The position numbers and the translations under genes are program-made. Positions 1-64,000 of a DNA stretch of 64,000 nt are shown in pieces (within the stretch, counting starts at the first letter, position 1; the number at the start of each line of letters is the position of its first letter). The stretch is taken from the NCBI GenBank assembly GCA_022710975.1, contig JAKLGA010000003.1:310001-374000 (forward strand), written 5' to 3'. Source of the stretch: Myxococcota bacterium. Its GTDB lineage: Bacteria > Myxococcota > B64-G9. The notes under the pieces are model-generated. The model was not told the origin of the DNA and searched no databases. It was given only the letters and a program-made list of their open reading frames with translations.

Positions 1-1
1 T

Positions 2-1510
2 CCGGCCACGGGCTGCACGCACACGCCGGCCGTCTGCGACGACGGCACGGCCTGCACCACGGACAGCTGCGATCCGGCCACGGGCTGCGTGTTCACCGGG
101 GTGGACTGCGACGACGGCGATCGGTGCACCGACGATGGCTGCGACGGCGCCCTGGGCTGCACGCACACGGCGGTAGGGTGCGACGACGGGGACGCCTGCA
201 ACGGCGCCGAGAGCTGCGACCCGGCCACGGGCTGCGTGGCCGGAGAGCCGCTCGTGTGCGACGACGGGGACGCCTGCGACGGCGCGGAGACGTGCGATCC
301 CGTGGCCGGCTGCCAGGAAGGGCTGCCGCTCGGCTGCGACGACGGCGCGGCCTGCACGGTCGACACCTGCGATCCGGCCACGGGCTGCGTGTTCACCGCG
401 GTCGGCTGCGACGACCTGGACGCCTGCACCGCGGACGGGTGCGACGACGCCACGGGCTGCACGCACGCGCCGATTGCCTGCGACGACGGGGACGCCTGCA
501 CCCTCGACAGCTGCGACTACGTCCTGGGCTGCCTGCATGCGGCCGTGGTGTGCGATGACGGGCAGTTCTGCAACGGCGCCGAGAGCTGCGACGCGGCCAC
601 GGGTTGCCTGGCGGGCGAGGCCCCGGCCTGCGACGACGGGGTGGGCTGCACGCTGGATGGGTGCGACGAGGACCTCGACGCGTGCGTGTCCACGGCGGAC
701 GACGCGGCCTGCGAAGACGGCCTGCCCTGCGACGGGGCCGAGCTGTGCGACCCCGCGCTCGACTGCCAGGCGGGCGCGCCGGTGGACTGCAGCGGGCTGG
801 ACGGGGAGTGCGTGGCCGGGGTGTGCGAGGAGGCCACGGGCGACTGCCTGACCCAGGACCGGGACGACGGCACGGAGTGCACCGACGGCGACGCGTGCAC
901 CGCGGGCGACGCGTGCACGGCGGGCGCGTGCGCCGGCGCGATCGTGGACGCGGACGGCGACGAGTATGGCCCGGACGCAGCCTGCGGCGGCGACTGCGAC
1001 GACGCGGACGCGAGCGTCCACCCGGGTGCGGCCGAGACCTGTGGGGACGGCCTCGACCAGGACTGCAGCGGGGCGGATCTCGCCTGCGGCTGCGCGGACG
1101 CGGACGGGGATGGGCACCAGGACTCCGCCTGCGGCGGGGACGACTGCGACGACGGTGCCGCGGGTGTTCACCCGGGCGCGCAGGAGACCTGCGGGGACGG
1201 CGTCGACCAGGACTGCAGCGGGGCAGATCTCGCCTGCGGCTGCGCGGACGCGGACGGGGACGGCCACGCGGACGCGGCCTGCGGCGGCACGGACTGCGAC
1301 GACGCGGACACCGACGTGAGCCCGACCGCGGACGAGGTGTGCGGCGACGGGCAGGACAACGACTGCGACGGGCTCGTCGACGCCGCGGACGCAGACTGCG
1401 GCTCGTCCTCCAGCGGGTGCGGCTGCGGCACCCCGGGCTCGCCGGCCGAGGCGGGCCTGCTGGCCCTGGCCCTCGGCCTGGCCGTCCTGCTCCGCCGCCG
1501 CGACGTGTAG
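2..1510 (+). CDS. Cys-rich MopE-repeat surface protein with MYXO-CTERM tail (5'-truncated by window)
   Basis: The frame is already open at base 2 and there is no signal peptide, so the N-terminus lies outside the window; the GTG at 89 is an internal Val codon. The first ~300 visible residues are short Cys-rich units of the form CDDG..C...CDPATGC. Then follow MopE-type putative metal-binding repeats (DADGDG...CGGDDCDD...HPGA.E.CGDG.DQDCSG). The C-terminus reads GCGCG, a ~20-residue hydrophobic stretch and RRRDV, which fits the MYXO-CTERM sorting signal thought to be processed by a myxosortase and displayed at the cell surface. The downstream gene has a very similar C-terminal third, suggesting tandem duplication. 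Metal binding is inferred from the repeat family; the ligand is unknown. Confidence 0.85.
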   Translation, partial: PATGCTHTPAVCDDGTACTTDSCDPATGCVFTGVDCDDGDRCTDDGCDGALGCTHTAVGCDDGDACNGAESCDPATGCVAGEPLVCDDGDACDGAETCDPVAGCQEGLPLGCDDGAACTVDTCDPATGCVFTAVGCDDLDACTADGCDDATGCTHAPIACDDGDACTLDSCDYVLGCLHAAVVCDDGQFCNGAESCDAATGCLAGEAPACDDGVGCTLDGCDEDLDACVSTADDAACEDGLPCDGAELCDPALDCQAGAPVDCSGLDGECVAGVCEEATGDCLTQDRDDGTECTDGDACTAGDACTAGACAGAIVDADGDEYGPDAACGGDCDDADASVHPGAAETCGDGLDQDCSGADLACGCADADGDGHQDSACGGDDCDDGAAGVHPGAQETCGDGVDQDCSGADLACGCADADGDGHADAACGGTDCDDADTDVSPTADEVCGDGQDNDCDGLVDAADADCGSSSSGCGCGTPGSPAEAGLLALALGLAVLLRRRDV

Positions 1511-1540
1511 CCGGCCCCTCCCTCCCACCCTGCCCCCGGG

Positions 1541-1570
1541 TTGCGGATCTCTCTTCACCTGTCGTAGAGT
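1541..1570 (+). promoter_or_regulatory. Putative sigma-70 promoter for the 1612 gene
   Basis: TTGCGG at 1541-1546, an 18-nt spacer and TAGAGT at 1565-1570 lie between the stop at 1510 and the start at 1612. A strong Shine-Dalgarno (AAGGAGG, about 1599-1605) follows. This suggests the second surface-protein gene has its own promoter. Judged by eye from consensus only. Confidence 0.35.
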
Positions 1571-1611
1571 GCGCTCGTATTGCTGGGGGTTTGCCTACAA
1601 GGAGGGTTGCG

Positions 1612-4600
1612 ATGCGGCGCCGCGAAACGTTCGCCTGGGTGCTCCTGTCCGTTGGCCTTCTGCTGGCCTCGATACCGGCCGCGGCGGTGAGCATCACCCC
1701 GGACGGCCAGGTGGACGACTGGGATCCGCCCGGCTGGATCTTCGACCCGCCGCCCTTCGACAACCTCGGGCACATCGGTCGCAGCCCGGCCTTCACCGGC
1801 GAGTACATCTGGCGCGACCAGCCGGCCGACGAGCGCAACGACTTCACCGATCCCGCCCGCGACACCCGGGTGGATCTGCTCGAGGTGCGCCTGACCGGCG
1901 ATCTGAACGGCTTCTACGCGCTGGCCCGTTTCGCCGACATCCCCACGGGCGCGGTGGCCGGCGACGGGGCGCCCATGCTGCAGATCGCCGTGAGCACCCC
2001 GAGCGTGGCGTTGCCCGACACCTGGTTCGCGGGCTTCGCGGACACCTGGGTGCCGCCGGTCGCGGGCTGGACCTTCCTCATCCAGACCCGCTTCGGCGGC
2101 GCCGTGGCTGGCTCCCCGGACCTGGCCATGGCTCCGGTCATGCTGTACACCCCGGGCGGCGGGAGCGCGCTGGCGGGCACGGCGGTGATCAGCGCCCAGA
2201 CCGACGCGATCGAGATCGCCATCCCCTGGGCGGCGCTCGGCATGGCCGAGCCCCCGGACGGGCCGGCGCTCTTCACCGTGGCCACCTTCCGCGCCAACCC
2301 CGCGGACAACACCTGGGACCTCGGCGGCCCGAACGTCCCCAACGCCCTCGACGCGGTCACCAACTACGGCGATCCCGGGCTGGCCATGGAGAACACCTGG
2401 CGCGAGGTCCAGGACATGGTCGTGGACTACCACTTCGAGGTCCTGTTCGGCCGCGGGGGCGAGGTGTCCTCCCCGCTGGTGATCCACGAGGTGTCCTACG
2501 ATCCGGTCGGCCCGGATCCGGCCCTGGAGTACGTCGAGCTGGTGAACGCGACCGCCCACCCGCTCGCGCTGGCGGGCTTCCGCCTGGGCGACGCCGAGCT
2601 GCTCGACGACGCCGCCGAGGGCATGGCCGAGCTCGACTGCGGCACCCTGCTGCCGTTCGGCAGCCTGGTGGTGGCCAGCAGCGCGGACGACTTCGCGGCC
2701 TCGTTCGGCTTCGCCCCGGACTACTCCCTGGCGCCCACCGCGCTCGCGGTGCCGGTGGCCCTGCCCTACGATCTGTGGGCCACGGGGAGCGTCGCGCTGG
2801 CCAACGACGGGGACGAGCTGCTGGTGGTCGACGCGTACGACACGGTGATCGATCTGGCGCTGTTCGAGACCCTGCCCTGGCCCGCGCACGCGGGCGAGGC
2901 CTTCGAGGCGCTCGAGGGCCAGATGATGTGGCGTTTCCAGCTCGCCGACACGAACGACATGCTGGCCGACTTCATGCCCTTCGCCCCCTCGCCCGAGCCC
3001 GAGCTGTGCGGCAACGGGATCGTCGAGTGCCTGGAGGCGTGCGATGACGGCGCGGCCAACGGCAGCCTGCCCTGCGGCTGCCGCCTGGACTGCAGCATGC
3101 CGACCGACGGCGACCCCTGCGAGGACGGGCTCTACTGCAACGGCGCCGAGACCTGCGGCGGCGGCGCGTGCAACCCGGGCCCCGCGCCCTGCACCGCCAG
3201 CCAGATCTGCATGGAGGGGAGCGGCGCGTGCGTCGAGATCGCGGGCAGCCTGGTGGTGAACGAGATCGACTACGACCAGCCCGGGAACAACGACCCGGCG
3301 GAGTTCGTGGAGCTGCGGAACAACGCGGGGGTGGACCTCGAGCTGGCCGGGTTCTCGGTGGTCCTGGTCAACGGCAATGGCGGCGGAGCGGTCAGCTACG
3401 ACACCATCGCCCTGCCCGACGCGATCCTGGCCGCGGGCGACTACTTCGTGATCTGCGCCAATGCGGCCACGGTGGCGAACTGCGATCTGGACGACGGCCC
3501 CGACACGAACTTCATCCAGAACGGCGCGCCCGACGCCGTGGCCGTGCTCTACGGCGGCGCCGTGGTGGACGCGGTGTCCTATGAGGGCAATACCGGCGCG
3601 CCCTACACCGAAACCACGGGCGTGGACCCGGGCGACGACAATACCACCGCCAGCCTGGGCATCTCCCGCTACCCGGACGGCGCCGACACGGACGTGAACG
3701 ACACCGATCTGAGCCCGCGCTGCATCTCCCCGGGCGGACCCAACCACGCGGCCGCGGCCGGCTGCCTGTGCGGCAACGGGCTATCCGACCCCGGCGAGAT
3801 CTGCGACGACGGCGGGCTGAACGGCACCACCACCTGCGGCTGCACCCTGGCCTGCGACTACCCGCCCGCCAGCACCCCGTGCCTCGACGGCCTGTTCTGC
3901 AACGGGGACGAGCACTGCAACGGCGCGGGCGCCTGCGTGGGCGGGGCCCTGGTGACCTGCGCGGACGGCGTGGCCTGCACCGACGATGTGTGCAACGAGG
4001 ACACGGACCTGTGCGAGAACCCGCCGGACGACTCGCTGTGCGACGACGGCCTGGTGTGCGACGGCGCGGAGAGCTGCGACCCGACCGCGGGCTGCGTGGC
4101 CGGCACGCCGATCACCTGCGACGACGGGGTGGGCTGCACCACGGATACCTGCAGCGACATCGCGGGCGGGTGCGTGTTCGCGCCGGACGATGCCGCCTGC
4201 GACGACGGGGCGCTATGCACCCTCGATGCTTGCGATCCGCTCGCGGGCTGCGAGAACCAACCGATCGTGTGCGGCGACGGGGTGGGCTGCACCGTGGATG
4301 GTTGCAACCCCGCGACCGGCAACTGCGAGTACGTGCCGGACGACGGCCTGTGCGACGACGGAGACGCCTGCACCGGCGTGGAGAGCTGCGACGCCGGGGT
4401 CGGCTGCCTGGCTGGCACGCCCGTCGTGTGCGACGACCTGGTGGGCTGCACCCTGGACGCCTGCGATCCGGCCACCGGCGCCTGCGTGTTCAGCCCGGAC
4501 GACGGCGCCTGCGACAACGGCCTGTTCTGCGACGGCCAGGAGTTCTGCGACGGGCTCCTGGACTGCCTGACCGGCATGGGCGTGATGTGCGACGACGGGG

Positions 4601-5919
4601 TGGGCTGCACGCTGGACCAGTGCGACGAGGAGCTCGACGACTGCGCCTTCAGCGTGGACGACGCGGCCTGCGACGACGGCCTGCCCTGCAACGGCGCGGA
4701 GACCTGCGATCCGCTGGCGAGCTGCCAGGCCGGCACCCCGGTGGACTGCTCCGGCCTGGACGGGGAGTGCGTGGTCGGGGTGTGCGAGGCGGCCACGGGC
4801 GCCTGCCAGACCCAGGACCGGGACGACGGCACGGAGTGCAGCGACGGCGATGTGTGCACCGCGGGCGACGTGTGCGGCGCGGGCGCGTGCGCCGGAACGA
4901 TCGTGGACGCGGACGGCGACGAGTACGGCCCGGACCCGGCCTGCGGCGACGACTGCGACGACGCGGACGCGAGCATCCACCCGAACGCGACCGAAACCTG
5001 TGACGACGGCATCGACCAGGACTGCAGCGGAGCGGACCTGGCCTGCGGCTGCGCAGACGCGGACGGCGACACCTTCCCGGACACGACCTGCGGCGGCACG
5101 GACTGCAACGACGCGGACGCGGCCATCCACCCGGGCGCGGAGGAGATCTGCGGGGACGGCGTCGACCAGGACTGCAGCGGCGGGGACGAGACCTGCCCGT
5201 GCCCGGACGGGGACGGGGACAGCCACCAGGACGCGACCTGCGGCGGGGACGACTGCGACGACGCGGACGCGGCCATCAACCCGGGCGCGGCCGAGGTCTG
5301 CGGGGACAGCATCGACCAGGACTGCAGCGGGGCGGACCTGGCCTGCGGCTGCGCGGACGCGGACGGGGACACCTTCCCGGACGCGGTCTGCGGCGGCACG
5401 GACTGCAACGACGCGGACAACACCGTGTACCCGGGCGCGGCCGAGGTCTGCGGGGACAGCATCGACCAGGACTGCAGCGGGGCGGACCTGGCCTGCGGCT
5501 GCGCGGACGCGGACGGGGACGGGCACCAGGATCTCGCCTGCGGCGGCGACGACTGCGACGACAGCGCCGTGGGCGTCCACCCGGGCGCGCAGGAGACCTG
5601 CGGGGACGGCATCGATCAGGACTGCAGCGGGGGCGACCTGTCCTGCGGCTGCGCGGACGCGGACGACGACGGCTACCCGGAGGCGACCTGCGGCGGCACG
5701 GACTGCGACGACGCCGACGCGGAGATCAACCCGGCCGCGGACGAGGCCTGCAGCGACGGCGTGGACAACAACTGCGACGGGCTGACCGACGCCGAGGACC
5801 CGCGCTGCGGCGCGACCTCCAGCGGCTGCGACTGCGGCACCTCGGGCTCGCCCGCGGAGGCCGGGCTCGCGGCCCTGGCCCTGGGCCTGGCCGTCCTGCT
5901 CCGCCGCCGCAGCCGCTAG
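1612..5919 (+). CDS. Large secreted multidomain protein: DOMON/CBM9-like, two lamin-tail domains, Cys repeats, MopE array, MYXO-CTERM
   Basis: Start chosen at ATG 1612 because AAGGAGG precedes it and a signal peptide follows (MRRRETFAWVLL...PAAA). The protein is 1435 aa. Residues ~26-280 look like a CBM9/DOMON-type beta domain. Lamin-tail domains (pattern ..EVSYDP...EYVELVNAT.. and ..NEIDYDQ...EFVELRNNA..) lie at ~286-430 and ~543-715, separated by a Cys module. Residues ~718-1100 hold CDDG/CDP Cys repeats, ~1100-1400 hold about six MopE units, and the last ~34 residues are a MYXO-CTERM (GCDCG, hydrophobic helix, RRRSR). It is presumably exported and surface anchored. The role is unknown; lamin-tail domains in bacterial secreted proteins often accompany nucleases or adhesins, but no catalytic domain is visible here. 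Confidence 0.88.
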   Translation: MRRRETFAWVLLSVGLLLASIPAAAVSITPDGQVDDWDPPGWIFDPPPFDNLGHIGRSPAFTGEYIWRDQPADERNDFTDPARDTRVDLLEVRLTGDLNGFYALARFADIPTGAVAGDGAPMLQIAVSTPSVALPDTWFAGFADTWVPPVAGWTFLIQTRFGGAVAGSPDLAMAPVMLYTPGGGSALAGTAVISAQTDAIEIAIPWAALGMAEPPDGPALFTVATFRANPADNTWDLGGPNVPNALDAVTNYGDPGLAMENTWREVQDMVVDYHFEVLFGRGGEVSSPLVIHEVSYDPVGPDPALEYVELVNATAHPLALAGFRLGDAELLDDAAEGMAELDCGTLLPFGSLVVASSADDFAASFGFAPDYSLAPTALAVPVALPYDLWATGSVALANDGDELLVVDAYDTVIDLALFETLPWPAHAGEAFEALEGQMMWRFQLADTNDMLADFMPFAPSPEPELCGNGIVECLEACDDGAANGSLPCGCRLDCSMPTDGDPCEDGLYCNGAETCGGGACNPGPAPCTASQICMEGSGACVEIAGSLVVNEIDYDQPGNNDPAEFVELRNNAGVDLELAGFSVVLVNGNGGGAVSYDTIALPDAILAAGDYFVICANAATVANCDLDDGPDTNFIQNGAPDAVAVLYGGAVVDAVSYEGNTGAPYTETTGVDPGDDNTTASLGISRYPDGADTDVNDTDLSPRCISPGGPNHAAAAGCLCGNGLSDPGEICDDGGLNGTTTCGCTLACDYPPASTPCLDGLFCNGDEHCNGAGACVGGALVTCADGVACTDDVCNEDTDLCENPPDDSLCDDGLVCDGAESCDPTAGCVAGTPITCDDGVGCTTDTCSDIAGGCVFAPDDAACDDGALCTLDACDPLAGCENQPIVCGDGVGCTVDGCNPATGNCEYVPDDGLCDDGDACTGVESCDAGVGCLAGTPVVCDDLVGCTLDACDPATGACVFSPDDGACDNGLFCDGQEFCDGLLDCLTGMGVMCDDGVGCTLDQCDEELDDCAFSVDDAACDDGLPCNGAETCDPLASCQAGTPVDCSGLDGECVVGVCEAATGACQTQDRDDGTECSDGDVCTAGDVCGAGACAGTIVDADGDEYGPDPACGDDCDDADASIHPNATETCDDGIDQDCSGADLACGCADADGDTFPDTTCGGTDCNDADAAIHPGAEEICGDGVDQDCSGGDETCPCPDGDGDSHQDATCGGDDCDDADAAINPGAAEVCGDSIDQDCSGADLACGCADADGDTFPDAVCGGTDCNDADNTVYPGAAEVCGDSIDQDCSGADLACGCADADGDGHQDLACGGDDCDDSAVGVHPGAQETCGDGIDQDCSGGDLSCGCADADDDGYPEATCGGTDCDDADAEINPAADEACSDGVDNNCDGLTDAEDPRCGATSSGCDCGTSGSPAEAGLAALALGLAVLLRRRSR

Positions 5920-6410
5920 CCGTCCGTCCTCGGCCCTCCCGCCCCGAGTCCCAGAATCCTGCTGGCCCATCCGGGCCAGGGAAGAGAGCCTTCTTCGAGG
6001 GTGGCGTGGAGAGGCTGTCCCTGGGGCCTCCGGCGTTCGACTGCTCCCCATGTGACCGCCCCTCGAGAGTTGGTCGCTCGCAGGAGCCGCACGCGCAAGC
6101 TGGATACGGGCCTCTCCCGCCGCGGCGGCTTCCTGGCGTCCACCCGGAGGAGAACCCAGCTCGCCACCCCTCGCAAGATCCCCCGTGCGTGGCCGCCGCG
6201 GGATTGCGGTTGTGCCGCGGCCTGCGCGTGCGGCCATGCGATTGGCCGTGATTCAAGGGGCGGCCACATCACGAGTAGCTTCTCGCCGGAGGCCTCATGG
6301 ACAGACCCTCCACGCTTCACTCGAAGAGGGTGTTCGATCCCGATTCACCCCGGGCAACCCTTTCGGGATGCAGCAGGTCAGAGGGGTGAACCACGGAGAG
6401 GAGACCGGCC
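5920..6410. other. Intergenic gap without a convincing gene
   Basis: The 491 bases between the surface-protein stop and the DUF2807 start contain no reading frame with a convincing start, family resemblance or codon pattern. The short frames on the two strands encode look-alike peptides (LHATLEEGS on minus, LHASLEEGV on plus) only because of the inverted repeat described separately. Confidence 0.6.
5989..6330. repeat. Long imperfect inverted repeat (arms ~5989-6129 and ~6192-6330)
   Basis: Reading the left arm as its reverse complement aligns it with the right arm in the same order through shared blocks: GCCGCCGCGG, GCGCGTGCGGC, AGGGGCGG.CACAT, CCGGAGGCC, GGACAG, TCCACGC and CTCGAAGA. The arms are about 140 nt with a ~60-nt centre. 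They are diverged, with substitutions and small indels. It could be a decayed MITE-like element, two opposed copies of a dispersed repeat, or a large RNA hairpin. No transposase or clear target-site duplication was seen. Confidence 0.65.
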
Positions 6411-7169
6411 ATGCTCGCGACCAAGTGCTTGATGATCCTGTCGTTCTTCCTGTTCTCGGGCCCGGGCTGCGTGCCGGCCGTGGCTGGCAGCGGGCGGCTG
6501 GAGACGCGGGCGCTCGCGCTGGCGGGGTTCGACCGGGTGCACGTGGGCGGGGCCTTCGAGGCTGTGGTGGAGCGCGGGGATGGCTTCCTGGTCGAGGTGA
6601 CCCTGGACGACAACCTGTTCGCCGACCTGCGTGCCGTGGTGGAGGAGCACACCCTGCACCTCGGGCTGCGCGACGGCTGCAGCTACCGGGTGGCCGAGGG
6701 CCACCAGCGGGTGCGGGTGCGCCTGCCGCGGCTCGAGCGGCTCCAGATCACCGGCGCCAGCGAGGTGAAGCTCGTGGGCTTCGGCCAGGCCGGCCAGGAG
6801 CTGGAGGCCTCTCTGTCCGGGGCCAGCGAGCTCGAGGGCGAGCTCGGAGTGGACCGGCTGGCGCTGGAGCTGTCCGGGGCGAGCGAGGCCCGGCTGCAGG
6901 GTCGGGCCGGCCAGCTCGTGCTGGTCGCTTCGGGTGCCAGCGAGGCGTCCCTGGGTGAGCTCTCGGCGGGCGAGGCGAGCGTGGACCTGTCCGGCGCCAG
7001 CGAGGCCCTGGTGCGCACCGACGGCCGGCTGGACGCGGAGGCCTCGGGCGCCAGCGAGCTGCACTACCTGGGCCAGGCCAAGCTCGGCCGGGTGGAGACC
7101 TCGGGAGCCTCGGAGATCGGCGGGTCCGAGGCGCCGGTCGAGGCCGCGCCCGCGCCCATGGTGCAGTGA
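6411..7169 (+). CDS. DUF2807 (GIN-type, putative adhesin) exported protein with SGASE repeats
   Basis: 252 aa, ATG 6411 after a GAGAGGAG ribosome site. A hydrophobic N-terminus (~residues 5-25) suggests export; the Cys in SGPGC is not a good lipobox. Residues ~35-110 match the start of the DUF2807 fold (FDRVHVGGAFEAVVERG..., ...LEVTLDDNL). From ~110 on, seven TGASE/SGASE motifs recur about every 15-22 residues, as expected for successive turns of a right-handed beta-helix with an Asx/Ser ladder. The family is widespread in envelope proteins and has no established biochemical activity. It ends 5 nt before the convergent small gene. Confidence 0.85.
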   Translation: MLATKCLMILSFFLFSGPGCVPAVAGSGRLETRALALAGFDRVHVGGAFEAVVERGDGFLVEVTLDDNLFADLRAVVEEHTLHLGLRDGCSYRVAEGHQRVRVRLPRLERLQITGASEVKLVGFGQAGQELEASLSGASELEGELGVDRLALELSGASEARLQGRAGQLVLVASGASEASLGELSAGEASVDLSGASEALVRTDGRLDAEASGASELHYLGQAKLGRVETSGASEIGGSEAPVEAAPAPMVQ

Positions 7170-7174
7170 GCGGT

Positions 7175-7396
7175 TCAGCCCTTCGGCTTGAGCATCAGAT
7201 CCACGCGCTCGTGCTGGGACGGGTAGAGGTCCCTGGGTACGAGGTTCGGGCCCAGGGCCTTCATCACGCGGTAGCGGGCGCACTGGTCGAAGTGCTGGCG
7301 GCAGTAGTGCTCTTTCACCAGGTCGGCCATGGCCGGCATCTTGGACATCCGGTCGTTGAAGAACGGACAGGTGGCGAGGCGTTCGCAGTCCGGCAT
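7175..7396 (-). CDS. Small four-cysteine protein, conserved type, function unknown
   Basis: 73 aa, starting MPDCERLATCPFFNDRM. Four Cys residues (C4, C10, C32, C39) form two pairs (CX5C and CX6C), and the motif CPFFND.M...YC...CARY is recognisable from small proteins of deltaproteobacteria with no assigned role. The pattern could coordinate a metal or Fe-S cluster, which is inference. A GGGGGCC-type purine run precedes the start. It converges on the DUF2807 gene with 5 nt between stops. There is no signal peptide, so it is probably cytoplasmic. Confidence 0.75.
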   Translation of the reverse strand: MPDCERLATCPFFNDRMSKMPAMADLVKEHYCRQHFDQCARYRVMKALGPNLVPRDLYPSQHERVDLMLKPKG

Positions 7397-7485
7397 TGGG
7401 GCCCCCCTTTGGACTCCAGCACCACGCGATCTAGAGGGAGCCTACCACCGGCCTCCGGGTCGGGCAAGCGCGGGCCCGAACCCGT

Positions 7486-7516
7486 GAGCTTTCTGAAGTT
7501 GCACTTTAGGAAACTC
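7486..7516 (-). terminator. Hairpin downstream of the GH36 gene
   Basis: GAGCTTTCTGAAG (7486-7498) and CTTTAGGAAACTC (7504-7516) form a 13-bp stem with two G-U wobbles and one mismatch, 12 nt beyond the stop of the leftward galactosidase gene. There is no strong T tract, so its strength as an intrinsic terminator is uncertain. Confidence 0.4.
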
Positions 7517-7527
7517 AAGGGCGCCGC

Positions 7528-10152
7528 TCAGGGCGCGAAGGCCAGGCGGAGGGTGATCGGGCCGGGTTGGGCCGGGGCGGAGACCCGCACCAGCCCGTCC
7601 TCGTCCACCTCGGCGCTCGCCCCCGCGGGTGACGTGAGCCCCACGAAGGCGTGGCCGTTCCCGTGGAAGGCGAGGGACACCGGCCCGGGCGCCGCGGCGA
7701 GGGTGAGCGAGAGCTCGCCCGTGCCCGCGTCCCAGCCCTCCGGCCCCAGGCCCACCCCGCCCAGCGTGATCTGCCGGTCCCAGCCCAGGAATTGCGGCCG
7801 GTCGAGCGCGGGCCGCACGGCCAGCGCCCGGGCGTCGTGGCTCGACACCGAGACCATGAACGGCTCCGCCTGCAGGCCCAGGTAGCGCTGCTGCCAGAAC
7901 TCGTACGCGTGCCAGGGCCCGGCTGGGAGCCCGAGCGCCTGCGGGTCGATCGGGTAGGCGCGGGTCTCGCCGTCGGGCAGCACGCCCGGCGGGTTCGAGG
8001 CGTGGTCCAGGTTGGCCCCCAGGTTGAGCAGCGCCACCCACAGCCAGGGCCCGGCCAGGCCGTCCTCTCCGCCCGCGACGAGCTTGGCGTACACCTCGGG
8101 GACCTCGCGGGTGAAGAGATCGAGCGGCCGGGCGGCCTGGGGGTGGACCGGCAGGAGCGCGCGCACCACCGCCAGCCGCTCCGGGTAGGGCGCCAGATCC
8201 TCGAGCAGCCGGTCGCCGAGCTTCGCGATGCCGCCCGTGGCCGCCACGAAGGTGGCGAAGGCCCGGCTCTCCTCGAGCGTGATGGGCGGGAGGTCCGGCC
8301 GGGTCGTGTCCGAGCGGAAGACCAGCAGATCGGGGTGGTTCACCCACACCCGGCCGTGCAGCCAGTAGCGCCGGGCCGCGTTGGCGATGGTCGGCTTGAA
8401 GCCCTGTCGCTCGAGCGCTCCGGGCTTCTCCGGGTAGCCGTCCCAGACCGGTAGGTTGTCCATGGTGGTGCGCATGCCGTCCACCAGCCCGTAGGTCACC
8501 CCCAGCAGCCCCACGTGCAGCAGGAAGGTCTGGTCGCCGAGCCCGGCCCGCAGCGCCTGGAGCCCGCGGCGGTAGACCTCCACCGCGGTGAGCCCGGGCT
8601 CGTGGAAGCCGCGGCACAGCATGAGGGGGTAGGCGAAGTCCATCTTGAGCCAGTCCACGCCCCAGTCCTCGCGCGCGCGCCGGCCGGTCTCCTCGAGGAA
8701 GGCCGCCACCTCCGGGTGGCTCGGGTCGAGCATGTGCAGGTCGGCAAACAGCACCCCGCCCCAACCCGAGCGCGGCGGGAACCAGCCCGGGTGCTCCGCG
8801 AGCAGGTCTGAGCCCTCCCGGGCGGTGAAGGGCGCCATCCACAGCCCGGGCCGCAGCCCGGCCGCGCGGATCTCGGACAGGATCCCGGCGCCAGCGGAGA
8901 AGCCCCCGGGGAAGCGATCCGCGCGCGGCTGCCAGTCGCCGTAGGCCGCCTGCCAGCCGTCGTCGATCTGGAACCAGGCCATGCCCCAGGGGGAGAGCTC
9001 GTCCCGCACCACGCCCAGGTTCGCGCGGATGCGCGCCTCGTCGGTGCCGTAGCCGCCGGTCGAGCCCGAGGTGCTCCACGAATTCCAGCCGTCGGGCACC
9101 CGCCCGCCCCGCTCGAGCCAGGTGCGGATGCCGAGGTGGTCGTGGACGGCGTCCGCGTACCCCTCGAGCGCCGTGAAGGCCGTGGCCGCCGGGTCCGGGG
9201 AGGCGCGGGAGGCCGAGAGCAGGATGGGCTCGGACAGGAGCTCCTGGCCCGGGGCGAGCGGCTTGCCCTCGGGCAGGTAGAGCACGTCCGCGGAGAACAG
9301 GCCGAGCCCCTGGCGACCGTCAGGCAGGGCGGCCGGGGGCGGGACGTCCGCGAGCCCCAGGACCGGGATGCCCCGCTCGACCGAGAGCGCGCCCGCCTGC
9401 CACACCCGGCCGGCCGGGCCGTCGAACACCAGGTGGCTCCAGTTGCTCTCCGAGTGGCCCTGCAGCCGGAAGGGCACCACGGCGTTCAGCGGATCGGCGG
9501 GCTTGTCGCCGGGCACGAGCTGGGCGACCTGGTCGGCCAGCACCCCGGAGCCGTTCTCCAGGATCCGCAGGGCCGCGGGCTCGCTGCCCAGGTACAGGCC
9601 ACCGCCCTCGCCGGCCCGGGCCCGGGCCGGGGCCAGCACCCAGACCGTGACCGGCGCCGCGCCCGCGTTGCGCACCCCCAGCCTGACCACCACGCCCGCG
9701 GCCAGCTCCACCGCCTCTGGCGCGCGGAGCTCCCAGCTCACCTCGAGCCCGTCCGCGCTCGCGGGGTAGCGCAGCCGCAGCACCTCCGCGGGCCCGAGCC
9801 CGTCCGACTCGGTCGTCCGCTCGAGCTCGGGCCGGCCGAGGTCCGCGGTCGACAGCTCGCGGGCGAAGCCGTCGAGCGCCAGGTGCCCGCGCGCCCCGCG
9901 CAGCACGAGCGCCCCGTCCGGGGCGTACAGATCGAACGCGCCGCGGGTGAGGCGGACGACCAGGCGCGTGCGGCCGGGCTCGCCCAGGTCCGCGCGCAGC
10001 CCCGCGGCCGGGTTGCACACCCCGGAGCCGCACAGCTCCTGCTCGGAGCAGTCGAGATCGGTCTGACAGGCCCCGGGCCCCCCGCGCCCGTCCCCGCAGC
10101 CCGCTGCCAGCAAGCCGGCCGCGAGGCCGGAGACGAGGTGGATCCAGCGCAT
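7528..10152 (-). CDS. Lipoprotein alpha-galactosidase-like glycoside hydrolase (GH36/melibiase type)
   Basis: 874 aa. ATG 10152 is chosen over the longer upstream frame because GAGGAG precedes it and a lipoprotein signal follows (MRWIHLVSGLAAGLLAAGC, lipobox Cys19). A short Cys-rich segment (CQTDLDCSEQELCGSGVC) follows, then an N-terminal beta-sandwich and a TIM barrel beginning near GWNSWSTSG. Clan GH-D features include FQIDDGW, WLKMDF (nucleophile candidate Asp505) and VDGMRTT (acid/base candidate Asp558). It should hydrolyse alpha-galactosidic or related linkages at the outer envelope; GH36 also contains other activities, so the substrate is not certain. It is divergently transcribed from the 10299 lipoprotein gene. 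Confidence 0.85.
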   Translation of the reverse strand: MRWIHLVSGLAAGLLAAGCGDGRGGPGACQTDLDCSEQELCGSGVCNPAAGLRADLGEPGRTRLVVRLTRGAFDLYAPDGALVLRGARGHLALDGFARELSTADLGRPELERTTESDGLGPAEVLRLRYPASADGLEVSWELRAPEAVELAAGVVVRLGVRNAGAAPVTVWVLAPARARAGEGGGLYLGSEPAALRILENGSGVLADQVAQLVPGDKPADPLNAVVPFRLQGHSESNWSHLVFDGPAGRVWQAGALSVERGIPVLGLADVPPPAALPDGRQGLGLFSADVLYLPEGKPLAPGQELLSEPILLSASRASPDPAATAFTALEGYADAVHDHLGIRTWLERGGRVPDGWNSWSTSGSTGGYGTDEARIRANLGVVRDELSPWGMAWFQIDDGWQAAYGDWQPRADRFPGGFSAGAGILSEIRAAGLRPGLWMAPFTAREGSDLLAEHPGWFPPRSGWGGVLFADLHMLDPSHPEVAAFLEETGRRAREDWGVDWLKMDFAYPLMLCRGFHEPGLTAVEVYRRGLQALRAGLGDQTFLLHVGLLGVTYGLVDGMRTTMDNLPVWDGYPEKPGALERQGFKPTIANAARRYWLHGRVWVNHPDLLVFRSDTTRPDLPPITLEESRAFATFVAATGGIAKLGDRLLEDLAPYPERLAVVRALLPVHPQAARPLDLFTREVPEVYAKLVAGGEDGLAGPWLWVALLNLGANLDHASNPPGVLPDGETRAYPIDPQALGLPAGPWHAYEFWQQRYLGLQAEPFMVSVSSHDARALAVRPALDRPQFLGWDRQITLGGVGLGPEGWDAGTGELSLTLAAAPGPVSLAFHGNGHAFVGLTSPAGASAEVDEDGLVRVSAPAQPGPITLRLAFAP

Positions 10153-10298
10153 GGCGGCTCCTCGCGGAAGTGGGCCTGGCCCATGCTCGCACCAACCCCG
10201 CGGCGGGGACAAGGAAGGAAGTTGAGGAATGACCGGTTGTGTGGTTGAAATGGACCCAGACAGCAAGGAATGAACGGGGACACATCGGGAGGTGGAAG

Positions 10299-11726
10299 AT
10301 GAGGCGCTGGACGTGGATCGGCGTGTGGGCCGGGCTGCTCGTGGCTGGCTGCGACGGGGACGGGCCCTCGGGCGAGGCGTGCACGCTCGACCAGGACTGC
10401 GGAGCGTGCGAGGCCTGCGTCGACGGGCACTGCCAGGCGAACGCGCCGAGCGAGGAGTGCGGGGATGACCTGGATAACGACTGCGACGGCGCGACCGACG
10501 AGGGCTGCGCCGAGTGCGGCAACCAGGACCAGGAAGAGGGCGAGGCCTGCGACGACGGCAACACCACGGACGGGGACTACTGCTCCGCGGACTGCCAGAC
10601 CGTCACCGGCCGGTGCGGGGACGGCACCCACCAGGACAACGAGGTGTGCGATCTGGGCACCGAGACCGCGCCCGCCGAGTGCCAGCCGGATCTCCAGACC
10701 GATCCGGACCACTGCGGCTCCTGCGAGCGCGCCTGCCCCTCGGGCATGGAGTGCCTGGGCGGAGTGTGCTTGCAGGAGCTGGCCAGCGGCCAGGCCGGTA
10801 TTCGGGCCCTCGCCCAGGACGCGGACCACCTCTACTGGGTGACGCATCCAACATGTGATGTGTCTGGAAACCAGATCTACGACGGTTCCGTGGTGCGGGT
10901 GCCCAAGACCGGCGGGGCGCCCGAGTCCCTGGCCACCGGGAGAGGCACTCCGGTCGATCTCGTCCTGGACGAATCCGACGTCTACTGGATCGACCAGGGC
11001 ACGGGCCAGGGAGATCATGGAGTCTTCAAGGTGGCCAAGCTCGGAGGCGACACGGTGTCGGTGGCCACGGGTGTCTGGGTGGATGGCCTCGCGCTGGATG
11101 CTGACGCCGTCTACTGGTGCGAGGAGGATGGAGCCCGCAGCCGCTTCATGCTTCTGGCCAAGGACGGCAGCCTGGGGCCGACCGAGTTGTTCACGGACGA
11201 GATCGGCTGCCGCCATCTGCAGGTCGACGAGTTGGGTCTGCTGTGGGTGGGCATGGACGACATGGCCATGGATGTCATCTACCGGCGGGGGCTCGTCGAT
11301 GTAGAGAGCCGAGTGTTCGAGCCCAACTTCGGCACGAGCGGAATCGAACTCGCGCTGGATGCCGAGGCGGTCTACGTACACCATTACAGCAGCGACCCTG
11401 ATGAGGTCTCGATCGTCCGCCTGCTGAAGGATGGCTCGGAGCGACGGAACGTGGCCCTGCCGGAGGTCCCTTCGGGCTGCCAGTCGCAGGGTCTGGCGCT
11501 CGAGGGGGCCCGGGCGCTGTGGCTGATCGGCTGTGAGCACTCCGCCGCTTTCCAGGCGGCGCCCAAGGCCACCGGCGCAGCCGAGGACTTGGTCTCGCTG
11601 CCCTGGCCCGTGGGCCGCATCGCCCCCTTCGTGGTAGATCCGGACGGCATCTACCTCGCCCGCGTCCCAGCAGACGACGGCCGTTGCCCGCCTCGCGAAA
11701 GCACGATCTACAAGATCGTGCCCTGA
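10299..11726 (+). CDS. Cys-rich lipoprotein with C-terminal beta-propeller
   Basis: 475 aa from ATG 10299, with GGGAGGTGG upstream. Signal peptide MRRWTWIGVWAGLLVAGC ends in a lipobox (Cys18). Residues ~20-160 are Cys-rich and include a partial MopE-like unit (ECGDDLDNDCDGATDEGC) and CDDGNTTDGDYCSADC, a Myxococcota-style Cys motif. Residues ~165-475 carry repeated blades with DADHLYWV, ESDVYWID and DADAVYWC, typical of a six-bladed propeller (DUF5050/TolB-like) often found in these lipoproteins. It is probably envelope-located with a binding role. No catalytic motif is visible. Confidence 0.82.
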   Translation: MRRWTWIGVWAGLLVAGCDGDGPSGEACTLDQDCGACEACVDGHCQANAPSEECGDDLDNDCDGATDEGCAECGNQDQEEGEACDDGNTTDGDYCSADCQTVTGRCGDGTHQDNEVCDLGTETAPAECQPDLQTDPDHCGSCERACPSGMECLGGVCLQELASGQAGIRALAQDADHLYWVTHPTCDVSGNQIYDGSVVRVPKTGGAPESLATGRGTPVDLVLDESDVYWIDQGTGQGDHGVFKVAKLGGDTVSVATGVWVDGLALDADAVYWCEEDGARSRFMLLAKDGSLGPTELFTDEIGCRHLQVDELGLLWVGMDDMAMDVIYRRGLVDVESRVFEPNFGTSGIELALDAEAVYVHHYSSDPDEVSIVRLLKDGSERRNVALPEVPSGCQSQGLALEGARALWLIGCEHSAAFQAAPKATGAAEDLVSLPWPVGRIAPFVVDPDGIYLARVPADDGRCPPRESTIYKIVP

Positions 11727-11827
11727 TCGCCTGCCCATCGCCCCTCACGCCGAGTAAGGCCCCTGGCTGGCCGGACGACCCCTCCGCAGTGACTTGCTGC
11801 ACTTCCATGGACGCTGGAGGGTATGAC

Positions 11828-12691
11828 ATGGGCAAGCCGATTCTCGTGGTGGGTGTGACCGGCAAGGTGGGTAAAGCGCTCGCGGAGGTCCTGGTCGCCA
11901 AGGGGCAGTCCGTCCGTGGGACCGCGCGTGACCCGGAGGCCGCGCGCAAGAAGGTGACGCTGCCCGGGCTCGAGCTCGCGGCGCTCGACTTCGAGAAACC
12001 GTCCGGCTGGGCCACTGCGCTCGAGGGCGTGGCGCGGATGTTCTTGCAGTCGCGGCCCGGGGAGGCGACGCCGGAGGAGATCCTGGTGCCGCTCATCGAC
12101 CAGGCCAGGGAGGCCGGGGTCGAGCGCGTGGTGCTCATGACCGCGCTCAACGTGGACCGGTCCGAGGAGCTCGGGCTGCGCAAGGTGGAGCGGCACCTCA
12201 TGGGCTCCGGGCTCCGGTACACCATCCTCCGGCCCAACTGGTTCATGCAGAACTTCAGCGAGGGCTTCATCGGCGACGGCATCCGCCACCAGGGCGGCAT
12301 CTACCTGCCGGCCGCGGACGCCCGGGTGAGCTTCATCGACACCCGCGACATCGCGGCCGTGGCGGCCAAGGCGCTCCTCGAGGAAGGTCACGATCGGCAG
12401 GAGTACGCGCTCACCGGCAGCCAGGCGCTCGGATACGCGGAGGCGGCCCGGGTGATCAGCGACCTGGGTTGCAGGCAGGTGCCCTACGTCGCGGTGAGCG
12501 AGGAGGCCGCGCGCCAGGGATTACTGCAAGCCGGCTGGGAGGAATCGCAGGCGGGCTTCATGCTGGCCCTGTTCGCCATGAAGCGGAAGGGCTTCGCCGC
12601 GCCGGTGGAGAACACGGTCGAGCGCCTGCTCGGCCGCCCGCCCATCGACTTCCAGTCGTTCGTGCGCGACTTCCGCTCGTCCTTCTGCTGA
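11828..12691 (+). CDS. NmrA-like atypical SDR, NAD(P)-binding protein
   Basis: 287 aa. ATG 11828 is chosen because GGAGG lies 7 nt upstream and the nucleotide-binding motif follows at once (MGKPILVVGVTGKVGKALAEVL, GxxGxxG). The order of elements (TARDPEAARKK, LDFEKPSGW, MTALNVDRS, LRPNWFMQNF) matches the NmrA/YtfG-type NAD(P)H-binding family, which includes quinone reductases and redox sensors. No YxxxK catalytic pair is evident, as is normal for this atypical group. It is cytoplasmic. Its stop is 1 nt from that of the convergent LNS2 gene. The substrate cannot be told from sequence. Confidence 0.85.
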   Translation: MGKPILVVGVTGKVGKALAEVLVAKGQSVRGTARDPEAARKKVTLPGLELAALDFEKPSGWATALEGVARMFLQSRPGEATPEEILVPLIDQAREAGVERVVLMTALNVDRSEELGLRKVERHLMGSGLRYTILRPNWFMQNFSEGFIGDGIRHQGGIYLPAADARVSFIDTRDIAAVAAKALLEEGHDRQEYALTGSQALGYAEAARVISDLGCRQVPYVAVSEEAARQGLLQAGWEESQAGFMLALFAMKRKGFAAPVENTVERLLGRPPIDFQSFVRDFRSSFC

Positions 12692-12692
12692 C

Positions 12693-14177
12693 TCAGGGGA
12701 TGGGTTCGGTGCACAGGGAGTCGAGCGCCTCGAACACGGGCACCAGCGCGGCGTAGTCGCTGTGCACGACCCCGCCCTGCGGGTCGTCGGTCATGTCGTA
12801 GTAGTAGCACCGCGCGGGTGGGACGCCGGACTGCACGTAGGCGGCCGCGTCGGTGTCCTTGTTGCCGAAGCCGTAGTCGGGCGGGTACCCGAGCTTGGCC
12901 GTGAGCAGGGCCAGCTCGGCCACCTTGTACTCGATGGCGGCCGCGCCCGAGGCGCCCAGGTGGTTCAGCGTGGTGTGCGAGACGCCCGGCGGGAAACCGC
13001 GTTCCACCAGCCACTCCTGGGTGCGGCCCTCCAGGAACTCGGGCCGCGCGGTCAGGTAGAAGATGTGGTAGCCCTTGCGGGCGAGCGCCCAGAAGGCGTC
13101 CGCCGCGCCCGGGTGCGCCTCCGGTGAGATGCTGAGCAGCGTGTCCCAGGCCTGGGCGTACTCGCTCGTGGTGAGCGTGCCGTCGATGTCCGTGACCACC
13201 ACCCGCGCGCCGGGCGGGAGGATGGTCAGGGAGGCGTCGGCCGTGGAGAGGTCGCCCTTGACCACGAAGTGGATGCGGTGCCGGCCGATCCCCAGGCGCT
13301 TCTCCTCCGGGATCCGGAAGAACACCCGCCCGCCCGTGTCCGCGACCCCCTCGACGGTGGGGTTGTCGTCGTCCTCGCTCGTGGTTGCCGTGCCCAGGTG
13401 CTCCCAGGTCTCGCAGTCGCGCAGCAGCCAGAGGTCCACGTCCTCGTCGTGGAGATCGGAGTCGGTCAGCAGCCCATAGGCGAACTTGGCGAGCGCCCAC
13501 TGCGGATCGCCCTCGGCCAGGAAGAGGTCTCGCCCCCGGTGGTAGGCCGTGCCGAGCGCCAGCAGGGCCGAGGTGCCGTGCCGCCAGTCGGCCTCCGGCC
13601 CCGGATCGGGCGGGGCGGCGTCGCAGGCCGGCGGATCCGGGCAGGGCACGAGCTGGCTGCCCCCCACGCAGACGCCGGCCCGGCAGGCGTCGTCCAGGGT
13701 CTCGGGCAGCCCGTCGTCGCACGGGCTGCCGTCCGCCTCGGCCGGGTTGGTGCAGGCGCCGATCCCGGGCTGGCAGGCGCCCGGCAGGTGGCAGGCCGCG
13801 GGCGCCGGGCACTCGACCGGCGAGGCGCCCTGGCACGCGCCCGCCTGGCAAGTGTCCACGGTCGTGCACCGGTCGCCGTCGTCGCAGGCGGCGCCGTCCG
13901 CGACAGGCCCCACGGCGCAGGCGCCCTGGTCGTCGCAGGCGGTCTGCTCGCAGGGGCCCACGGCCTGGCCCAGGGTGCAGGCCGTGCCCTGCGGGAGGGG
14001 GCTCGCCGCGCACTCGCCTCCGGTGCAGACCGCCGCCTGGCAGGCGGAGAGCTGGAGCTGGTCCAGGCAGTCGGCGTCCGCGCTGCAGAGCCCCAGGGGT
14101 CCCGAGTCGGAGCAGGCTGCGGACAGGGCCGCGCACGCGCCCGCGAGGCACAACCACCGCCGCGTCCAGATCCTCAT
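12693..14177 (-). CDS. Cys-rich lipoprotein with LNS2 (lipin/Smp2-like) phosphatase domain
   Basis: 494 aa, ATG 14177 with GGAGG upstream. The signal ends in a lipobox (..GACAALSAAC, Cys22). Residues ~25-185 are Cys-rich repeats (CDDGDRCTTVDTCQAGAC type). The C-terminal half contains VVTDIDGTLTTSEY (HAD motif I, Asp330/Asp332), FYLTARPEFL (motif II/III region) and YGFGNKDTDAAAY, the hallmark sequence of LNS2 domains of eukaryotic lipins and phosphatidylinositol-transfer proteins. Lipins dephosphorylate phosphatidate, so an envelope lipid phosphatase role is plausible but unproven. Having LNS2 in an exported lipoprotein is unusual. It converges on the NmrA-like gene with a 1-nt gap. Confidence 0.82.
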   Translation of the reverse strand: MRIWTRRWLCLAGACAALSAACSDSGPLGLCSADADCLDQLQLSACQAAVCTGGECAASPLPQGTACTLGQAVGPCEQTACDDQGACAVGPVADGAACDDGDRCTTVDTCQAGACQGASPVECPAPAACHLPGACQPGIGACTNPAEADGSPCDDGLPETLDDACRAGVCVGGSQLVPCPDPPACDAAPPDPGPEADWRHGTSALLALGTAYHRGRDLFLAEGDPQWALAKFAYGLLTDSDLHDEDVDLWLLRDCETWEHLGTATTSEDDDNPTVEGVADTGGRVFFRIPEEKRLGIGRHRIHFVVKGDLSTADASLTILPPGARVVVTDIDGTLTTSEYAQAWDTLLSISPEAHPGAADAFWALARKGYHIFYLTARPEFLEGRTQEWLVERGFPPGVSHTTLNHLGASGAAAIEYKVAELALLTAKLGYPPDYGFGNKDTDAAAYVQSGVPPARCYYYDMTDDPQGGVVHSDYAALVPVFEALDSLCTEPIP

Positions 14178-14219
14178 GGGCGAGACCTCCGAGCGAGGGG
14201 GTTCTGACCGACTCTACAC

Positions 14220-15164
14220 CTACTTCAGCTGCCCCGGCGACCAGGGCTGGCCCAGGGCGGCGGGGGCGAGGTGGCCGCGCTTCAGGGCCGCGGCCAGGAC
14301 CAGCACCAGGATGGCGGCCAGGTAGGGCAGCATGCCCAGCACGTAGCCCGCGTTGGGATCCTGGAAGAGCTGCAGGCCGCTGCCCTGGAGATCGAGCCCC
14401 AGGCGGGTGAGCGCGCCGAACAGGAGCGCCCCCAGGGCGATGCCCCAGGGGCGCCAGCCGCCCGCGATCACCAGCCCCAGGACGATCCAGCCCTGGCCCG
14501 CGGTCAGCCCGTCCACCCAGCCCGGGGTGACCGCCAGGCTGAGCGTGCCTCCGGCCAGGCCGGCCAGGGCCGCGCCGACCACCACGCACGTCGCGCGCAC
14601 CCGCTGCACCCGGATCCCCATGGCGGCCGCCGCGGCCGGGTGCTCGCCCGTCGCGGTGACCACGAGCCCCCAGCGGGTGCGGGTGAGCAGCAGGTGCACG
14701 GCCGGCAGCGCCAGGAAGGCCAGGTAGACCAGCCAGGGCTGGGAGAAGAGCGCCCGCCCGACCAGCGGCAGCTCCGCCAGGCCCGGGATGGGCGCGGGCC
14801 CGAAGCTGGGGGCGGCCTGGCCGACCAGCGCGGCCCCGCCGACCGAGGACAGCCCGGCGCCCAGGAACACCAGCGCCAGGCCCGAGACCACCTGGTCGCT
14901 CTTGAGGCCCACGGTCAGCCAGGCGTGCAGCAGGCCGAACAGCGCGCCCACGAGCACCGCCAGGGCCAGGCCGACCAGGGCGCAGCCCGTGGCCTGGGCC
15001 CCGGCCACCCCGGCCATGGCGCTGGCGAGCAGCACCCCCTCGAGCCCCAGGTTGAGCACCCCGGCCCGCTCGGCCCACAGCTCGCCGAGCGCCGCGAACA
15101 GCAGCGGCGCGCCGCGGGCCAGGGCCGCGCCGAGCAGCCCCTCGGTGATCTCCAGGCCGGTCAC
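14220..15164 (-). CDS. BMP-type ABC importer permease 2
   Basis: 314 aa from GTG 15164, which overlaps the TGA of permease 1 in GTGA, indicating translational coupling. It is a multi-pass membrane protein with the BPD_transp_2 layout: GELWAERAGVLNLGLEG (a nucleoside/simple-sugar permease signature, as in NupQ/YufQ), then about eight or nine hydrophobic segments ending in ILVLVLAAALKRG. It forms the second subunit of the heteromeric channel with the 15161-16276 product. It is the last gene of the operon. The substrate is probably a nucleoside or purine-like solute by family. No downstream T tract was noted. Confidence 0.88.
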   Translation of the reverse strand: MTGLEITEGLLGAALARGAPLLFAALGELWAERAGVLNLGLEGVLLASAMAGVAGAQATGCALVGLALAVLVGALFGLLHAWLTVGLKSDQVVSGLALVFLGAGLSSVGGAALVGQAAPSFGPAPIPGLAELPLVGRALFSQPWLVYLAFLALPAVHLLLTRTRWGLVVTATGEHPAAAAAMGIRVQRVRATCVVVGAALAGLAGGTLSLAVTPGWVDGLTAGQGWIVLGLVIAGGWRPWGIALGALLFGALTRLGLDLQGSGLQLFQDPNAGYVLGMLPYLAAILVLVLAAALKRGHLAPAALGQPWSPGQLK

Positions 15165-16276
15165 GGCGGCCCCTCCGGCGCGGGGCGGGCGGGCTCGGCC
15201 CGGCGCCGCCGGAGCATGTGGCGGCCGAAGAAGTCGGCGGCCACCACGCTTGTCAGGATGACGCCCTCGAGCAGGGTGGCGACGCCGCCCGGCTGGACCT
15301 GCTTGGCGCCGCTCAGCAGGCCCGCCAGGAGCACGGACACCAGCACCACCCCGGCCGGGTGCAGGCGCGCCAGCCAGGCCACCAGGATGGCCGCGTACCC
15401 GTAGCCGGGCGAGAAGTTCTGCTGCAGCCGGTGCACCACCCCGGACACCTCGCACATGCCGGCCAGGCCCGCCAGCCCGCCCGAGAGCGCCATGGCGAGC
15501 AGCATGTTGCGGCCGACCGGCATGCCCGCCGCCCGGGCGGCGCGCTCGCTCACCCCGGCGACCTTGAGCTCGAAGCCCAGCCGGGTGCGGTGGTCGAGCG
15601 CCCACACCGCCAGCGCGGCCAGGAGCGCCAGGGGGAAGCCCGCGTGCAGCGTCAGGCCCGCCAGCGCCGGCCAGGTGTCCGCCAGGGCCGACAGGCGCGG
15701 CAGCCAGGCCGCCTCGGGGAACAGCGGCGTCATCTGGAAGCCGCGATCGCTCCAGGCGGAGTAGATGAACAGGTTGTTCCACTGCACCGCCACGTAGGTC
15801 AGCATGAGCGTGGTCAGGATCTCGCTCACCCCCAGCCGCGCGCGCAGCAGGCCCGGCAGCGCGCCCCACAGCGCCCCGCCGGCGAAGCCCGCCAGCGCCA
15901 TGAGCGGCAGGACGAGCGCGCCCGGCGTGTCCGCGGGCAGCCAGAAGCTGGCCACCCCGGCCGCGGCCCAGGCGCCCAGGAAGAGCTGGCCCTCGGCGCC
16001 CACGTTCCACAGGCCGGCGCGGAAGGCCAGCGCGCAGCCCAGGCCGCACAGCATGAGCGGAGTGGCCTTGGTGAGCGTGTCCGAGAGCGCCCACGGTCCG
16101 CCGGTGAAGGCGGCGCGCAGGATGGTGGCGTAGGCCTCGGCCGCGGACGCGCCCAGGAGCTCGAGCAGCAGGGCGCCGAGCCCCAGGCCGACCAGCAGCC
16201 CGAGGAGCGAGCCGCGCGCCTGCGTCCAGGCGGACTCCCGCGCCCGGGGCGCGATCTCCAGGCCGGGCAGCCTCAT
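15161..16276 (-). CDS. BMP-type ABC importer permease 1
   Basis: 371 aa, ATG 16276 overlapping the ATPase stop (ATGA). About ten hydrophobic segments; the central GCALAFRAGLWNVGAEGQLFLG is the family signature of YufP/NupP-type permeases (BPD_transp_2), and LGVSEILTTLMLTYVAVQ is likewise conserved. The C-terminal tail is Arg/Pro-rich and cytoplasmic. It acts in the inner membrane with permease 2 and the twin-domain ATPase to import the ligand of the 17836-19062 lipoprotein. Confidence 0.88.
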   Translation of the reverse strand: MRLPGLEIAPRARESAWTQARGSLLGLLVGLGLGALLLELLGASAAEAYATILRAAFTGGPWALSDTLTKATPLMLCGLGCALAFRAGLWNVGAEGQLFLGAWAAAGVASFWLPADTPGALVLPLMALAGFAGGALWGALPGLLRARLGVSEILTTLMLTYVAVQWNNLFIYSAWSDRGFQMTPLFPEAAWLPRLSALADTWPALAGLTLHAGFPLALLAALAVWALDHRTRLGFELKVAGVSERAARAAGMPVGRNMLLAMALSGGLAGLAGMCEVSGVVHRLQQNFSPGYGYAAILVAWLARLHPAGVVLVSVLLAGLLSGAKQVQPGGVATLLEGVILTSVVAADFFGRHMLRRRRAEPARPAPEGPP

Positions 16277-17826
16277 GCCAGCCCCGCCATGAGCGCGCCG
16301 GCGGCGCCCCGCTCGAAGGGCGGCCCGGGCAGCGGCGGCGACAGCCGGCCGCGGTAGAGGACGCGCACCTCGTCGCCGAGCTCGAGCACCTCGTCGAGGT
16401 CGCTGGACAGGAGCAGCACGGCCGCGCCCGCGAGGGCCGCCTGGCGCAGGCGGGCCCGCACGGCGGCGGCCGCGCCCAGATCGAGCCCCTGGGTGGGCTG
16501 GTGCACGAGCAGCACCCGCGGGGCCTCGAGCAGCTCCCGGCCCAGCAGCAGCTTCTGGAGATTCCCGCCGGACAGCGCCGCGCTCGGGGCCGCCAGCCCC
16601 GGCGCGACCACCTGGAGCTCGGCCAGGACGCGGGCGGCGTGCGCCTCGAGCGCGCGCGGGTGGAGCCACCCGAGCGGCCCCCGGGCCAGGCGGCGGTAGG
16701 CCCGCAGGCCCGCGCTCTCCGCGACGGTCAGTCGCCCGTCGGTCGCCTCCCCGTGGCGATCCTCGGCCAGGAAGCCGACGCCGCGGGCCAGGAACTCCCG
16801 GGCCGGCCGGCCGGTCACGTCCTGCCCCTCCAGCAGCACCCGGCCGGAGTGCGGCGCGAGCAGCCCGGCGCAGGCCGCGGCCAGCTCGCCCTGGCCGTTG
16901 CCGGCCACGCCGGCCACCCCGCAGACGCGCCCGGGCCGGAGCGCGAGCGAGACCTCCGACAGGCGCACGATCCCGTCCACGACCACGCTGACCTGGTCCA
17001 GGGCGAGGCGGGGTTGCGCCGACCGATCGGACCGATCGGTCGGATCGGTCGGATCGGTCCGATCTCCGGGCGCCGGGCCGGCCTCGGTCATGCCCACCAT
17101 CATCCCGGCGAGCTGCTGCGCGTTCACCTGGCCGCGTTCGACCCCCTCGGCCAGCGTGCGGCCGCGGTGCAGCACGCTGATGCGATCGGCCACCTCCAGG
17201 ATCTCGGGCAGCTTGTGGCTGACGAACAGCACGGCCACCCCCTCGGCCGCGAGCCTTCGCATGACGGCGAACAGGCGGCCGGCCTCGTCCGGGGTGAGCA
17301 CCGCGGTGGGCTCGTCCAGGAGGAGCACGCGCGCCTCGCGGCTGAGCGCCCGCGCCAGCGCCACGCGCTGCTTCTCGCCCGCGGACAGCGTCTCCACGCG
17401 CGCGTCCAGGGGGAGCTCCAGCCCGAGCCGGGCGGCCAGGCGCTCGAGCTCCTGACGCAGCCGGCGGCGAGGCAGCACGAAGGCCCGCGCCCGGTCCCAG
17501 CCCAGCAGCAGGTTGTCGAGCACGCTGAGGCGCTCGACCAGCAGGTAGGACTGGAACACCATGGCCACCCCGGCCCGCTGGGCCTCGCGCGGCGAGGCGA
17601 AGCGGCGCGGGCTCCCGGCCAGGCGCAGCTCCCCCGCCTCCGGGCGCAGCAGACCGGCGGCCACGTGGGCGAGCGTGCTCTTGCCGGCCCCGTTCTCGCC
17701 CACCAGCGCGTGCACCTCGCCGGCCCGCAGCCGGAGCCCGGCGCCGTCGCAGGCCAGCGTCCCGGGGAAGCGCACGCGGATGCCGCGGAGCTCGAGCGCC
17801 GCGGGGCTCGGGGCGGGAGCGGGCAT
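16273..17826 (-). CDS. Twin-domain ABC importer ATPase (nucleoside/simple-sugar type)
   Basis: 517 aa, ATG 17826, 9 nt after the substrate-binding protein stop. Domain 1 has Walker A GENGAGKST, signature LSAGEKQR, Walker B VLLLDEPTAVLTPDE and the switch His in FVSHKL. Domain 2 has the degenerate Walker A (GVAGVAGNGQGEL) and signature LSGGNLQK normal for the second half of this family (YufO, RbsA, MglA). Between them the linker contains an Asp/Thr/Arg/Ser run (residues ~254-269) encoded by a palindromic 9-mer repeat (17020-17064). It energises import through the two permeases. No clear Shine-Dalgarno; translation is probably coupled. Confidence 0.9.
   Translation of the reverse strand: MPAPAPSPAALELRGIRVRFPGTLACDGAGLRLRAGEVHALVGENGAGKSTLAHVAAGLLRPEAGELRLAGSPRRFASPREAQRAGVAMVFQSYLLVERLSVLDNLLLGWDRARAFVLPRRRLRQELERLAARLGLELPLDARVETLSAGEKQRVALARALSREARVLLLDEPTAVLTPDEAGRLFAVMRRLAAEGVAVLFVSHKLPEILEVADRISVLHRGRTLAEGVERGQVNAQQLAGMMVGMTEAGPAPGDRTDPTDPTDRSDRSAQPRLALDQVSVVVDGIVRLSEVSLALRPGRVCGVAGVAGNGQGELAAACAGLLAPHSGRVLLEGQDVTGRPAREFLARGVGFLAEDRHGEATDGRLTVAESAGLRAYRRLARGPLGWLHPRALEAHAARVLAELQVVAPGLAAPSAALSGGNLQKLLLGRELLEAPRVLLVHQPTQGLDLGAAAAVRARLRQAALAGAAVLLLSSDLDEVLELGDEVRVLYRGRLSPPLPGPPFERGAAGALMAGLA
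17020..17064. repeat. Tandem palindromic GATCGG(A/T)CC repeat inside the ABC ATPase linker
   Basis: About 45 bases made of overlapping GATCGGACC/GATCGGTCG 9-mers that read nearly the same on both strands. It stays in frame in the ATPase gene and encodes the TDPTDPTDRSDRS-like linker between the two ATP-binding domains. It is low-complexity and hairpin-prone, unlike the flanking sequence. Confidence 0.75.
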
Positions 17827-17835
17827 GGTGGGGGG

Positions 17836-19062
17836 CTAGTGCCCGCCCGAGGGCAGGCTGCCCTCGATGCCGTCTGCCAACCAGCCCATGCAGGTGGTGC
17901 AGTCCAGCCGGCCGGGCACGCCCTTGAGGCCCTCGAGGTCCTCCTGGGTCAGGCGCTTGCCCTCCGGCACCACCAGCCGGCCCTGGTTGTCGCGGATGGG
18001 CCCGGAGAAGACGCCGAAGCGATCGAGCTCGCCCCGGCGCATCTTCTCGCGCAGGTCCCTCACCTCGGCCACGGCCGCGGCCGGGATGCCCGGGTGGGGC
18101 GTCTGGCCGGGCTCGAAGCCCAGCAGGCCCACCAGCTCGCTGTCCGCGTCCGGGTACAGGTCCCCGGGCTTCCAGGTCCCGGCGCGGATCTGCTCCACGA
18201 TGCGCTGGTAGGTCGGCCCCCAGTTCCAGTAGGTCGTGGTCAGGCAGCGCTCGGGCGCCGCCTCGCAGGCGTTCTGCGAGTCGTAGCCGATGCCCCAGCG
18301 GCCGGCGGCCGCGGCCGCCACGACCGGTCCCGGGGTGTCGGCGCCGGTCACCACCACGTAGGCCCCGCCCGCCAGCAGCGACTGGGCGGCCTCCTTCTCC
18401 TTGACCGGATCGAACCAGGAGTGGATCCAGCGCAACTGGATGGTGCACGCGGGGCAGGAGCGCCGCACCCCGAGGGCGAAGGCGTTCAGCAGCCGCACCA
18501 CCTCGGGGATGGGGAAGGGCTCCACCGCGCCGAGCGTCTTCTGCCCGTCCGCGGCCGCGCGCGCGCCGGCGATCACCCCGGCCAGGTAGCGCATGCACTC
18601 CATGGCGCCCATCAGGTTGGCGAGGTTCCGCTCGTTCTTGCGGAAGCCGGAGACGTGCACGAAGCGGGTGGCCGGGAACTCGGAGGCGACCTGGGCGGTC
18701 GCGTCCATGAAGCCGAACGAGGTGGTCACCACCAGGTCGTAGCCGTCCCGGGCGAGCGAGCGCACCAGCGCCTCGGCCTCGGCGCCCTCGGCCACGCTCT
18801 CGAAGGCCTTGGTCACCACGCCCGGCACGTGCTGCTCGAGGTGCTTGCGGCCCGCGTCGTGGGCGAAGGTCCAGCCGCCGTCGCCCACCGGACCGACGTA
18901 CACGAAGGCCACCCGGAAGGGCTTCGCCGCCGGGGCCGCGGCCGGGGGCTGGGCCACGTCCGGGCCGCCCGCGCCCGCCGGGCCGGCCGCCGGCTCGCTC
19001 CTGGTGCAGGCCGCGCCCAGCGCCAGGGCGAGGGCCGCCACCACCCACGTCTTCGCATGCAT
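17836..19062 (-). CDS. BMP-family substrate-binding lipoprotein of the ABC importer
   Basis: 408 aa if started at ATG 19062, which lies 6 nt after GGAGGAG; the in-frame ATG at 19068 abuts that site directly and is less likely. The signal MHAKTWVVAALALALGAAC ends in a lipobox. The mature protein begins FRVAFVYVGPVGDGGWTFAHDAG, diagnostic of the BMP (Med/BmpA) family, and contains GYDLVVTTSFGFMDAT and GIGYDSQNAC, typical binding-cleft motifs. Family members bind nucleosides or purines. The C-terminus has an extra CTTCMGW pair of Cys. First gene of the leftward four-gene importer operon, divergent from the trypsin-like protease. Confidence 0.9.
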   Translation of the reverse strand: MHAKTWVVAALALALGAACTRSEPAAGPAGAGGPDVAQPPAAAPAAKPFRVAFVYVGPVGDGGWTFAHDAGRKHLEQHVPGVVTKAFESVAEGAEAEALVRSLARDGYDLVVTTSFGFMDATAQVASEFPATRFVHVSGFRKNERNLANLMGAMECMRYLAGVIAGARAAADGQKTLGAVEPFPIPEVVRLLNAFALGVRRSCPACTIQLRWIHSWFDPVKEKEAAQSLLAGGAYVVVTGADTPGPVVAAAAAGRWGIGYDSQNACEAAPERCLTTTYWNWGPTYQRIVEQIRAGTWKPGDLYPDADSELVGLLGFEPGQTPHPGIPAAAVAEVRDLREKMRRGELDRFGVFSGPIRDNQGRLVVPEGKRLTQEDLEGLKGVPGRLDCTTCMGWLADGIEGSLPSGGH

Positions 19063-19129
19063 GCTCATCTCCTCCAGGGCCCGTACCGTACCCCGGTCGC
19101 GGGCCGGGATCAATCGGCGGCGCGGGGTC

Positions 19130-19160
19130 TTGACTTCGATCGGGCCGGGTGCGGTGATAG
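19130..19160 (+). promoter_or_regulatory. Putative sigma-70 promoter for the 19187 gene
   Basis: TTGACT at 19130-19135 and GTGATA/TGATAG near 19154-19160 are 18-19 nt apart, in the 124-nt divergent gap. The ribosome site GAGGTGAGGG follows before the ATG at 19187. Consensus judgement by eye. Confidence 0.4.
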
Positions 19161-19186
19161 GACGACGGTCTCCAGAGAGGTGAGGG

Positions 19187-21322
19187 ATGAGATCCAGTCG
19201 TGTGCGTCTGGCCTTGCTGGCTTGGATTCTCGCGGCGATCGCGGCGGCCTGCTCCGGGCGGGACGGTCAATCCGGCGCGGGCTCCATCGAGGGGGCCAAG
19301 GCGGCGACGGCCTTCGTGGTGGTCGGGCGCACGGGGCACTCCGGCTCGGGCTCGGGATTCCTTGTCCACAGGCAGGGTCGCAGCGGCCTGGTGGTCACCA
19401 ACGCGCACGTCACCGGTGGCGGTCGTGGCAAGGTCGGGATCCGGGTCGTCTTCCACAGCGGCACGAGCCGCGCCCTGGCGCTGGAGGCCAGGCTGGTCGC
19501 GCATGATCCGGTGGCGGATCTCGCCCTTCTGGAGGTGGAGGGCGACGCCCTGCCCGAGCCCATCCCCATCGAGGCCGATCGCGTCTTCCGGGAGACGGAC
19601 CCGGTGCTGATCCTCGGCTTCCCCTTCGGCATGGAGCTGACCACGAACAGGGAGTCACCCTCGCTCACGGTCTCGCGGGGCAGCGTCTCGAGCCTCCGGC
19701 TCGACGAGAACGACCAGCCCTTCATGCTGCAGATCGACGGGGACATCAACCCGGGCAACTCCGGTGGGCCCATCATCGACGAGCAGGGGCGGCTCGCGGG
19801 TGTGTCGGTGGCCGAGGTCTCCTCGACCAACATCGGCTTCGCCATCCCGGCCTTCATGGTCCGGAACCTGCTCGAAGGCACCGTGACCGGCCTGCGCGCC
19901 TCCCGCTCCGCCAGCGGGATCATGCTGTTCGGACTGCCGCTGGAGCCGACCCAGAAGATCGAACGCGCGACCCTGCGCCTGGCCGAGAAGTCCACCGCGG
20001 AGCTCCAGGCGTTCCTCGGGCCCGCGCAGCGCTGGAAGGAGATCGAGGACGCCCCCCAGACGGTCGAGCTCACCCGGGTGGGCGACGCGTTCACCGCCAC
20101 CTTCCAGGCCCCGGCCAGTCGCCGCGGGGTGCCACTGTGCGCGCAGATCGTGCTCGAGACCGGCGGGCGGCGCAACGCCATGCCGCCCTTCAGGATGCAG
20201 CTCGACGAGGGAGCGGTGGTGCTGTTTGGGCCCGGTGTGGCGACGCGGCCGGAGAAGCACCCGTCCGGGCCGGGGCGCGAGCCCGCGAAGCCCAGGCCCG
20301 ATCCGCCCGCGCCTCAGCCCCCGCCCCCTGCGCCCGCGCCCGAGCCGGAGGTGGGGACCGTGCTCACCACGACAAGCAGCATCGAGGACGTGGTGCCGAT
20401 CGGCGTCGGCGAGAGCCTGCTGCTGCTGCTGTCCGAGGAGCCCAGGCTGGCGCTGTTCGACCGCCTGGCGGAGAAGATCGCCGCGGCCTTCCCGCTGGGG
20501 GTGGACTTCCCGCTGCTGGCCGCGACCCGCGAGAGCCTGTATGTGGTGGACACGCAGAAGCGCGTCATCCACCGGCGCAAGCTCGCGGACATGACGCCGC
20601 TCGCCACGGCGCCGGTGGGTGTGCTGGGCGAGGTGCGGGCGGTCGCCATCGGCTCCAACTCCACCGATGCCCCCCTGGTCCTCGCGGTGGGCGAGGCGCT
20701 GCAGCTCTACGATCCGCTCACGCTGAAGCAGCTCCCCACAGAGTGGCGGAACGAGCGGGGCGAGAACCGGCCGCCTTACATCGGGAGGGACACACGCCTT
20801 CAGCTGCGCGCCTCCCCCAACGGCAGGTACCTGACCTTCTGGCGCCTCGGGGTCTCGCCCTCGGGCGTCCACCTGATCCGCCTCAGAGGCGGTGTGCTCG
20901 AGTTCACCTACCAGCACACCACCATGGGCCATCTGGTGCCGGACGACTCGGGCAACGTGTTGACCGGACAGAACGTCATGTACAACAACCAGCTGCAGAA
21001 GGTGGACGAGCCATCCCAGCCGAGCCAGCGGTACGTGGTGCTCGTCCCCGTGCTGGGCAAGGATCTGTTCCTGCGGGTGATGGAGGAAGCCAAGCAAGCC
21101 ACCGCGGTCGTGTACAAGACGCGCGGTGGCGGGGCGGTCATGGACCTGGGCGTACTGCCACTGATGAAGTCCAGCGAGCACCCCGCGGCGTCGGCGAGCC
21201 AGCGGATCACCCTCGAGAAACGCTACTTCCTCGATCCCGACAGCGGCCAGCTGGTGCTCATCCCCCGTAGCAACGACCGGATCGTGATCCGCGAGATCCA
21301 GCCGCTCGAGGTCCCGGAGTAG
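19187..21322 (+). CDS. Trypsin-like serine protease lipoprotein with Pro-rich linker and beta-propeller-like tail
   Basis: 711 aa, ATG 19187 after GAGGTGAGGG. Signal MRSSRVRLALLAWILAAIAAAC gives a lipobox. Residues ~35-235 are a DegP-like chymotrypsin fold with His74 (TNAHV), Asp111 (DPVADLALLEV) and Ser192 (GNSGGP). There is no PDZ domain. A ~60-residue Pro-rich linker (PKPRPDPPAPQPPPPAP...) follows around residues 365-385, then a ~320-residue C-terminal region of beta-rich repeats (ESLYVVDTQKR, LVLAVGEALQLYDPLTL, PNGRYLTFWR) resembling a propeller. It is probably a periplasm-facing or surface quality-control protease with a sensing or binding tail; the substrate is unknown. Confidence 0.85.
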   Translation: MRSSRVRLALLAWILAAIAAACSGRDGQSGAGSIEGAKAATAFVVVGRTGHSGSGSGFLVHRQGRSGLVVTNAHVTGGGRGKVGIRVVFHSGTSRALALEARLVAHDPVADLALLEVEGDALPEPIPIEADRVFRETDPVLILGFPFGMELTTNRESPSLTVSRGSVSSLRLDENDQPFMLQIDGDINPGNSGGPIIDEQGRLAGVSVAEVSSTNIGFAIPAFMVRNLLEGTVTGLRASRSASGIMLFGLPLEPTQKIERATLRLAEKSTAELQAFLGPAQRWKEIEDAPQTVELTRVGDAFTATFQAPASRRGVPLCAQIVLETGGRRNAMPPFRMQLDEGAVVLFGPGVATRPEKHPSGPGREPAKPRPDPPAPQPPPPAPAPEPEVGTVLTTTSSIEDVVPIGVGESLLLLLSEEPRLALFDRLAEKIAAAFPLGVDFPLLAATRESLYVVDTQKRVIHRRKLADMTPLATAPVGVLGEVRAVAIGSNSTDAPLVLAVGEALQLYDPLTLKQLPTEWRNERGENRPPYIGRDTRLQLRASPNGRYLTFWRLGVSPSGVHLIRLRGGVLEFTYQHTTMGHLVPDDSGNVLTGQNVMYNNQLQKVDEPSQPSQRYVVLVPVLGKDLFLRVMEEAKQATAVVYKTRGGGAVMDLGVLPLMKSSEHPAASASQRITLEKRYFLDPDSGQLVLIPRSNDRIVIREIQPLEVPE

Positions 21323-21375
21323 CCCTCCCCCCCCCTGCCCCCCGAAGCCCTGATCACCCCATCCTCTACCCTGGC

Positions 21376-21389
21376 GTGATCCGGATCAC
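21376..21389. promoter_or_regulatory. Perfect 14-bp palindrome with Crp/Fnr-like spacing
   Basis: GTGATCCGGATCAC is a perfect palindrome of the GTGA-N6-TCAC form used by Crp/Fnr-family regulators. It lies ~126 nt before the C25 protease start, in the 192-nt gap after the trypsin-like gene. It may be an operator; no regulator is encoded nearby. Confidence 0.4.
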
Positions 21390-21514
21390 CCCCGCGCACC
21401 CCTACCTGGGCGATCGTGCGGGAGATCTCGGGTCGGGGTTGCCGGGAAGTCCCGCACGCGGGTTGGAAGGGGTGGACAATCCGCAGTACCACGTCAGCCG
21501 CGGAGGATGATCCG

Positions 21515-24500
21515 ATGAAAGCGATGAGACCGTTCGAGAAGCTGGGTGTGTGCCTGCTCGTCTCGTCCGCCCTGTGGCTCGGAGCCCCGGCGCTGGCCGC
21601 CGAGGTGCTCGAGCTCCAGGTCGGCTTCCCCGAGCCGAGCCTGCAGGTGGACGAGCGGGGCTACACGCACGTCAGCCTCCCGGGCGCGCCCAACCTGGCC
21701 CGGCCCGGCGCGCCGGCCCTGCCCGTGCGCCTGGTGCGGGTGGCGCTGCCCCCGGGCGCGCGGGTGCGGGCCGTCGAGGTCACCCCCCTCGGCCAGCGCG
21801 CGCTGCCCGGCTTCCACGAGGTGTTCCCGGCCCAGCCGCCCCGGCCGCTCAGCCTGCCCGCCGCGGACTTCCTGCCGCCGGACCCGGAGGCGTACCGCGC
21901 CCCCGGCCTGTTCCCGGCCTCCCCGTCCGAGGCCCGGCCGGTCCAGGGGCTGCGCGGCGTCGCGGTGCTGCCCCTGGCCGTGTGGCCCGTGCGGGCCGAG
22001 CCGCTTGCGGGCGCGCTGTGGTTCACGCCGGCCGTGCGGGTGCGGATCGAGCTCGAGGCTGGCAAGGCGCAGGCTCCGACCTACCGCGGCCTGGCCGAGG
22101 ATCTCGCGCGGGCCGAGCGCCTGGTCGAGAACCCCGAGCTGCTCGGGCGCTACCCCGCGGCGCGCGGGCGCGCGCCCGGCGACGCCCGGTACGTGGTGGT
22201 GACCAGCGCGGCCCTGGTCGGCTGTCCGGGCGACTACGGCCTGGAGGCGCTGCTGGCCGAGAAGCAGCTCCGCGGCCTGACCACCCGCCTGGAGACCGTC
22301 GAGGCCATCCGGGCCGCCTACCCGGGCCGGGACGACGCCGAGAAGATCCGCGCCTTCTTGCGCGAGCGCTACCTCGAGGACGGGGCGGAGTTCGCGCTGC
22401 TGGCGGGCGACGCGGACGGCGCGCAGGTCGGCGGGGAGACCGAGCCCGTGGGCGTGCCGGTGCGCATGCTGTGGGGCGACATCGGCTTCGGCCCGGACGA
22501 CGTGCCGTCGGATCTGTACTACAGCTGCCTCGACGGGGACCTGGACGGGAACGGGAACGACGTGTTCGGCGAGGCGGGCGACGCGCCCGATCTCATGGCC
22601 GAGCTGGACGTGGGCCGCGCGCCCGTGGACTCGTGCCAGGAGGTGGCGAGCTTCGTGCAGAAGACGCTCGCCTACCAGGCCACCCAGGCCGCCTACCTGC
22701 AGCGGGTCGCCTTCGCCGGCGAGTGGCTGTGGGACGGCTACGGCGACTACGACTGGGCCAAGACCTTCCTGGAGCAGATCCACCACTCTGGCGACGAGCT
22801 GCTGCCCACGCTGGGCTTCGACCAGAGCGCCTTCTTCCAGGTCAGCACCATGTACGATCGCGATCTGGGCGGGGCCGACTCCTGGGGCGCGGCCGAGATG
22901 CTGGCGCTGCTGAACGGCAACCCCCACCTGGTGAACCACCTGGGCCACTCCTACACCAACTACGCGCTGCGTCTGACCACCGACCAGCTCATGGCTGGCA
23001 TCGCCAACAGCCTGCCCTTCCTGGTCTACACCCAGGGCTGCTACCCGGGCGCCTTCGACAACCGCCTGTCCGAGTACGACGACAAGGCCCACCAGCCCCA
23101 GGACAGCTTCGTCGAGCACATGCTGCTCGATCCGCTGGGCGCCTTCGCCGCGGTGATGAACACCCGCTACGGCCTGGGCTGGACCTCCAACTACTACCAC
23201 CGCACCTTCTGGGACGCGCTGTTCCGCGTCGGGGAGCGCCACCTGGGGGCCATGCAGTCCTACTCGCGCGACGCGCTGGCCGGCTTCGTGCCGGGCGACG
23301 ACGGCATGCGCTGGATCCACTACGACGCCAACCTGTTCGGCGATCCTGAGGTGGAGCTCAAGACCAGCGCCTCCAGCGAGCCGCTGCTGGGCGTGCCCGC
23401 CCGGCCCATCCGGCTGGTCGAGGTGATCGGCGGCGGGGCGCCCCAGGGCGGCAAGCTCCTGGTGCGCAACGACGGCCTGGGCGCGCTGACCTTCGAGGTG
23501 CAGTCCTCGGAGGCCTGGCTCACGGTGACGCCGGCGGGCGGCGAGGCCCCGGCCGAGCTCGATCTGGGCCTGGACCTGACCGGCCTGGGCCCGGGGCTGC
23601 TCACCGCCGCGCTCACCGTGACCTCGCCGGAGGCCGCCAACTCGCCCCAGGTGGTGCAGGTGGAGCTCGAGCTGGTGGAGCTGCCCGCGCCGGTGGTGCC
23701 CTTCCTCGCGGGCGAGGCGCCGAGCGTGGACGGTCGGCTCGAGCGGGGCGAGTGGAGCCAGGGCGCGAGCCTGGAGCTCGACCCGTCCCGTCCCGGCCAG
23801 CGGCTGCTCCTGGCCCACGACGGCCAGCGGTTGTACCTGGCGCTCGATCTGCCCGCGGACACCAGCGAGGAGGACTACGACACCTGGATGATCTCCCTGG
23901 ACGCCGACGGCGACCTGGCCTGGCCGCAGGCGGCCGCGGACGACGGGATGTACTACGCCTACGCCTACCCGGGAGAGCGGTACTTCTCCTCGATCTTCGA
24001 TCCGGGCAGCGGCGTGGAGCAGGGCGAGTGGGAGTACGGGCCGGCCGGGTTCGTGCTCCAGGCGGGCCAGGCTCCGAACGGCCGGGTGTTCGAGGCGTCG
24101 TTCGATCTGGCTGCGAGCCACCTCAAGCGGCAGCCGGGCCAGGTCTTCGGCGTGGAGCTGGCCTACTACGACTACGCCTTCGGCGCCTGGGTCCCGCTGG
24201 TCCTGTGGCCCGGGCTGAGCGCGACCGTCGAGCCGCGCCGCATGGCGCGCGTGACCCTGGGCCTGCGCGACCTGTTCTCGGCCGAGCCGCGGGTCCTGGA
24301 CTTCGCGGCCGAGGAGGGCGGTCCGCCCACCGCGGCCCAGCCCCTCGAGCTCGGGACCGAGGGGGGCGCCAGCGCGGGCTTCCGCCTGGAGCCCTCGGCG
24401 GACTGGCTGCGCGCGTCGGCCCCCGCGGGCATCACCCCGGCGGCGCTCGAGGTGTGGGCCGACCCGAGCGGGCTCGCGCCGGGCGAGCACGCGGCCGTGC

Positions 24501-25294
24501 TGACGCTCCGCGGCGAGGGCGCGGCCGCCTACTTCCCGGAGCTGGCCATCCCGGTCAGCCTGGTGGTCGCCCCGGCCTGCCCGGACCGGGACGGGGACGG
24601 CCACCTCGACGCGGCCTGCGGCGGGGACGACTGCGACGACTGGCACGGCGCGGTGTCCCCGGGCGCGGCGGAGATCTGCGGGGACGGCGTGGACCAGGAC
24701 TGCGACGGCCTGGACCCGGCCTGCCCCTGCCCGGACGCGGACGGCGACGGGCACCAGGACTCCGCCTGCGGCGGGGACGACTGCGACGACGGGGCGGCGG
24801 CCGTCCACCCGGGCGCCGAGGAGATCTGCGGCGACGGCATCGACCAGGACTGCAACGGTTTCGACATCGAGTGCGCCTGCACCACGGACGCCGACGGCGA
24901 CGGCCACATGGCGCTGACCTGCCCGGACGGCGACGACTGCGACGACGCCGACCCGGACGTCCACCCGGGCGCCGAGGATCCGTGCGAGGACGGCCTCGAC
25001 CAGGACTGCGACGGCCAGGATCGGATCTGCCCCTGCCGGGACGCGGACCAGGACGGTCACCAGGCCGCGGACTGCGGCGGAGACGACTGCGACGACGGCG
25101 ACGCCGGCGCGCACCCGGGGGCCGACGAGCTGTGCGGGGACGGCCTCGACCAGGACTGCAGCGGCGCGGACCTCGAGTGCGAGCCCGAACCCGAGGACGG
25201 GGGCGGCGGCTGCGCCACGGGCGGTGGCGCCGGCGGGCTCGCGCTGCTCGGCCTGCTCCTCGGCCTGGCCTGCCTGCGTCGCTCGAGGTGCTGA
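21515..25294 (+). CDS. Gingipain-like (peptidase C25) secreted protease with MopE repeats and MYXO-CTERM
   Basis: 1259 aa. ATG 21515 is chosen for its GGAGG and the signal peptide that follows (..LLVSSALWLGAPALA). Residues ~30-220 are a propeptide-like beta region. Residues ~225-615 match peptidase C25: RYVVVTS, LLAGDAD, DLYYSCLDGD, MAELDVGRAPV, catalytic His candidate in NHLGHS (His475/His478) and nucleophile Cys509 in TQGCYPGAFD. Next come an Ig/BACON-like segment, a CBM9-like domain (~730-930), a second BACON-like segment, and four or five MopE units (~1025-1220). The C-terminus GGGCATGGG-helix-RRSRC is MYXO-CTERM-like, so it is probably surface anchored. It likely degrades protein outside the cell and may need divalent metal for stability. 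Confidence 0.88.
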   Translation: MKAMRPFEKLGVCLLVSSALWLGAPALAAEVLELQVGFPEPSLQVDERGYTHVSLPGAPNLARPGAPALPVRLVRVALPPGARVRAVEVTPLGQRALPGFHEVFPAQPPRPLSLPAADFLPPDPEAYRAPGLFPASPSEARPVQGLRGVAVLPLAVWPVRAEPLAGALWFTPAVRVRIELEAGKAQAPTYRGLAEDLARAERLVENPELLGRYPAARGRAPGDARYVVVTSAALVGCPGDYGLEALLAEKQLRGLTTRLETVEAIRAAYPGRDDAEKIRAFLRERYLEDGAEFALLAGDADGAQVGGETEPVGVPVRMLWGDIGFGPDDVPSDLYYSCLDGDLDGNGNDVFGEAGDAPDLMAELDVGRAPVDSCQEVASFVQKTLAYQATQAAYLQRVAFAGEWLWDGYGDYDWAKTFLEQIHHSGDELLPTLGFDQSAFFQVSTMYDRDLGGADSWGAAEMLALLNGNPHLVNHLGHSYTNYALRLTTDQLMAGIANSLPFLVYTQGCYPGAFDNRLSEYDDKAHQPQDSFVEHMLLDPLGAFAAVMNTRYGLGWTSNYYHRTFWDALFRVGERHLGAMQSYSRDALAGFVPGDDGMRWIHYDANLFGDPEVELKTSASSEPLLGVPARPIRLVEVIGGGAPQGGKLLVRNDGLGALTFEVQSSEAWLTVTPAGGEAPAELDLGLDLTGLGPGLLTAALTVTSPEAANSPQVVQVELELVELPAPVVPFLAGEAPSVDGRLERGEWSQGASLELDPSRPGQRLLLAHDGQRLYLALDLPADTSEEDYDTWMISLDADGDLAWPQAAADDGMYYAYAYPGERYFSSIFDPGSGVEQGEWEYGPAGFVLQAGQAPNGRVFEASFDLAASHLKRQPGQVFGVELAYYDYAFGAWVPLVLWPGLSATVEPRRMARVTLGLRDLFSAEPRVLDFAAEEGGPPTAAQPLELGTEGGASAGFRLEPSADWLRASAPAGITPAALEVWADPSGLAPGEHAAVLTLRGEGAAAYFPELAIPVSLVVAPACPDRDGDGHLDAACGGDDCDDWHGAVSPGAAEICGDGVDQDCDGLDPACPCPDADGDGHQDSACGGDDCDDGAAAVHPGAEEICGDGIDQDCNGFDIECACTTDADGDGHMALTCPDGDDCDDADPDVHPGAEDPCEDGLDQDCDGQDRICPCRDADQDGHQAADCGGDDCDDGDAGAHPGADELCGDGLDQDCSGADLECEPEPEDGGGGCATGGGAGGLALLGLLLGLACLRRSRC
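24803..24948 (+). repeat. 146-bp block shared with the 28032 gene (copy A)
   Basis: This MopE-encoding stretch is identical, apart from one T/C third-position change, to the reverse complement of 28744-28889. Neighbouring MopE units in both genes are far more diverged at the DNA level, which points to recent copying or gene conversion. Confidence 0.85.
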
Positions 25295-25327
25295 GAAACT
25301 CTGCGCGCCTGCGGCGCTTGAGTTTCT
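25294..25327. terminator. Bidirectional terminator overlapping both stop codons
   Basis: AGAAACTC (25294-25301) and GAGTTTCT (25320-25327) form a perfect 8-bp stem, with an inner GC-rich stem (GCGCGCC/GGCGC) around TGC. The last base of the rightward TGA and two bases of the leftward TAG lie inside the stem. It probably terminates both the C25 protease and the 25326 gene. Confidence 0.65.
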
Positions 25328-25865
25328 AAACCTCGACGCGGGTGTACCAGAACTCGCAGGCGCGCTCGTCGAGCACCCGGTGCTCGCTGCGGAAGGTCTG
25401 CTTGGTGGAGAGCTCCAGCAGCCGGCGCATGTAGATCTCCAGGCTCAGGAGGTGGGCCGAGGAGAAGGCGCAGCCGCTCACCCGCACCCCGGCGCTCTGG
25501 TCGGTGCTGGCGATCAGCCCGATCTCCCCGTCGGTGTAGAACTTGCGCCAGAGGTTCTCCATGCGGTTGAGCAGAAACTCCTTGGACAGCAGGCGGGAGA
25601 ACACCAGCAGCACGCCCTTGAGGTCCTGCTCGGCCAGGTAGGTGGACAGGCGCTCGAACTCGCCGGGCGGGGCCTTGGCCTGGAAGGCGTCCAGGAAGCG
25701 ACCATAAGGCGCCGCGTCGTAGAACTGGTTGTAGGTGAACGGGTTCTTGAGTAGCTGGCGGTCCTCCTCGCCCAGGCTTGCCAGGATCTCCTGGTAGAGC
25801 TCCGGGTGGGTCGCCTTGACCCAGCGGTTCACGGAAGCGTACAGGGCGCCGCGCATCTGGGTCAT
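25326..25865 (-). CDS. DUF2378-like small protein, paralogue B of a tandem pair
   Basis: 179 aa, ATG 25865 with GGGAGG 6 nt upstream. It aligns along its whole length with the upstream 179-aa neighbour: RG..Y.S..RW....HPE....IL..LGE.DR, STYLAEQDLKG..LVFSR.LSKEFL.NRM...W.KF and the C-terminal EHRVLDERACEFWYTRVEV. The pattern resembles the Myxococcus DUF2378/TIGR02265 paralogue family, a tentative assignment; no function is established. It contains CxxSSAH, absent from the partner. No signal peptide. The 22-nt gap to the partner implies an operon. Confidence 0.78.
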   Translation of the reverse strand: MTQMRGALYASVNRWVKATHPELYQEILASLGEEDRQLLKNPFTYNQFYDAAPYGRFLDAFQAKAPPGEFERLSTYLAEQDLKGVLLVFSRLLSKEFLLNRMENLWRKFYTDGEIGLIASTDQSAGVRVSGCAFSSAHLLSLEIYMRRLLELSTKQTFRSEHRVLDERACEFWYTRVEV

Positions 25866-25887
25866 CTCGGCCTCCCCGGCCGGGGCC

Positions 25888-26427
25888 TCACGCCCCGGCC
25901 CGGTGGTACCAGTACTCCGTGTTCTCCGGGTCCACCACGCGCCGCTCGCTGCGGTACGTCTGCTTGGTGGCCAGCTCGAGGACGCGGCGGAAGTAGATCT
26001 CCGTGGATCGGCAGTGATCCTCGGTGAGCTCGAGGTCGGCCACCCGCACGCCGACCGAGTCGCTGGTGCTGCGGATCAGCTCGAGCCGGCCCTCGGTGTG
26101 GAACTTACCCCACATGTCGCCCATGCGGTTGATCAGGAACTCCTTCGACAGCATGCGGGCGAACACCAGGAAGAGGCCCTTGAGATCCTGCTCGGCCAGG
26201 TAGGCGCTGAGCTCGTCGAGGGCCTCTGGCCCCAGCCGCGCGCGCAGCCCGGCCAGCATGCGCGCGTAGCGTTCGGTGGGGTAGAACTCGCCGTATCTGA
26301 TCGGGGCGCGGAAGAAGGCGCGGTCGTCCTCGCCCAGCTCCGCCAGGATGGCCTTGTGGGTCTCGGGGTGGTGGGTCTCGATCCAGCGCTGCATGGAAAC
26401 GAACATGGAGCCGCGCAGGTGGTCCAT
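25888..26427 (-). CDS. DUF2378-like small protein, paralogue A of a tandem pair
   Basis: 179 aa, ATG 26427 preceded by GGGAGGCG. Exactly the same length as its downstream partner and clearly homologous (MDHLRGSMFVSMQRWIETHH..., LAEQDLKGLFLVFARMLSKEFL, YFRRVLELATKQTYRSERRVVD). The fold looks alpha/beta with a four-helix N-terminal half. The resemblance to DUF2378 is tentative; heme-NO-binding or V4R-type ligand domains are alternatives for this size and layout. Cytoplasmic. Tandem duplication with divergence suggests a heterodimer or two related sensors. Confidence 0.78.
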   Translation of the reverse strand: MDHLRGSMFVSMQRWIETHHPETHKAILAELGEDDRAFFRAPIRYGEFYPTERYARMLAGLRARLGPEALDELSAYLAEQDLKGLFLVFARMLSKEFLINRMGDMWGKFHTEGRLELIRSTSDSVGVRVADLELTEDHCRSTEIYFRRVLELATKQTYRSERRVVDPENTEYWYHRAGA

Positions 26428-26536
26428 CGCCTCCCTCGGTCGGTCTGAGTTCTTCCCGCTCCGAGCTTCGCACGACCCGGGCCCGAGGGCAACCCCTCGG
26501 CGGCGTGAGGCCAGGGGGGTCGCCGGGCGCGGCGAT

Positions 26537-27991
26537 TCAGCCGCCCTGGGGCTGGTAGGTGAAGATGCCCATCAGGTCCTCGGACTGCGCGATCGGGCCG
26601 CCGTCCTTGATGGCCCGCACCCGGAACTGGTAGACCATGCCCGCCTCGAGCGCCGGGCCGGCGTAGGCCACGGTGACGTTCGGCGAGCCGGTCACCCGGG
26701 CCACGTCGAGCTTGCTCCAGACGAGGTCGCCGTAGGCGTCGTACACGTACAGCTCGTAGCTGTCCTCGCCCGAGTCGTCGCCCCACACCAGGTCGGGGGT
26801 GGCGGTGGCGACCGGGTCGGGGATGGCGGCGCCGGGCCCGCCTGGCGACACGACGGCCAGCGCCTCGTTCACCTTGAAGTTGTCCGGGATGTCGAGGACG
26901 GTGCCCGTGGCCGGCGGCAGCTCGATGTGCAGGATCTGGGTGCCGGCGATGCTCAGGTCCGGATCGCGCGCCAGGCCGTCGTTCTCGAAGGCGGCCAGCA
27001 CCACGTAACGCCCGTCGGGCACGCCCTCGATGGAGAAGTTGCCGTTCAGGTTCGGCGGGGTCCCGGGCGGGGGCGCGCGCAGCCCGGGCGGCACCTCGCC
27101 CCGGGCCGCGGACTCCAAGAAAGTGCTCTCGACCGCCAGCACCACGCTGGTCAGGCCCGAGGTCTCCACGATGTTGACCGTGCCGTTCACCGTGCTGAGC
27201 GGCCGGGTGGAGGCGGCCAGGTCCACGCCGGTGAGCGCCTGGCCCGTGGCCAGCGTGGCGCCGGCCGGCTCGAGCTGCACCCCGGCCGCGTACCCGCGCA
27301 CGGTGTACTCGCCCGCGGGCACGTTGTAGATGACGTAGCTCCCGTCCGCGGCGCTGAAGCCGTAAGGCGAGGGCGCCGGGCCACCCTCCGCGATCACCAG
27401 CACGCCGGCGGGCTGCTCGCCCAGCACCGCGCCGGCGATCGAGCCCAGCCCCTGGCCGGCGTCGTGCAGCGGCAGCAGCAGGATGGTGGTGGTGGCGCCC
27501 TCCAGCACCCAGCCGCCGTCGCCCTCCGGCGCGCTGGCGCCGCTCGCGGCGATGGGCAGCGCCGGCCGGATGGCCGAGGGGAAGGGCTCGTAGCCGGCGG
27601 CCTGGGCCCGCAGGCTGTACTCGCCCGAGGCGGGCTTGCCGTCCCCGTCGCGGGCCGCGGGCACCTGGAGCTCGAAGCGCCCGTCCGCGTCGCTCACCGC
27701 GGCCGTGCCCACGGCCGCGCCGTTCTCGTCCGCGGCCTGCACCCGGGCGCCCTCGATGGGCGAGTCGTCGCTCGCGTCGAGCACCTGGCCGCGCAGCAGG
27801 AGCGGCGCGTAGCAGCGCGGGTCGCCGCCGGTGACCTCGGCGCACACCTGGCCCTCGGCGCACCCGTCGCTCGCGCCGACCGTGGTGCAGCTCTTGTTCT
27901 TCTCCTCGCCGTCGTCGCAGCCGAGCCCACCCAGGGCCGCGGCGAGCGCGAGCAGGATCCCCATGGACAGGCCTTTCGCGTTCGAGGTCAT
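26537..27991 (-). CDS. Lipoprotein with carboxypeptidase-regulatory-like repeats
   Basis: 484 aa, ATG 27991 with GGAGGAGG 6 nt upstream. The signal MTSNAKGLSMGILLALAAALGGLGC has a lipobox-like end (Cys25). After a short Cys segment (CAEGQVCAEV..CYAPLL), several CarboxypepD_reg/beta-sandwich units appear: LRGQVLDASDDSPIEGARVQ...DADGRFEL, GSIAGAVLGEQPAGVLV...AADGSYVIYNVPAGEYTV, STVNGTVNI...NGNFSIEGVPDGRYVV. The C-terminal ~100 residues are Fn3-like. No enzyme motif. It lies 40 nt downstream of the 1395-aa lipoprotein gene and is probably co-transcribed with it, consistent with a shared outer-envelope complex. Confidence 0.85.
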   Translation of the reverse strand: MTSNAKGLSMGILLALAAALGGLGCDDGEEKNKSCTTVGASDGCAEGQVCAEVTGGDPRCYAPLLLRGQVLDASDDSPIEGARVQAADENGAAVGTAAVSDADGRFELQVPAARDGDGKPASGEYSLRAQAAGYEPFPSAIRPALPIAASGASAPEGDGGWVLEGATTTILLLPLHDAGQGLGSIAGAVLGEQPAGVLVIAEGGPAPSPYGFSAADGSYVIYNVPAGEYTVRGYAAGVQLEPAGATLATGQALTGVDLAASTRPLSTVNGTVNIVETSGLTSVVLAVESTFLESAARGEVPPGLRAPPPGTPPNLNGNFSIEGVPDGRYVVLAAFENDGLARDPDLSIAGTQILHIELPPATGTVLDIPDNFKVNEALAVVSPGGPGAAIPDPVATATPDLVWGDDSGEDSYELYVYDAYGDLVWSKLDVARVTGSPNVTVAYAGPALEAGMVYQFRVRAIKDGGPIAQSEDLMGIFTYQPQGG

Positions 27992-28031
27992 GAGCCACCT
28001 CCTCCGGAAGAAGTTGCCGAGGACTCCAAAC

Positions 28032-32219
<4,188 letters not shown>

Positions 32220-32243
32220 GCTTCGCTCCTATCCTTTGGATAT

Positions 32244-32263
32244 CCGCTCGATTCCGCGAGCGG
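32244..32263. promoter_or_regulatory. Dyad between a possible -10 and the ribosome site of the giant lipoprotein gene
   Basis: CCGCTCG (32244-32250) and CGAGCGG (32257-32263) form a 7-bp perfect dyad with a 6-nt loop. It lies between a TATAGA (minus strand, 32270-32275) and the start at 32219. It could be an operator or a 5'-UTR hairpin. Confidence 0.35.
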
Positions 32264-32336
32264 CCCCAGTCTATACGATCTCGTCCTCGTGGGGGAGCTT
32301 TTTTTTCGTTTCCTGTTGATCTTCCGTGCAGTTCGG

Positions 32337-33242
32337 ATGGAGCATGGGCCCGTGCTCTCGATCGCGTCCACGCTCGTCCTGGCCTGCCTCGGCCTGTCCG
32401 GCGCCGCCGTCGACGCGGGCCGTCAGGCCCTCGGGGCCGGCCTGGCCTGGCGCGACTGGCGTCCGGGCCGGCCGCCGCCACCTACCCTGTTCGGGGTTCA
32501 CACCTTCGAGCCGTCCGGAGTCCCCGAGTCGGACCGGGCCCGGGAGCTGGCCCTGCGGACGCTCGCCTGGCTGGGGATCCGCCCGGACGCGCCCCCGGCC
32601 GGGGTCCGGCTGGCCTACCGCGTCGAGGGCGCCGAGGGTCCGGCTCTCGAGCTCCTGGCGCGGGTCGGGCGGGCGCTCGGCGCCGAGGCCGAGGCACCCG
32701 CGGAGATCTCGGGCTGGGTCCTGTCTGCGGGGGCCCTCCGCCTGCGGCTGGCGTCCGGGCCGGAGCGGATGCGCCTGTCCCTGCGCGCGGGCCGGGTGCG
32801 CCTGCGGGCGGGCGGGGAGCAGGTGGAGCCGGGCGTCGAGGACGTGCGCTTCGCCGGCCGGCGGGCCCGCAACTTCCACCCCGGCGTGTGGCTGGCGCTG
32901 GCCCTCCGGCCCGGCGGCCGCCTGCGCCTGGCGGGCCCGGAGCCGGGCCGGCCGCCCCTCGTGCGACTGCTCGCCGCCCTTCCGGACGGAGAGGCGATGG
33001 AGTATGTGATCGATCCGGCCCAGGGCCGGCTGGCGGCCGAGCGCGCCTGGGCCAAGACGCGCGCCGGGATGGGCCTGGTGACCGGCTGGTTCGGGCGCTT
33101 CCGCGCGGTGGACGGGGTGCGGGTGCCCTGGACCTGGACCAGCGAGCGCGGCGGGCGACCCGTGGCGCGCGGCCAGGTGCTGCGCTGGGCGTGGATCGCG
33201 GAGGGGGACGAGCATGGACGGCCCGAAGACAACGGACCCTGA
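32337..33242 (+). CDS. Exported protein of unknown function, LolA-like features
   Basis: 301 aa from ATG 32337; GTG 32352 is an alternative with GGAG 9 nt upstream, while the ATG has no clear ribosome site. The N-terminus (VLSIASTLVLACLGLSGAA) is a probable signal peptide. The remainder is Arg-rich and beta-rich. The C-terminal block MEYVIDPAQGRLAAERAW...GWFGRFRAVDGVRVPWTW is reminiscent of LolA/LolB-type outer-membrane carrier folds, a weak resemblance. Its last 29 nt overlap the NrnA-like gene, so it heads the 32.3-38.2 kb run. No confident function. Confidence 0.7.
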   Translation: MEHGPVLSIASTLVLACLGLSGAAVDAGRQALGAGLAWRDWRPGRPPPPTLFGVHTFEPSGVPESDRARELALRTLAWLGIRPDAPPAGVRLAYRVEGAEGPALELLARVGRALGAEAEAPAEISGWVLSAGALRLRLASGPERMRLSLRAGRVRLRAGGEQVEPGVEDVRFAGRRARNFHPGVWLALALRPGGRLRLAGPEPGRPPLVRLLAALPDGEAMEYVIDPAQGRLAAERAWAKTRAGMGLVTGWFGRFRAVDGVRVPWTWTSERGGRPVARGQVLRWAWIAEGDEHGRPEDNGP

Positions 33243-34242
33243 CGGCCTGGCCGCCGCGCTGCGCGGCGGGCGGCGCGTGTGGGTGTTCCTGCACGACAAC
33301 CCCGATCCCGACACCCTGGCCGCCGGCTGGCTGCTCGCGCGCATCGCCGAGCACCTGGGGCTGCGCGCCCGGCTGGTGTACGGCGGCCGGCTGGGGCGGG
33401 CCGAGAACCGCGCCATGGTGAGCCTGCTGCGCCTGCCGGCCCGGCCGCTCGAGGGGGTCCGTTTCCGGGCGCGGCGCGGGGACCGGCTGGCCCTGGTGGA
33501 CAGCCAGCCGGGCACGGGCAACAACTCGCTGCCCGAGGGCCTCGGCTGCCACGTGGTGGTGGACCACCACCCCCTGCGGCGGAACTGGAGGGCCGAGTTC
33601 TCCGACGTGCGGGCCGGCGAGGGCTGCACCACCACGCGCATGCTGCGGCTGTTCGAGGGCTTCGGCCTGACGCTGGACGCGCGGCTGGCCACGGCGGTGG
33701 CCTACGCCATCGTGTCCGAGACGCAGGATCTGGGGCGCGAGGCCGACCCCGCCGATCGCGAGGCGCTGCTGCGTTCCTACCCGCTGGCCAACCTGCGCTG
33801 CCTGGGGCGCATCCGCCACCCGCGCCGCTCGCGCGCCTACTACCGCCTCATCCACCAGGCGCTGGTCCGGGCCCAGGTGGGCGGGAGGGTGTGCGTGTGC
33901 GCGATGGGCCCGGTGCCGGTCGCCGACCTGGTGGCCGAGGTGGCCGACTTCCTGGTGGCCATGGAGCGCGTCACCTGGTGCCTGGTGACCGGCCTGCACC
34001 AGGGCCAGCTCCTCCTGTCCCTGCGGGCGGATCGGCCGGTGGTGCGCGCCGGTCAGGTCATGCGCCGGCTGCTGGGGCGGGCGGGCAAGGGCGGCGGGCA
34101 CGGGTTGAGCGCCGGGGGGCTGGTGCCCTGCCCCGACGAGGCGGTCTGCGCCGAGCAGTCCGCGCGCCTGATCGAGCGCTTCCTGGCCCTGGTGGGGCAC
34201 CCGGGGCCCGAGCGGCTGAAGCCGCTGCTGGACGTGGGATGA
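33214..34242 (+). CDS. nrnA: DHH-family phosphoesterase (NrnA-like oligoribonuclease/pAp phosphatase)
   Basis: 342 aa, ATG 33214 with GGGGGACG upstream, overlapping the preceding gene by 29 nt. DHH motifs: HDNPDPDTLAAGW (motif I), LALVDSQPGTGN (motif II) and VVVDHHPL (motif III); the DHHA1 tail shows GKGGGHGLSAGG. NrnA enzymes degrade short oligoribonucleotides (nanoRNAs) and dephosphorylate pAp in the cytoplasm. The length fits the family (~310-340 aa). The stop overlaps the pseudouridine synthase start (ATGA). The symbol rests on motif identity; related DHH enzymes acting on c-di-AMP products cannot be excluded. Confidence 0.85.
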   Translation: MDGPKTTDPDGLAAALRGGRRVWVFLHDNPDPDTLAAGWLLARIAEHLGLRARLVYGGRLGRAENRAMVSLLRLPARPLEGVRFRARRGDRLALVDSQPGTGNNSLPEGLGCHVVVDHHPLRRNWRAEFSDVRAGEGCTTTRMLRLFEGFGLTLDARLATAVAYAIVSETQDLGREADPADREALLRSYPLANLRCLGRIRHPRRSRAYYRLIHQALVRAQVGGRVCVCAMGPVPVADLVAEVADFLVAMERVTWCLVTGLHQGQLLLSLRADRPVVRAGQVMRRLLGRAGKGGGHGLSAGGLVPCPDEAVCAEQSARLIERFLALVGHPGPERLKPLLDVG

Positions 34243-34982
34243 GCGCGATCCGCATCCTGTACCAGGACGAGGAGCTGCTGGTGGCCTCCAAGCCGGGCGG
34301 CCTGCTGATGCACCGCACCGGCATCTCGCGCGATCGGGTGTTCTTCATGCAGCAGCTGCGCGACCAGCTCGGCGGCGCCTGGGTGTACCCGGTGCACCGG
34401 CTCGACCGGGCCACCAGCGGCGTCGTGGCGGTCGCCCGCTCGAGCGAGGCGGCCCGCGCGCTGCAGGCCGCCATGCAGGCCGACGCGTGCGAGAAGCACT
34501 ACCTGGCCTTCGTGCGCGGTCGGGTGCCGCCGGCCTGGAGCGTGGCGCGCCCGCTCAAGAACGAGCGCGGTGAGCCCCAGCCCGCGCTCACCCACTTCGC
34601 GCGCCTGCTCGAGGTGGACTTCGGGGCGGAGCGCTACTGCAGCCTGGTGCGCGCCCGGCTGCACGCCGGCCGCCGCCACCAGGTGCGGCGCCACCTGGCT
34701 CGCGACACCTACTTCATCCTGGGCGACAGCGCCTACGGCAAGGGCGGCATCAACCGGCACTTCCGCGAGGCGTTCGGCCTGCCGCGGCTGTGCCTGCACG
34801 CCTGCCGGCTGCAGTTTCCGCACCCGCGCGACGGCCGCCTGCTGGTGGTGGAGGACCCGCTCCCGGACGACCTGCGGGGGTTCCTGCTGCGCCTGCCGGG
34901 GCTGGACGAGGCCGGCCTCGGCCGCGCGCTGGAGTCGGCCCCCGGGGTGTGCGAAGATGCCGCCTCCGGAGGCACACCGTGA
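34239..34982 (+). CDS. RluA-family pseudouridine synthase (TruC-like)
   Basis: 247 aa, ATG 34239 overlapping the previous stop by 4 nt. Family motifs: ILYQDEELLVASKPGGLLMHR, the catalytic-Asp motif HRLDRATSGV, and RLHAGRRHQVRRHLA near position 150. There is no S4 domain, and the size matches TruC (tRNA U65 pseudouridine synthase) rather than RluC/D. The short first motif and GDSAYGKGGINRHFRE also recall TruC. It should isomerise uridine in tRNA (or rRNA) in the cytoplasm. GTGA overlap with the next gene. Confidence 0.85.
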   Translation: MSAIRILYQDEELLVASKPGGLLMHRTGISRDRVFFMQQLRDQLGGAWVYPVHRLDRATSGVVAVARSSEAARALQAAMQADACEKHYLAFVRGRVPPAWSVARPLKNERGEPQPALTHFARLLEVDFGAERYCSLVRARLHAGRRHQVRRHLARDTYFILGDSAYGKGGINRHFREAFGLPRLCLHACRLQFPHPRDGRLLVVEDPLPDDLRGFLLRLPGLDEAGLGRALESAPGVCEDAASGGTP

Positions 34983-36424
34983 GCCGAGAGACAGTCACCA
35001 AGCGCTGCGAGATCGCCATCCTGGGCGCGGGCCCGGCCGGGCTGGGCGCGGCCTGGGAGCTCGCCCGGCAGGGCCGCCGGGACGTGATCGTGGTCGACCG
35101 CAACACGCGCCCGGGCGGGCTGGCCCGCACCGAGCAGCAGGACGGCCACCGCTTCGATGTGGGTCCGCACCGCTTCTTCACCCCGAACAAGGAGGTCGAC
35201 GCCCTGTGGCACGAGGTGCTGGGCGCGGACTTCCGCCCGGTCCAGCGGCTCACCCGCATCTACTACCGCGAGAAGTTCTTCCTGTACCCGGTCTCGGCCC
35301 TGGACGCGCTGCCGAAGCTGGGCCCGGTGCAGGCCGCCTGGGCGCTGGCCTCCTACGCGGCCGCCGCGCTGACCCGGGATCCGGCCCGGGCCACGACCTT
35401 CGAGGAGTGGGTCAGCGCCCAGTTCGGGCGGAAGCTCTACGAGAGCTTCTTCAAGACCTACACGGAGAAGGTGTGGGGCATCCCCTGCAACCAGATCGGC
35501 GCCGCCTGGGCCTCCCAGCGCATCAAGGGGCTGGACCTGTGGGGCGTGGCCAAGAACGCGGTCGGGGCGCTGGCGAGGAAGCCCAAGACGCTGGCCGACG
35601 AGTTCGACTACCCCACCCTCGGCGCGGGGCAGATGTACGAGCGCATGGCCGAGCGCGCCACCGCGGCCGGCCACACCTTCCTGATGCCCGCGGAGGTGGT
35701 GGGCGCGGAGCTCGACGGGCCCTGCCTGCGCGCGGTGACCCTGGCGGGACCCGGCGGCCGGGTGCGCCTGGAGGCCGGCCAGTTCATCACCACGCTGCCC
35801 ATCACCCGCTTCCTGACGCTGCTCTCCCCCCCGCCCGCCGACGAGGCGGTGCGGGCCTGCTCCGAGCTCTACTACCGCGACCACCTGACGGTGAACCTGG
35901 TGGTGGGCAAGACCGGGCTGTTCCCGGACCAGTGGATCTACGTGCACGCGCCGGAGGTGCAGATGGCGCGGCTGGCCAACTACCTGAACTTCTCGCCCGC
36001 CATGGCCGGCCGGCCGGGCACGACGCCGCTCAGCGTGGAGTACTTCGTGTTCCGCAAGGACCCGCTGTGGGCCAGGCCGGACGGGGAGCTGGTGGCGTTC
36101 GCGGTGGACGAGCTCCGGCGGATGAAGCTGCTCGACCCGGCCGCGGTGGAGCAGGGCTTCGTGGTGCGCGAGACCGACTCCTACCCGACTTACTACCTGG
36201 GCTTCGAGGGCGCCTACGCGAAGGTGCAGGCGGCCATGGACGGGCTGCAGAACGTGCTGCCGGCCGGCCGGGGCGGGATGTACAAGTACAACAACATGGA
36301 CCACTCGCTGTACTCCGGGCTGCTGGCCGCGCGCAACGTGCTGGGCGCCCCGGGCGCGCCCTTCGATCTGTGGAAGATCAACATCGACGCCGAGTACCAC
36401 GAGTCCGCCAGCCGCGGGCCCTGA
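34979..36424 (+). CDS. FAD-dependent amine-oxidase/protoporphyrinogen-oxidase-like flavoprotein
   Basis: 481 aa from GTG 34979, overlapping the preceding TGA in GTGA. The N-terminal dinucleotide-binding motif is IAILGAGPAGLGAAWELARQG followed by VIVVDRN..PGGLART. GPHRFFTPN and the C-terminal MYKYNNMDHSLYSGLLAARNVLG (the flavin-contacting end) match COG1232-like or UDP-galactopyranose-mutase-like FAD proteins, often near glycosyl or lipid genes. Substrate not predictable; HemY-type activity is a possibility but several motifs differ. Probably cytoplasmic or membrane-associated. 25 nt before the acyl-CoA ligase. Confidence 0.82.
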   Translation: MSRETVTKRCEIAILGAGPAGLGAAWELARQGRRDVIVVDRNTRPGGLARTEQQDGHRFDVGPHRFFTPNKEVDALWHEVLGADFRPVQRLTRIYYREKFFLYPVSALDALPKLGPVQAAWALASYAAAALTRDPARATTFEEWVSAQFGRKLYESFFKTYTEKVWGIPCNQIGAAWASQRIKGLDLWGVAKNAVGALARKPKTLADEFDYPTLGAGQMYERMAERATAAGHTFLMPAEVVGAELDGPCLRAVTLAGPGGRVRLEAGQFITTLPITRFLTLLSPPPADEAVRACSELYYRDHLTVNLVVGKTGLFPDQWIYVHAPEVQMARLANYLNFSPAMAGRPGTTPLSVEYFVFRKDPLWARPDGELVAFAVDELRRMKLLDPAAVEQGFVVRETDSYPTYYLGFEGAYAKVQAAMDGLQNVLPAGRGGMYKYNNMDHSLYSGLLAARNVLGAPGAPFDLWKINIDAEYHESASRGP

Positions 36425-36449
36425 CCGCCTGGCGGGCCCAGGAGGGGAC

Positions 36450-38177
36450 ATGTCCGACCCCAAGCCCTGGCTCAAGTACTACGCCGGCATCCCGGAGCAC
36501 CTGGACTACCCGGACGCGACGCTCTACGACTGCCTCCGGCGCACCGCCGAGCGCGTGCCGGACGCGCCGGCCTGGGACTTCTTCGGCGCCCGGCAGACCT
36601 ACCGGGAGTTCCTGGCCGAGGTCGACCGGGTGGCCGCGGCGCTGCACGCGGCCGGGCTGCGGGAGGGCGCGCGCATCACCATCTCCATGCCCACCACGCC
36701 CCAGGGCGTCATCTGCTTCTACGCGGCCAACAGGCTCGGCGCCGTGTGCAGCATGATCCACCCCCTCTCGCCCCCCAAGGAGATCGCCTTCTACCTGAAG
36801 GTCAGCGGCTCCACCCACGCGCTCACCCTCGACGCCTTCTACCCGGCCTTCCGCGAGGGCATGCAGGGCAGCCAGGTCGAGTGCCTGATCCTGGCCCGCA
36901 TCCCCGACTACCTGCCCTGGCTGAAGGGGCTCGGCTTCCGGCTGACCAAGGGGCGCAAGATCAAGCCCGTGCCGCCCGATCCCAGGGTGCGCTGGTGGCA
37001 CGAGCTCGCCCGCGGCCGCTACCCGGCCCCGCCGCCCGCGCGCATGGGCACGCACGACACGGCGGTCATCATGTACTCGGGCGGCACCACCGGCACGCCC
37101 AAGGGCATCCTGCTCAGCAACCGCAACTTCATCGCGGAGGGCATGCAGGCCGTCTCCTGGGTGAGCATGTCCGACGGCGACAGCATGCTGGCCATCCTGC
37201 CCATCTTCCACGGCTTCGGGCTGGGGGTGTGCATCAACGCCGTGGTGCTGGGCGGCGGCAAGTCCATCCTGGTGCCGCAGTTCACCGCCAAGACGGTGGC
37301 CGAGCTGATCAAGCAGAAGCGCCCGTCCTTCGTGGTGGGGGTGCCCACCCTGTACGAGGCCCTGACGCGCGAGCCGGCCTTCCTGTCCGCCGACCTCTCC
37401 TGCCTGCGGGGCGCCTTCTGCGGCGCGGATCACCTGCCGCGCCCGGTCAAGGAGCGCTTCGAGGAGCTGGTGCGCAAGTCCGGCGGCGACCTGAAGCTGC
37501 TCGAGGGCTACGGCCTGACCGAGGCGGTCACCGCCATCATGTGCATGCCGCTCGGCGAGTACCGCGAGTGCTCCATCGGCATCCCCTTCCCGGACATGCT
37601 GGCCAAGGTGGTCCGGGTCGGCTCGACCGACGAGGTGCCGGTGGGCGAGGAGGGCGAGATCTGCGTGAGCGGGCCGGCCGTCATGCAGGGCTACCTCGAC
37701 AAGCCGGAGGAGACCGCGGCCGCGCTGCGCACGCACGCGGACGGCCGGGTGTGGCTGCACACCGGCGACCTCGCCAGCATGGATCGGGACGGGTTCTTCT
37801 ACTTCAAGCTGCGCCTGAAGCGGATGATCAAGTCCTCGGGCATGAACGTCTACCCGGTCCAGGTCGAGGAGGTCCTGCTCGCGCACCCGGCCGTGGCGCA
37901 GGCCTGCGTGATCGGCGTGCCGGACAAGGCCCAGATCGAGCGGGTCAAGGCCTTCGTGGTGCTCAACCAGCCCGAGCAGGCCGGGCCGGAGCTCGAGCGG
38001 GCGCTCATCGCCCACTGCCAGGAGCAGCTGATCAAGTGGGCCTGCCCGCGGGCGATCGAGTTCCGCCCGGACCTGCCCAAGACCCTGGTCGGCAAGGTGA
38101 ACTTCCGCCAGCTCCAGGACGAGGAGCTGGCCCGCATGCAGGCCCGGGGCGAGTGGGTGGGCGAGAAGGTGTGCTGA
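36450..38177 (+). CDS. AMP-forming acyl-CoA synthetase/ligase
   Basis: 575 aa, ATG 36450 after GGAGGGG. ANL-family motifs: A3 MYSGGTTGTPKG, A5 EGYGLTEAV, A7 LHTGDLASMDRDGF and A8 LKRMIKSSGMNVYPVQVEEVL; the catalytic A10 Lys is in PKTLVGKVNF. It activates a carboxylic acid, most likely a fatty acid, to acyl-AMP and then acyl-CoA in the cytoplasm. The length is typical. Last gene of the overlapping run; a separate promoter follows it. Confidence 0.9.
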   Translation: MSDPKPWLKYYAGIPEHLDYPDATLYDCLRRTAERVPDAPAWDFFGARQTYREFLAEVDRVAAALHAAGLREGARITISMPTTPQGVICFYAANRLGAVCSMIHPLSPPKEIAFYLKVSGSTHALTLDAFYPAFREGMQGSQVECLILARIPDYLPWLKGLGFRLTKGRKIKPVPPDPRVRWWHELARGRYPAPPPARMGTHDTAVIMYSGGTTGTPKGILLSNRNFIAEGMQAVSWVSMSDGDSMLAILPIFHGFGLGVCINAVVLGGGKSILVPQFTAKTVAELIKQKRPSFVVGVPTLYEALTREPAFLSADLSCLRGAFCGADHLPRPVKERFEELVRKSGGDLKLLEGYGLTEAVTAIMCMPLGEYRECSIGIPFPDMLAKVVRVGSTDEVPVGEEGEICVSGPAVMQGYLDKPEETAAALRTHADGRVWLHTGDLASMDRDGFFYFKLRLKRMIKSSGMNVYPVQVEEVLLAHPAVAQACVIGVPDKAQIERVKAFVVLNQPEQAGPELERALIAHCQEQLIKWACPRAIEFRPDLPKTLVGKVNFRQLQDEELARMQARGEWVGEKVC

Positions 38178-38197
38178 GCCGCCCGCCCGGCGAAGAA

Positions 38198-38227
38198 TTG
38201 GACCTGGACCCCCGTCCATGGAATACT
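38198..38227 (+). promoter_or_regulatory. Putative sigma-70 promoter for the 38268-39370 pair
   Basis: TTGGAC (38198-38203), an 18-nt spacer and AATACT (38222-38227) in the 90-nt gap after the acyl-CoA ligase, giving a predicted start ~34 nt before the ATG at 38268. Confidence 0.4.
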
Positions 38228-38267
38228 CGTCCAAGGTGGGGAGCGTCTCCCTGAACGGAATGGGTTC

Positions 38268-38516
38268 ATGCCTGTGGCCGTCGACCTGAACCAGGTGATC
38301 TTCGATGTCCTCTCGCCCCTGCTGGGCAAGTTCACCGCCCAGAAGGCGGTGGAGATCGCCTGCCAGCGCATCAAGAAGACCCCGGCCGAGCTGACGATCG
38401 CGGATCTGCCCGAGGTGCTGGCCGGCCTGCGGCCCATGCTGCGCACCCTGCTGGGCGAGCACCTGGCCGCCCGGGTGCTCGAGGACATCGAGCGCCGCGG
38501 CGGGGGCGCGGCATGA
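38268..38516 (+). CDS. Small helical protein of unknown function
   Basis: 82 aa, ATG 38268. Sequence MPVAVDLNQVIFDVLSPLLG then TAQKAVEIACQRI.. and LADLPEVLAGLRPMLRTLLGEHLA-like helices. No Cys clusters, no signal peptide and no recognised family; predicted as an all-alpha protein with amphipathic helices. The last 4 nt overlap the membrane-protein start (ATGA), so the two are translated together and may interact at the membrane. No strong ribosome site was seen near the start. Confidence 0.72.
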   Translation: MPVAVDLNQVIFDVLSPLLGKFTAQKAVEIACQRIKKTPAELTIADLPEVLAGLRPMLRTLLGEHLAARVLEDIERRGGGAA

Positions 38517-39370
38517 GCTGCGCCCGGCTGACCCTCGGCCTGCTGGCGGCGAGCGCGGTGGCCGTGTGCGGCCTGTTCCTGGGCCTGTGCCTCGGCGTGT
38601 CGGAGCCGGCCGGCCTGCTGGTCGCCCGCGGCCTGTTCGCGCTCACCCTGGCGGTGGAGCTGTGCGCCTTCGGGCTGGCGCTCGCGGTGCGCTCGCGCTA
38701 CCAGCCGGAGGAGCCGAACCGGCGCATCTGGACCCTGTTCGCCGTCTTCCTGGGGGTGCGCCTGCTGGCCCAGCTCCGGCTGGCCACGATCTACTTCGAC
38801 CTGGTGCCGGGGTTCGTGGCGGGCTCGGAGGGCTTGAACCTGTTCTACATCTCCGGCCTGCGCTACCTCTACACCCTGAGCGACCTGTGCTTCACCGGCG
38901 CGCTGGTGGTGGCCATCCGCGCCTGGCGGGCCACCGGCCTGCCGTTCCGGGCGCTCAAGCGCGACTACGGCCTGATGCTGCTGGTCAGCCTGCTGGCGGT
39001 GGCCACCTGGGCGCTGGCCGGCAACCTGGCCATCCTCAGCCAGGAGTTCAAGAACGTGGCCGCCCGGCAGATGCAGATCTTCCGGCTGGTGGCGGTCTCC
39101 CTCGGCACGCTCATCGCCTGCCTGTGCCTGGTGGTGCGGCGCTACGCGGTGCAGATGGGCGGCGGGGCGCTGGCCGGGGTGTGGAACGCCGTGGTGGTGG
39201 CGGGCATCGCCCACGCCGCCTCGTTCCTGCTGCTGGGCGCCCTGTCGCGCACCTGGCAGACCGGGGCCGAGTTCTTCGAACAGCTCTCCCTGTTCGTGTT
39301 CGCCGGGAGCTTCATGCTGGCCATCCTGCGCCAGCGCGAGCTCACCCAGGCAGGCGAGTCCCCGGGCTGA
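38513..39370 (+). CDS. Seven-helix membrane protein of unknown function
   Basis: 285 aa, ATG 38513 coupled to the 82-aa gene. About seven hydrophobic segments are evident (near residues 5-25, 35-58, 75-95, 115-140, 150-175, 190-210, 225-245 and possibly 260-278) joined by Arg-rich loops, e.g. RSRYQPEEPNRR and RAWRATGLPFRALKRDYG. No transporter, kinase or enzyme motif is recognisable. Inner-membrane location is expected. The small soluble partner could be its regulator or cytoplasmic subunit, which is inference from gene overlap only. Confidence 0.75.
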   Translation: MSCARLTLGLLAASAVAVCGLFLGLCLGVSEPAGLLVARGLFALTLAVELCAFGLALAVRSRYQPEEPNRRIWTLFAVFLGVRLLAQLRLATIYFDLVPGFVAGSEGLNLFYISGLRYLYTLSDLCFTGALVVAIRAWRATGLPFRALKRDYGLMLLVSLLAVATWALAGNLAILSQEFKNVAARQMQIFRLVAVSLGTLIACLCLVVRRYAVQMGGGALAGVWNAVVVAGIAHAASFLLLGALSRTWQTGAEFFEQLSLFVFAGSFMLAILRQRELTQAGESPG

Positions 39371-39376
39371 GCCCGG
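39362..39376 (+). terminator. Hairpin with the stop codon as its loop
   Basis: CCGGGC-TGA-GCCCGG: the TGA ending the membrane-protein gene sits in the loop of a 6-bp GC stem. Two more perfect palindromic cores (CTGGCGCCAG and GGGACCGGTCCC) follow within 40 nt. There is no T tract. Confidence 0.35.
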
Positions 39377-39442
39377 CCCCCCCGGGGACTGGCGCCAGGG
39401 ACCGGTCCCGGGTTAGAACTCTGCCTGGCGGCAGGGCTCGAG

Positions 39443-39461
39443 GCGCCACCTGAGGTGGCGC
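39443..39461 (+). promoter_or_regulatory. Perfect hairpin/operator abutting the ribosome site of the 39475 gene
   Basis: GCGCCACC-TGA-GGTGGCGC is an 8-bp perfect dyad with a 3-nt loop, immediately followed by GGAGGAG and the ATG at 39475. In RNA it would form a very stable hairpin next to the ribosome site; as DNA it could bind a dimeric regulator. Confidence 0.5.
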
Positions 39462-39474
39462 GGAGGAGACGTCC

Positions 39475-42315
39475 ATGGACTGGAAGCGCGCGCTGTGCGT
39501 CTTGATCCCGGCCGTCGTGGCCGGCCTCACGGGCTGCGAGGACAACCGCATCACCGACATCTCCCGGGTGCCGAGCTCGGTGCAGATCACCGTGGATCCC
39601 CTCCAGGACAGCTACCGGGTGGGCGACACCGTGTCCCTGGGCTACGCGGTGCTGGACCAGGACGGCGTGGTGCTCGACGGCGTGCCGGCCACCTGGGAGA
39701 CCCCGCCCCCGGACACCATCCTGCAGGGCCTGAACGGCCGCTGGGAGTTCATCCAGGAGGGCGAGTTCACCTGGCGCGTGCGCCTCGACCCGCCCTTCGA
39801 GCTGCTCGCGGACGAGGTGACGCTCCTCGCGCCGCGCACCCCGGCCAGCCTGGAGATCGTGGTCGAGCCCGAGCAGGACATGTACCTGCTCGGAGACGAG
39901 GTCTCGGTCCGCTACCTGGTCCGCGATCGGCTGGGCGCGGAGCTCGCCGGCCAGCCGGTCGACTGGCAGACCCCGGACGCGGCCGCGGCCGAGCCCGTGG
40001 GCGGCGACCTGTACGCCTTCCGGCGCGAGGGCGTGCACACCTGGGTGGCCAGCCTGCCGGCCCCCTGGAACCTGCGCGCGGAGCGCGCGCTGCGCGTGGA
40101 CGGCGACGGGCCCGAGCTCCTGCTCGAGTTCCCCGAGCGCGGGGACACCTTGCTGAAAGACGCGCCCACGGCCGAGGTGCCGGTCCGGGGCCAGGCCCTG
40201 GACGCGGGCAGCGGCGTGCGCCGGGTGAGCGTGCGCACCCGCGACGGCCAGGAGCACGAGGCCGCGCTCGACCCGGGCGGCGCCTTCACCCTGCGGGTCC
40301 CGGCCGTGGCCGGGCTGAACACGCTCGAGGTGGTGGCCGAGGACGAGGTGGGCCAGGCCACCCGGTTGACCCGGGCCTTCTACTACGCCGCCGACTACCT
40401 GGCGGCCGAGGCGGTGCCCACCCGGCTCGTGCCCCAGGCCTGGGACGCGAGCCTGTTCGACCGCGCCCTCGACCGCGGCCGTCCGGACGACGTCCCGCCC
40501 TACGACCCGTGCGGGTTCGACGCGGCGGGCGCCTACACCTGCGCGCCGCTGGCCGACCTGGCCTCCCTGCTCGAGGTGGGGCTGAACACGGTGAGCTTCG
40601 AGGAGCTGCCCGCGCCCGTGCTCCAGACCTTCCCGCTCGTCGACCAGACCTGGGACATCGTGACCCTCGGCACCCTGGATCTCGACGTGCAGCTCCAGGG
40701 GCGCTTCGAGATCGAGCTGTCGTTCAGCGAGCTCGGCGCGGGCGAGGCCAAGGTGTTCGAGCTCGCGAGCCGCCAGGACGGCCTGCACACCCTGGTGAGC
40801 TTCCGCGCCTGGACCGACGCCCAGGGCGTCTGGCACCCGGGCCTGAGGGCCGAGCTGGGCCTGCTGGGCACGCTCACCTTCGAGGTCAGCCTGCGCCTGA
40901 GCGACGCGAGCGGCATCACCCCGGCGGTGGCCTGTCCGCTGGCGACCCTGATCTGCGGCAACGGCCACTGCCTGGACGAGTACCTCGAGGTGTGCACCAC
41001 GCCCGCGCCCCCGCGGCCGGTGGCCATCCTGGTCTCGACCCTGTCCACCCCGTCGCTGGTGGGGCTCAGCGCCTCGGGCATGTCGCTCGACGCGGATCTG
41101 CTGGCCTTCCTCGACGCCGCGGGCGCGCCGCAGGTGACCCTCGACCAGATGACGCTCGCCGTGGAGCAGGGCGGGCTGGATCTCAGCGCGCTCGACTCCC
41201 TGCAGATCGATCTCGGCCAGGTGGACGTGGTCGGCTACCTGATCGATCTCGGCACCTACCAGCTCGACACCCAATTCATCGCCGATCTGGCCGACCAGCT
41301 CCTCGACCCGGTCCTGGACGCGCTCCAGCCGGTGCTCGAGTGGGCCCTGGGCGAGCTGCTGACCTGCGAGGACACGGTCGATCCGCTGTGCTTCTTCGTG
41401 CCCTTCCTCGAGGACGTGCTGGCCGCCTTCCAGCCGCCGGCCGAGGTGAGCGTGGCCGATCCGTTCGGGGGCCTGGCCCCCCTGGTGGTCGCCCCCTTCG
41501 CCTGGCGCCAGGACGAGCTGCTGTTCCGGGCCGGCTTCGGCGGGCGGTTCGACTTCGCCGGGCGGACCGCGCTGCCGCGCGCGCCCGCGGTCTCGGCGCA
41601 CGCCGACGACGATCACCTGGGCCAGCCGCTGCTCGGCGGCTGCCTGGCGGCGGATCCGGGCTTCCTCGGCCAGCCCGGCCGCGGCCGCGGCCTGCAGAGC
41701 GTCCCGGCCGTGGACCTGGCCAACATGCTGCTGGAGGCCGCCTGGGACGCCGGCGGGCTCGACCTCGAGCTCGACCAGGTCGAGCTCGGGCTCGACCCGG
41801 CCCTCGGGCTGAGCGCGCTGGCGCTGACGCTCCGGCCCACGCTGGCCCCGTTGCTGAACCTGTGCGCGGGGGCCGGCGCGGCCCTGGAGCTGCAGATCGG
41901 CGACCTGGGCTTCAGCCTGGTGCTCACCCGCGAGGGCCAGGTGTACCAGGCCGCAGGCTACCTCAGCCTGGCCCAGGCGGCCGGGGTGGAGCTACGCGCG
42001 GAGCAGCTCGCGCCCGTGCCGGGCGAGGTGCGCCACGCGCTCCTGGAGCTCGACGGGCTCACGGTGGACGGCCAGCCCGCCTCGGGGGAGCAGCTCGCCT
42101 GGCTGGAGGGGCTGCTCGCGGACACGCTCGGGCCGGCGCTGCTCGCGCGGGTGTCCGGCGCGGTGCTCGCGTCCCTGTCGGCGCTGGAGCCGAGCTTCGA
42201 CCTGGCCGGCTTCCCCGGGCTCGATCCCGCCCTGTCCGGCCTGGTGCTGGCCGACCCCCTGGTCGACGTCGCGCAGGCCCGCTTCATCGTCCACGCGGAT
42301 CTGGCCACCCCCTGA
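39475..42315 (+). CDS. Large lipoprotein of unknown function with Ig-like N-terminal domains
   Basis: 946 aa, ATG 39475 with GGAGGAG. Signal MDWKRALCVLIPAVVAGLTGC has a lipobox (Cys21). Residues ~30-210 contain two related Ig-like units (ITVDPLQDSYRVGDTVSLGYAV and IVVEPEQDMYLLGDEVSVRYLV). Residues ~215-310 resemble a glucodextranase-B-type Ig domain (GDTLLKDAPTAEVPVRGQA). From ~330 to the end are long, Leu/Asp-rich amphipathic beta or helical stretches (LDLSALDSLQIDLGQVDVVGY, LDLELDQVELGLDPALGLSA), suggesting a lipid-binding tunnel or beta-solenoid, a weak inference. No enzyme motif. Convergent with the sigma-like gene. Confidence 0.78.
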   Translation: MDWKRALCVLIPAVVAGLTGCEDNRITDISRVPSSVQITVDPLQDSYRVGDTVSLGYAVLDQDGVVLDGVPATWETPPPDTILQGLNGRWEFIQEGEFTWRVRLDPPFELLADEVTLLAPRTPASLEIVVEPEQDMYLLGDEVSVRYLVRDRLGAELAGQPVDWQTPDAAAAEPVGGDLYAFRREGVHTWVASLPAPWNLRAERALRVDGDGPELLLEFPERGDTLLKDAPTAEVPVRGQALDAGSGVRRVSVRTRDGQEHEAALDPGGAFTLRVPAVAGLNTLEVVAEDEVGQATRLTRAFYYAADYLAAEAVPTRLVPQAWDASLFDRALDRGRPDDVPPYDPCGFDAAGAYTCAPLADLASLLEVGLNTVSFEELPAPVLQTFPLVDQTWDIVTLGTLDLDVQLQGRFEIELSFSELGAGEAKVFELASRQDGLHTLVSFRAWTDAQGVWHPGLRAELGLLGTLTFEVSLRLSDASGITPAVACPLATLICGNGHCLDEYLEVCTTPAPPRPVAILVSTLSTPSLVGLSASGMSLDADLLAFLDAAGAPQVTLDQMTLAVEQGGLDLSALDSLQIDLGQVDVVGYLIDLGTYQLDTQFIADLADQLLDPVLDALQPVLEWALGELLTCEDTVDPLCFFVPFLEDVLAAFQPPAEVSVADPFGGLAPLVVAPFAWRQDELLFRAGFGGRFDFAGRTALPRAPAVSAHADDDHLGQPLLGGCLAADPGFLGQPGRGRGLQSVPAVDLANMLLEAAWDAGGLDLELDQVELGLDPALGLSALALTLRPTLAPLLNLCAGAGAALELQIGDLGFSLVLTREGQVYQAAGYLSLAQAAGVELRAEQLAPVPGEVRHALLELDGLTVDGQPASGEQLAWLEGLLADTLGPALLARVSGAVLASLSALEPSFDLAGFPGLDPALSGLVLADPLVDVAQARFIVHADLATP

Positions 42316-42343
42316 GGGCGGCGAGTCCGGCCCCCGTTCGGGC

Positions 42344-43522
42344 TCACCTGCGGCGGCGAAGCTGCAGCGAGCGCACCTGGCAGTCGCCGGTGTCCCGCAG
42401 GTGGGCGCCGCTCAGATCGCGGCGTCCGTCCAGGCCGGGCGGGTAGGCCTCGGCGGTGAGCTGGAGCAGCGCCGGGGTGGCCACGGGCGTGGTGCAGAAG
42501 AAGAAGAACAGCCGCTCCTCCACCACCCCGTCGGGCTCCAGCAGCGGCGGGATCTCGAGGCTCGCGCCGGCCCGCACCGGCCAGAGCTCGATGCCCGGGA
42601 CGGGCCGGGGCGCCCCGCTCAGCGGGAGCCGCACGGCCACCAGCAGGCGGTCCTCGCTGGCGCTCACCCGGAAGCCCAGCGCCTCGTCGGCCGGCAGCCC
42701 GTCGCCAGGGACGATCCGGTCGGGCAGGTTGTCCTGGTAGCGCAGCAGCTCGGCCGAGGTGGACAGAGGGCCGAGCGGCCTGGGCGCTGGACGCTCGGGG
42801 GGCGTGGGCCACAGCATGTAGAGCAGCAGGCCGGCGAAGGCGGTCAGGGCCACGGCCGGACCCCACACGCCCGGATCGCGCAGCCCGCCGGTCCGGCCGG
42901 TCGCCGGTCCGGAGGGCAGGGCGTCCACGGCCTGGAGCAGCTTGCCCAGGGCCGCTGCGCGCGCCTGCGCGTCCGGCGCCGGCAGGCTGGCCGCGTCCAG
43001 GGCCGGCGCCGGCTCGGCCAGGCCGGTCCCGTCCTCGGCCCGCTGGCGCTCCTCCGCGGCGGCCCGGAACCGCTCCAGGCGGCGGGCCACGGCCTGGGGC
43101 TTGAGGCCGCGGGCGCCGGCGATCTCCTCGACCGAGCGGCCATCGAGCCAGCGGTCGAGCACCAACGGCCGATCGTCCGGGCGCAGGCCCGGCAGGCGCG
43201 CCAGGATCTGGGCCCGCAGCGGCGAGGGCGCCGCCTGCGCGGGTCCCTTCAGGGCCGCCTTCCACTCGGCGTCCAGCCGGCCCTGGCCGCGCAGGCGCTC
43301 GGCGCACAGGTCGCCCGACAGCCGCAGCAGCCGCGCCCGCTCGTCCCCTCCGGCCCCCTCGCGGACCAGCCGGGCCAGGCTCTGGGCCGCGACCGCCTCG
43401 GCCGACTCCTCCCCGGGCAGCAGCCGGCCGCAGCGGGCCCGGAGCCAGGTCCAGTGACGCTCGAACAGGCCGGCCTCCTCGGGCGTGGGCGCCCGCGGGG
43501 GGGTGGGGTCGCTCGCTTCCAT
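42344..43522 (-). CDS. Sigma-factor-like HTH protein fused to a membrane helix and extracytoplasmic domain
   Basis: 392 aa, ATG 43522. Residues ~10-160 follow the layout of an ECF-type sigma factor: region-2-like helices (RCGRLLPGEESAEAVAAQSLARLV) and a region-4-like HTH (LVLDRWLDGRSVEEIAGARGLKPQAVARRLERFRAAAEER). A linker follows, then one transmembrane helix (GPAVALTAFAGLLLYMLW, ~residues 223-240), and a C-terminal ~150-residue domain (RFPA-like DUF4384-type beta region: LGFRVSASEDRLLVAVRLPL, ..RLFFFFCTTPV). This looks like sigma and anti-sigma/sensor functions in one chain, though region 2 is weak. A TAGAGT sits only ~8 nt before the ATG, so the transcript may be nearly leaderless. Divergent from the WD40-like gene. 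Confidence 0.7.
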   Translation of the reverse strand: MEASDPTPPRAPTPEEAGLFERHWTWLRARCGRLLPGEESAEAVAAQSLARLVREGAGGDERARLLRLSGDLCAERLRGQGRLDAEWKAALKGPAQAAPSPLRAQILARLPGLRPDDRPLVLDRWLDGRSVEEIAGARGLKPQAVARRLERFRAAAEERQRAEDGTGLAEPAPALDAASLPAPDAQARAAALGKLLQAVDALPSGPATGRTGGLRDPGVWGPAVALTAFAGLLLYMLWPTPPERPAPRPLGPLSTSAELLRYQDNLPDRIVPGDGLPADEALGFRVSASEDRLLVAVRLPLSGAPRPVPGIELWPVRAGASLEIPPLLEPDGVVEERLFFFFCTTPVATPALLQLTAEAYPPGLDGRRDLSGAHLRDTGDCQVRSLQLRRRR

Positions 43523-43620
43523 GGCGCCGACTCTACCACGGCCCCCGGGAAGCGGAAAACAAGAAGCCGAGCTGGTACACTCGGGGGCGCCGCGCGACCT
43601 GGGCGCGAGGGAGGTGCGGA

Positions 43621-45273
43621 ATGTCCCGGCATGGCTCGCTCTGGCTGCAGGTGTTCTTGATCCTCGGGGTGCTGGCCGCGGCCGGACTCCAGCTCCACGC
43701 GCGCGGCCCCGCGGGGGGCGGCCGGCCGCCCTTCGGCCAGGTGGCCCTGGCCGAGCTCTCGCTCCACGGCTCCACCCCCAGCCTGGCCTGGTCCCCGGAC
43801 GGCCGCCGGCTGGCGGTCAATGCCGCGTACGAGTACTACAGCCACGAGGACTCCATCCAGCGCCACCGCGCGCGCCTGGGCGTGTGGGTGCTGGACGCCG
43901 AGGGCGGGCTGGCCCAGCAGGTGGCCCGCCAGCAGGGGTACCACCCGTTCTGGCTGGACGCCCAGACCGTCGGCTTCGGCTGCTCGGGCTACGAGGACTG
44001 CCCCGAGGGGCTGTTCCTGGTGTCCGCGCGCGGGGGCGAGCCGCGCGCGCTGGGCCAGCTGAAGACCGTGCACCGCAGCCTGCTCGCCCGGGACGGGCGG
44101 GTGCTGGCCTACCAGGGCTACGCGGGCGGGGATGGCTGGTTCCTGGTGGATCCCCGCTCGGGCGCGGCCCAGCCGGCCCTGGGGGTCAAGGCCTCCTCCT
44201 GGGAGACGCCCGAGCTGGCCGTGGACCAGTGCCCGGCGCGCGTGGGCGGGGTCGAGGCGCGCTGGGAGGCGGGCGCGCTCGTGGTGGCCACCCCGGCCGG
44301 GGAGTACGCCCTGGAGGCCACGCCCTTCCTGGCCTCCGAGACCGGCTTCTCCGCGCGCGAGGTCCCGGTGCGGCCGTGCCTGTCCCCGGACGGCCGGCGG
44401 CTGGCGTACCTCTCGCCCGCCCCGGAGGGTTACCGGGTGCGGGTGGTGGAGGTGCCCGGCGCGGGGGCCGGGCTCGCCCGCCCGGGCAGACCGCCGGCCC
44501 TGGCCGCGCCGCCGCCGGCCGGCCCCGCCGCCCTGGAGCCGCTCGCCCGCCTGGCGCTGCACGGCTCCACCCCCTGCCTGGCCTGGTCGCCGGACGGCCG
44601 CCGGGTGGTGGCCAACGCGGCCTACGAGTACTACGGCCACGACGAGGAGATCGCCGGCCGGGCGCAGGCGCTCGGCGTGTACCTGCTGTCTCCCTCGGGC
44701 GAGAGCACCCACGTGTACACGGGCCAGGCCTACCACCCGTTCTGGCTCGACGCGGGCCAGGTGGGCTGGGGCGTGTCCGAGTACGAGCAGGGCTCGAAGG
44801 GAGTGTGGCTGGCCTCGGCCCTGGCCGGGGCCAGGCCGCGGCGGCTGGGCAAGCTGCAGGGCGTCCACCGCACCCTGCTCGCCCGGGACGGGCGCGTGCT
44901 CGCCTACGTGGGCTTCCCCGAGTACCTGCGCTGGGTGCGGGTGGATCCGCGCAGCGGCAACTTCGTGGGCGAGGGCGGGCTCGGGCAGGTGGGGGCCTGG
45001 GACGACCCGGTCGGCCACTACCAGGACCAGTGCCTGGCCCGGGCCGGGGCCGCCAGCCTGGTCGGCGATCCCGAGCACGGCTTCCTGCTCGAGGTGCGCG
45101 GGACCCGCTTCCGTCCGGCCGAGCGGCCGCTCTTCCGCTACGGCTACGAGTCCGGCGCCGGCCCGGTGCGGCCCTGCCTGTCTCCCGACGGCGGCACGCT
45201 GGCCTTCTTCCTCGACGGCGACGGAGCCGGGGCGCCCGTGGAGCTGCGCCTCGCGCGCGTGCCGGCGCCGTGA
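43621..45273 (+). CDS. Exported PD40/TolB-like beta-propeller protein with internal duplication
   Basis: 550 aa, ATG 43621 after GAGGTGCGG. N-terminal hydrophobic anchor or signal (LWLQVFLILGVLAAAGLQ). Two ~240-residue halves repeat the same sequence of motifs: LSLHGSTPSLAWSPDGRRLAVNAAYEYYSH and LALHGSTPCLAWSPDGRRVVANAAYEYYGH, then QGYHPFWLDAQTVGFG / QAYHPFWLDAGQVGWG, and VHRSLLARDGRVLAYQG / VHRTLLARDGRVLAYVG. Together they would make one or two propellers, located periplasmically. Function unknown. Its TGA overlaps the next gene start (GTGA). Confidence 0.83.
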   Translation: MSRHGSLWLQVFLILGVLAAAGLQLHARGPAGGGRPPFGQVALAELSLHGSTPSLAWSPDGRRLAVNAAYEYYSHEDSIQRHRARLGVWVLDAEGGLAQQVARQQGYHPFWLDAQTVGFGCSGYEDCPEGLFLVSARGGEPRALGQLKTVHRSLLARDGRVLAYQGYAGGDGWFLVDPRSGAAQPALGVKASSWETPELAVDQCPARVGGVEARWEAGALVVATPAGEYALEATPFLASETGFSAREVPVRPCLSPDGRRLAYLSPAPEGYRVRVVEVPGAGAGLARPGRPPALAAPPPAGPAALEPLARLALHGSTPCLAWSPDGRRVVANAAYEYYGHDEEIAGRAQALGVYLLSPSGESTHVYTGQAYHPFWLDAGQVGWGVSEYEQGSKGVWLASALAGARPRRLGKLQGVHRTLLARDGRVLAYVGFPEYLRWVRVDPRSGNFVGEGGLGQVGAWDDPVGHYQDQCLARAGAASLVGDPEHGFLLEVRGTRFRPAERPLFRYGYESGAGPVRPCLSPDGGTLAFFLDGDGAGAPVELRLARVPAP

Positions 45274-46817
45274 GCGCCGCCCCCGCCGCGCTCCACGCAG
45301 CCCGCTGGCTGGCCGCCGCGGTGGCGGCCGCGGCCCTGCTGTGGTGGCCGTGGACCGATCGGCTGGACCTCCCCAAGCAGGCCGCCCTGCTGCTGGTGGC
45401 CCTGGGCGCGTGCGCCTGGGGCTTCGTCCGCAGGCGGCCCTGGCCCGTGGACGCGCTGGGCGCGGGCCTGGCGCTCGCGGCCCTGCTGGGCCTGGCGCTC
45501 GCTCCGGCGGGCGCCGGCGCGCGCGTCGAGGGCTGGGCCGGCTGGCTCGCGGCCGTCATGCTGGTCGCGCTCGCCCGGCGCGCGGCCGGGGATCCGGCCG
45601 GGCCCGCGGCCCTGACCGGCCTGCTCGCCCGCCTGGCCGTGGGCCTGTACGCCGTGGCCTGGCTGCAGGCGCTGGGCGCGCCGCTGTTCAACTCCCAGCT
45701 CGCGGGCTTCCAGGGCCGTCGGGTGGTGGGCACGCTCGGGGGTCCGGGCCACCTGGGCTGGGTGCTGGCGCTGCTCCTGCCCTGGGTGGGCGCCGAGCTC
45801 CAGGCCGCCCAGGGCCGGGCGCGCCACCTCTGGCGACTGGCGCTCGCGCTGTGCGCGGGCGCCCTGGTGCTGTCGGGCAGCCGTACGGCCTGGGCCATGG
45901 CGCTCGCGGGCCTGCCCTTCTGGCTGCGCCGGCCGGCGCTCGTCCCGGCGCTCGTCTGCCTGCTCGCCGGGGGGCTCGGGGCCGTCGGCCTGGACCAGGC
46001 CACGCAGCAGGCCCGGCTCGGGGCGCGCGCGGCCGACCTGGCCGCCCCCGCGGGCACGGCCCGCGGGCGGCTGTACCTGTGGCGGGTGCACCTCTCGGCG
46101 CTGCCCGCGCTGGCCGGGCCCGGGCTCGGCCCGGAGGGTTTCCAGCGCGCCTGGCCGGCCTGGCAGGCGGCCTTCCTGGCGGACCACCCGGACCAGGCCG
46201 GCTTCTGCACGGACGCGCGCCACGCCCACGCGGACCCGATCGAGGTGCTGGCGGACTTCGGCCTGCCCGGGCTCCTGCTGCTCCTCGCCCTGCTCGGGCT
46301 GGGCCTGGCGAGGGCGCCGCCGCCGGGTGGCGCCCGCCGCGGGCCCGCGCAGGCCGCGCTCGTCTCGGCCGCGGTGGGCGGGCTGGCCGCGCCGATCCTG
46401 TTCTTCGCCCCCAGCCTGGCGCTGGGCGCGCTGGCCCTCGGGCTGCGCCTGGGGCCGGTGCGCCGTCCGGTGCCCGCCTGGCTGGGCGTGGGCCTGCTGC
46501 TCGGCCTGGCCGCCGCCGGCGCGCTCCTGGGCGCCCGCCTGTCCTCCGAGCTCCCCCGCAGCCAGGCCACGCTGGCCCGGATCGAGGGGCGCCCGGCGGA
46601 GGCCCGCGCGGCGGCCGCGCGCGCCCTCGCGCTCGACGGGCGGAACCCGAGGGCCTGGCTCGAGCTGGCCGCGGCCTGCCAGGCCGCCGGGGACGGCGCC
46701 TGCGTGGCGCGGGCGCTCGAGGAGAGCGCGCGCGACCTGCCGCCGGTGGGCTGCCCGCGGGCTACTCCGCCAGGGCCGACGGGCGCGCAGCCAGGCGCGC
46801 CCGGGCCGAGGCCCTGA
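45270..46817 (+). CDS. O-antigen ligase/polymerase-like (Wzy_C) membrane protein with TPR-like tail
   Basis: 515 aa from GTG 45270, coupled by GTGA to the propeller gene. About ten to twelve hydrophobic segments; the central VVGTLGGPGHLGWVLALLLPW and LVLSGSRTAWAMALAG, plus the periplasmic loop with GPGLGPEGFQRAWPAWQAAFLADHP and HAHADPIEVLADFGLPGL, are characteristic of the Wzy_C/WaaL superfamily. The C-terminus (SQATLARIEGRPAEARAAAARALALDG) is TPR-like. It probably ligates or polymerises a glycan at the periplasmic face, or glycosylates protein. Its last 56 nt overlap the convergent C26 gene. Confidence 0.85.
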   Translation: MSAAPAALHAARWLAAAVAAAALLWWPWTDRLDLPKQAALLLVALGACAWGFVRRRPWPVDALGAGLALAALLGLALAPAGAGARVEGWAGWLAAVMLVALARRAAGDPAGPAALTGLLARLAVGLYAVAWLQALGAPLFNSQLAGFQGRRVVGTLGGPGHLGWVLALLLPWVGAELQAAQGRARHLWRLALALCAGALVLSGSRTAWAMALAGLPFWLRRPALVPALVCLLAGGLGAVGLDQATQQARLGARAADLAAPAGTARGRLYLWRVHLSALPALAGPGLGPEGFQRAWPAWQAAFLADHPDQAGFCTDARHAHADPIEVLADFGLPGLLLLLALLGLGLARAPPPGGARRGPAQAALVSAAVGGLAAPILFFAPSLALGALALGLRLGPVRRPVPAWLGVGLLLGLAAAGALLGARLSSELPRSQATLARIEGRPAEARAAAARALALDGRNPRAWLELAAACQAAGDGACVARALEESARDLPPVGCPRATPPGPTGAQPGAPGPRP

Positions 46818-47861
46818 GCGCCTCGACAAAACGGCGCCACAGGGCCTCGTGGAAGGCGCGCGTGCGCGCGTCCGCGCCCATGCGGGGGTAGATCGCGTTC
46901 ACCCCGGCGGCGCCCGGGCCGGACCGGTAGACGAGCTCCGGATCCCACGGGACGGCCTTCTCCGGGTGGAACTGCACCCCGACCACGCCGGGGAAGCGGG
47001 CGTGCACCACCCCCTCCGGGACCCGGCCGTCGGCCGAGGTGGCCCACACCTGGAGCTCCCGGCCCAGCCGGCCGAGCGACTGGTGGTGGATGGAGAGCAC
47101 GCGCGGCGCCCCACCCGGGTCGAGGGCGCGGGCCAGCGGGTGGCGTCCGAGCCGCAGGGGGTGGGCCACGCCCCAGCCGATCTCGGGCTCCGGGTGGAGC
47201 TGGGCCGCGGCCGAGCGGTGCTGGCGGCCCTCGGGCTGGGCCTGGATCGCCTCCAGGCTGGACAGGCCGTAGAGCTGGGAGGGGATGTCCTGGACGAGAT
47301 CGCCGCCCAGCGCCACGTTGAGGGTCTGCATGCCCAGGCAGATCGCCAGGACCGGGTAGCCGGGTCGGGCCGCCAGGCTCGGCCGGGGCCCGGCCGCCAG
47401 GCGGCGGACCAGGGCGAGCTCGAACAGGTGCCTGGGCGGATCCTGGATGGAGGTGGTCAGCCGGGTGGCCTGGCCGTACAGGCGCGGCGGGATGTCCGGG
47501 CCACCGGCCAGCACCAGCCCGTCCGACTCCCCGAACAGCCTGTCGATCTCCCCGTCGCAGCCCGGGCCGGGCTCGTCCCGGCCGAGCAGGCAGGCGAGGG
47601 CCCGCAGCTCCAGGCGCTCGAGGCCGGTCGCCTCGCGGGCGCGCAGGGCGTCCAGGTAGGCGCCCGCGCCCCACTCGTCGGCGTGGTAGACGCCCACCAG
47701 GCGGACGTCCGCGGGCAGCCAGCCGCGGCGCATCAGGGCGGCCGCCTGGGCGAGCTCGTCCGGGCTGGGGTGGGTCCACAGCAGGACCGGGGCGGGCTCC
47801 TCTGCGCTGGCGGGGGCGGCCCCCAGCGCGAGCAGCAGCCAGATCAGGGCGCGGGCGGGGC

Positions 47862-47865
<4 letters not shown>
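46762..47865 (-). CDS. Exported class-I glutamine-amidotransferase-like hydrolase (peptidase C26)
   Basis: 367 aa from GTG 47865, coupled to HutU by a GTGA overlap. A cleavable signal peptide (ALIWLLLALGAAPASA) starts the protein. Family motifs: LVLAGGPDIPP, nucleophile Cys176 in AICLGMQTLNVALGG, DIPSQLYG, and His-Glu in VQFHPEKAV near residue 310. Gamma-glutamyl-GABA hydrolases (PuuD) and gamma-Glu hydrolases share this layout but are usually cytoplasmic; the signal peptide makes this one unusual. It may release glutamate from gamma-glutamyl compounds in the periplasm. Its 3' end overlaps the O-antigen-ligase-like gene by 56 nt. Confidence 0.82.
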
Positions 47866-49883
<2,018 letters not shown>

Positions 49884-49959
49884 GGCGCGCGTCCTCCTGG
49901 GGGATCAATCAAGCGCGCGCCCAGGGGTGTGTCAAGCGCCGCTCGCCCGCCTGGCCCGC

Positions 49960-51879
49960 TCACCGGACCACCAGGCCCATCGACCCGCACCAGGGGCACA
50001 CGTCGGGATCGACGAGCTCGTCCTGCGTGCAGGAGCACCCGCAGTAGGGGCACAGCCTGCCCTTGCCTGGCGCGGGGGCGGGGGCGCCGGTCGCCGCCGG
50101 CGGGCCCGGCGCCGGGGTGAGCGCAACCACGCCCGCCTCGTCCGTCTGCTCCCGGGCGAGCCTGGCGAGGTCGTCCTGCAGCGACCGCCTGAAGGACTCC
50201 AGGTCGAGCCTGGCCAGGTCGAGCCCGGGTCGCCCGGCCAGGAGCGCGAGCGCGCGGACGATGCAGGCGTCTGCGTCCGCGTGGTGCCCGGCCCGCGACT
50301 GCGCTCTGGCGAGCCCGTGGAGCTGGTCGACCAGGAACGGCTCGTGCCGCGGGGCCCGCTCGAGGCTCGCCACCGCCCGGGCCATGCGCGCGAGGTTCTC
50401 CTCGCCCGGGCTCCGCTCGAACCGATCGGCGGCCTCGAAGCAGACCCCCAGCGCCGCGGCCACCGCCTCCTCCTCCGCGGGGGCCAGCTGGGTCGTCTGC
50501 CCGGGGAGCTGGTCGTCGTCGGAGAGCATCGCGTCCAGGCCCTCCACGAGCGTCGCGGTGAGCTCGGCGGCGAGCCGGTTCGGGGCGGCGAGCAGCTCGA
50601 GCCAGGGTCGCTGGCTGGCGGCCTCCTCGCCCCCCACGTGGGCGACGGCGGCGATGCGCTCCGCGTCGTCCGGGTGGCTGCGGGTCGGGTCCGGCTCGCT
50701 CGGCCCGGTCTCCTCCTGCGAGGGCACCCAGCCGTTCTCGAGCAAGCCGCGCTCGATGGCCCCCATGAGCGACAGCGCGTGGGTCACGCTCAGCCCTGCG
50801 CGCCGCATGGCATGGGCCGCCGGCAGGAAGTACTTGTAGTAGACCGTCAGGTCCCTGCCGATCGCCTCGAGCGACTCCGCGAACAGCTTGCCCCCGTAGG
50901 CCGCGGCCGCCGCCCGGTCCGCCAGGAGCTCCCGCCGGCGAGAGATGCCGGCCACCAGCCGCCTGAAGATCCACAGATAGATGCCCGAGTACCATGCGGC
51001 GGGGTGCAGGGCGCCCAGGGCACCCATGTTCTGGTAGTTCCTGCAGGTCGAGCCGAGGCGCATGATCACCCCAGCCAGGATGGTCGACATCCTCGTCTCT
51101 CCGTGGCTGAAGTGCCCGAACTCGTGGGCCAGCACGGACCGGAGGTGGGTCTCGGACTCGCCCAGGAGACCGGTCAGCCCCAGGTGCAGGATGCGCTGCC
51201 CGCGCCCGAACAGGACCCCGAGGGTCGAGCCGGTCTCCTGGACCGCGAAGTTCCCGTCCAGGTGCAGCTCGATCCTGTCGACCATGCGCGCGCCGACCCG
51301 CTCGGCCACCGAGGCGACCGCCGCGAACAGCGCGGGCTCGTCCTCCCGGCGGAGCTCCCGGCCTCGCCCGGATCGGTCGGACTTCACGAAGAAGCCGGCC
51401 AGCAGCACCACCAGGCTCAGCGCGGCCACCAGGGTGATGAGCGCGAAGGGGATGAGCAGCCGGAGGGGGACGACGTGCAGGTTGGAGAGGAGCGACTGCA
51501 GGGTCGAGCTCGCCAGGCTGATGATCTCGTAGGCGATGATGCCCGAGAGCGCCAGCAGGAAGGGGAAGCCCAGGTAGAAGGAGACGACGGAGATCCACAG
51601 GACGCCGTCGTGGAGCGTGTCGACGAGCTTCTCCTGGCCGGTCCTCACCGACCCCGGCCGCCCGGCGCCCTGGGCCTGCATGCGCCTGAGCTGGGATCTC
51701 GACAGGAGGAAACCCAGGCCGAAGACCAGGACCAGCGTGCCGAACAGGACCGCCGCGGAGATCAGCGCCACGTCCAGGGCGCCGGTCCGTTCGAGCAGCG
51801 ACAGGGGCTCGGGCTGCTCGTCGGCCCAGCCGGCCGGGGGTGGCTGGGCCGCGGCGATGAGCAGTGTCTGCCAGGACAT
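49960..51879 (-). CDS. Membrane M48-family metalloprotease with C-terminal zinc ribbon
   Basis: 639 aa. ATG 51879 is chosen for GGGGGAGG 6 nt upstream; a longer in-frame start at 51936 lacks a ribosome site. Transmembrane helices at ~35-55, ~95-125 and ~145-170 precede the M48 domain: LAHEFGHFSHGE (His252, Glu253, His256) with the third zinc ligand in RRRELLADRAAA. A long Ala/Glu-rich helical region follows, and the last ~40 residues form a zinc ribbon (CPYCGCSC...DVCPWCGSMG). HtpX-like proteases of this kind clear misfolded membrane proteins; the ribbon is an extra element. Separated by 76 nt from hutU and probably an independent transcript. Confidence 0.85.
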   Translation of the reverse strand: MSWQTLLIAAAQPPPAGWADEQPEPLSLLERTGALDVALISAAVLFGTLVLVFGLGFLLSRSQLRRMQAQGAGRPGSVRTGQEKLVDTLHDGVLWISVVSFYLGFPFLLALSGIIAYEIISLASSTLQSLLSNLHVVPLRLLIPFALITLVAALSLVVLLAGFFVKSDRSGRGRELRREDEPALFAAVASVAERVGARMVDRIELHLDGNFAVQETGSTLGVLFGRGQRILHLGLTGLLGESETHLRSVLAHEFGHFSHGETRMSTILAGVIMRLGSTCRNYQNMGALGALHPAAWYSGIYLWIFRRLVAGISRRRELLADRAAAAAYGGKLFAESLEAIGRDLTVYYKYFLPAAHAMRRAGLSVTHALSLMGAIERGLLENGWVPSQEETGPSEPDPTRSHPDDAERIAAVAHVGGEEAASQRPWLELLAAPNRLAAELTATLVEGLDAMLSDDDQLPGQTTQLAPAEEEAVAAALGVCFEAADRFERSPGEENLARMARAVASLERAPRHEPFLVDQLHGLARAQSRAGHHADADACIVRALALLAGRPGLDLARLDLESFRRSLQDDLARLAREQTDEAGVVALTPAPGPPAATGAPAPAPGKGRLCPYCGCSCTQDELVDPDVCPWCGSMGLVVR

Positions 51880-51987
51880 GATGGCCTCCCCCCATGGTCC
51901 AGGTGGATTGTCCGGCCGCGCCCCGGGCCCCGTCAACCTCGGCCTCGTGCATGCTGCGCGAGGGGGTGGCGGTGGCCGGCCGTCACC

Positions 51988-52016
51988 TTGACTTCCCCCG
52001 ATCCCGGGGTACGATG
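51988..52016 (+). promoter_or_regulatory. Putative sigma-70 promoter overlapping the FHA gene start
   Basis: TTGACT (51988-51993), a 17-nt spacer and ACGATG (52011-52016) whose last bases are the annotated ATG. If used, transcription would begin at about 52023, exactly at an in-frame GTG, giving a leaderless mRNA. Confidence 0.4.
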
Positions 52017-52598
52017 GGGCTCGTGAGCGAGAAGCCGAAGGAAGAGAAAGAGAATTCCGAGCCGGAGCTGACCCTGGCCGCCCCCGGGCTGGAGCTCAGC
52101 GCGGTCAGCGTGGACGGCATGGCGGACGAGCTGCAGGCGCTGGGCGAACCGGCCTTCCGCGCCAAGCACGCCAACGGCTTCCTGATCCTGTCGCACGCCC
52201 CCCCGGCGGAGAACGACTGGCTGGACCTCGACACCTCCGAGAGCTCGATCCCGCGCTACCCGGCCTCGGCCAAGCGGCGCACGGGGCTGTGGGCCATGGA
52301 GCTCACCAAGAGCCGGCGGAACGCCTACGCCTCGAAGATCACCCTCGGCCGGGCCCGCAACAACGACATCATCATCCGCTCGTCGAAGATCTCGAAGCTG
52401 CACTGCACGTTCCACGTCGACGGCCAGGGCGGCTTCGAGCTCGCGGACGTGGGCTCGCTGAACGGCACCATCGTCAACGGCGTGGCGCTCGAGGCGAAGA
52501 AGCGCCGCCCGCTGAAGGCCGGGGACTACATCTCCATCTGGCGCTACGTGTTCGAGTTCACCGATCTCACCGGCCTGATCGCCAAGATGGCGGTCTGA
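52014..52598 (+). CDS. FHA-domain protein
   Basis: 194 aa from ATG 52014; GTG 52023 is the alternative suggested by promoter position. The first ~100 residues are acidic and flexible (SEKPKEEKENSEPELTL). Residues ~110-185 form an FHA domain: ITLGRARNNDIII, SSKISKLHCTF and DVGSLNGTIVNG, with the conserved Arg, Ser, His and SxNGT residues that contact phosphothreonine. It likely binds a phosphorylated partner from a Ser/Thr kinase pathway, common in Myxococcota; no kinase is encoded nearby. Cytoplasmic. Converges with the small Cys-rich gene. Confidence 0.85.
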   Translation: MGLVSEKPKEEKENSEPELTLAAPGLELSAVSVDGMADELQALGEPAFRAKHANGFLILSHAPPAENDWLDLDTSESSIPRYPASAKRRTGLWAMELTKSRRNAYASKITLGRARNNDIIIRSSKISKLHCTFHVDGQGGFELADVGSLNGTIVNGVALEAKKRRPLKAGDYISIWRYVFEFTDLTGLIAKMAV

Positions 52599-52616
52599 CC
52601 CACCCCTGGACGCTCC

Positions 52617-52820
52617 TCAGCCGCGCCTGCGGGTCCGCACGAAGCACTCGATCGAGCGGTCGTAGCCGCGCTCGACCTCCGCGGGGAAGTAGCAGGCCGG
52701 CAGCTCCCCGGCCCGGCGGTGGTAGGCCAGGCACTCGCAGCAGCGTCCCTTGCGGCTGCAGGGCTCGTAGGTGCAGTTGCAGCCCTCCCGGTTCTTCGCC
52801 TCGTCGCAGCTCCGCGGCAT
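52617..52820 (-). CDS. Small Cys-rich protein, DUF6485-like
   Basis: 67 aa; ATG 52820 chosen for GGAGGG upstream. The sequence [20 protein letters not shown] then [22 protein letters not shown] and a C-terminal YDRSIECF matches the DUF6485 pattern of small proteins with eight or so Cys, probably metal-binding. No signal peptide. Role unknown. It faces the FHA gene with 18 nt between the stops and diverges from the S41 protease gene. Confidence 0.8.
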
Positions 52821-52933
52821 GGCGCGCCCTCCTCGGCCCGCATGCTGCCCGGCCCGGCCCGCGCCCGTCAAGGCCCGCTTGCCGGACCTCGTCCAGGAGG
52901 GCTAAGCTCGGGCCCCTGGAGGTGGAGGTGGGC

Positions 52934-54916
52934 ATGCGTCGCGCGTTCTCGAGGCTCGGGTGTTGCGGTCTCCTGCTCCTCGCGGTGGCCGCGGCCGCCG
53001 GGGAGGCCCGGCCCGTGGTGGCGGTCTTCCAGATCGAGGCCAAGAGCCTGAAGCTCGAACGCGGGCTGCTCGACAACCTGACCGAGTACCTGGCCGTGGC
53101 CGTGGCCGAGGACGGCGTGTTCACCATCGTCCCGCCCGGCGACATCAAGCGCGCGCTGGTCGAACGGAAACGCGCGAGCTACCGGGAGTGCTACGACCAG
53201 TCCTGCCAGATCGAGCTGGGCCGTGAGCTCGCCGCCAGCAAGTCCCTGGCCACCTCCATCCTGCGCATCGACAGGACCTGCGTGGTGACCGCGGTCCTGT
53301 ACGACCTCGGGCGACAGGCGTCTGACGCCACCGCGAAGGTGGAGGGCGGCTGCAAGCCGAGGGATCTGATGACCTCGCTGGCCAGCGTGGCCGCGCGCGT
53401 CCGTCAGGCCGGCGCCGTGGCCTCTGTCGCGCCGGCGAAGGCCGAGCCTCCGAAGGCCGGGCCTCCGAAGACACCCGCCCCGGTCCGGGCTGCGTCGACG
53501 GCCGGGCTCATCGCCCCGCCCGGGTACCAGCTGGCCAGGGCCGAGCTGCGCCGGACGGTGCTGGAGCAGATCGCCAAGGTGTACTACCTCCCGGAGGACG
53601 TCCGGCCGGACGAGCTGCTCGTGGCCGCGCTCCAGGGCATGACCGGCGTCCTGCCCGGGCTCCGCCTGGACGAGGCCGGCGGGACGCGGCGGCTCGGGGC
53701 CGCCGGGCGGGAGCGCAGCCTGGCCCGGCCCGTGGCTGACCTCGACGCGCTCGCCAACGCGCTGAGCGAGGCGCTCCTGTTCGTCGAGCCGCTGGCCGCC
53801 GGGCCGGACCAGATCCTGGCGCTGGAGGCGGCCGCCCTCCAGGCGCTGCTCGCCCGGCTCGGCCGGGCGAACGCGCTGCTCACCCCGCGGCAGGTCGAGG
53901 AGATCCGCGTCTCCACCCAGGGCTCGTTCGGCGGGCTGGGCCTGTCGGTGCAGATCAAGGATGGGCTCCTGGTGGTGGTCTCCCCGTTCGATGGGACGCC
54001 GGCCTGGCGGGCCGGGGTCCGCGCCGGCTGGCGGATCCTGGCGGTCGACGGCCGCCCGGTGGAGGGCCTGGACCTGGACCAGGCGGTGGCGCTGATGCGC
54101 GGGGCGCCGGGCAGCCAGGTCGAGATCGAGTTCGAGCCCCCGGGCGGCGCCGCTCGCCGGGAGGTGCTGACCCGTGAGGTGATCCGTATCCAGGCCGTGG
54201 AGGGGCGCCTGCTGCCAGGCGGGGTGGCCTACCTGCGCGTCCGGAGCTTCCAGAAGGGCACCGCGGACGAACTCACCCAGGCCCTCGCGCGCATGGGCTC
54301 AGGGCTCGCCCTGGTCGTGCTCGATCTCCGCGGCTGTCCTGGCGGCCTCCTGACCGAGGCGGTCGAGGTGGCCGATCGCTTCCTGTCCCAGGGGGAGATC
54401 GTGGCCACACAGACCCGCTCGGAGCGCCAGGCGCAGATGGCGACGGCCAAGGCGGGCGATTTCCTGGAGGTCCCCATGGCCGTGCTGGTGGACCGCGGCA
54501 CGTCCTCGGGAGCCGAGATCGTGGCGGCCGGCCTGGGTGGCCTGGGGCGGGCGCTGGTCCTGGGGGAGCCCACCTTCGCCAAGGGCACGGCGGAGGCGCT
54601 CTACGATCTTCCGCACCACTTCCAGCTCAAGCTGAGCATCGCGCAGTACGTGACCGCCGGGAGCCGCTACCTGCACGGACGCGGGGTGCCGCTGGACGTG
54701 CGCGCGGCGCCGGTGATCGAGGGTGAGGCCGCCGACGCGTCCGCCATCCGCTATCGGCCCGGGCCGGCCGGTCGCCCGGAGATCGATCCCCTGGTGGATC
54801 TCGCCCGCCGGCTGTTTGCCGGCTGCGGGGAGCGGCACCCGGCCCGTTGCCTGGCCCGCTCGGGCGCCCTGCTCGACGCGGCGCGAGGCCGGGTGCTGGA
54901 GCCGCCTGCGCCTTGA
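52934..54916 (+). CDS. S41 (C-terminal processing) protease with N-terminal CsgG/TolB-like domain
   Basis: 660 aa. ATG 52934 is chosen for GGAGGTGGGC and the signal peptide that follows (RLGCCGLLLLAVAAAAG). Residues ~25-150 are a CsgG/TolB-N-like domain (VVAVFQIEAKSLKLE.., ECYDQSCQIELGREL..KSLATSILRI) also present in the 60260 gene. After an Ala/Pro linker, residues ~190-330 are helical, ~335-420 form a PDZ (GSFGGLGLSVQIKDG..VVVSPFDGTPAWRAGVRAGWRIL), and the S41 core ends with Ser525 (TSSGAE) and Lys550 (FAKGTAE), the same 25-residue spacing as in Prc/Tsp. A periplasmic, ligand-sensing processing protease seems likely. Confidence 0.87.
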   Translation: MRRAFSRLGCCGLLLLAVAAAAGEARPVVAVFQIEAKSLKLERGLLDNLTEYLAVAVAEDGVFTIVPPGDIKRALVERKRASYRECYDQSCQIELGRELAASKSLATSILRIDRTCVVTAVLYDLGRQASDATAKVEGGCKPRDLMTSLASVAARVRQAGAVASVAPAKAEPPKAGPPKTPAPVRAASTAGLIAPPGYQLARAELRRTVLEQIAKVYYLPEDVRPDELLVAALQGMTGVLPGLRLDEAGGTRRLGAAGRERSLARPVADLDALANALSEALLFVEPLAAGPDQILALEAAALQALLARLGRANALLTPRQVEEIRVSTQGSFGGLGLSVQIKDGLLVVVSPFDGTPAWRAGVRAGWRILAVDGRPVEGLDLDQAVALMRGAPGSQVEIEFEPPGGAARREVLTREVIRIQAVEGRLLPGGVAYLRVRSFQKGTADELTQALARMGSGLALVVLDLRGCPGGLLTEAVEVADRFLSQGEIVATQTRSERQAQMATAKAGDFLEVPMAVLVDRGTSSGAEIVAAGLGGLGRALVLGEPTFAKGTAEALYDLPHHFQLKLSIAQYVTAGSRYLHGRGVPLDVRAAPVIEGEAADASAIRYRPGPAGRPEIDPLVDLARRLFAGCGERHPARCLARSGALLDAARGRVLEPPAP

Positions 54917-54980
54917 CAGGCGCATGCCCCTGCGGTTGGATGGCCTCCGAACCGGTCACCCGAACAAGGAGAGCCAAGCC

Positions 54981-56432
54981 ATGGCGGCGCCTTTCGACGG
55001 ACTGAAGCCCGAGCTGGTCTGGAAGCACTTCGAGGCCCTCACCCGCATCCCGCGCTGCTCTGGCAACGAGGCCGCCGCGGCCCGGCACGTGCTCACCTGG
55101 GCGCGCGCCAAGAGGTTCGAGGCGGTGCAGGACGCGACCGGCAACGTGCTGGTGCGCGTGCCGGCCAGCCCCGGCAAGGCCGGCGCGCCCGGGGTGGTGC
55201 TGCAGGGGCACCTGGACATGGTGGGCGAGAAGGACACCAGCTCCCCGCACGACTTCAGCCGGGACCCCATCCCGGTCGTGCGCCGCGACGAGCACCTGGG
55301 CGCGCAGGGCACGACGCTGGGCGCGGACAACGGCGTGGGCCTGGCGGCCGCCATGGCCGTGGCCGAGGATCCCGAGGCGGTGCACGGGCCCCTGGAGCTG
55401 CTGTGCACCCTCGAGGAGGAGACCGGGCTGACCGGGGCGCGCGGCCTGGAGCCGGGTTTCGTGCGCGGCAAGACGCTCCTGAACCTCGACTCCGAGGAGG
55501 AGGGCTCGCTGTACGTCGGCTGCGCCGGCGGCCGGGACACCCTCATCGAGCTGCCGGTGAAGCGCGCGGCGGCCAAGGGCAAGCCCTTCCGCGTCAAGCT
55601 GGGCGGGTTGAAGGGCGGCCACTCGGGGCTCGACATCAACACGGGCCGGGGCAACGCGCTGCGGCTGCTGGCGCTGTTCCTCGATCGCCTGCGGGCGGCC
55701 ACCCCCTTCGGCCTGGTGGAGTTCGGCGGCGGTGACAAGCACAACGCCATCCCGCGCGAGGCCCAGGCGGTGGTGTTGCTCGAGGCGGCCGGGCTGAAGG
55801 CGGCCAACCGCCTGGTGGAGGCCTTCCGGGCGGACCTGCAGGCCATGTTCGGCAAGACCGACGCGGGCGTCGGCCTCGAGCTCGACAAGGCCAAGAGCAC
55901 CGAGCGGCCGCTCAGCAAGGGCACCCGGGACGCGCTGCTCGATCTCGTGCTGGCGCTGCCGCACGGGCTGCTGGCCATGAGCCAGGCGGTGCCCGGGCTG
56001 GTGGAGACCTCCACCAACCTGGCGGTCGTGCGCCTGGAGAAGGGCAAGGCCACCGTCCTGGAGTCCAGCCGCTCCTCGGTCATGCCGGCCCTGGCCGCGG
56101 TGACGGCCGGGATCTTCGCCCAGGCCCGCCTGGCCGGGGCCACCCCCATCGACAAGGGCGGCTACCCCGGCTGGCAGCCGGACCTGGACTCCAAGGTGCT
56201 GCAGCGCGCCAAGGGCGTGCACCTGCGCGCCATGGGCAAGGAGGCCCAGGTGAAGGCCATCCACGCCGGCCTGGAGTGCGGCATCATCGGCGAGAAGTGC
56301 GGCGGCATGGACATGCTGTCCTTCGGCCCCCAGATCGAGTGGCCCCACTCGCCCTCCGAGCGCGTGCACATCGCCTCGGTGGGCCGGTTCTACTCGTTCC
56401 TCAAGGCGCTGCTGGCCGACCTGGCCGGGTGA
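54981..56432 (+). CDS. pepD: Aminoacyl-histidine dipeptidase (M20C), PepD-like
   Basis: 483 aa, ATG 54981 after AAGGAGA. Typical PepD features: GHLDMVGEKD (zinc His), TLGADNGVG (bridging Asp), EEETGLTGARGL (catalytic and zinc Glu), GLKGGHSGLDI and HAGLECGI near the C-terminus. It cleaves Xaa-His and other unspecific dipeptides in the cytoplasm, feeding amino-acid catabolism, which fits with hutU in the same window. Length matches the family. It lies 64 nt after the S41 protease gene. Confidence 0.92.
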   Translation: MAAPFDGLKPELVWKHFEALTRIPRCSGNEAAAARHVLTWARAKRFEAVQDATGNVLVRVPASPGKAGAPGVVLQGHLDMVGEKDTSSPHDFSRDPIPVVRRDEHLGAQGTTLGADNGVGLAAAMAVAEDPEAVHGPLELLCTLEEETGLTGARGLEPGFVRGKTLLNLDSEEEGSLYVGCAGGRDTLIELPVKRAAAKGKPFRVKLGGLKGGHSGLDINTGRGNALRLLALFLDRLRAATPFGLVEFGGGDKHNAIPREAQAVVLLEAAGLKAANRLVEAFRADLQAMFGKTDAGVGLELDKAKSTERPLSKGTRDALLDLVLALPHGLLAMSQAVPGLVETSTNLAVVRLEKGKATVLESSRSSVMPALAAVTAGIFAQARLAGATPIDKGGYPGWQPDLDSKVLQRAKGVHLRAMGKEAQVKAIHAGLECGIIGEKCGGMDMLSFGPQIEWPHSPSERVHIASVGRFYSFLKALLADLAG

Positions 56433-56440
56433 GGCCCCGC

Positions 56441-57142
56441 ATGCGGCGCGCCCTGATCGCGGGCCTGCTGTCGCTGTGCGCAGCGGCGCCGGCCCTGGCG
56501 TACATCCCGCACGTCGACTGGCTCATGGAGCGCCTGGCCGAGAAGCGGGCGGTCCTGAAACTCCACCAGCTCAAGGTGGAGCTGCGCTGCAGCCCGGACG
56601 GGAGCGCGCCCAAGCCCGAGGTGCTCTACCTGAAGACCACGGGCGTGGTGCGCCGGGAGCGGGCCGACGGCTCGCTGGAGATCTGCCGGGCGGGCAAGTG
56701 CAGGCTGCGCCAGGCCGACGGCAAGGTCGTGGAGCGGCCCGAGTGGGCCTACCTGCAGTACCTGTACTTCGCCGACGGCTCCGGCACCGCCCAGCGCTTC
56801 GAGCGGCTGCTGGCCGCCCTCAAGGTGGACACCAAGGTGTCCACCCTCAGCCGTTTCAACGCGCGCATCGCCTGGGTGGTGGGCGCCAAGGAGTGGGAGC
56901 GCGATCGGCCCCAGCTCTGGCTGGACAAGGACTCCTACCTGCCGCTGCGGCTGATGGTGCGCGACGGCGGCTCGATCGTCGATCTGGTCTGGCGGGGCTG
57001 GGGCAGCCGGGCCACCGGGGACTGGTTCCCGGCCAGCCTGGAGGTCCACCGCGACGGCAAACCGGTCGAGCTGTGCGAGGCCGCCTCGGTCGAGTCCCGC
57101 CTGGAGATGCCCGACGAGCTGTTCCAGCTCCCCGCCAAGTGA
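56441..57142 (+). CDS. Exported LolA-like protein of unknown function
   Basis: 233 aa from ATG 56441; an alternative GTG at 56429 overlaps the PepD stop as GTGA and would add four residues. Signal peptide MRRALIAGLLSLCAAAPALA. The body (ILKLHQLKVELRCSPDG.., GSLEICRAGKCRLR, QLWLDKDSYLPLRLMVRDGG..VDLVWRGW, DWFPASLEVHRDGKPV) resembles the antiparallel half-barrel of LolA/outer-membrane lipoprotein-sorting-like proteins; the identification is by pattern and tentative. Periplasmic. It ends 1 nt from the convergent MEMO-family stop. Confidence 0.75.
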   Translation: MRRALIAGLLSLCAAAPALAYIPHVDWLMERLAEKRAVLKLHQLKVELRCSPDGSAPKPEVLYLKTTGVVRRERADGSLEICRAGKCRLRQADGKVVERPEWAYLQYLYFADGSGTAQRFERLLAALKVDTKVSTLSRFNARIAWVVGAKEWERDRPQLWLDKDSYLPLRLMVRDGGSIVDLVWRGWGSRATGDWFPASLEVHRDGKPVELCEAASVESRLEMPDELFQLPAK

Positions 57143-57143
57143 G

Positions 57144-58007
57144 TCAGAAGACCAGGCCGGCGTAGCCCACCCACATGCGGGGCTCGCCGCCGCGCCCCTC
57201 CACCTCGTGGCTGGTGGTGTGCTCGAGCAGCGCGCCCCGGGTGGCCCCGCGGGCGAGCGCGAAGCTCACGGCCGCGGCCGCGGCGCCCGGGCAGCAGGCC
57301 GAGCGGTGCGCCAGCGCGTGCGCCGTGGCCTCCGCCGGCCGGCCCGCCAGCAGGTGCTCCAGGAAGGGCCGATCGTTCTCCTCCTTGGACCAGCGCAACG
57401 CCCCGGCGCCGCTGCCCTGGGGCGTGAAGCCGTAGTTGCGGCCGTAGTGGGTGAGATCGGTGGAGCCGATGGCCAGGCAGTCGAGCCCCCGCCGCCCGGC
57501 CTCCTCGGCCGCCGCCCGGCCGAGCTCCAGCGCCACGGGCCCGGGCGGGGCCTGGATGGCCACCACGCGGGCGGCGGGCCAGGTGGCCTTGAGGATGGGC
57601 ATCTGCAGCTCGAGCGTGTTGTCCGGCTCGAACTCCTCGGGCGTCTCCCGGGCCAGCCCGAAACGGCGCACCAGGGCCTCGGCCAGCTCGGGCTCCACCT
57701 CCACCGGCCCGAGCGGCGTCCCGAAGGCGCCCTCGGGCATGCACGCCCCGGGGTCGCCTGGCCCGAGGTGGCCGCCGAAGACGAACACCACGCCCGGGGC
57801 CGCGGCCGAGAGCGCGGCGAAGGTCCAGGCCGCCAGGCGGCCGGAGTAGACCCAGCCCGCGTGTGGCACCACCCCGGCCAGCGAGCCGGTGGGCGCCCCG
57901 GGGAAGCTCCGCCGGTAGCCCTCGAGGGCCGCCCGGCACGCCTGCTCGCCCTCCGGGTACCAGCCCTGCCTGGCGAAGATGGGTGGGCGGACGCGCGGCG
58001 CGCTCAT
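57144..58007 (-). CDS. MEMO1-family protein (AmmeMemoRadiSam protein B type)
   Basis: 287 aa, ATG 58007 in an ATGA overlap with the PH-like gene. Family signature: GVVPHAGWVYSGRLAAW (His), VFVFGGHLGPGD (His), and AHRSACCPGAAAAAV (Cys), corresponding to the metal-binding residues of MEMO1; also AIGSTDLTHYGRNYG. The eukaryotic member is a copper-binding redox protein; bacterial ones are usually encoded with AMMECR1 and a radical SAM protein, neither of which is adjacent here. Metal-dependent redox or dioxygenase-like fold; substrate unknown. Confidence 0.87.
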   Translation of the reverse strand: MSAPRVRPPIFARQGWYPEGEQACRAALEGYRRSFPGAPTGSLAGVVPHAGWVYSGRLAAWTFAALSAAAPGVVFVFGGHLGPGDPGACMPEGAFGTPLGPVEVEPELAEALVRRFGLARETPEEFEPDNTLELQMPILKATWPAARVVAIQAPPGPVALELGRAAAEEAGRRGLDCLAIGSTDLTHYGRNYGFTPQGSGAGALRWSKEENDRPFLEHLLAGRPAEATAHALAHRSACCPGAAAAAVSFALARGATRGALLEHTTSHEVEGRGGEPRMWVGYAGLVF

Positions 58008-58504
58008 GGCCGGGCCTCCCTGGCCTGGCGGACCGCCGGGTCGAGGTCCAGGAACGGTCCGGGCCGCCGGGGGGAGATGATGAGCCGCACGCCCCGCTCG
58101 CGCTCCACCGCCAGGGCGTGACCCGGGTCGGAGCAGAACACGGAGCCCAGCGCCGAGAGCGCCCGGAGGGCCGAGACCGGCCGCACCGCGCGGATCCGGC
58201 TCCTGGGGACGCGCAGCCTGTAGATCGCGCCGTGGATGACCAGCGCCTCCGCGTCCAGGGTGTACTTGCGCGGCAGCATCAGCACCAGGATCAGGGCCGG
58301 CAGCCCGAGCAGCACGACCCACACGGTCTGGTAGGGCAGGGGGCCGAGGGTGCGTCCGAACCACACCACCAGGGCGGGCGGCAGCAGGAACCCCACGAAC
58401 AGCAGCCAGACCGAGGCGCTCGTGCGGGGCACGTCCTCGAGGGGCGCATCCAGCGTGGGTGCTACCTGGGGAGCGTTTGCTTCAGGAGTGGGCGCTGTTC
58501 CCAT
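58004..58504 (-). CDS. Two-helix membrane protein with PH-like domain
   Basis: 166 aa; ATG 58504 chosen for AGGGGGTG upstream. Two adjacent hydrophobic helices (ASVWLLFVGFLLPPALVVWF and VWVVLLGLPALILVLML) are followed by a ~80-residue segment (KYTLDAEALVIHGAIYRLRVPRSRIRAVRPV) with the beta pattern of bacterial PH/YdbT-like domains. Likely an inner-membrane protein with a cytoplasmic PH domain. It is translationally coupled to the MEMO-family gene, suggesting a joint role at the membrane. Function unknown. Confidence 0.78.
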   Translation of the reverse strand: MGTAPTPEANAPQVAPTLDAPLEDVPRTSASVWLLFVGFLLPPALVVWFGRTLGPLPYQTVWVVLLGLPALILVLMLPRKYTLDAEALVIHGAIYRLRVPRSRIRAVRPVSALRALSALGSVFCSDPGHALAVERERGVRLIISPRRPGPFLDLDPAVRQAREARP

Positions 58505-58844
58505 TTGGAACACCCCCTGTGAAGGCAGGGAAACCCGCGGGCCGCGGCTCCGCCTCGGGCCCGTTTCTCGTATCCTCCGGCACTGTAAAGCAATTTCAAC
58601 GGAAGTCAAGCGGACCCGCAGGTTCGACCAGGATCGAGATGTCACGCTCGGCACGCCTCCTGCGTCATGGTTCCCCCCGGGGACCTCGGGCCCTTCTGGC
58701 ACCATCCGCATGATTTCTTGGGAGAAAATCAGTTTCCCGCCGGGTTGGCACAACCCGTGCTAGTTGCCATGGCCGCTGGAACCAAGGATCCGGGAATTCC
58801 CAACGGCGGCCCGTGAGGCGCGGGCCGATCAGGAGGCGTGTGCC
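58505..58844. other. Divergent intergenic region (340 nt)
   Basis: No gene is visible. The stretch is less GC-rich around 58580-58620 and 58705-58740 (e.g. GTAAAGCAATTTCAACGG, ATTTCTTGGGAGAAAATCAG). It holds the -24/-12 promoter annotated at 58745-58760; the AT-richer stretches upstream are where enhancer sites would be expected. Confidence 0.5.
58745..58760 (+). promoter_or_regulatory. Sigma-54-type -24/-12 promoter
   Basis: TTGGCACAACCCGTGC has the -24 GG (58747-58748) and -12 GC (58759-58760) with exactly ten nucleotides between, and matches TGGCAC at the -24 element. The predicted start is ~58772, 73 nt before the Cys-rich lipoprotein ATG. The element also contains a CGGGTT/AACCCG dyad. 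Confidence 0.55.
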
Positions 58845-60128
58845 ATGAAGAACTCGTCTGCCCGCGCGGCGCTCTTGGTCCTGACCCTCGGCCTGGCGCT
58901 CGGCCTGGCCGGCTGCCCCTTCTGCCTGTCGGAGGACTGCTACGAGTGCTACGACGACTGCTGCGGTGACGACTGCTTCTACGACGACTGCTACAGCTTC
59001 TACTGCGACGCGAGCGCCTGCTACGAGTGCGATTGCACGAGCTGCTGGCAGGTCTACACCCTGTACCCGTCCTGCGGCTACGACAGCGACTGCTTCTCCG
59101 GCGAGCGCTGCCTGAACGGAAGCTGCGTGGCCGACGGCGTCTGCGACCAGGCCTTCTGCGATTCGTTCGGCTGCTACGAGTGCGACTGCGCGGGCTGCTG
59201 GAGCGTGCCGGGCGTGGAGTGCTGGAGCGACGCCGACTGCCAGCCCGGGGCGCTGTGCCTGCAGAACGCCTGCCTGGGCGATCAGCCGCCGGACTGCCAG
59301 TCGGACGCGGACTGCCCCGCCCTGAGCCTGTGCGTGGAGGGGGCTTGCCTGGCCGTGGAGTGCCTGGCCGAGGCCGACTGCGCCGAGGGCCTCACCTGCC
59401 GCGGCGGCGCCTGCGTGCCCGCCGGCTGCGCCAGCCACGCCGACTGCGCGGACGGCGAGCAGTGCGAGCAGGGCGAGTGCCGGCCGCAGGATCCGCCCCA
59501 GACCGGCTGCCAGAGCTCCACGGAGTGCCCGGGAACCCAGGTGTGCCTGGAGGGCGCCTGCGTGCAGCTCTGCCAGCTCAACTCCGACTGCCCCGCGGAC
59601 ATGCTGTGCGAATCGCACGTGTGCGTGCCCGAGCCGGCCCACACCTGCGCGGCCTCGGCCGACTGCCCCGCCGGGCTGGTGTGCCTGGACGGCGCCTGCC
59701 GCGCGCTGTGCGGCGGGGACGCCGACTGCCCGATCGATCAGCTCTGCCAGGACTTCCTGTGCGTGGACCGGCCGCAGCCCGAGCCCGAGTGCCTGCACGA
59801 CGCCGAGTGCCCCGCGGGGAACCTGTGCGTGGACGCGCGCTGCCGGCCACTGTGCCAGACGGACGCCGACTGCGGCGCGGGCTGGTTCTGCGAGTGCGGC
59901 GTGTGCCGTGAGCTGGCCGAGATCCCGCCCGAGTGCCGCTTCAACACCGACTGCCCGGCCGGCCAGGAGTGCGTGGACGGCCAGTGCCGCCTGCCGTGCT
60001 GCGAGGACGCGGACTGCGCCGCGGGCGAGGTGTGCCTGAACGGCTTCTGCGACGATCCCCTGGCCTGCGCCTGCGACGTGGACTGCCCGGCGGACCAGCG
60101 CTGCGTCGAGGCGCGCTGCGCCCAGTGA
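58845..60128 (+). CDS. Cys-rich lipoprotein (EB/Dickkopf-like repeats)
   Basis: 427 aa; ATG 58845 chosen for AGGAGG upstream. Signal with lipobox ..LALGLAGC (Cys24). Residues ~25-110 are extremely Cys/Tyr/Asp-rich (CYECYDDCCGDDCFYDDCYS). Then about a dozen units of the form C..DADCP.G..C..GAC (~35 residues each) run to the end, similar to EB-module or Dickkopf-N-type disulfide repeats found in myxobacterial lipoproteins. No enzyme motif. It is outer-envelope, presumably disulfide-stabilised, with a binding role. Preceded by a sigma-54-type promoter and closed by a strong terminator, so it is a single-gene unit. Confidence 0.85.
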   Translation: MKNSSARAALLVLTLGLALGLAGCPFCLSEDCYECYDDCCGDDCFYDDCYSFYCDASACYECDCTSCWQVYTLYPSCGYDSDCFSGERCLNGSCVADGVCDQAFCDSFGCYECDCAGCWSVPGVECWSDADCQPGALCLQNACLGDQPPDCQSDADCPALSLCVEGACLAVECLAEADCAEGLTCRGGACVPAGCASHADCADGEQCEQGECRPQDPPQTGCQSSTECPGTQVCLEGACVQLCQLNSDCPADMLCESHVCVPEPAHTCAASADCPAGLVCLDGACRALCGGDADCPIDQLCQDFLCVDRPQPEPECLHDAECPAGNLCVDARCRPLCQTDADCGAGWFCECGVCRELAEIPPECRFNTDCPAGQECVDGQCRLPCCEDADCAAGEVCLNGFCDDPLACACDVDCPADQRCVEARCAQ

Positions 60129-60150
60129 GCACCTGACCGGGCTGCCCGTG

Positions 60151-60186
60151 CCGCCCCGGGGCGCCTGCGCCGGGGCGGTTTCTTTT
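60151..60186 (+). terminator. Intrinsic terminator after the Cys-rich lipoprotein
   Basis: CCGCCCCGG (60151-60159) pairs with CCGGGGCGG (60170-60178), followed directly by TTTCTTTT. Perfect 9-bp GC stem plus T tract, 22 nt after the stop. Confidence 0.9.
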
Positions 60187-60197
60187 GGGGCGTTTGC

Positions 60198-60227
60198 TTG
60201 TGGCGGTCGAGGCGCTTGCACTACAAT
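60198..60227 (+). promoter_or_regulatory. Putative sigma-70 promoter for the 60260 gene
   Basis: TTGTGG (60198-60203), an 18-nt spacer and TACAAT (60222-60227), a good -10. Predicted start ~60234, followed by GGGAGG and ATG at 60260. Confidence 0.6.
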
Positions 60228-60259
60228 GCAGGCCGTACGCTCTGATCCCGGGAGGTCCC

Positions 60260-61435
60260 ATGCGCGCGCTCGTCCCGCTGCTCGCCTGCCTGGGTGCCCT
60301 GGCGGCCTCGCCCGCGCGGGCGCAGCCGGTGGCCCCGGGCGAGCGCGTGTCCATCGCGGTCATGGAGTTCGTCAGCAAGGGCGGCCTGGACGCGGGGCGC
60401 ATGGATGCGCTGACGGACATGCTGGCCAACTCCATGCGCCAGGTGGGCGACCTCAAGGTCGTGGGGAAGTCCGACATCGGCGCGGTGCTGTCGCTCGAGG
60501 AGAACAGGAAGCTGCTCGGGTGCGACGACGAGTCCTGCATGGCCGAGCTGGGCGGGGCGCTGGGCGTCCAGTACCTGGTGTCCGGCAACCTGAGCCTGTT
60601 CGGCCAGACCTACCTGCTCAACCTGAAGCTGCTCGACGTGCGCAAGGTGGAGATCGTGCGCGGGGTCTCGCGCAGCATCGTCGGGGCCGAGGACGCCCTG
60701 GTGGCCGCGCTGCCCGAGGCGGCCCGGGAGCTGGTGCAGGGGCTGGCCGGGCCAGGCCAGGGGCACGCCTCGGTGGACACCCCCGAGGCCGAACCCGAGG
60801 GCTTCTTCGTGGCCCCGGGCCACCGCAAGGGCCGCATGCCGCTGTTCCTGGGCGTGGGCCTGGGCCTGCACACCCCGGCCTACACCCGGGGCGAGGTGGC
60901 TGACGATCTGCAAACCCGCGCCGACAAGGTGAGCGGGCTGATCGACGACGTGAACCTGACCGCGCGGCTGCAGCTCTCGCTCGGCTACGACTTCCTCGAC
61001 TGGCTGACCCTGTCGGCCGTGGTGGGCGCGGACCTCGGCGGCCACGTCGAGTCGAACACCGAGCGCAAGGTCGCCCTGGCGGAGTTCGGGCTGCAGCTGC
61101 TGGGCTCCTTCAACCAGGACTCCTGGCTCCAGCCGGTGGCCTACCTCGGCCTGGGCCTGGTGCTGCTGTACGACAAGCACGGCTCGCTGGCCACGCCCGA
61201 CGACAGCGTGGAGGGCAAGGGCATCGTGGCCAGCCTGGGGGTGGGCGCCAACCTGTACGTCACCTCGCGCTGGATCCTGGGGCTGCGGCTGGGGGGGCGG
61301 GTGAACGGCTACGTGAACCTGGGCTACGATCCGGTCGAGGAAAACGGGATCAACCTCGGCTACCTGAGGCTCAACGGGCTGCAGGCCTGGAACATCGCGG
61401 TCGAGGCCAACGTGGCCGTCGGCTACGAGTTCTGA
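60260..61435 (+). CDS. Outer-membrane protein with CsgG/TolB-like N-domain and beta-barrel C-domain
   Basis: 391 aa; ATG 60260 chosen for GGGAGG and a signal peptide (MRALVPLLACLGALAASPARA). Residues ~28-150 match the CsgG/TolB-N-like module: VSIAVMEFVSKGGLD, GKSDIGAVLSLEE, GCDDESCMAELGGALGVQYLVSGNLS. The C-terminal ~200 residues (GVGLGLHTPAYTRGE.., LGYDFLDWLTLSAVVGADLGG, ..AVEANVAVGYEF) alternate polar and aromatic residues and end in Phe, as outer-membrane barrels do. The CxDxSC motif is shared with the S41 protease's N-domain. Possibly a sensor or assembly factor linking periplasm and outer membrane. Confidence 0.83.
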   Translation: MRALVPLLACLGALAASPARAQPVAPGERVSIAVMEFVSKGGLDAGRMDALTDMLANSMRQVGDLKVVGKSDIGAVLSLEENRKLLGCDDESCMAELGGALGVQYLVSGNLSLFGQTYLLNLKLLDVRKVEIVRGVSRSIVGAEDALVAALPEAARELVQGLAGPGQGHASVDTPEAEPEGFFVAPGHRKGRMPLFLGVGLGLHTPAYTRGEVADDLQTRADKVSGLIDDVNLTARLQLSLGYDFLDWLTLSAVVGADLGGHVESNTERKVALAEFGLQLLGSFNQDSWLQPVAYLGLGLVLLYDKHGSLATPDDSVEGKGIVASLGVGANLYVTSRWILGLRLGGRVNGYVNLGYDPVEENGINLGYLRLNGLQAWNIAVEANVAVGYEF

Positions 61436-61440
61436 GCGCG

Positions 61441-61489
61441 GGCCTGGCCAGCGGCAGCGAGCTCCTGGATCAGGCCTGGCCAGCGGCAG
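61441..61489. repeat. 17-bp direct repeat
   Basis: GGCCTGGCCAGCGGCAG occurs at 61441-61457 and again at 61473-61489, 32 nt apart, in the gap after the outer-membrane protein gene. Confidence 0.8.
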
Positions 61490-61522
61490 ATGAGCGCAAG
61501 GAGTCCGGGAGCGAGCGAGCGA

Positions 61523-61540
61523 GGCGTGCGTCCGCACGCC
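61523..61540. terminator. Hairpin between convergent genes
   Basis: GGCGTGCG-TC-CGCACGCC, an 8-bp perfect stem in the 159-nt gap between the 60260 gene and ssb. No T tract, but the position between convergent stops suits a bidirectional terminator. Confidence 0.4.
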
Positions 61541-61594
61541 GCAGCGATGGAGCGATCCGGGCGACGCAGCGGGCGCTGCCGATGACCAGGCCTG

Positions 61595-62089
61595 CTAGAA
61601 GGGCACGTCGTCGTCGGAGATCGGGGGCGGAGCGCCAGGATCGTAGCCGCCGTCCGCGCCGCCGTCCGGCGGGCCGAAGTCGTCCCCGCCCCCACCCTGG
61701 GGCTTGCCGCCGCCCTGGGGCTTGCCGCCGCCACCGCCGCCCTGGCCCCGGCCGCCGCCGCCGCCGATGAACTGGACCGTCTGGGCCACGATCTCGGTGG
61801 TGTAGTGCTTCTGGCCTTCCTTGTCGTCCCAGGTGCGGGTCTGGATGCGGCCCTCGACGTACACCGTGCGACCCTTGGCCAGGTAGTCCCGGCAGTTCTC
61901 CGCCAGCTTGCCGAAGGTCACCACCCGGTGCCACTCGGTGCGCTCCTGGGCCTGGCCCGAGCGGTCGTTGAAGCGCTCGTTGGTGGCCAGGCGGAAGTTC
62001 GTGATGGCCCCGCCGCTCTGGCCGTAGCGGGTCTCCGGGTCCGCGCCCAGGTTGCCGAGCAAGATCACCTTGTTCACGCTGGCCGCCAT
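61595..62089 (-). CDS. ssb: Single-stranded DNA-binding protein
   Basis: 164 aa; ATG 62089 chosen for GAGGAGGTG upstream. OB-fold signature: [74 protein letters not shown]. Gly-rich linker (~residues 112-145) and the acidic tip DDDVPF that recruits replication and repair partners. It binds single-stranded DNA as a tetramer in replication, recombination and repair. Standalone gene, leftward, divergent from the propeller/transglutaminase gene. Confidence 0.96.
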
Positions 62090-62221
62090 GCGGCACCTCC
62101 TCGAAAAATGCCTTCGCAGGACACCACGCGCCCCGCTCGGAGTCAAGCGGGCCGCGTTGCCCGCGCCGACGACAGGATGCTACCATCCCGGCCTGACACG
62201 CCCCAACCGGAGGATGCCCGC

Positions 62222-63892
62222 ATGCGATTCACGCCCGCCCTGGTGCTGCTCGCGCTGTCGCTCGCCGCCGGGACCGCCGCGGCCCGGCCCGGCGAGGTGC
62301 AGCGGAGCCTGCCCGCCCCGGTCCCCACCGCCACCGGCCTGGCCTGGGACGGCGCGCGGCTGTGGCTCGCGGACCACGGGCTCGACGAGCTGGTGGCCGT
62401 GGATCCGGCCACGGGCCAGGCGGCCGCGCGCTGGAAGAGCCCCGGCCACCGGCCGGCGGGGCTGGCCTTCGACGGGCAGGAGCTGTGGTGCGCGGACGTG
62501 CTGGCCGCCCGGCTCTTCCGCCTGCGGCCCTCCGACGGGCTGGTGACCCGCAGCATCCCCGCCCCGGTCAAGGTGCCGCGGGCGCTGGCCTTCGACGGCC
62601 GGGCCCTGTGGGTCGCGGACGAGCAGACCCGCGCCATCCACCGGGTGGATCCCGAGGACGGCACCACGCTGCACGAGCTGCCCTTCCCCTCCCGCAGCGT
62701 GGACGCGCTGGCCTGGGACGGGCGCTACCTGTGGGTGGCGGACCGGCTGCTCGACCGCCTGCTGGCCCTCGAGCCCGCGCGGGGCGAGGTGGTGGTCAGC
62801 CTGCCCGCGCCCGGGCCGCACGTGACCGGGCTGGCCTTCGACGGCCCGCGCCTGTGGACGGTGGACTACCAGACCGACCGGCTGAGCCTGCTCGACCGGG
62901 ACGCGGACGGGCTGCTGCCGGAGGGCGCGCCGCGCGAGGCCCGCGTGCGCTTCACCCACGAGGTGCGCAACCTGGGGCCCGATCCCCTGCCCGAGGTGCT
63001 CATCCACCTGGCGCTGCCCCGCGGCCGCGAGACCCAGGAGCTCCTGGAGGACGTGCGCGTGGAGCCCGCGCCCTTCGCCACGGAGACCGACGAGTGGGGC
63101 CAGGCGGTGGCCCGGCTGCGCTGGGAGGGCGTGCCGCCGGCGGGCGCCGTCCGGGCCGTGCTCACCGCCCGCCTGCGGGCCCGGGCCGTGCGCCATGTGG
63201 TGTGGCCGGAGAAGGTGCAGGGCCTGCGGCAGATCCCGGCGGACATCCGCCGGCGCTACCTGGGCGACGCCCCCAAGCTGGATCTCGGGCACCCCTACCT
63301 CGTGGCGGCCGCGCGGGAGGCGGTCGGCCAGGAGAAGAACCCCTACTGGATCGCCCGCGGCATCTACCGGCTCATCCACGCGCGCATGCGCTACGAGCTG
63401 GTGGGCGGCTGGGACGCGGCGGCCAAGGTGCTCGAGCGCGGCACGGGCTCGTGCTCGGAGTACGCCTTCGTGTTCATCGCCCTGTGCCGGGCCGCGGGCC
63501 TGCCGGCCCGCTGGGTGGGCTCGCTGGTGGTGCGCCAGGACGACGCCTCGTACGACGACGTGTACCACCGCTGGGTGGAGGTGTACCTGCCGCCCTACGG
63601 CTGGGTGCCGGTCGACCCCTCGCGCGGCGACAAGCCCACCCAGGCCGAGCGAGCGGACGGCTTCGGCTTCGTGGAGAAGGACTTCCTGATCACCACCGAG
63701 GCCGGGGGCGGCTCGCGCCTGCTGGGCTGGGACTACAACGCGCACGCCACCTGGACCTGCCGCGGCCGCTGCCGGGTCGAGGAGGAGGGCATCGCCGAGT
63801 GGACGCCCGCGGGCGACGGGCTGGAGTCCGGCCGCGGCCTGCCGGCCGCCCCGGCCAGGGACGCGGCCGCGGGCGGCGGCTGCGTCCCCTGA
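62222..63892 (+). CDS. Exported beta-propeller/transglutaminase-like protein
   Basis: 556 aa; ATG 62222 chosen for GGAGGATG upstream. Signal peptide MRFTPALVLLALSLAAGTAAA. Residues ~25-245 are Vgb/NHL-type propeller blades (TGLAWDGARLWLADHG, AGLAFDGQELWCADVL, RALAFDGRALWVADEQ, DALAWDGRYLWVADRL). Residues ~245-330 are a beta-sandwich (transglutaminase N-type). The catalytic core has Cys411 (GTGSCSEYAF), His449 (YHRWVEV) and Asp465 (VPVDPS). Bacterial transglutaminase-like proteins mostly act as periplasmic peptidases or peptide cross-linkers. The fusion with a propeller suggests a targeted envelope enzyme. The 10-nt gap to the radical SAM gene implies co-transcription. Confidence 0.85.
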   Translation: MRFTPALVLLALSLAAGTAAARPGEVQRSLPAPVPTATGLAWDGARLWLADHGLDELVAVDPATGQAAARWKSPGHRPAGLAFDGQELWCADVLAARLFRLRPSDGLVTRSIPAPVKVPRALAFDGRALWVADEQTRAIHRVDPEDGTTLHELPFPSRSVDALAWDGRYLWVADRLLDRLLALEPARGEVVVSLPAPGPHVTGLAFDGPRLWTVDYQTDRLSLLDRDADGLLPEGAPREARVRFTHEVRNLGPDPLPEVLIHLALPRGRETQELLEDVRVEPAPFATETDEWGQAVARLRWEGVPPAGAVRAVLTARLRARAVRHVVWPEKVQGLRQIPADIRRRYLGDAPKLDLGHPYLVAAAREAVGQEKNPYWIARGIYRLIHARMRYELVGGWDAAAKVLERGTGSCSEYAFVFIALCRAAGLPARWVGSLVVRQDDASYDDVYHRWVEVYLPPYGWVPVDPSRGDKPTQAERADGFGFVEKDFLITTEAGGGSRLLGWDYNAHATWTCRGRCRVEEEGIAEWTPAGDGLESGRGLPAAPARDAAAGGGCVP

Positions 63893-63902
63893 GAGCGCGG
63901 GC

Positions 63903-64000
63903 GTGCGCCTCGTCGCCCAGGTCACCCCGCGCTGCCAGATCGGCTGCGCCCACTGCGCCTTCGAGGCCGGGCCCGCGTCCGCCGGGCTGCTCGCCCCCGC
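63903..64000 (+). CDS. Radical SAM protein (first 32 codons; continues past window)
   Basis: GTG 63903 begins VRLVAQVTPRCQIGCAHCAF, which contains the CxxxCxxC motif that holds the [4Fe-4S] cluster of radical SAM enzymes, here within the first 20 residues. It lies 10 nt after the propeller/transglutaminase stop, so the two are probably co-transcribed. Too short to assign a subfamily. A short lead before the Cys motif is typical of SPASM/peptide-modifying and pyruvate-formate-lyase-activase-like members, but this is only suggestive. Confidence 0.6.
   Translation, partial: MRLVAQVTPRCQIGCAHCAFEAGPASAGLLAP

Follow-up and report, generated by a model that had tools for sequence, protein, structure and literature searches.

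The product of ORF 12693-14177, encoded on the reverse strand of the window (the whole stretch of 64,000 nucleotides that was analysed), is, as judged from its domain content, predicted fold, catalytic-residue conservation and export signals, a bacterial, exported and catalytically intact counterpart of the LNS2 module of animal Nir2. Lipins and Nir LNS2 domains are presented as eukaryotic and cytosolic in the literature searched, and no published account of bacterial lipin/Nir-type LNS2 members was found in that literature, the coverage of which was incomplete; domain annotations for such proteins probably exist already in public databases. The explanation that we favour as a whole, by a small preference, is that the protein would act as an outer-envelope phosphomonoesterase, probably for lipids of the phosphatidic acid (PA) type.

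Gene layout and family assignment

The ORF shows a GC content by codon position of 0.71/0.55/0.97, typical of real genes in the same genome. The gene, its parts and the neighbouring transporter are located as follows:

12693-14177 (-), whole gene; ORF of 494 aa, stop included
14112-14177 (-), signal peptide and lipobox with putatively lipidated Cys22 (aa 1-22); N-terminus pattern
13563-14114 (-), Cys-rich repeat stalk (aa 22-205); Cys count, repeats elsewhere in the genome
13221-13547 (-), PITM1-3 beta-sandwich, Ig-like (aa 211-319); PF24695 E 1.9e-18, AlphaFold model
12801-13199 (-), LNS2 HAD phosphatase domain (aa 327-459); PF24694 E 2.2e-17, PF08235 E 2.3e-14, Foldseek to Nir2 and TtPah2
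13176-13190 (-), motif I DIDGT (aa 330-334), nucleophile D330 and acid/base D332; sequence, alignment
13161-13163 (-), E339, at the position of TtPah2 Asp155 (lipin signature residue); alignment, PMC12657724
13041-13058 (-), motif II YLTARP (aa 374-379), T376 and R378; alignment, PMC12357310
12924-12926 (-), motif III K418; 75/75 aligned members
12849-12866 (-), motif IV GNKDTD (aa 438-443), N439 and D443, with K440 at the TtPah2 Arg269 position; alignment
14220-19065 or, counted more widely, 14220-19113 (-), PnrA/BMP-type ABC transporter, nucleoside-type, complete; a neighbour outside the family

The N-terminus, MRIWTRRWLCLAGACAALSAAC followed by SDSG, has by pattern what defines a bacterial lipoprotein, i.e. 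a signal peptide and a lipobox ending in Cys; the lipobox (LSAA-C22) is acceptable but not textbook, with a Ser at -3 that is permitted but off consensus. It leads into a stalk with 23 Cys within aa 22-200. Repeats resembling this stalk were found at 57 other places of the assembly, the majority within very large ORFs, and the linkers differ among relatives of the protein; the stalk is read as a generic spacer. Elsewhere in the same genome (G000:C27:53137-64422), ORFs of 1965 and 2577 aa are made up of many copies of the stalk-type Cys-rich repeat. A previous reading of the DNA by a model (hereafter the sequence-only reading) had proposed a lipin-like phosphatase domain outside the cytoplasm on a Cys-rich lipoprotein, and this location is supported. 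The lipobox, stalk and LNS2 domain of its layout were confirmed, but the beta-sandwich that precedes the HAD domain had been missed. The motifs that it had named (DIDGT, YLTAR and FGNKDTDAAAY, the last at aa 437-447) are all in place, and only a short tail lies C-terminal to the HAD domain.

In Pfam searches the protein matched all three PITM/LNS2 models over their curated cut-offs: the PITM1-3 beta-sandwich (PF24695) with 66.9 bits and LNS2_PITM1-3 (PF24694) with 63.7 bits, both with cut-offs of 27.7, and LNS2 (PF08235) with 53.8 bits. Acid_phosphat_B (PF03767) was just over its cut-off of 27 (E 1.8e-6, 28.1 bits), and the catalytic domain of APP1 (PF09949), also a HAD phosphatidate phosphatase, showed a weak similarity (E 2e-4, 21.6 bits) under its curated cut-off of 27.1. 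The NCBIfam search gave no match over cut-off, the lipoprotein e(P4) model (TIGR01533) reaching E 0.35 and 10 bits versus a cut-off of 216. HAD-IIIB acid phosphatases and e(P4) resemble the protein in that they are HAD phosphatases that are exported, in some cases as lipoproteins, but they match far more weakly than LNS2 and lack the beta-sandwich; an acid phosphatase or e(P4) identity was ruled out by the scores, and a chance motif match by profile, fold and family conservation. The domain thus proved to be a genuine LNS2 HAD domain, and neither of the findings that the sequence-only reading had named as refuting it (a better match to acid phosphatase/HAD-IIIB families, or loss of the second catalytic Asp) was obtained, D332 being present.

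Searches of the PDB pointed to Nir2 in particular. With the single sequence, Nir2 was matched with E 2e-22 and the lipin TtPah2 with E 3e-8, while a profile of the 75-member family alignment gave E 1e-57 for Nir2 (198 bits, both domains) versus 3e-23 for TtPah2 (86 bits, mainly the HAD part). The structure comparison proposed beforehand gave the same order: when an AlphaFold model of the domain module (pLDDT 95.4, pTM 0.93) was run in Foldseek, nine chains from the C-terminal domain of Nir2 headed the PDB matches, the PA complex 9jtz among them, with E 1.7e-23, TMt up to 0.90 and an rmsd of 2.3 A, followed by TtPah2 with TM 0.50-0.65. At the level of the superfamily the term lipin-like is valid, but the closest relation is to the Nir2/PITPNM module. 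With the C-terminal LNS2 region of Nir2/PITPNM1 (PDB 9jtz, 9jz1, 9jzp) the protein shares both domains and their order; the beta-sandwich, found in 73/75 family members, is directly followed by LNS2_PITM1-3, found in 75/75. In Nir2, however, this region sits within a large cytosolic protein for lipid transfer, whereas the bacterial protein is exported and stand-alone. No other Pfam domains were detected in the 494-aa lipoprotein, the PITP and DDHD parts of PITPNM being absent; it is a bearer of the PITPNM LNS2 module and not a PITPNM protein. With lipin/Pah enzymes (TtPah2, PDB 6tzy, 7lhk, 9d13-9d16; yeast Pah1) it has in common the layout of an Ig-like domain plus a capless HAD domain, but it is more distant from them, lacks the N-Lip/C-Lip split, and is exported while lipins are cytosolic. 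Where lipins have a long N-terminal amphipathic helix, the model contains only a 6-residue helix (domain residues 12-17), and the lipid anchor could replace this type of membrane-binding element.

Distribution and export of the bacterial family

The presence of LNS2 in a bacterium, which the sequence-only reading had pointed out, is not an isolated case, since the exported family is spread over several bacterial phyla. A search with the beta-sandwich model located it in 26/195 Myxococcota genomes, after removal of HIUase-like partial matches, versus 2/369 in Gammaproteobacteria and 1/398 in Bacillota (p below 1e-10; the latter two counts include the genome on which each search was centred). 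The tree agrees with the assignment of the window to Myxococcota. Named holders are Sorangium cellulosum So0157-2, which has two family copies, Polyangium, Marinomonas, Pseudoalteromonas, Hahella, Microbulbifer, Paenibacillus, Baia and Orenia, and a plasmid search matched two Pseudoalteromonas megaplasmids, in which the product is unnamed. L035 and L039, from one genome (G009), are divergent paralogues with DIDAT instead of DIDGT as motif I. L073 lies on a contig titled as a Klebsiella pneumoniae MAG and groups with Deltaproteobacteria MAGs in the tree, so that it probably comes from a mislabelled or contaminated bin. Weak matches to the beta-sandwich alone in G171, G095, G097 and three gammaproteobacterial genomes were short, covered profile positions of about 37-82 and were transthyretin/HIUase-like, and were not counted. 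L036, L037, L038 and L125-L127 are short, transthyretin-like/HIUase-looking proteins weakly matched by PF24695 over positions of about 37-82, and represent a false-positive risk.

Since the picking of start codons favours hydrophobic N-termini, flanking genes were run as a control with comparable picking. A signal-like N-terminus was present in 74/75 family members versus 147/358 flanking genes, and a signal together with a lipobox in 48/75 versus 45/358. Because of this enrichment, the exported state is, as predicted from the N-termini, a trait of the bacterial family.

Many Myxococcota are predators. Export, together with the concentration of the family in this phylum, would fit the suggestion of the sequence-only reading that the protein may attack prey or host lipids, but nothing links the protein to either. 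The family is also present in Paenibacillus, Baia, Orenia, Marinomonas and Pseudoalteromonas, most of the sampled Myxococcota genomes lack it, no secretion-system or toxin neighbours were seen in the loci examined, and a lipobox implies retention on the cell. We give this possibility the lowest probability of those considered.

Active site, gene neighbourhood and substrate

The residues that yeast Pah1 has been shown to require (PMC12357310), and that lie in the TtPah2 active site (PMC7066176), map to D330, D332, T376, R378, K418, G438, N439 and D443. The mapped residues are identical in 70-75 of the 75 aligned members, the T376 position being T or S; D330, D332, T334, K418, G438, N439 and D443 are identical in all 75. 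As these members were collected with the DxDGT pattern, the invariance of DxDGT among them is partly built in. The beta-sandwich model, used by itself, gave an independent set of 26 Myxococcota proteins; 24 of these match D.D[GS]T and two read DIDAT, with both Asp retained in 26/26. The bacterial protein thus has all motif I-IV catalytic residues of lipin/Pah, plus the motif II Arg (R378 here) that is reported to be conserved in these enzymes and not in other HAD phosphatases (PMC12357310). Nir2, in contrast, reads SIDGS and GYGS, without the nucleophile and the motif IV Asn, and according to a published description the catalytic Asp and a further residue that coordinates Mg are missing from Nir LNS2 domains (PMC12419160). 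Because the essential residues are conserved, with both Asp in every protein of the independent set, we strongly infer an active Mg-dependent phosphatase chemistry, and consider it highly probable that the protein is an enzyme. The closest relative with a solved structure, Nir2, is a pseudophosphatase that binds PA, and by analogy the bacterial protein might be a catalytically idle PA binder serving as envelope lipid sensor or adhesin. This seems very improbable, given that D330, D332, T376, R378, K418, N439 and D443 are invariant or nearly so, which would be unexpected without selection for catalysis.

In the mechanism that we propose, lipidated Cys22 would anchor the lipoprotein, probably to the outer envelope, with the Cys-rich repeats as a spacer, and the protein would present a HAD phosphatase that has no cap and packs against an Ig-like beta-sandwich. 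Following HAD chemistry, D330 would attack the phosphate of a phosphomonoester to form a phospho-aspartate, to be resolved by D332 via water; D330 and N439 would bind Mg, as would D443 through water, and the transition state would be stabilised by K418 and T376. The likeliest substrate would be a lipid phosphomonoester exposed at a membrane, either phosphatidic or lysophosphatidic acid, yielding diacylglycerol or monoacylglycerol and phosphate.

With regard to the substrate, Asp155 and Arg269 of TtPah2 constitute the lipin/Pah signature for PA recognition, and the R269K change leaves <5% of PAP activity (Vitkovska et al., PMC12657724). In the protein studied here the aligned pair is Glu339/Lys440. 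Across the 75 aligned members it is Asp/Ala in 39, Glu/Arg in 13, Glu/Thr in 9, Glu/Lys in 7, Glu/Met in 4 and other combinations in 3, and Asp plus Arg occurs in 0/75. A coupling between the two positions (Asp with Ala/Ser; Glu with Arg/Thr/Lys/Met) looked striking in the table but was dropped, because the combinations are clade-wise, with only two Asp/Glu changes on the tree, and are not independent. As the pair is replaced across the family, a lipin-style specificity for phosphatidate is not to be assumed. The structure of Nir2 with PA and the layout of an Ig-like plus a capless HAD domain would still make PA the leading substrate candidate, with a soluble substrate as a serious rival; for a lipid substrate of any kind we put the chances slightly above even.

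The PnrA/BMP transporter, formed by a Bmp substrate-binding lipoprotein, a double ABC ATPase and two BPD_transp_2 permeases, ends 42 bp upstream of the LNS2 gene on the same strand; downstream there is a convergent NmrA-like gene. This proximity, the non-conserved PA-recognition pair and the weak Acid_phosphat_B similarity noted above would be in line with an extracytoplasmic phosphatase for soluble phosphomonoesters, e.g. nucleotides, which would release phosphate or feed nucleosides to the adjacent transporter. Lipoprotein e(P4) acid phosphatases have such a role for nicotinamide nucleotides. However, the transporter was not found beside the examined relatives in the same taxonomic family, where other neighbours occur, nor did an all-against-all comparison of flanks reveal any shared partner, save local synteny in close species; the two-domain architecture and R378 are moreover of the lipid-phosphatase/Nir2 type. 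The soluble-substrate alternative is on these grounds rather unlikely, and an operon function with the nucleoside-type transporter was rejected because the transporter was not found beside the relatives examined. Among 20 flanking genes from 12 loci nothing recurrent was seen, nor any pointer to lipid metabolism, which weighs against the favoured explanation, and the LNS2 gene behaves as a stand-alone unit. Further along the window, 7531-10266 (-) encodes a lipoprotein-like product with a Melibiase (GH36-type) domain (PF02065, E 6e-10), which suggests an exported alpha-galactosidase-like enzyme.

Relation to animal Nir2 and implications

The phylogeny of bacterial LNS2 proteins had also been proposed beforehand. 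A tree of 90 rows with only one animal sequence places Nir2 inside the bacterial family, beside L064, L065 and L067 (SH-aLRT 88), but the AU test does not reject a tree in which the bacteria form a single clade (p-AU 0.32) and the outgroup is a very long branch. The best bacterial BLAST match of Nir2 has 36% identity over 262 residues (E 3e-44). It is conceivable, though we hold it only tentatively and rather doubt it, that the LNS2 domain of metazoan Nir/RdgB stems from the exported, enzymatically active bacterial proteins, having been acquired via gene transfer and turned into a PA sensor with loss of the catalytic Asp; transfer in the reverse direction or shared descent would also be conceivable. 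If true, the PA sensor of animal Nir/RdgB proteins would be a repurposed bacterial lipid phosphatase.

A conserved family of exported bacterial proteins that are built like Nir2 and have an intact active site would provide Nir/RdgB with a catalytic relative open to testing, and would make it natural to compare how PA recognition and catalysis separated. For the bacteria that carry it, it may represent a HAD-type extracytoplasmic phosphatidate phosphatase.
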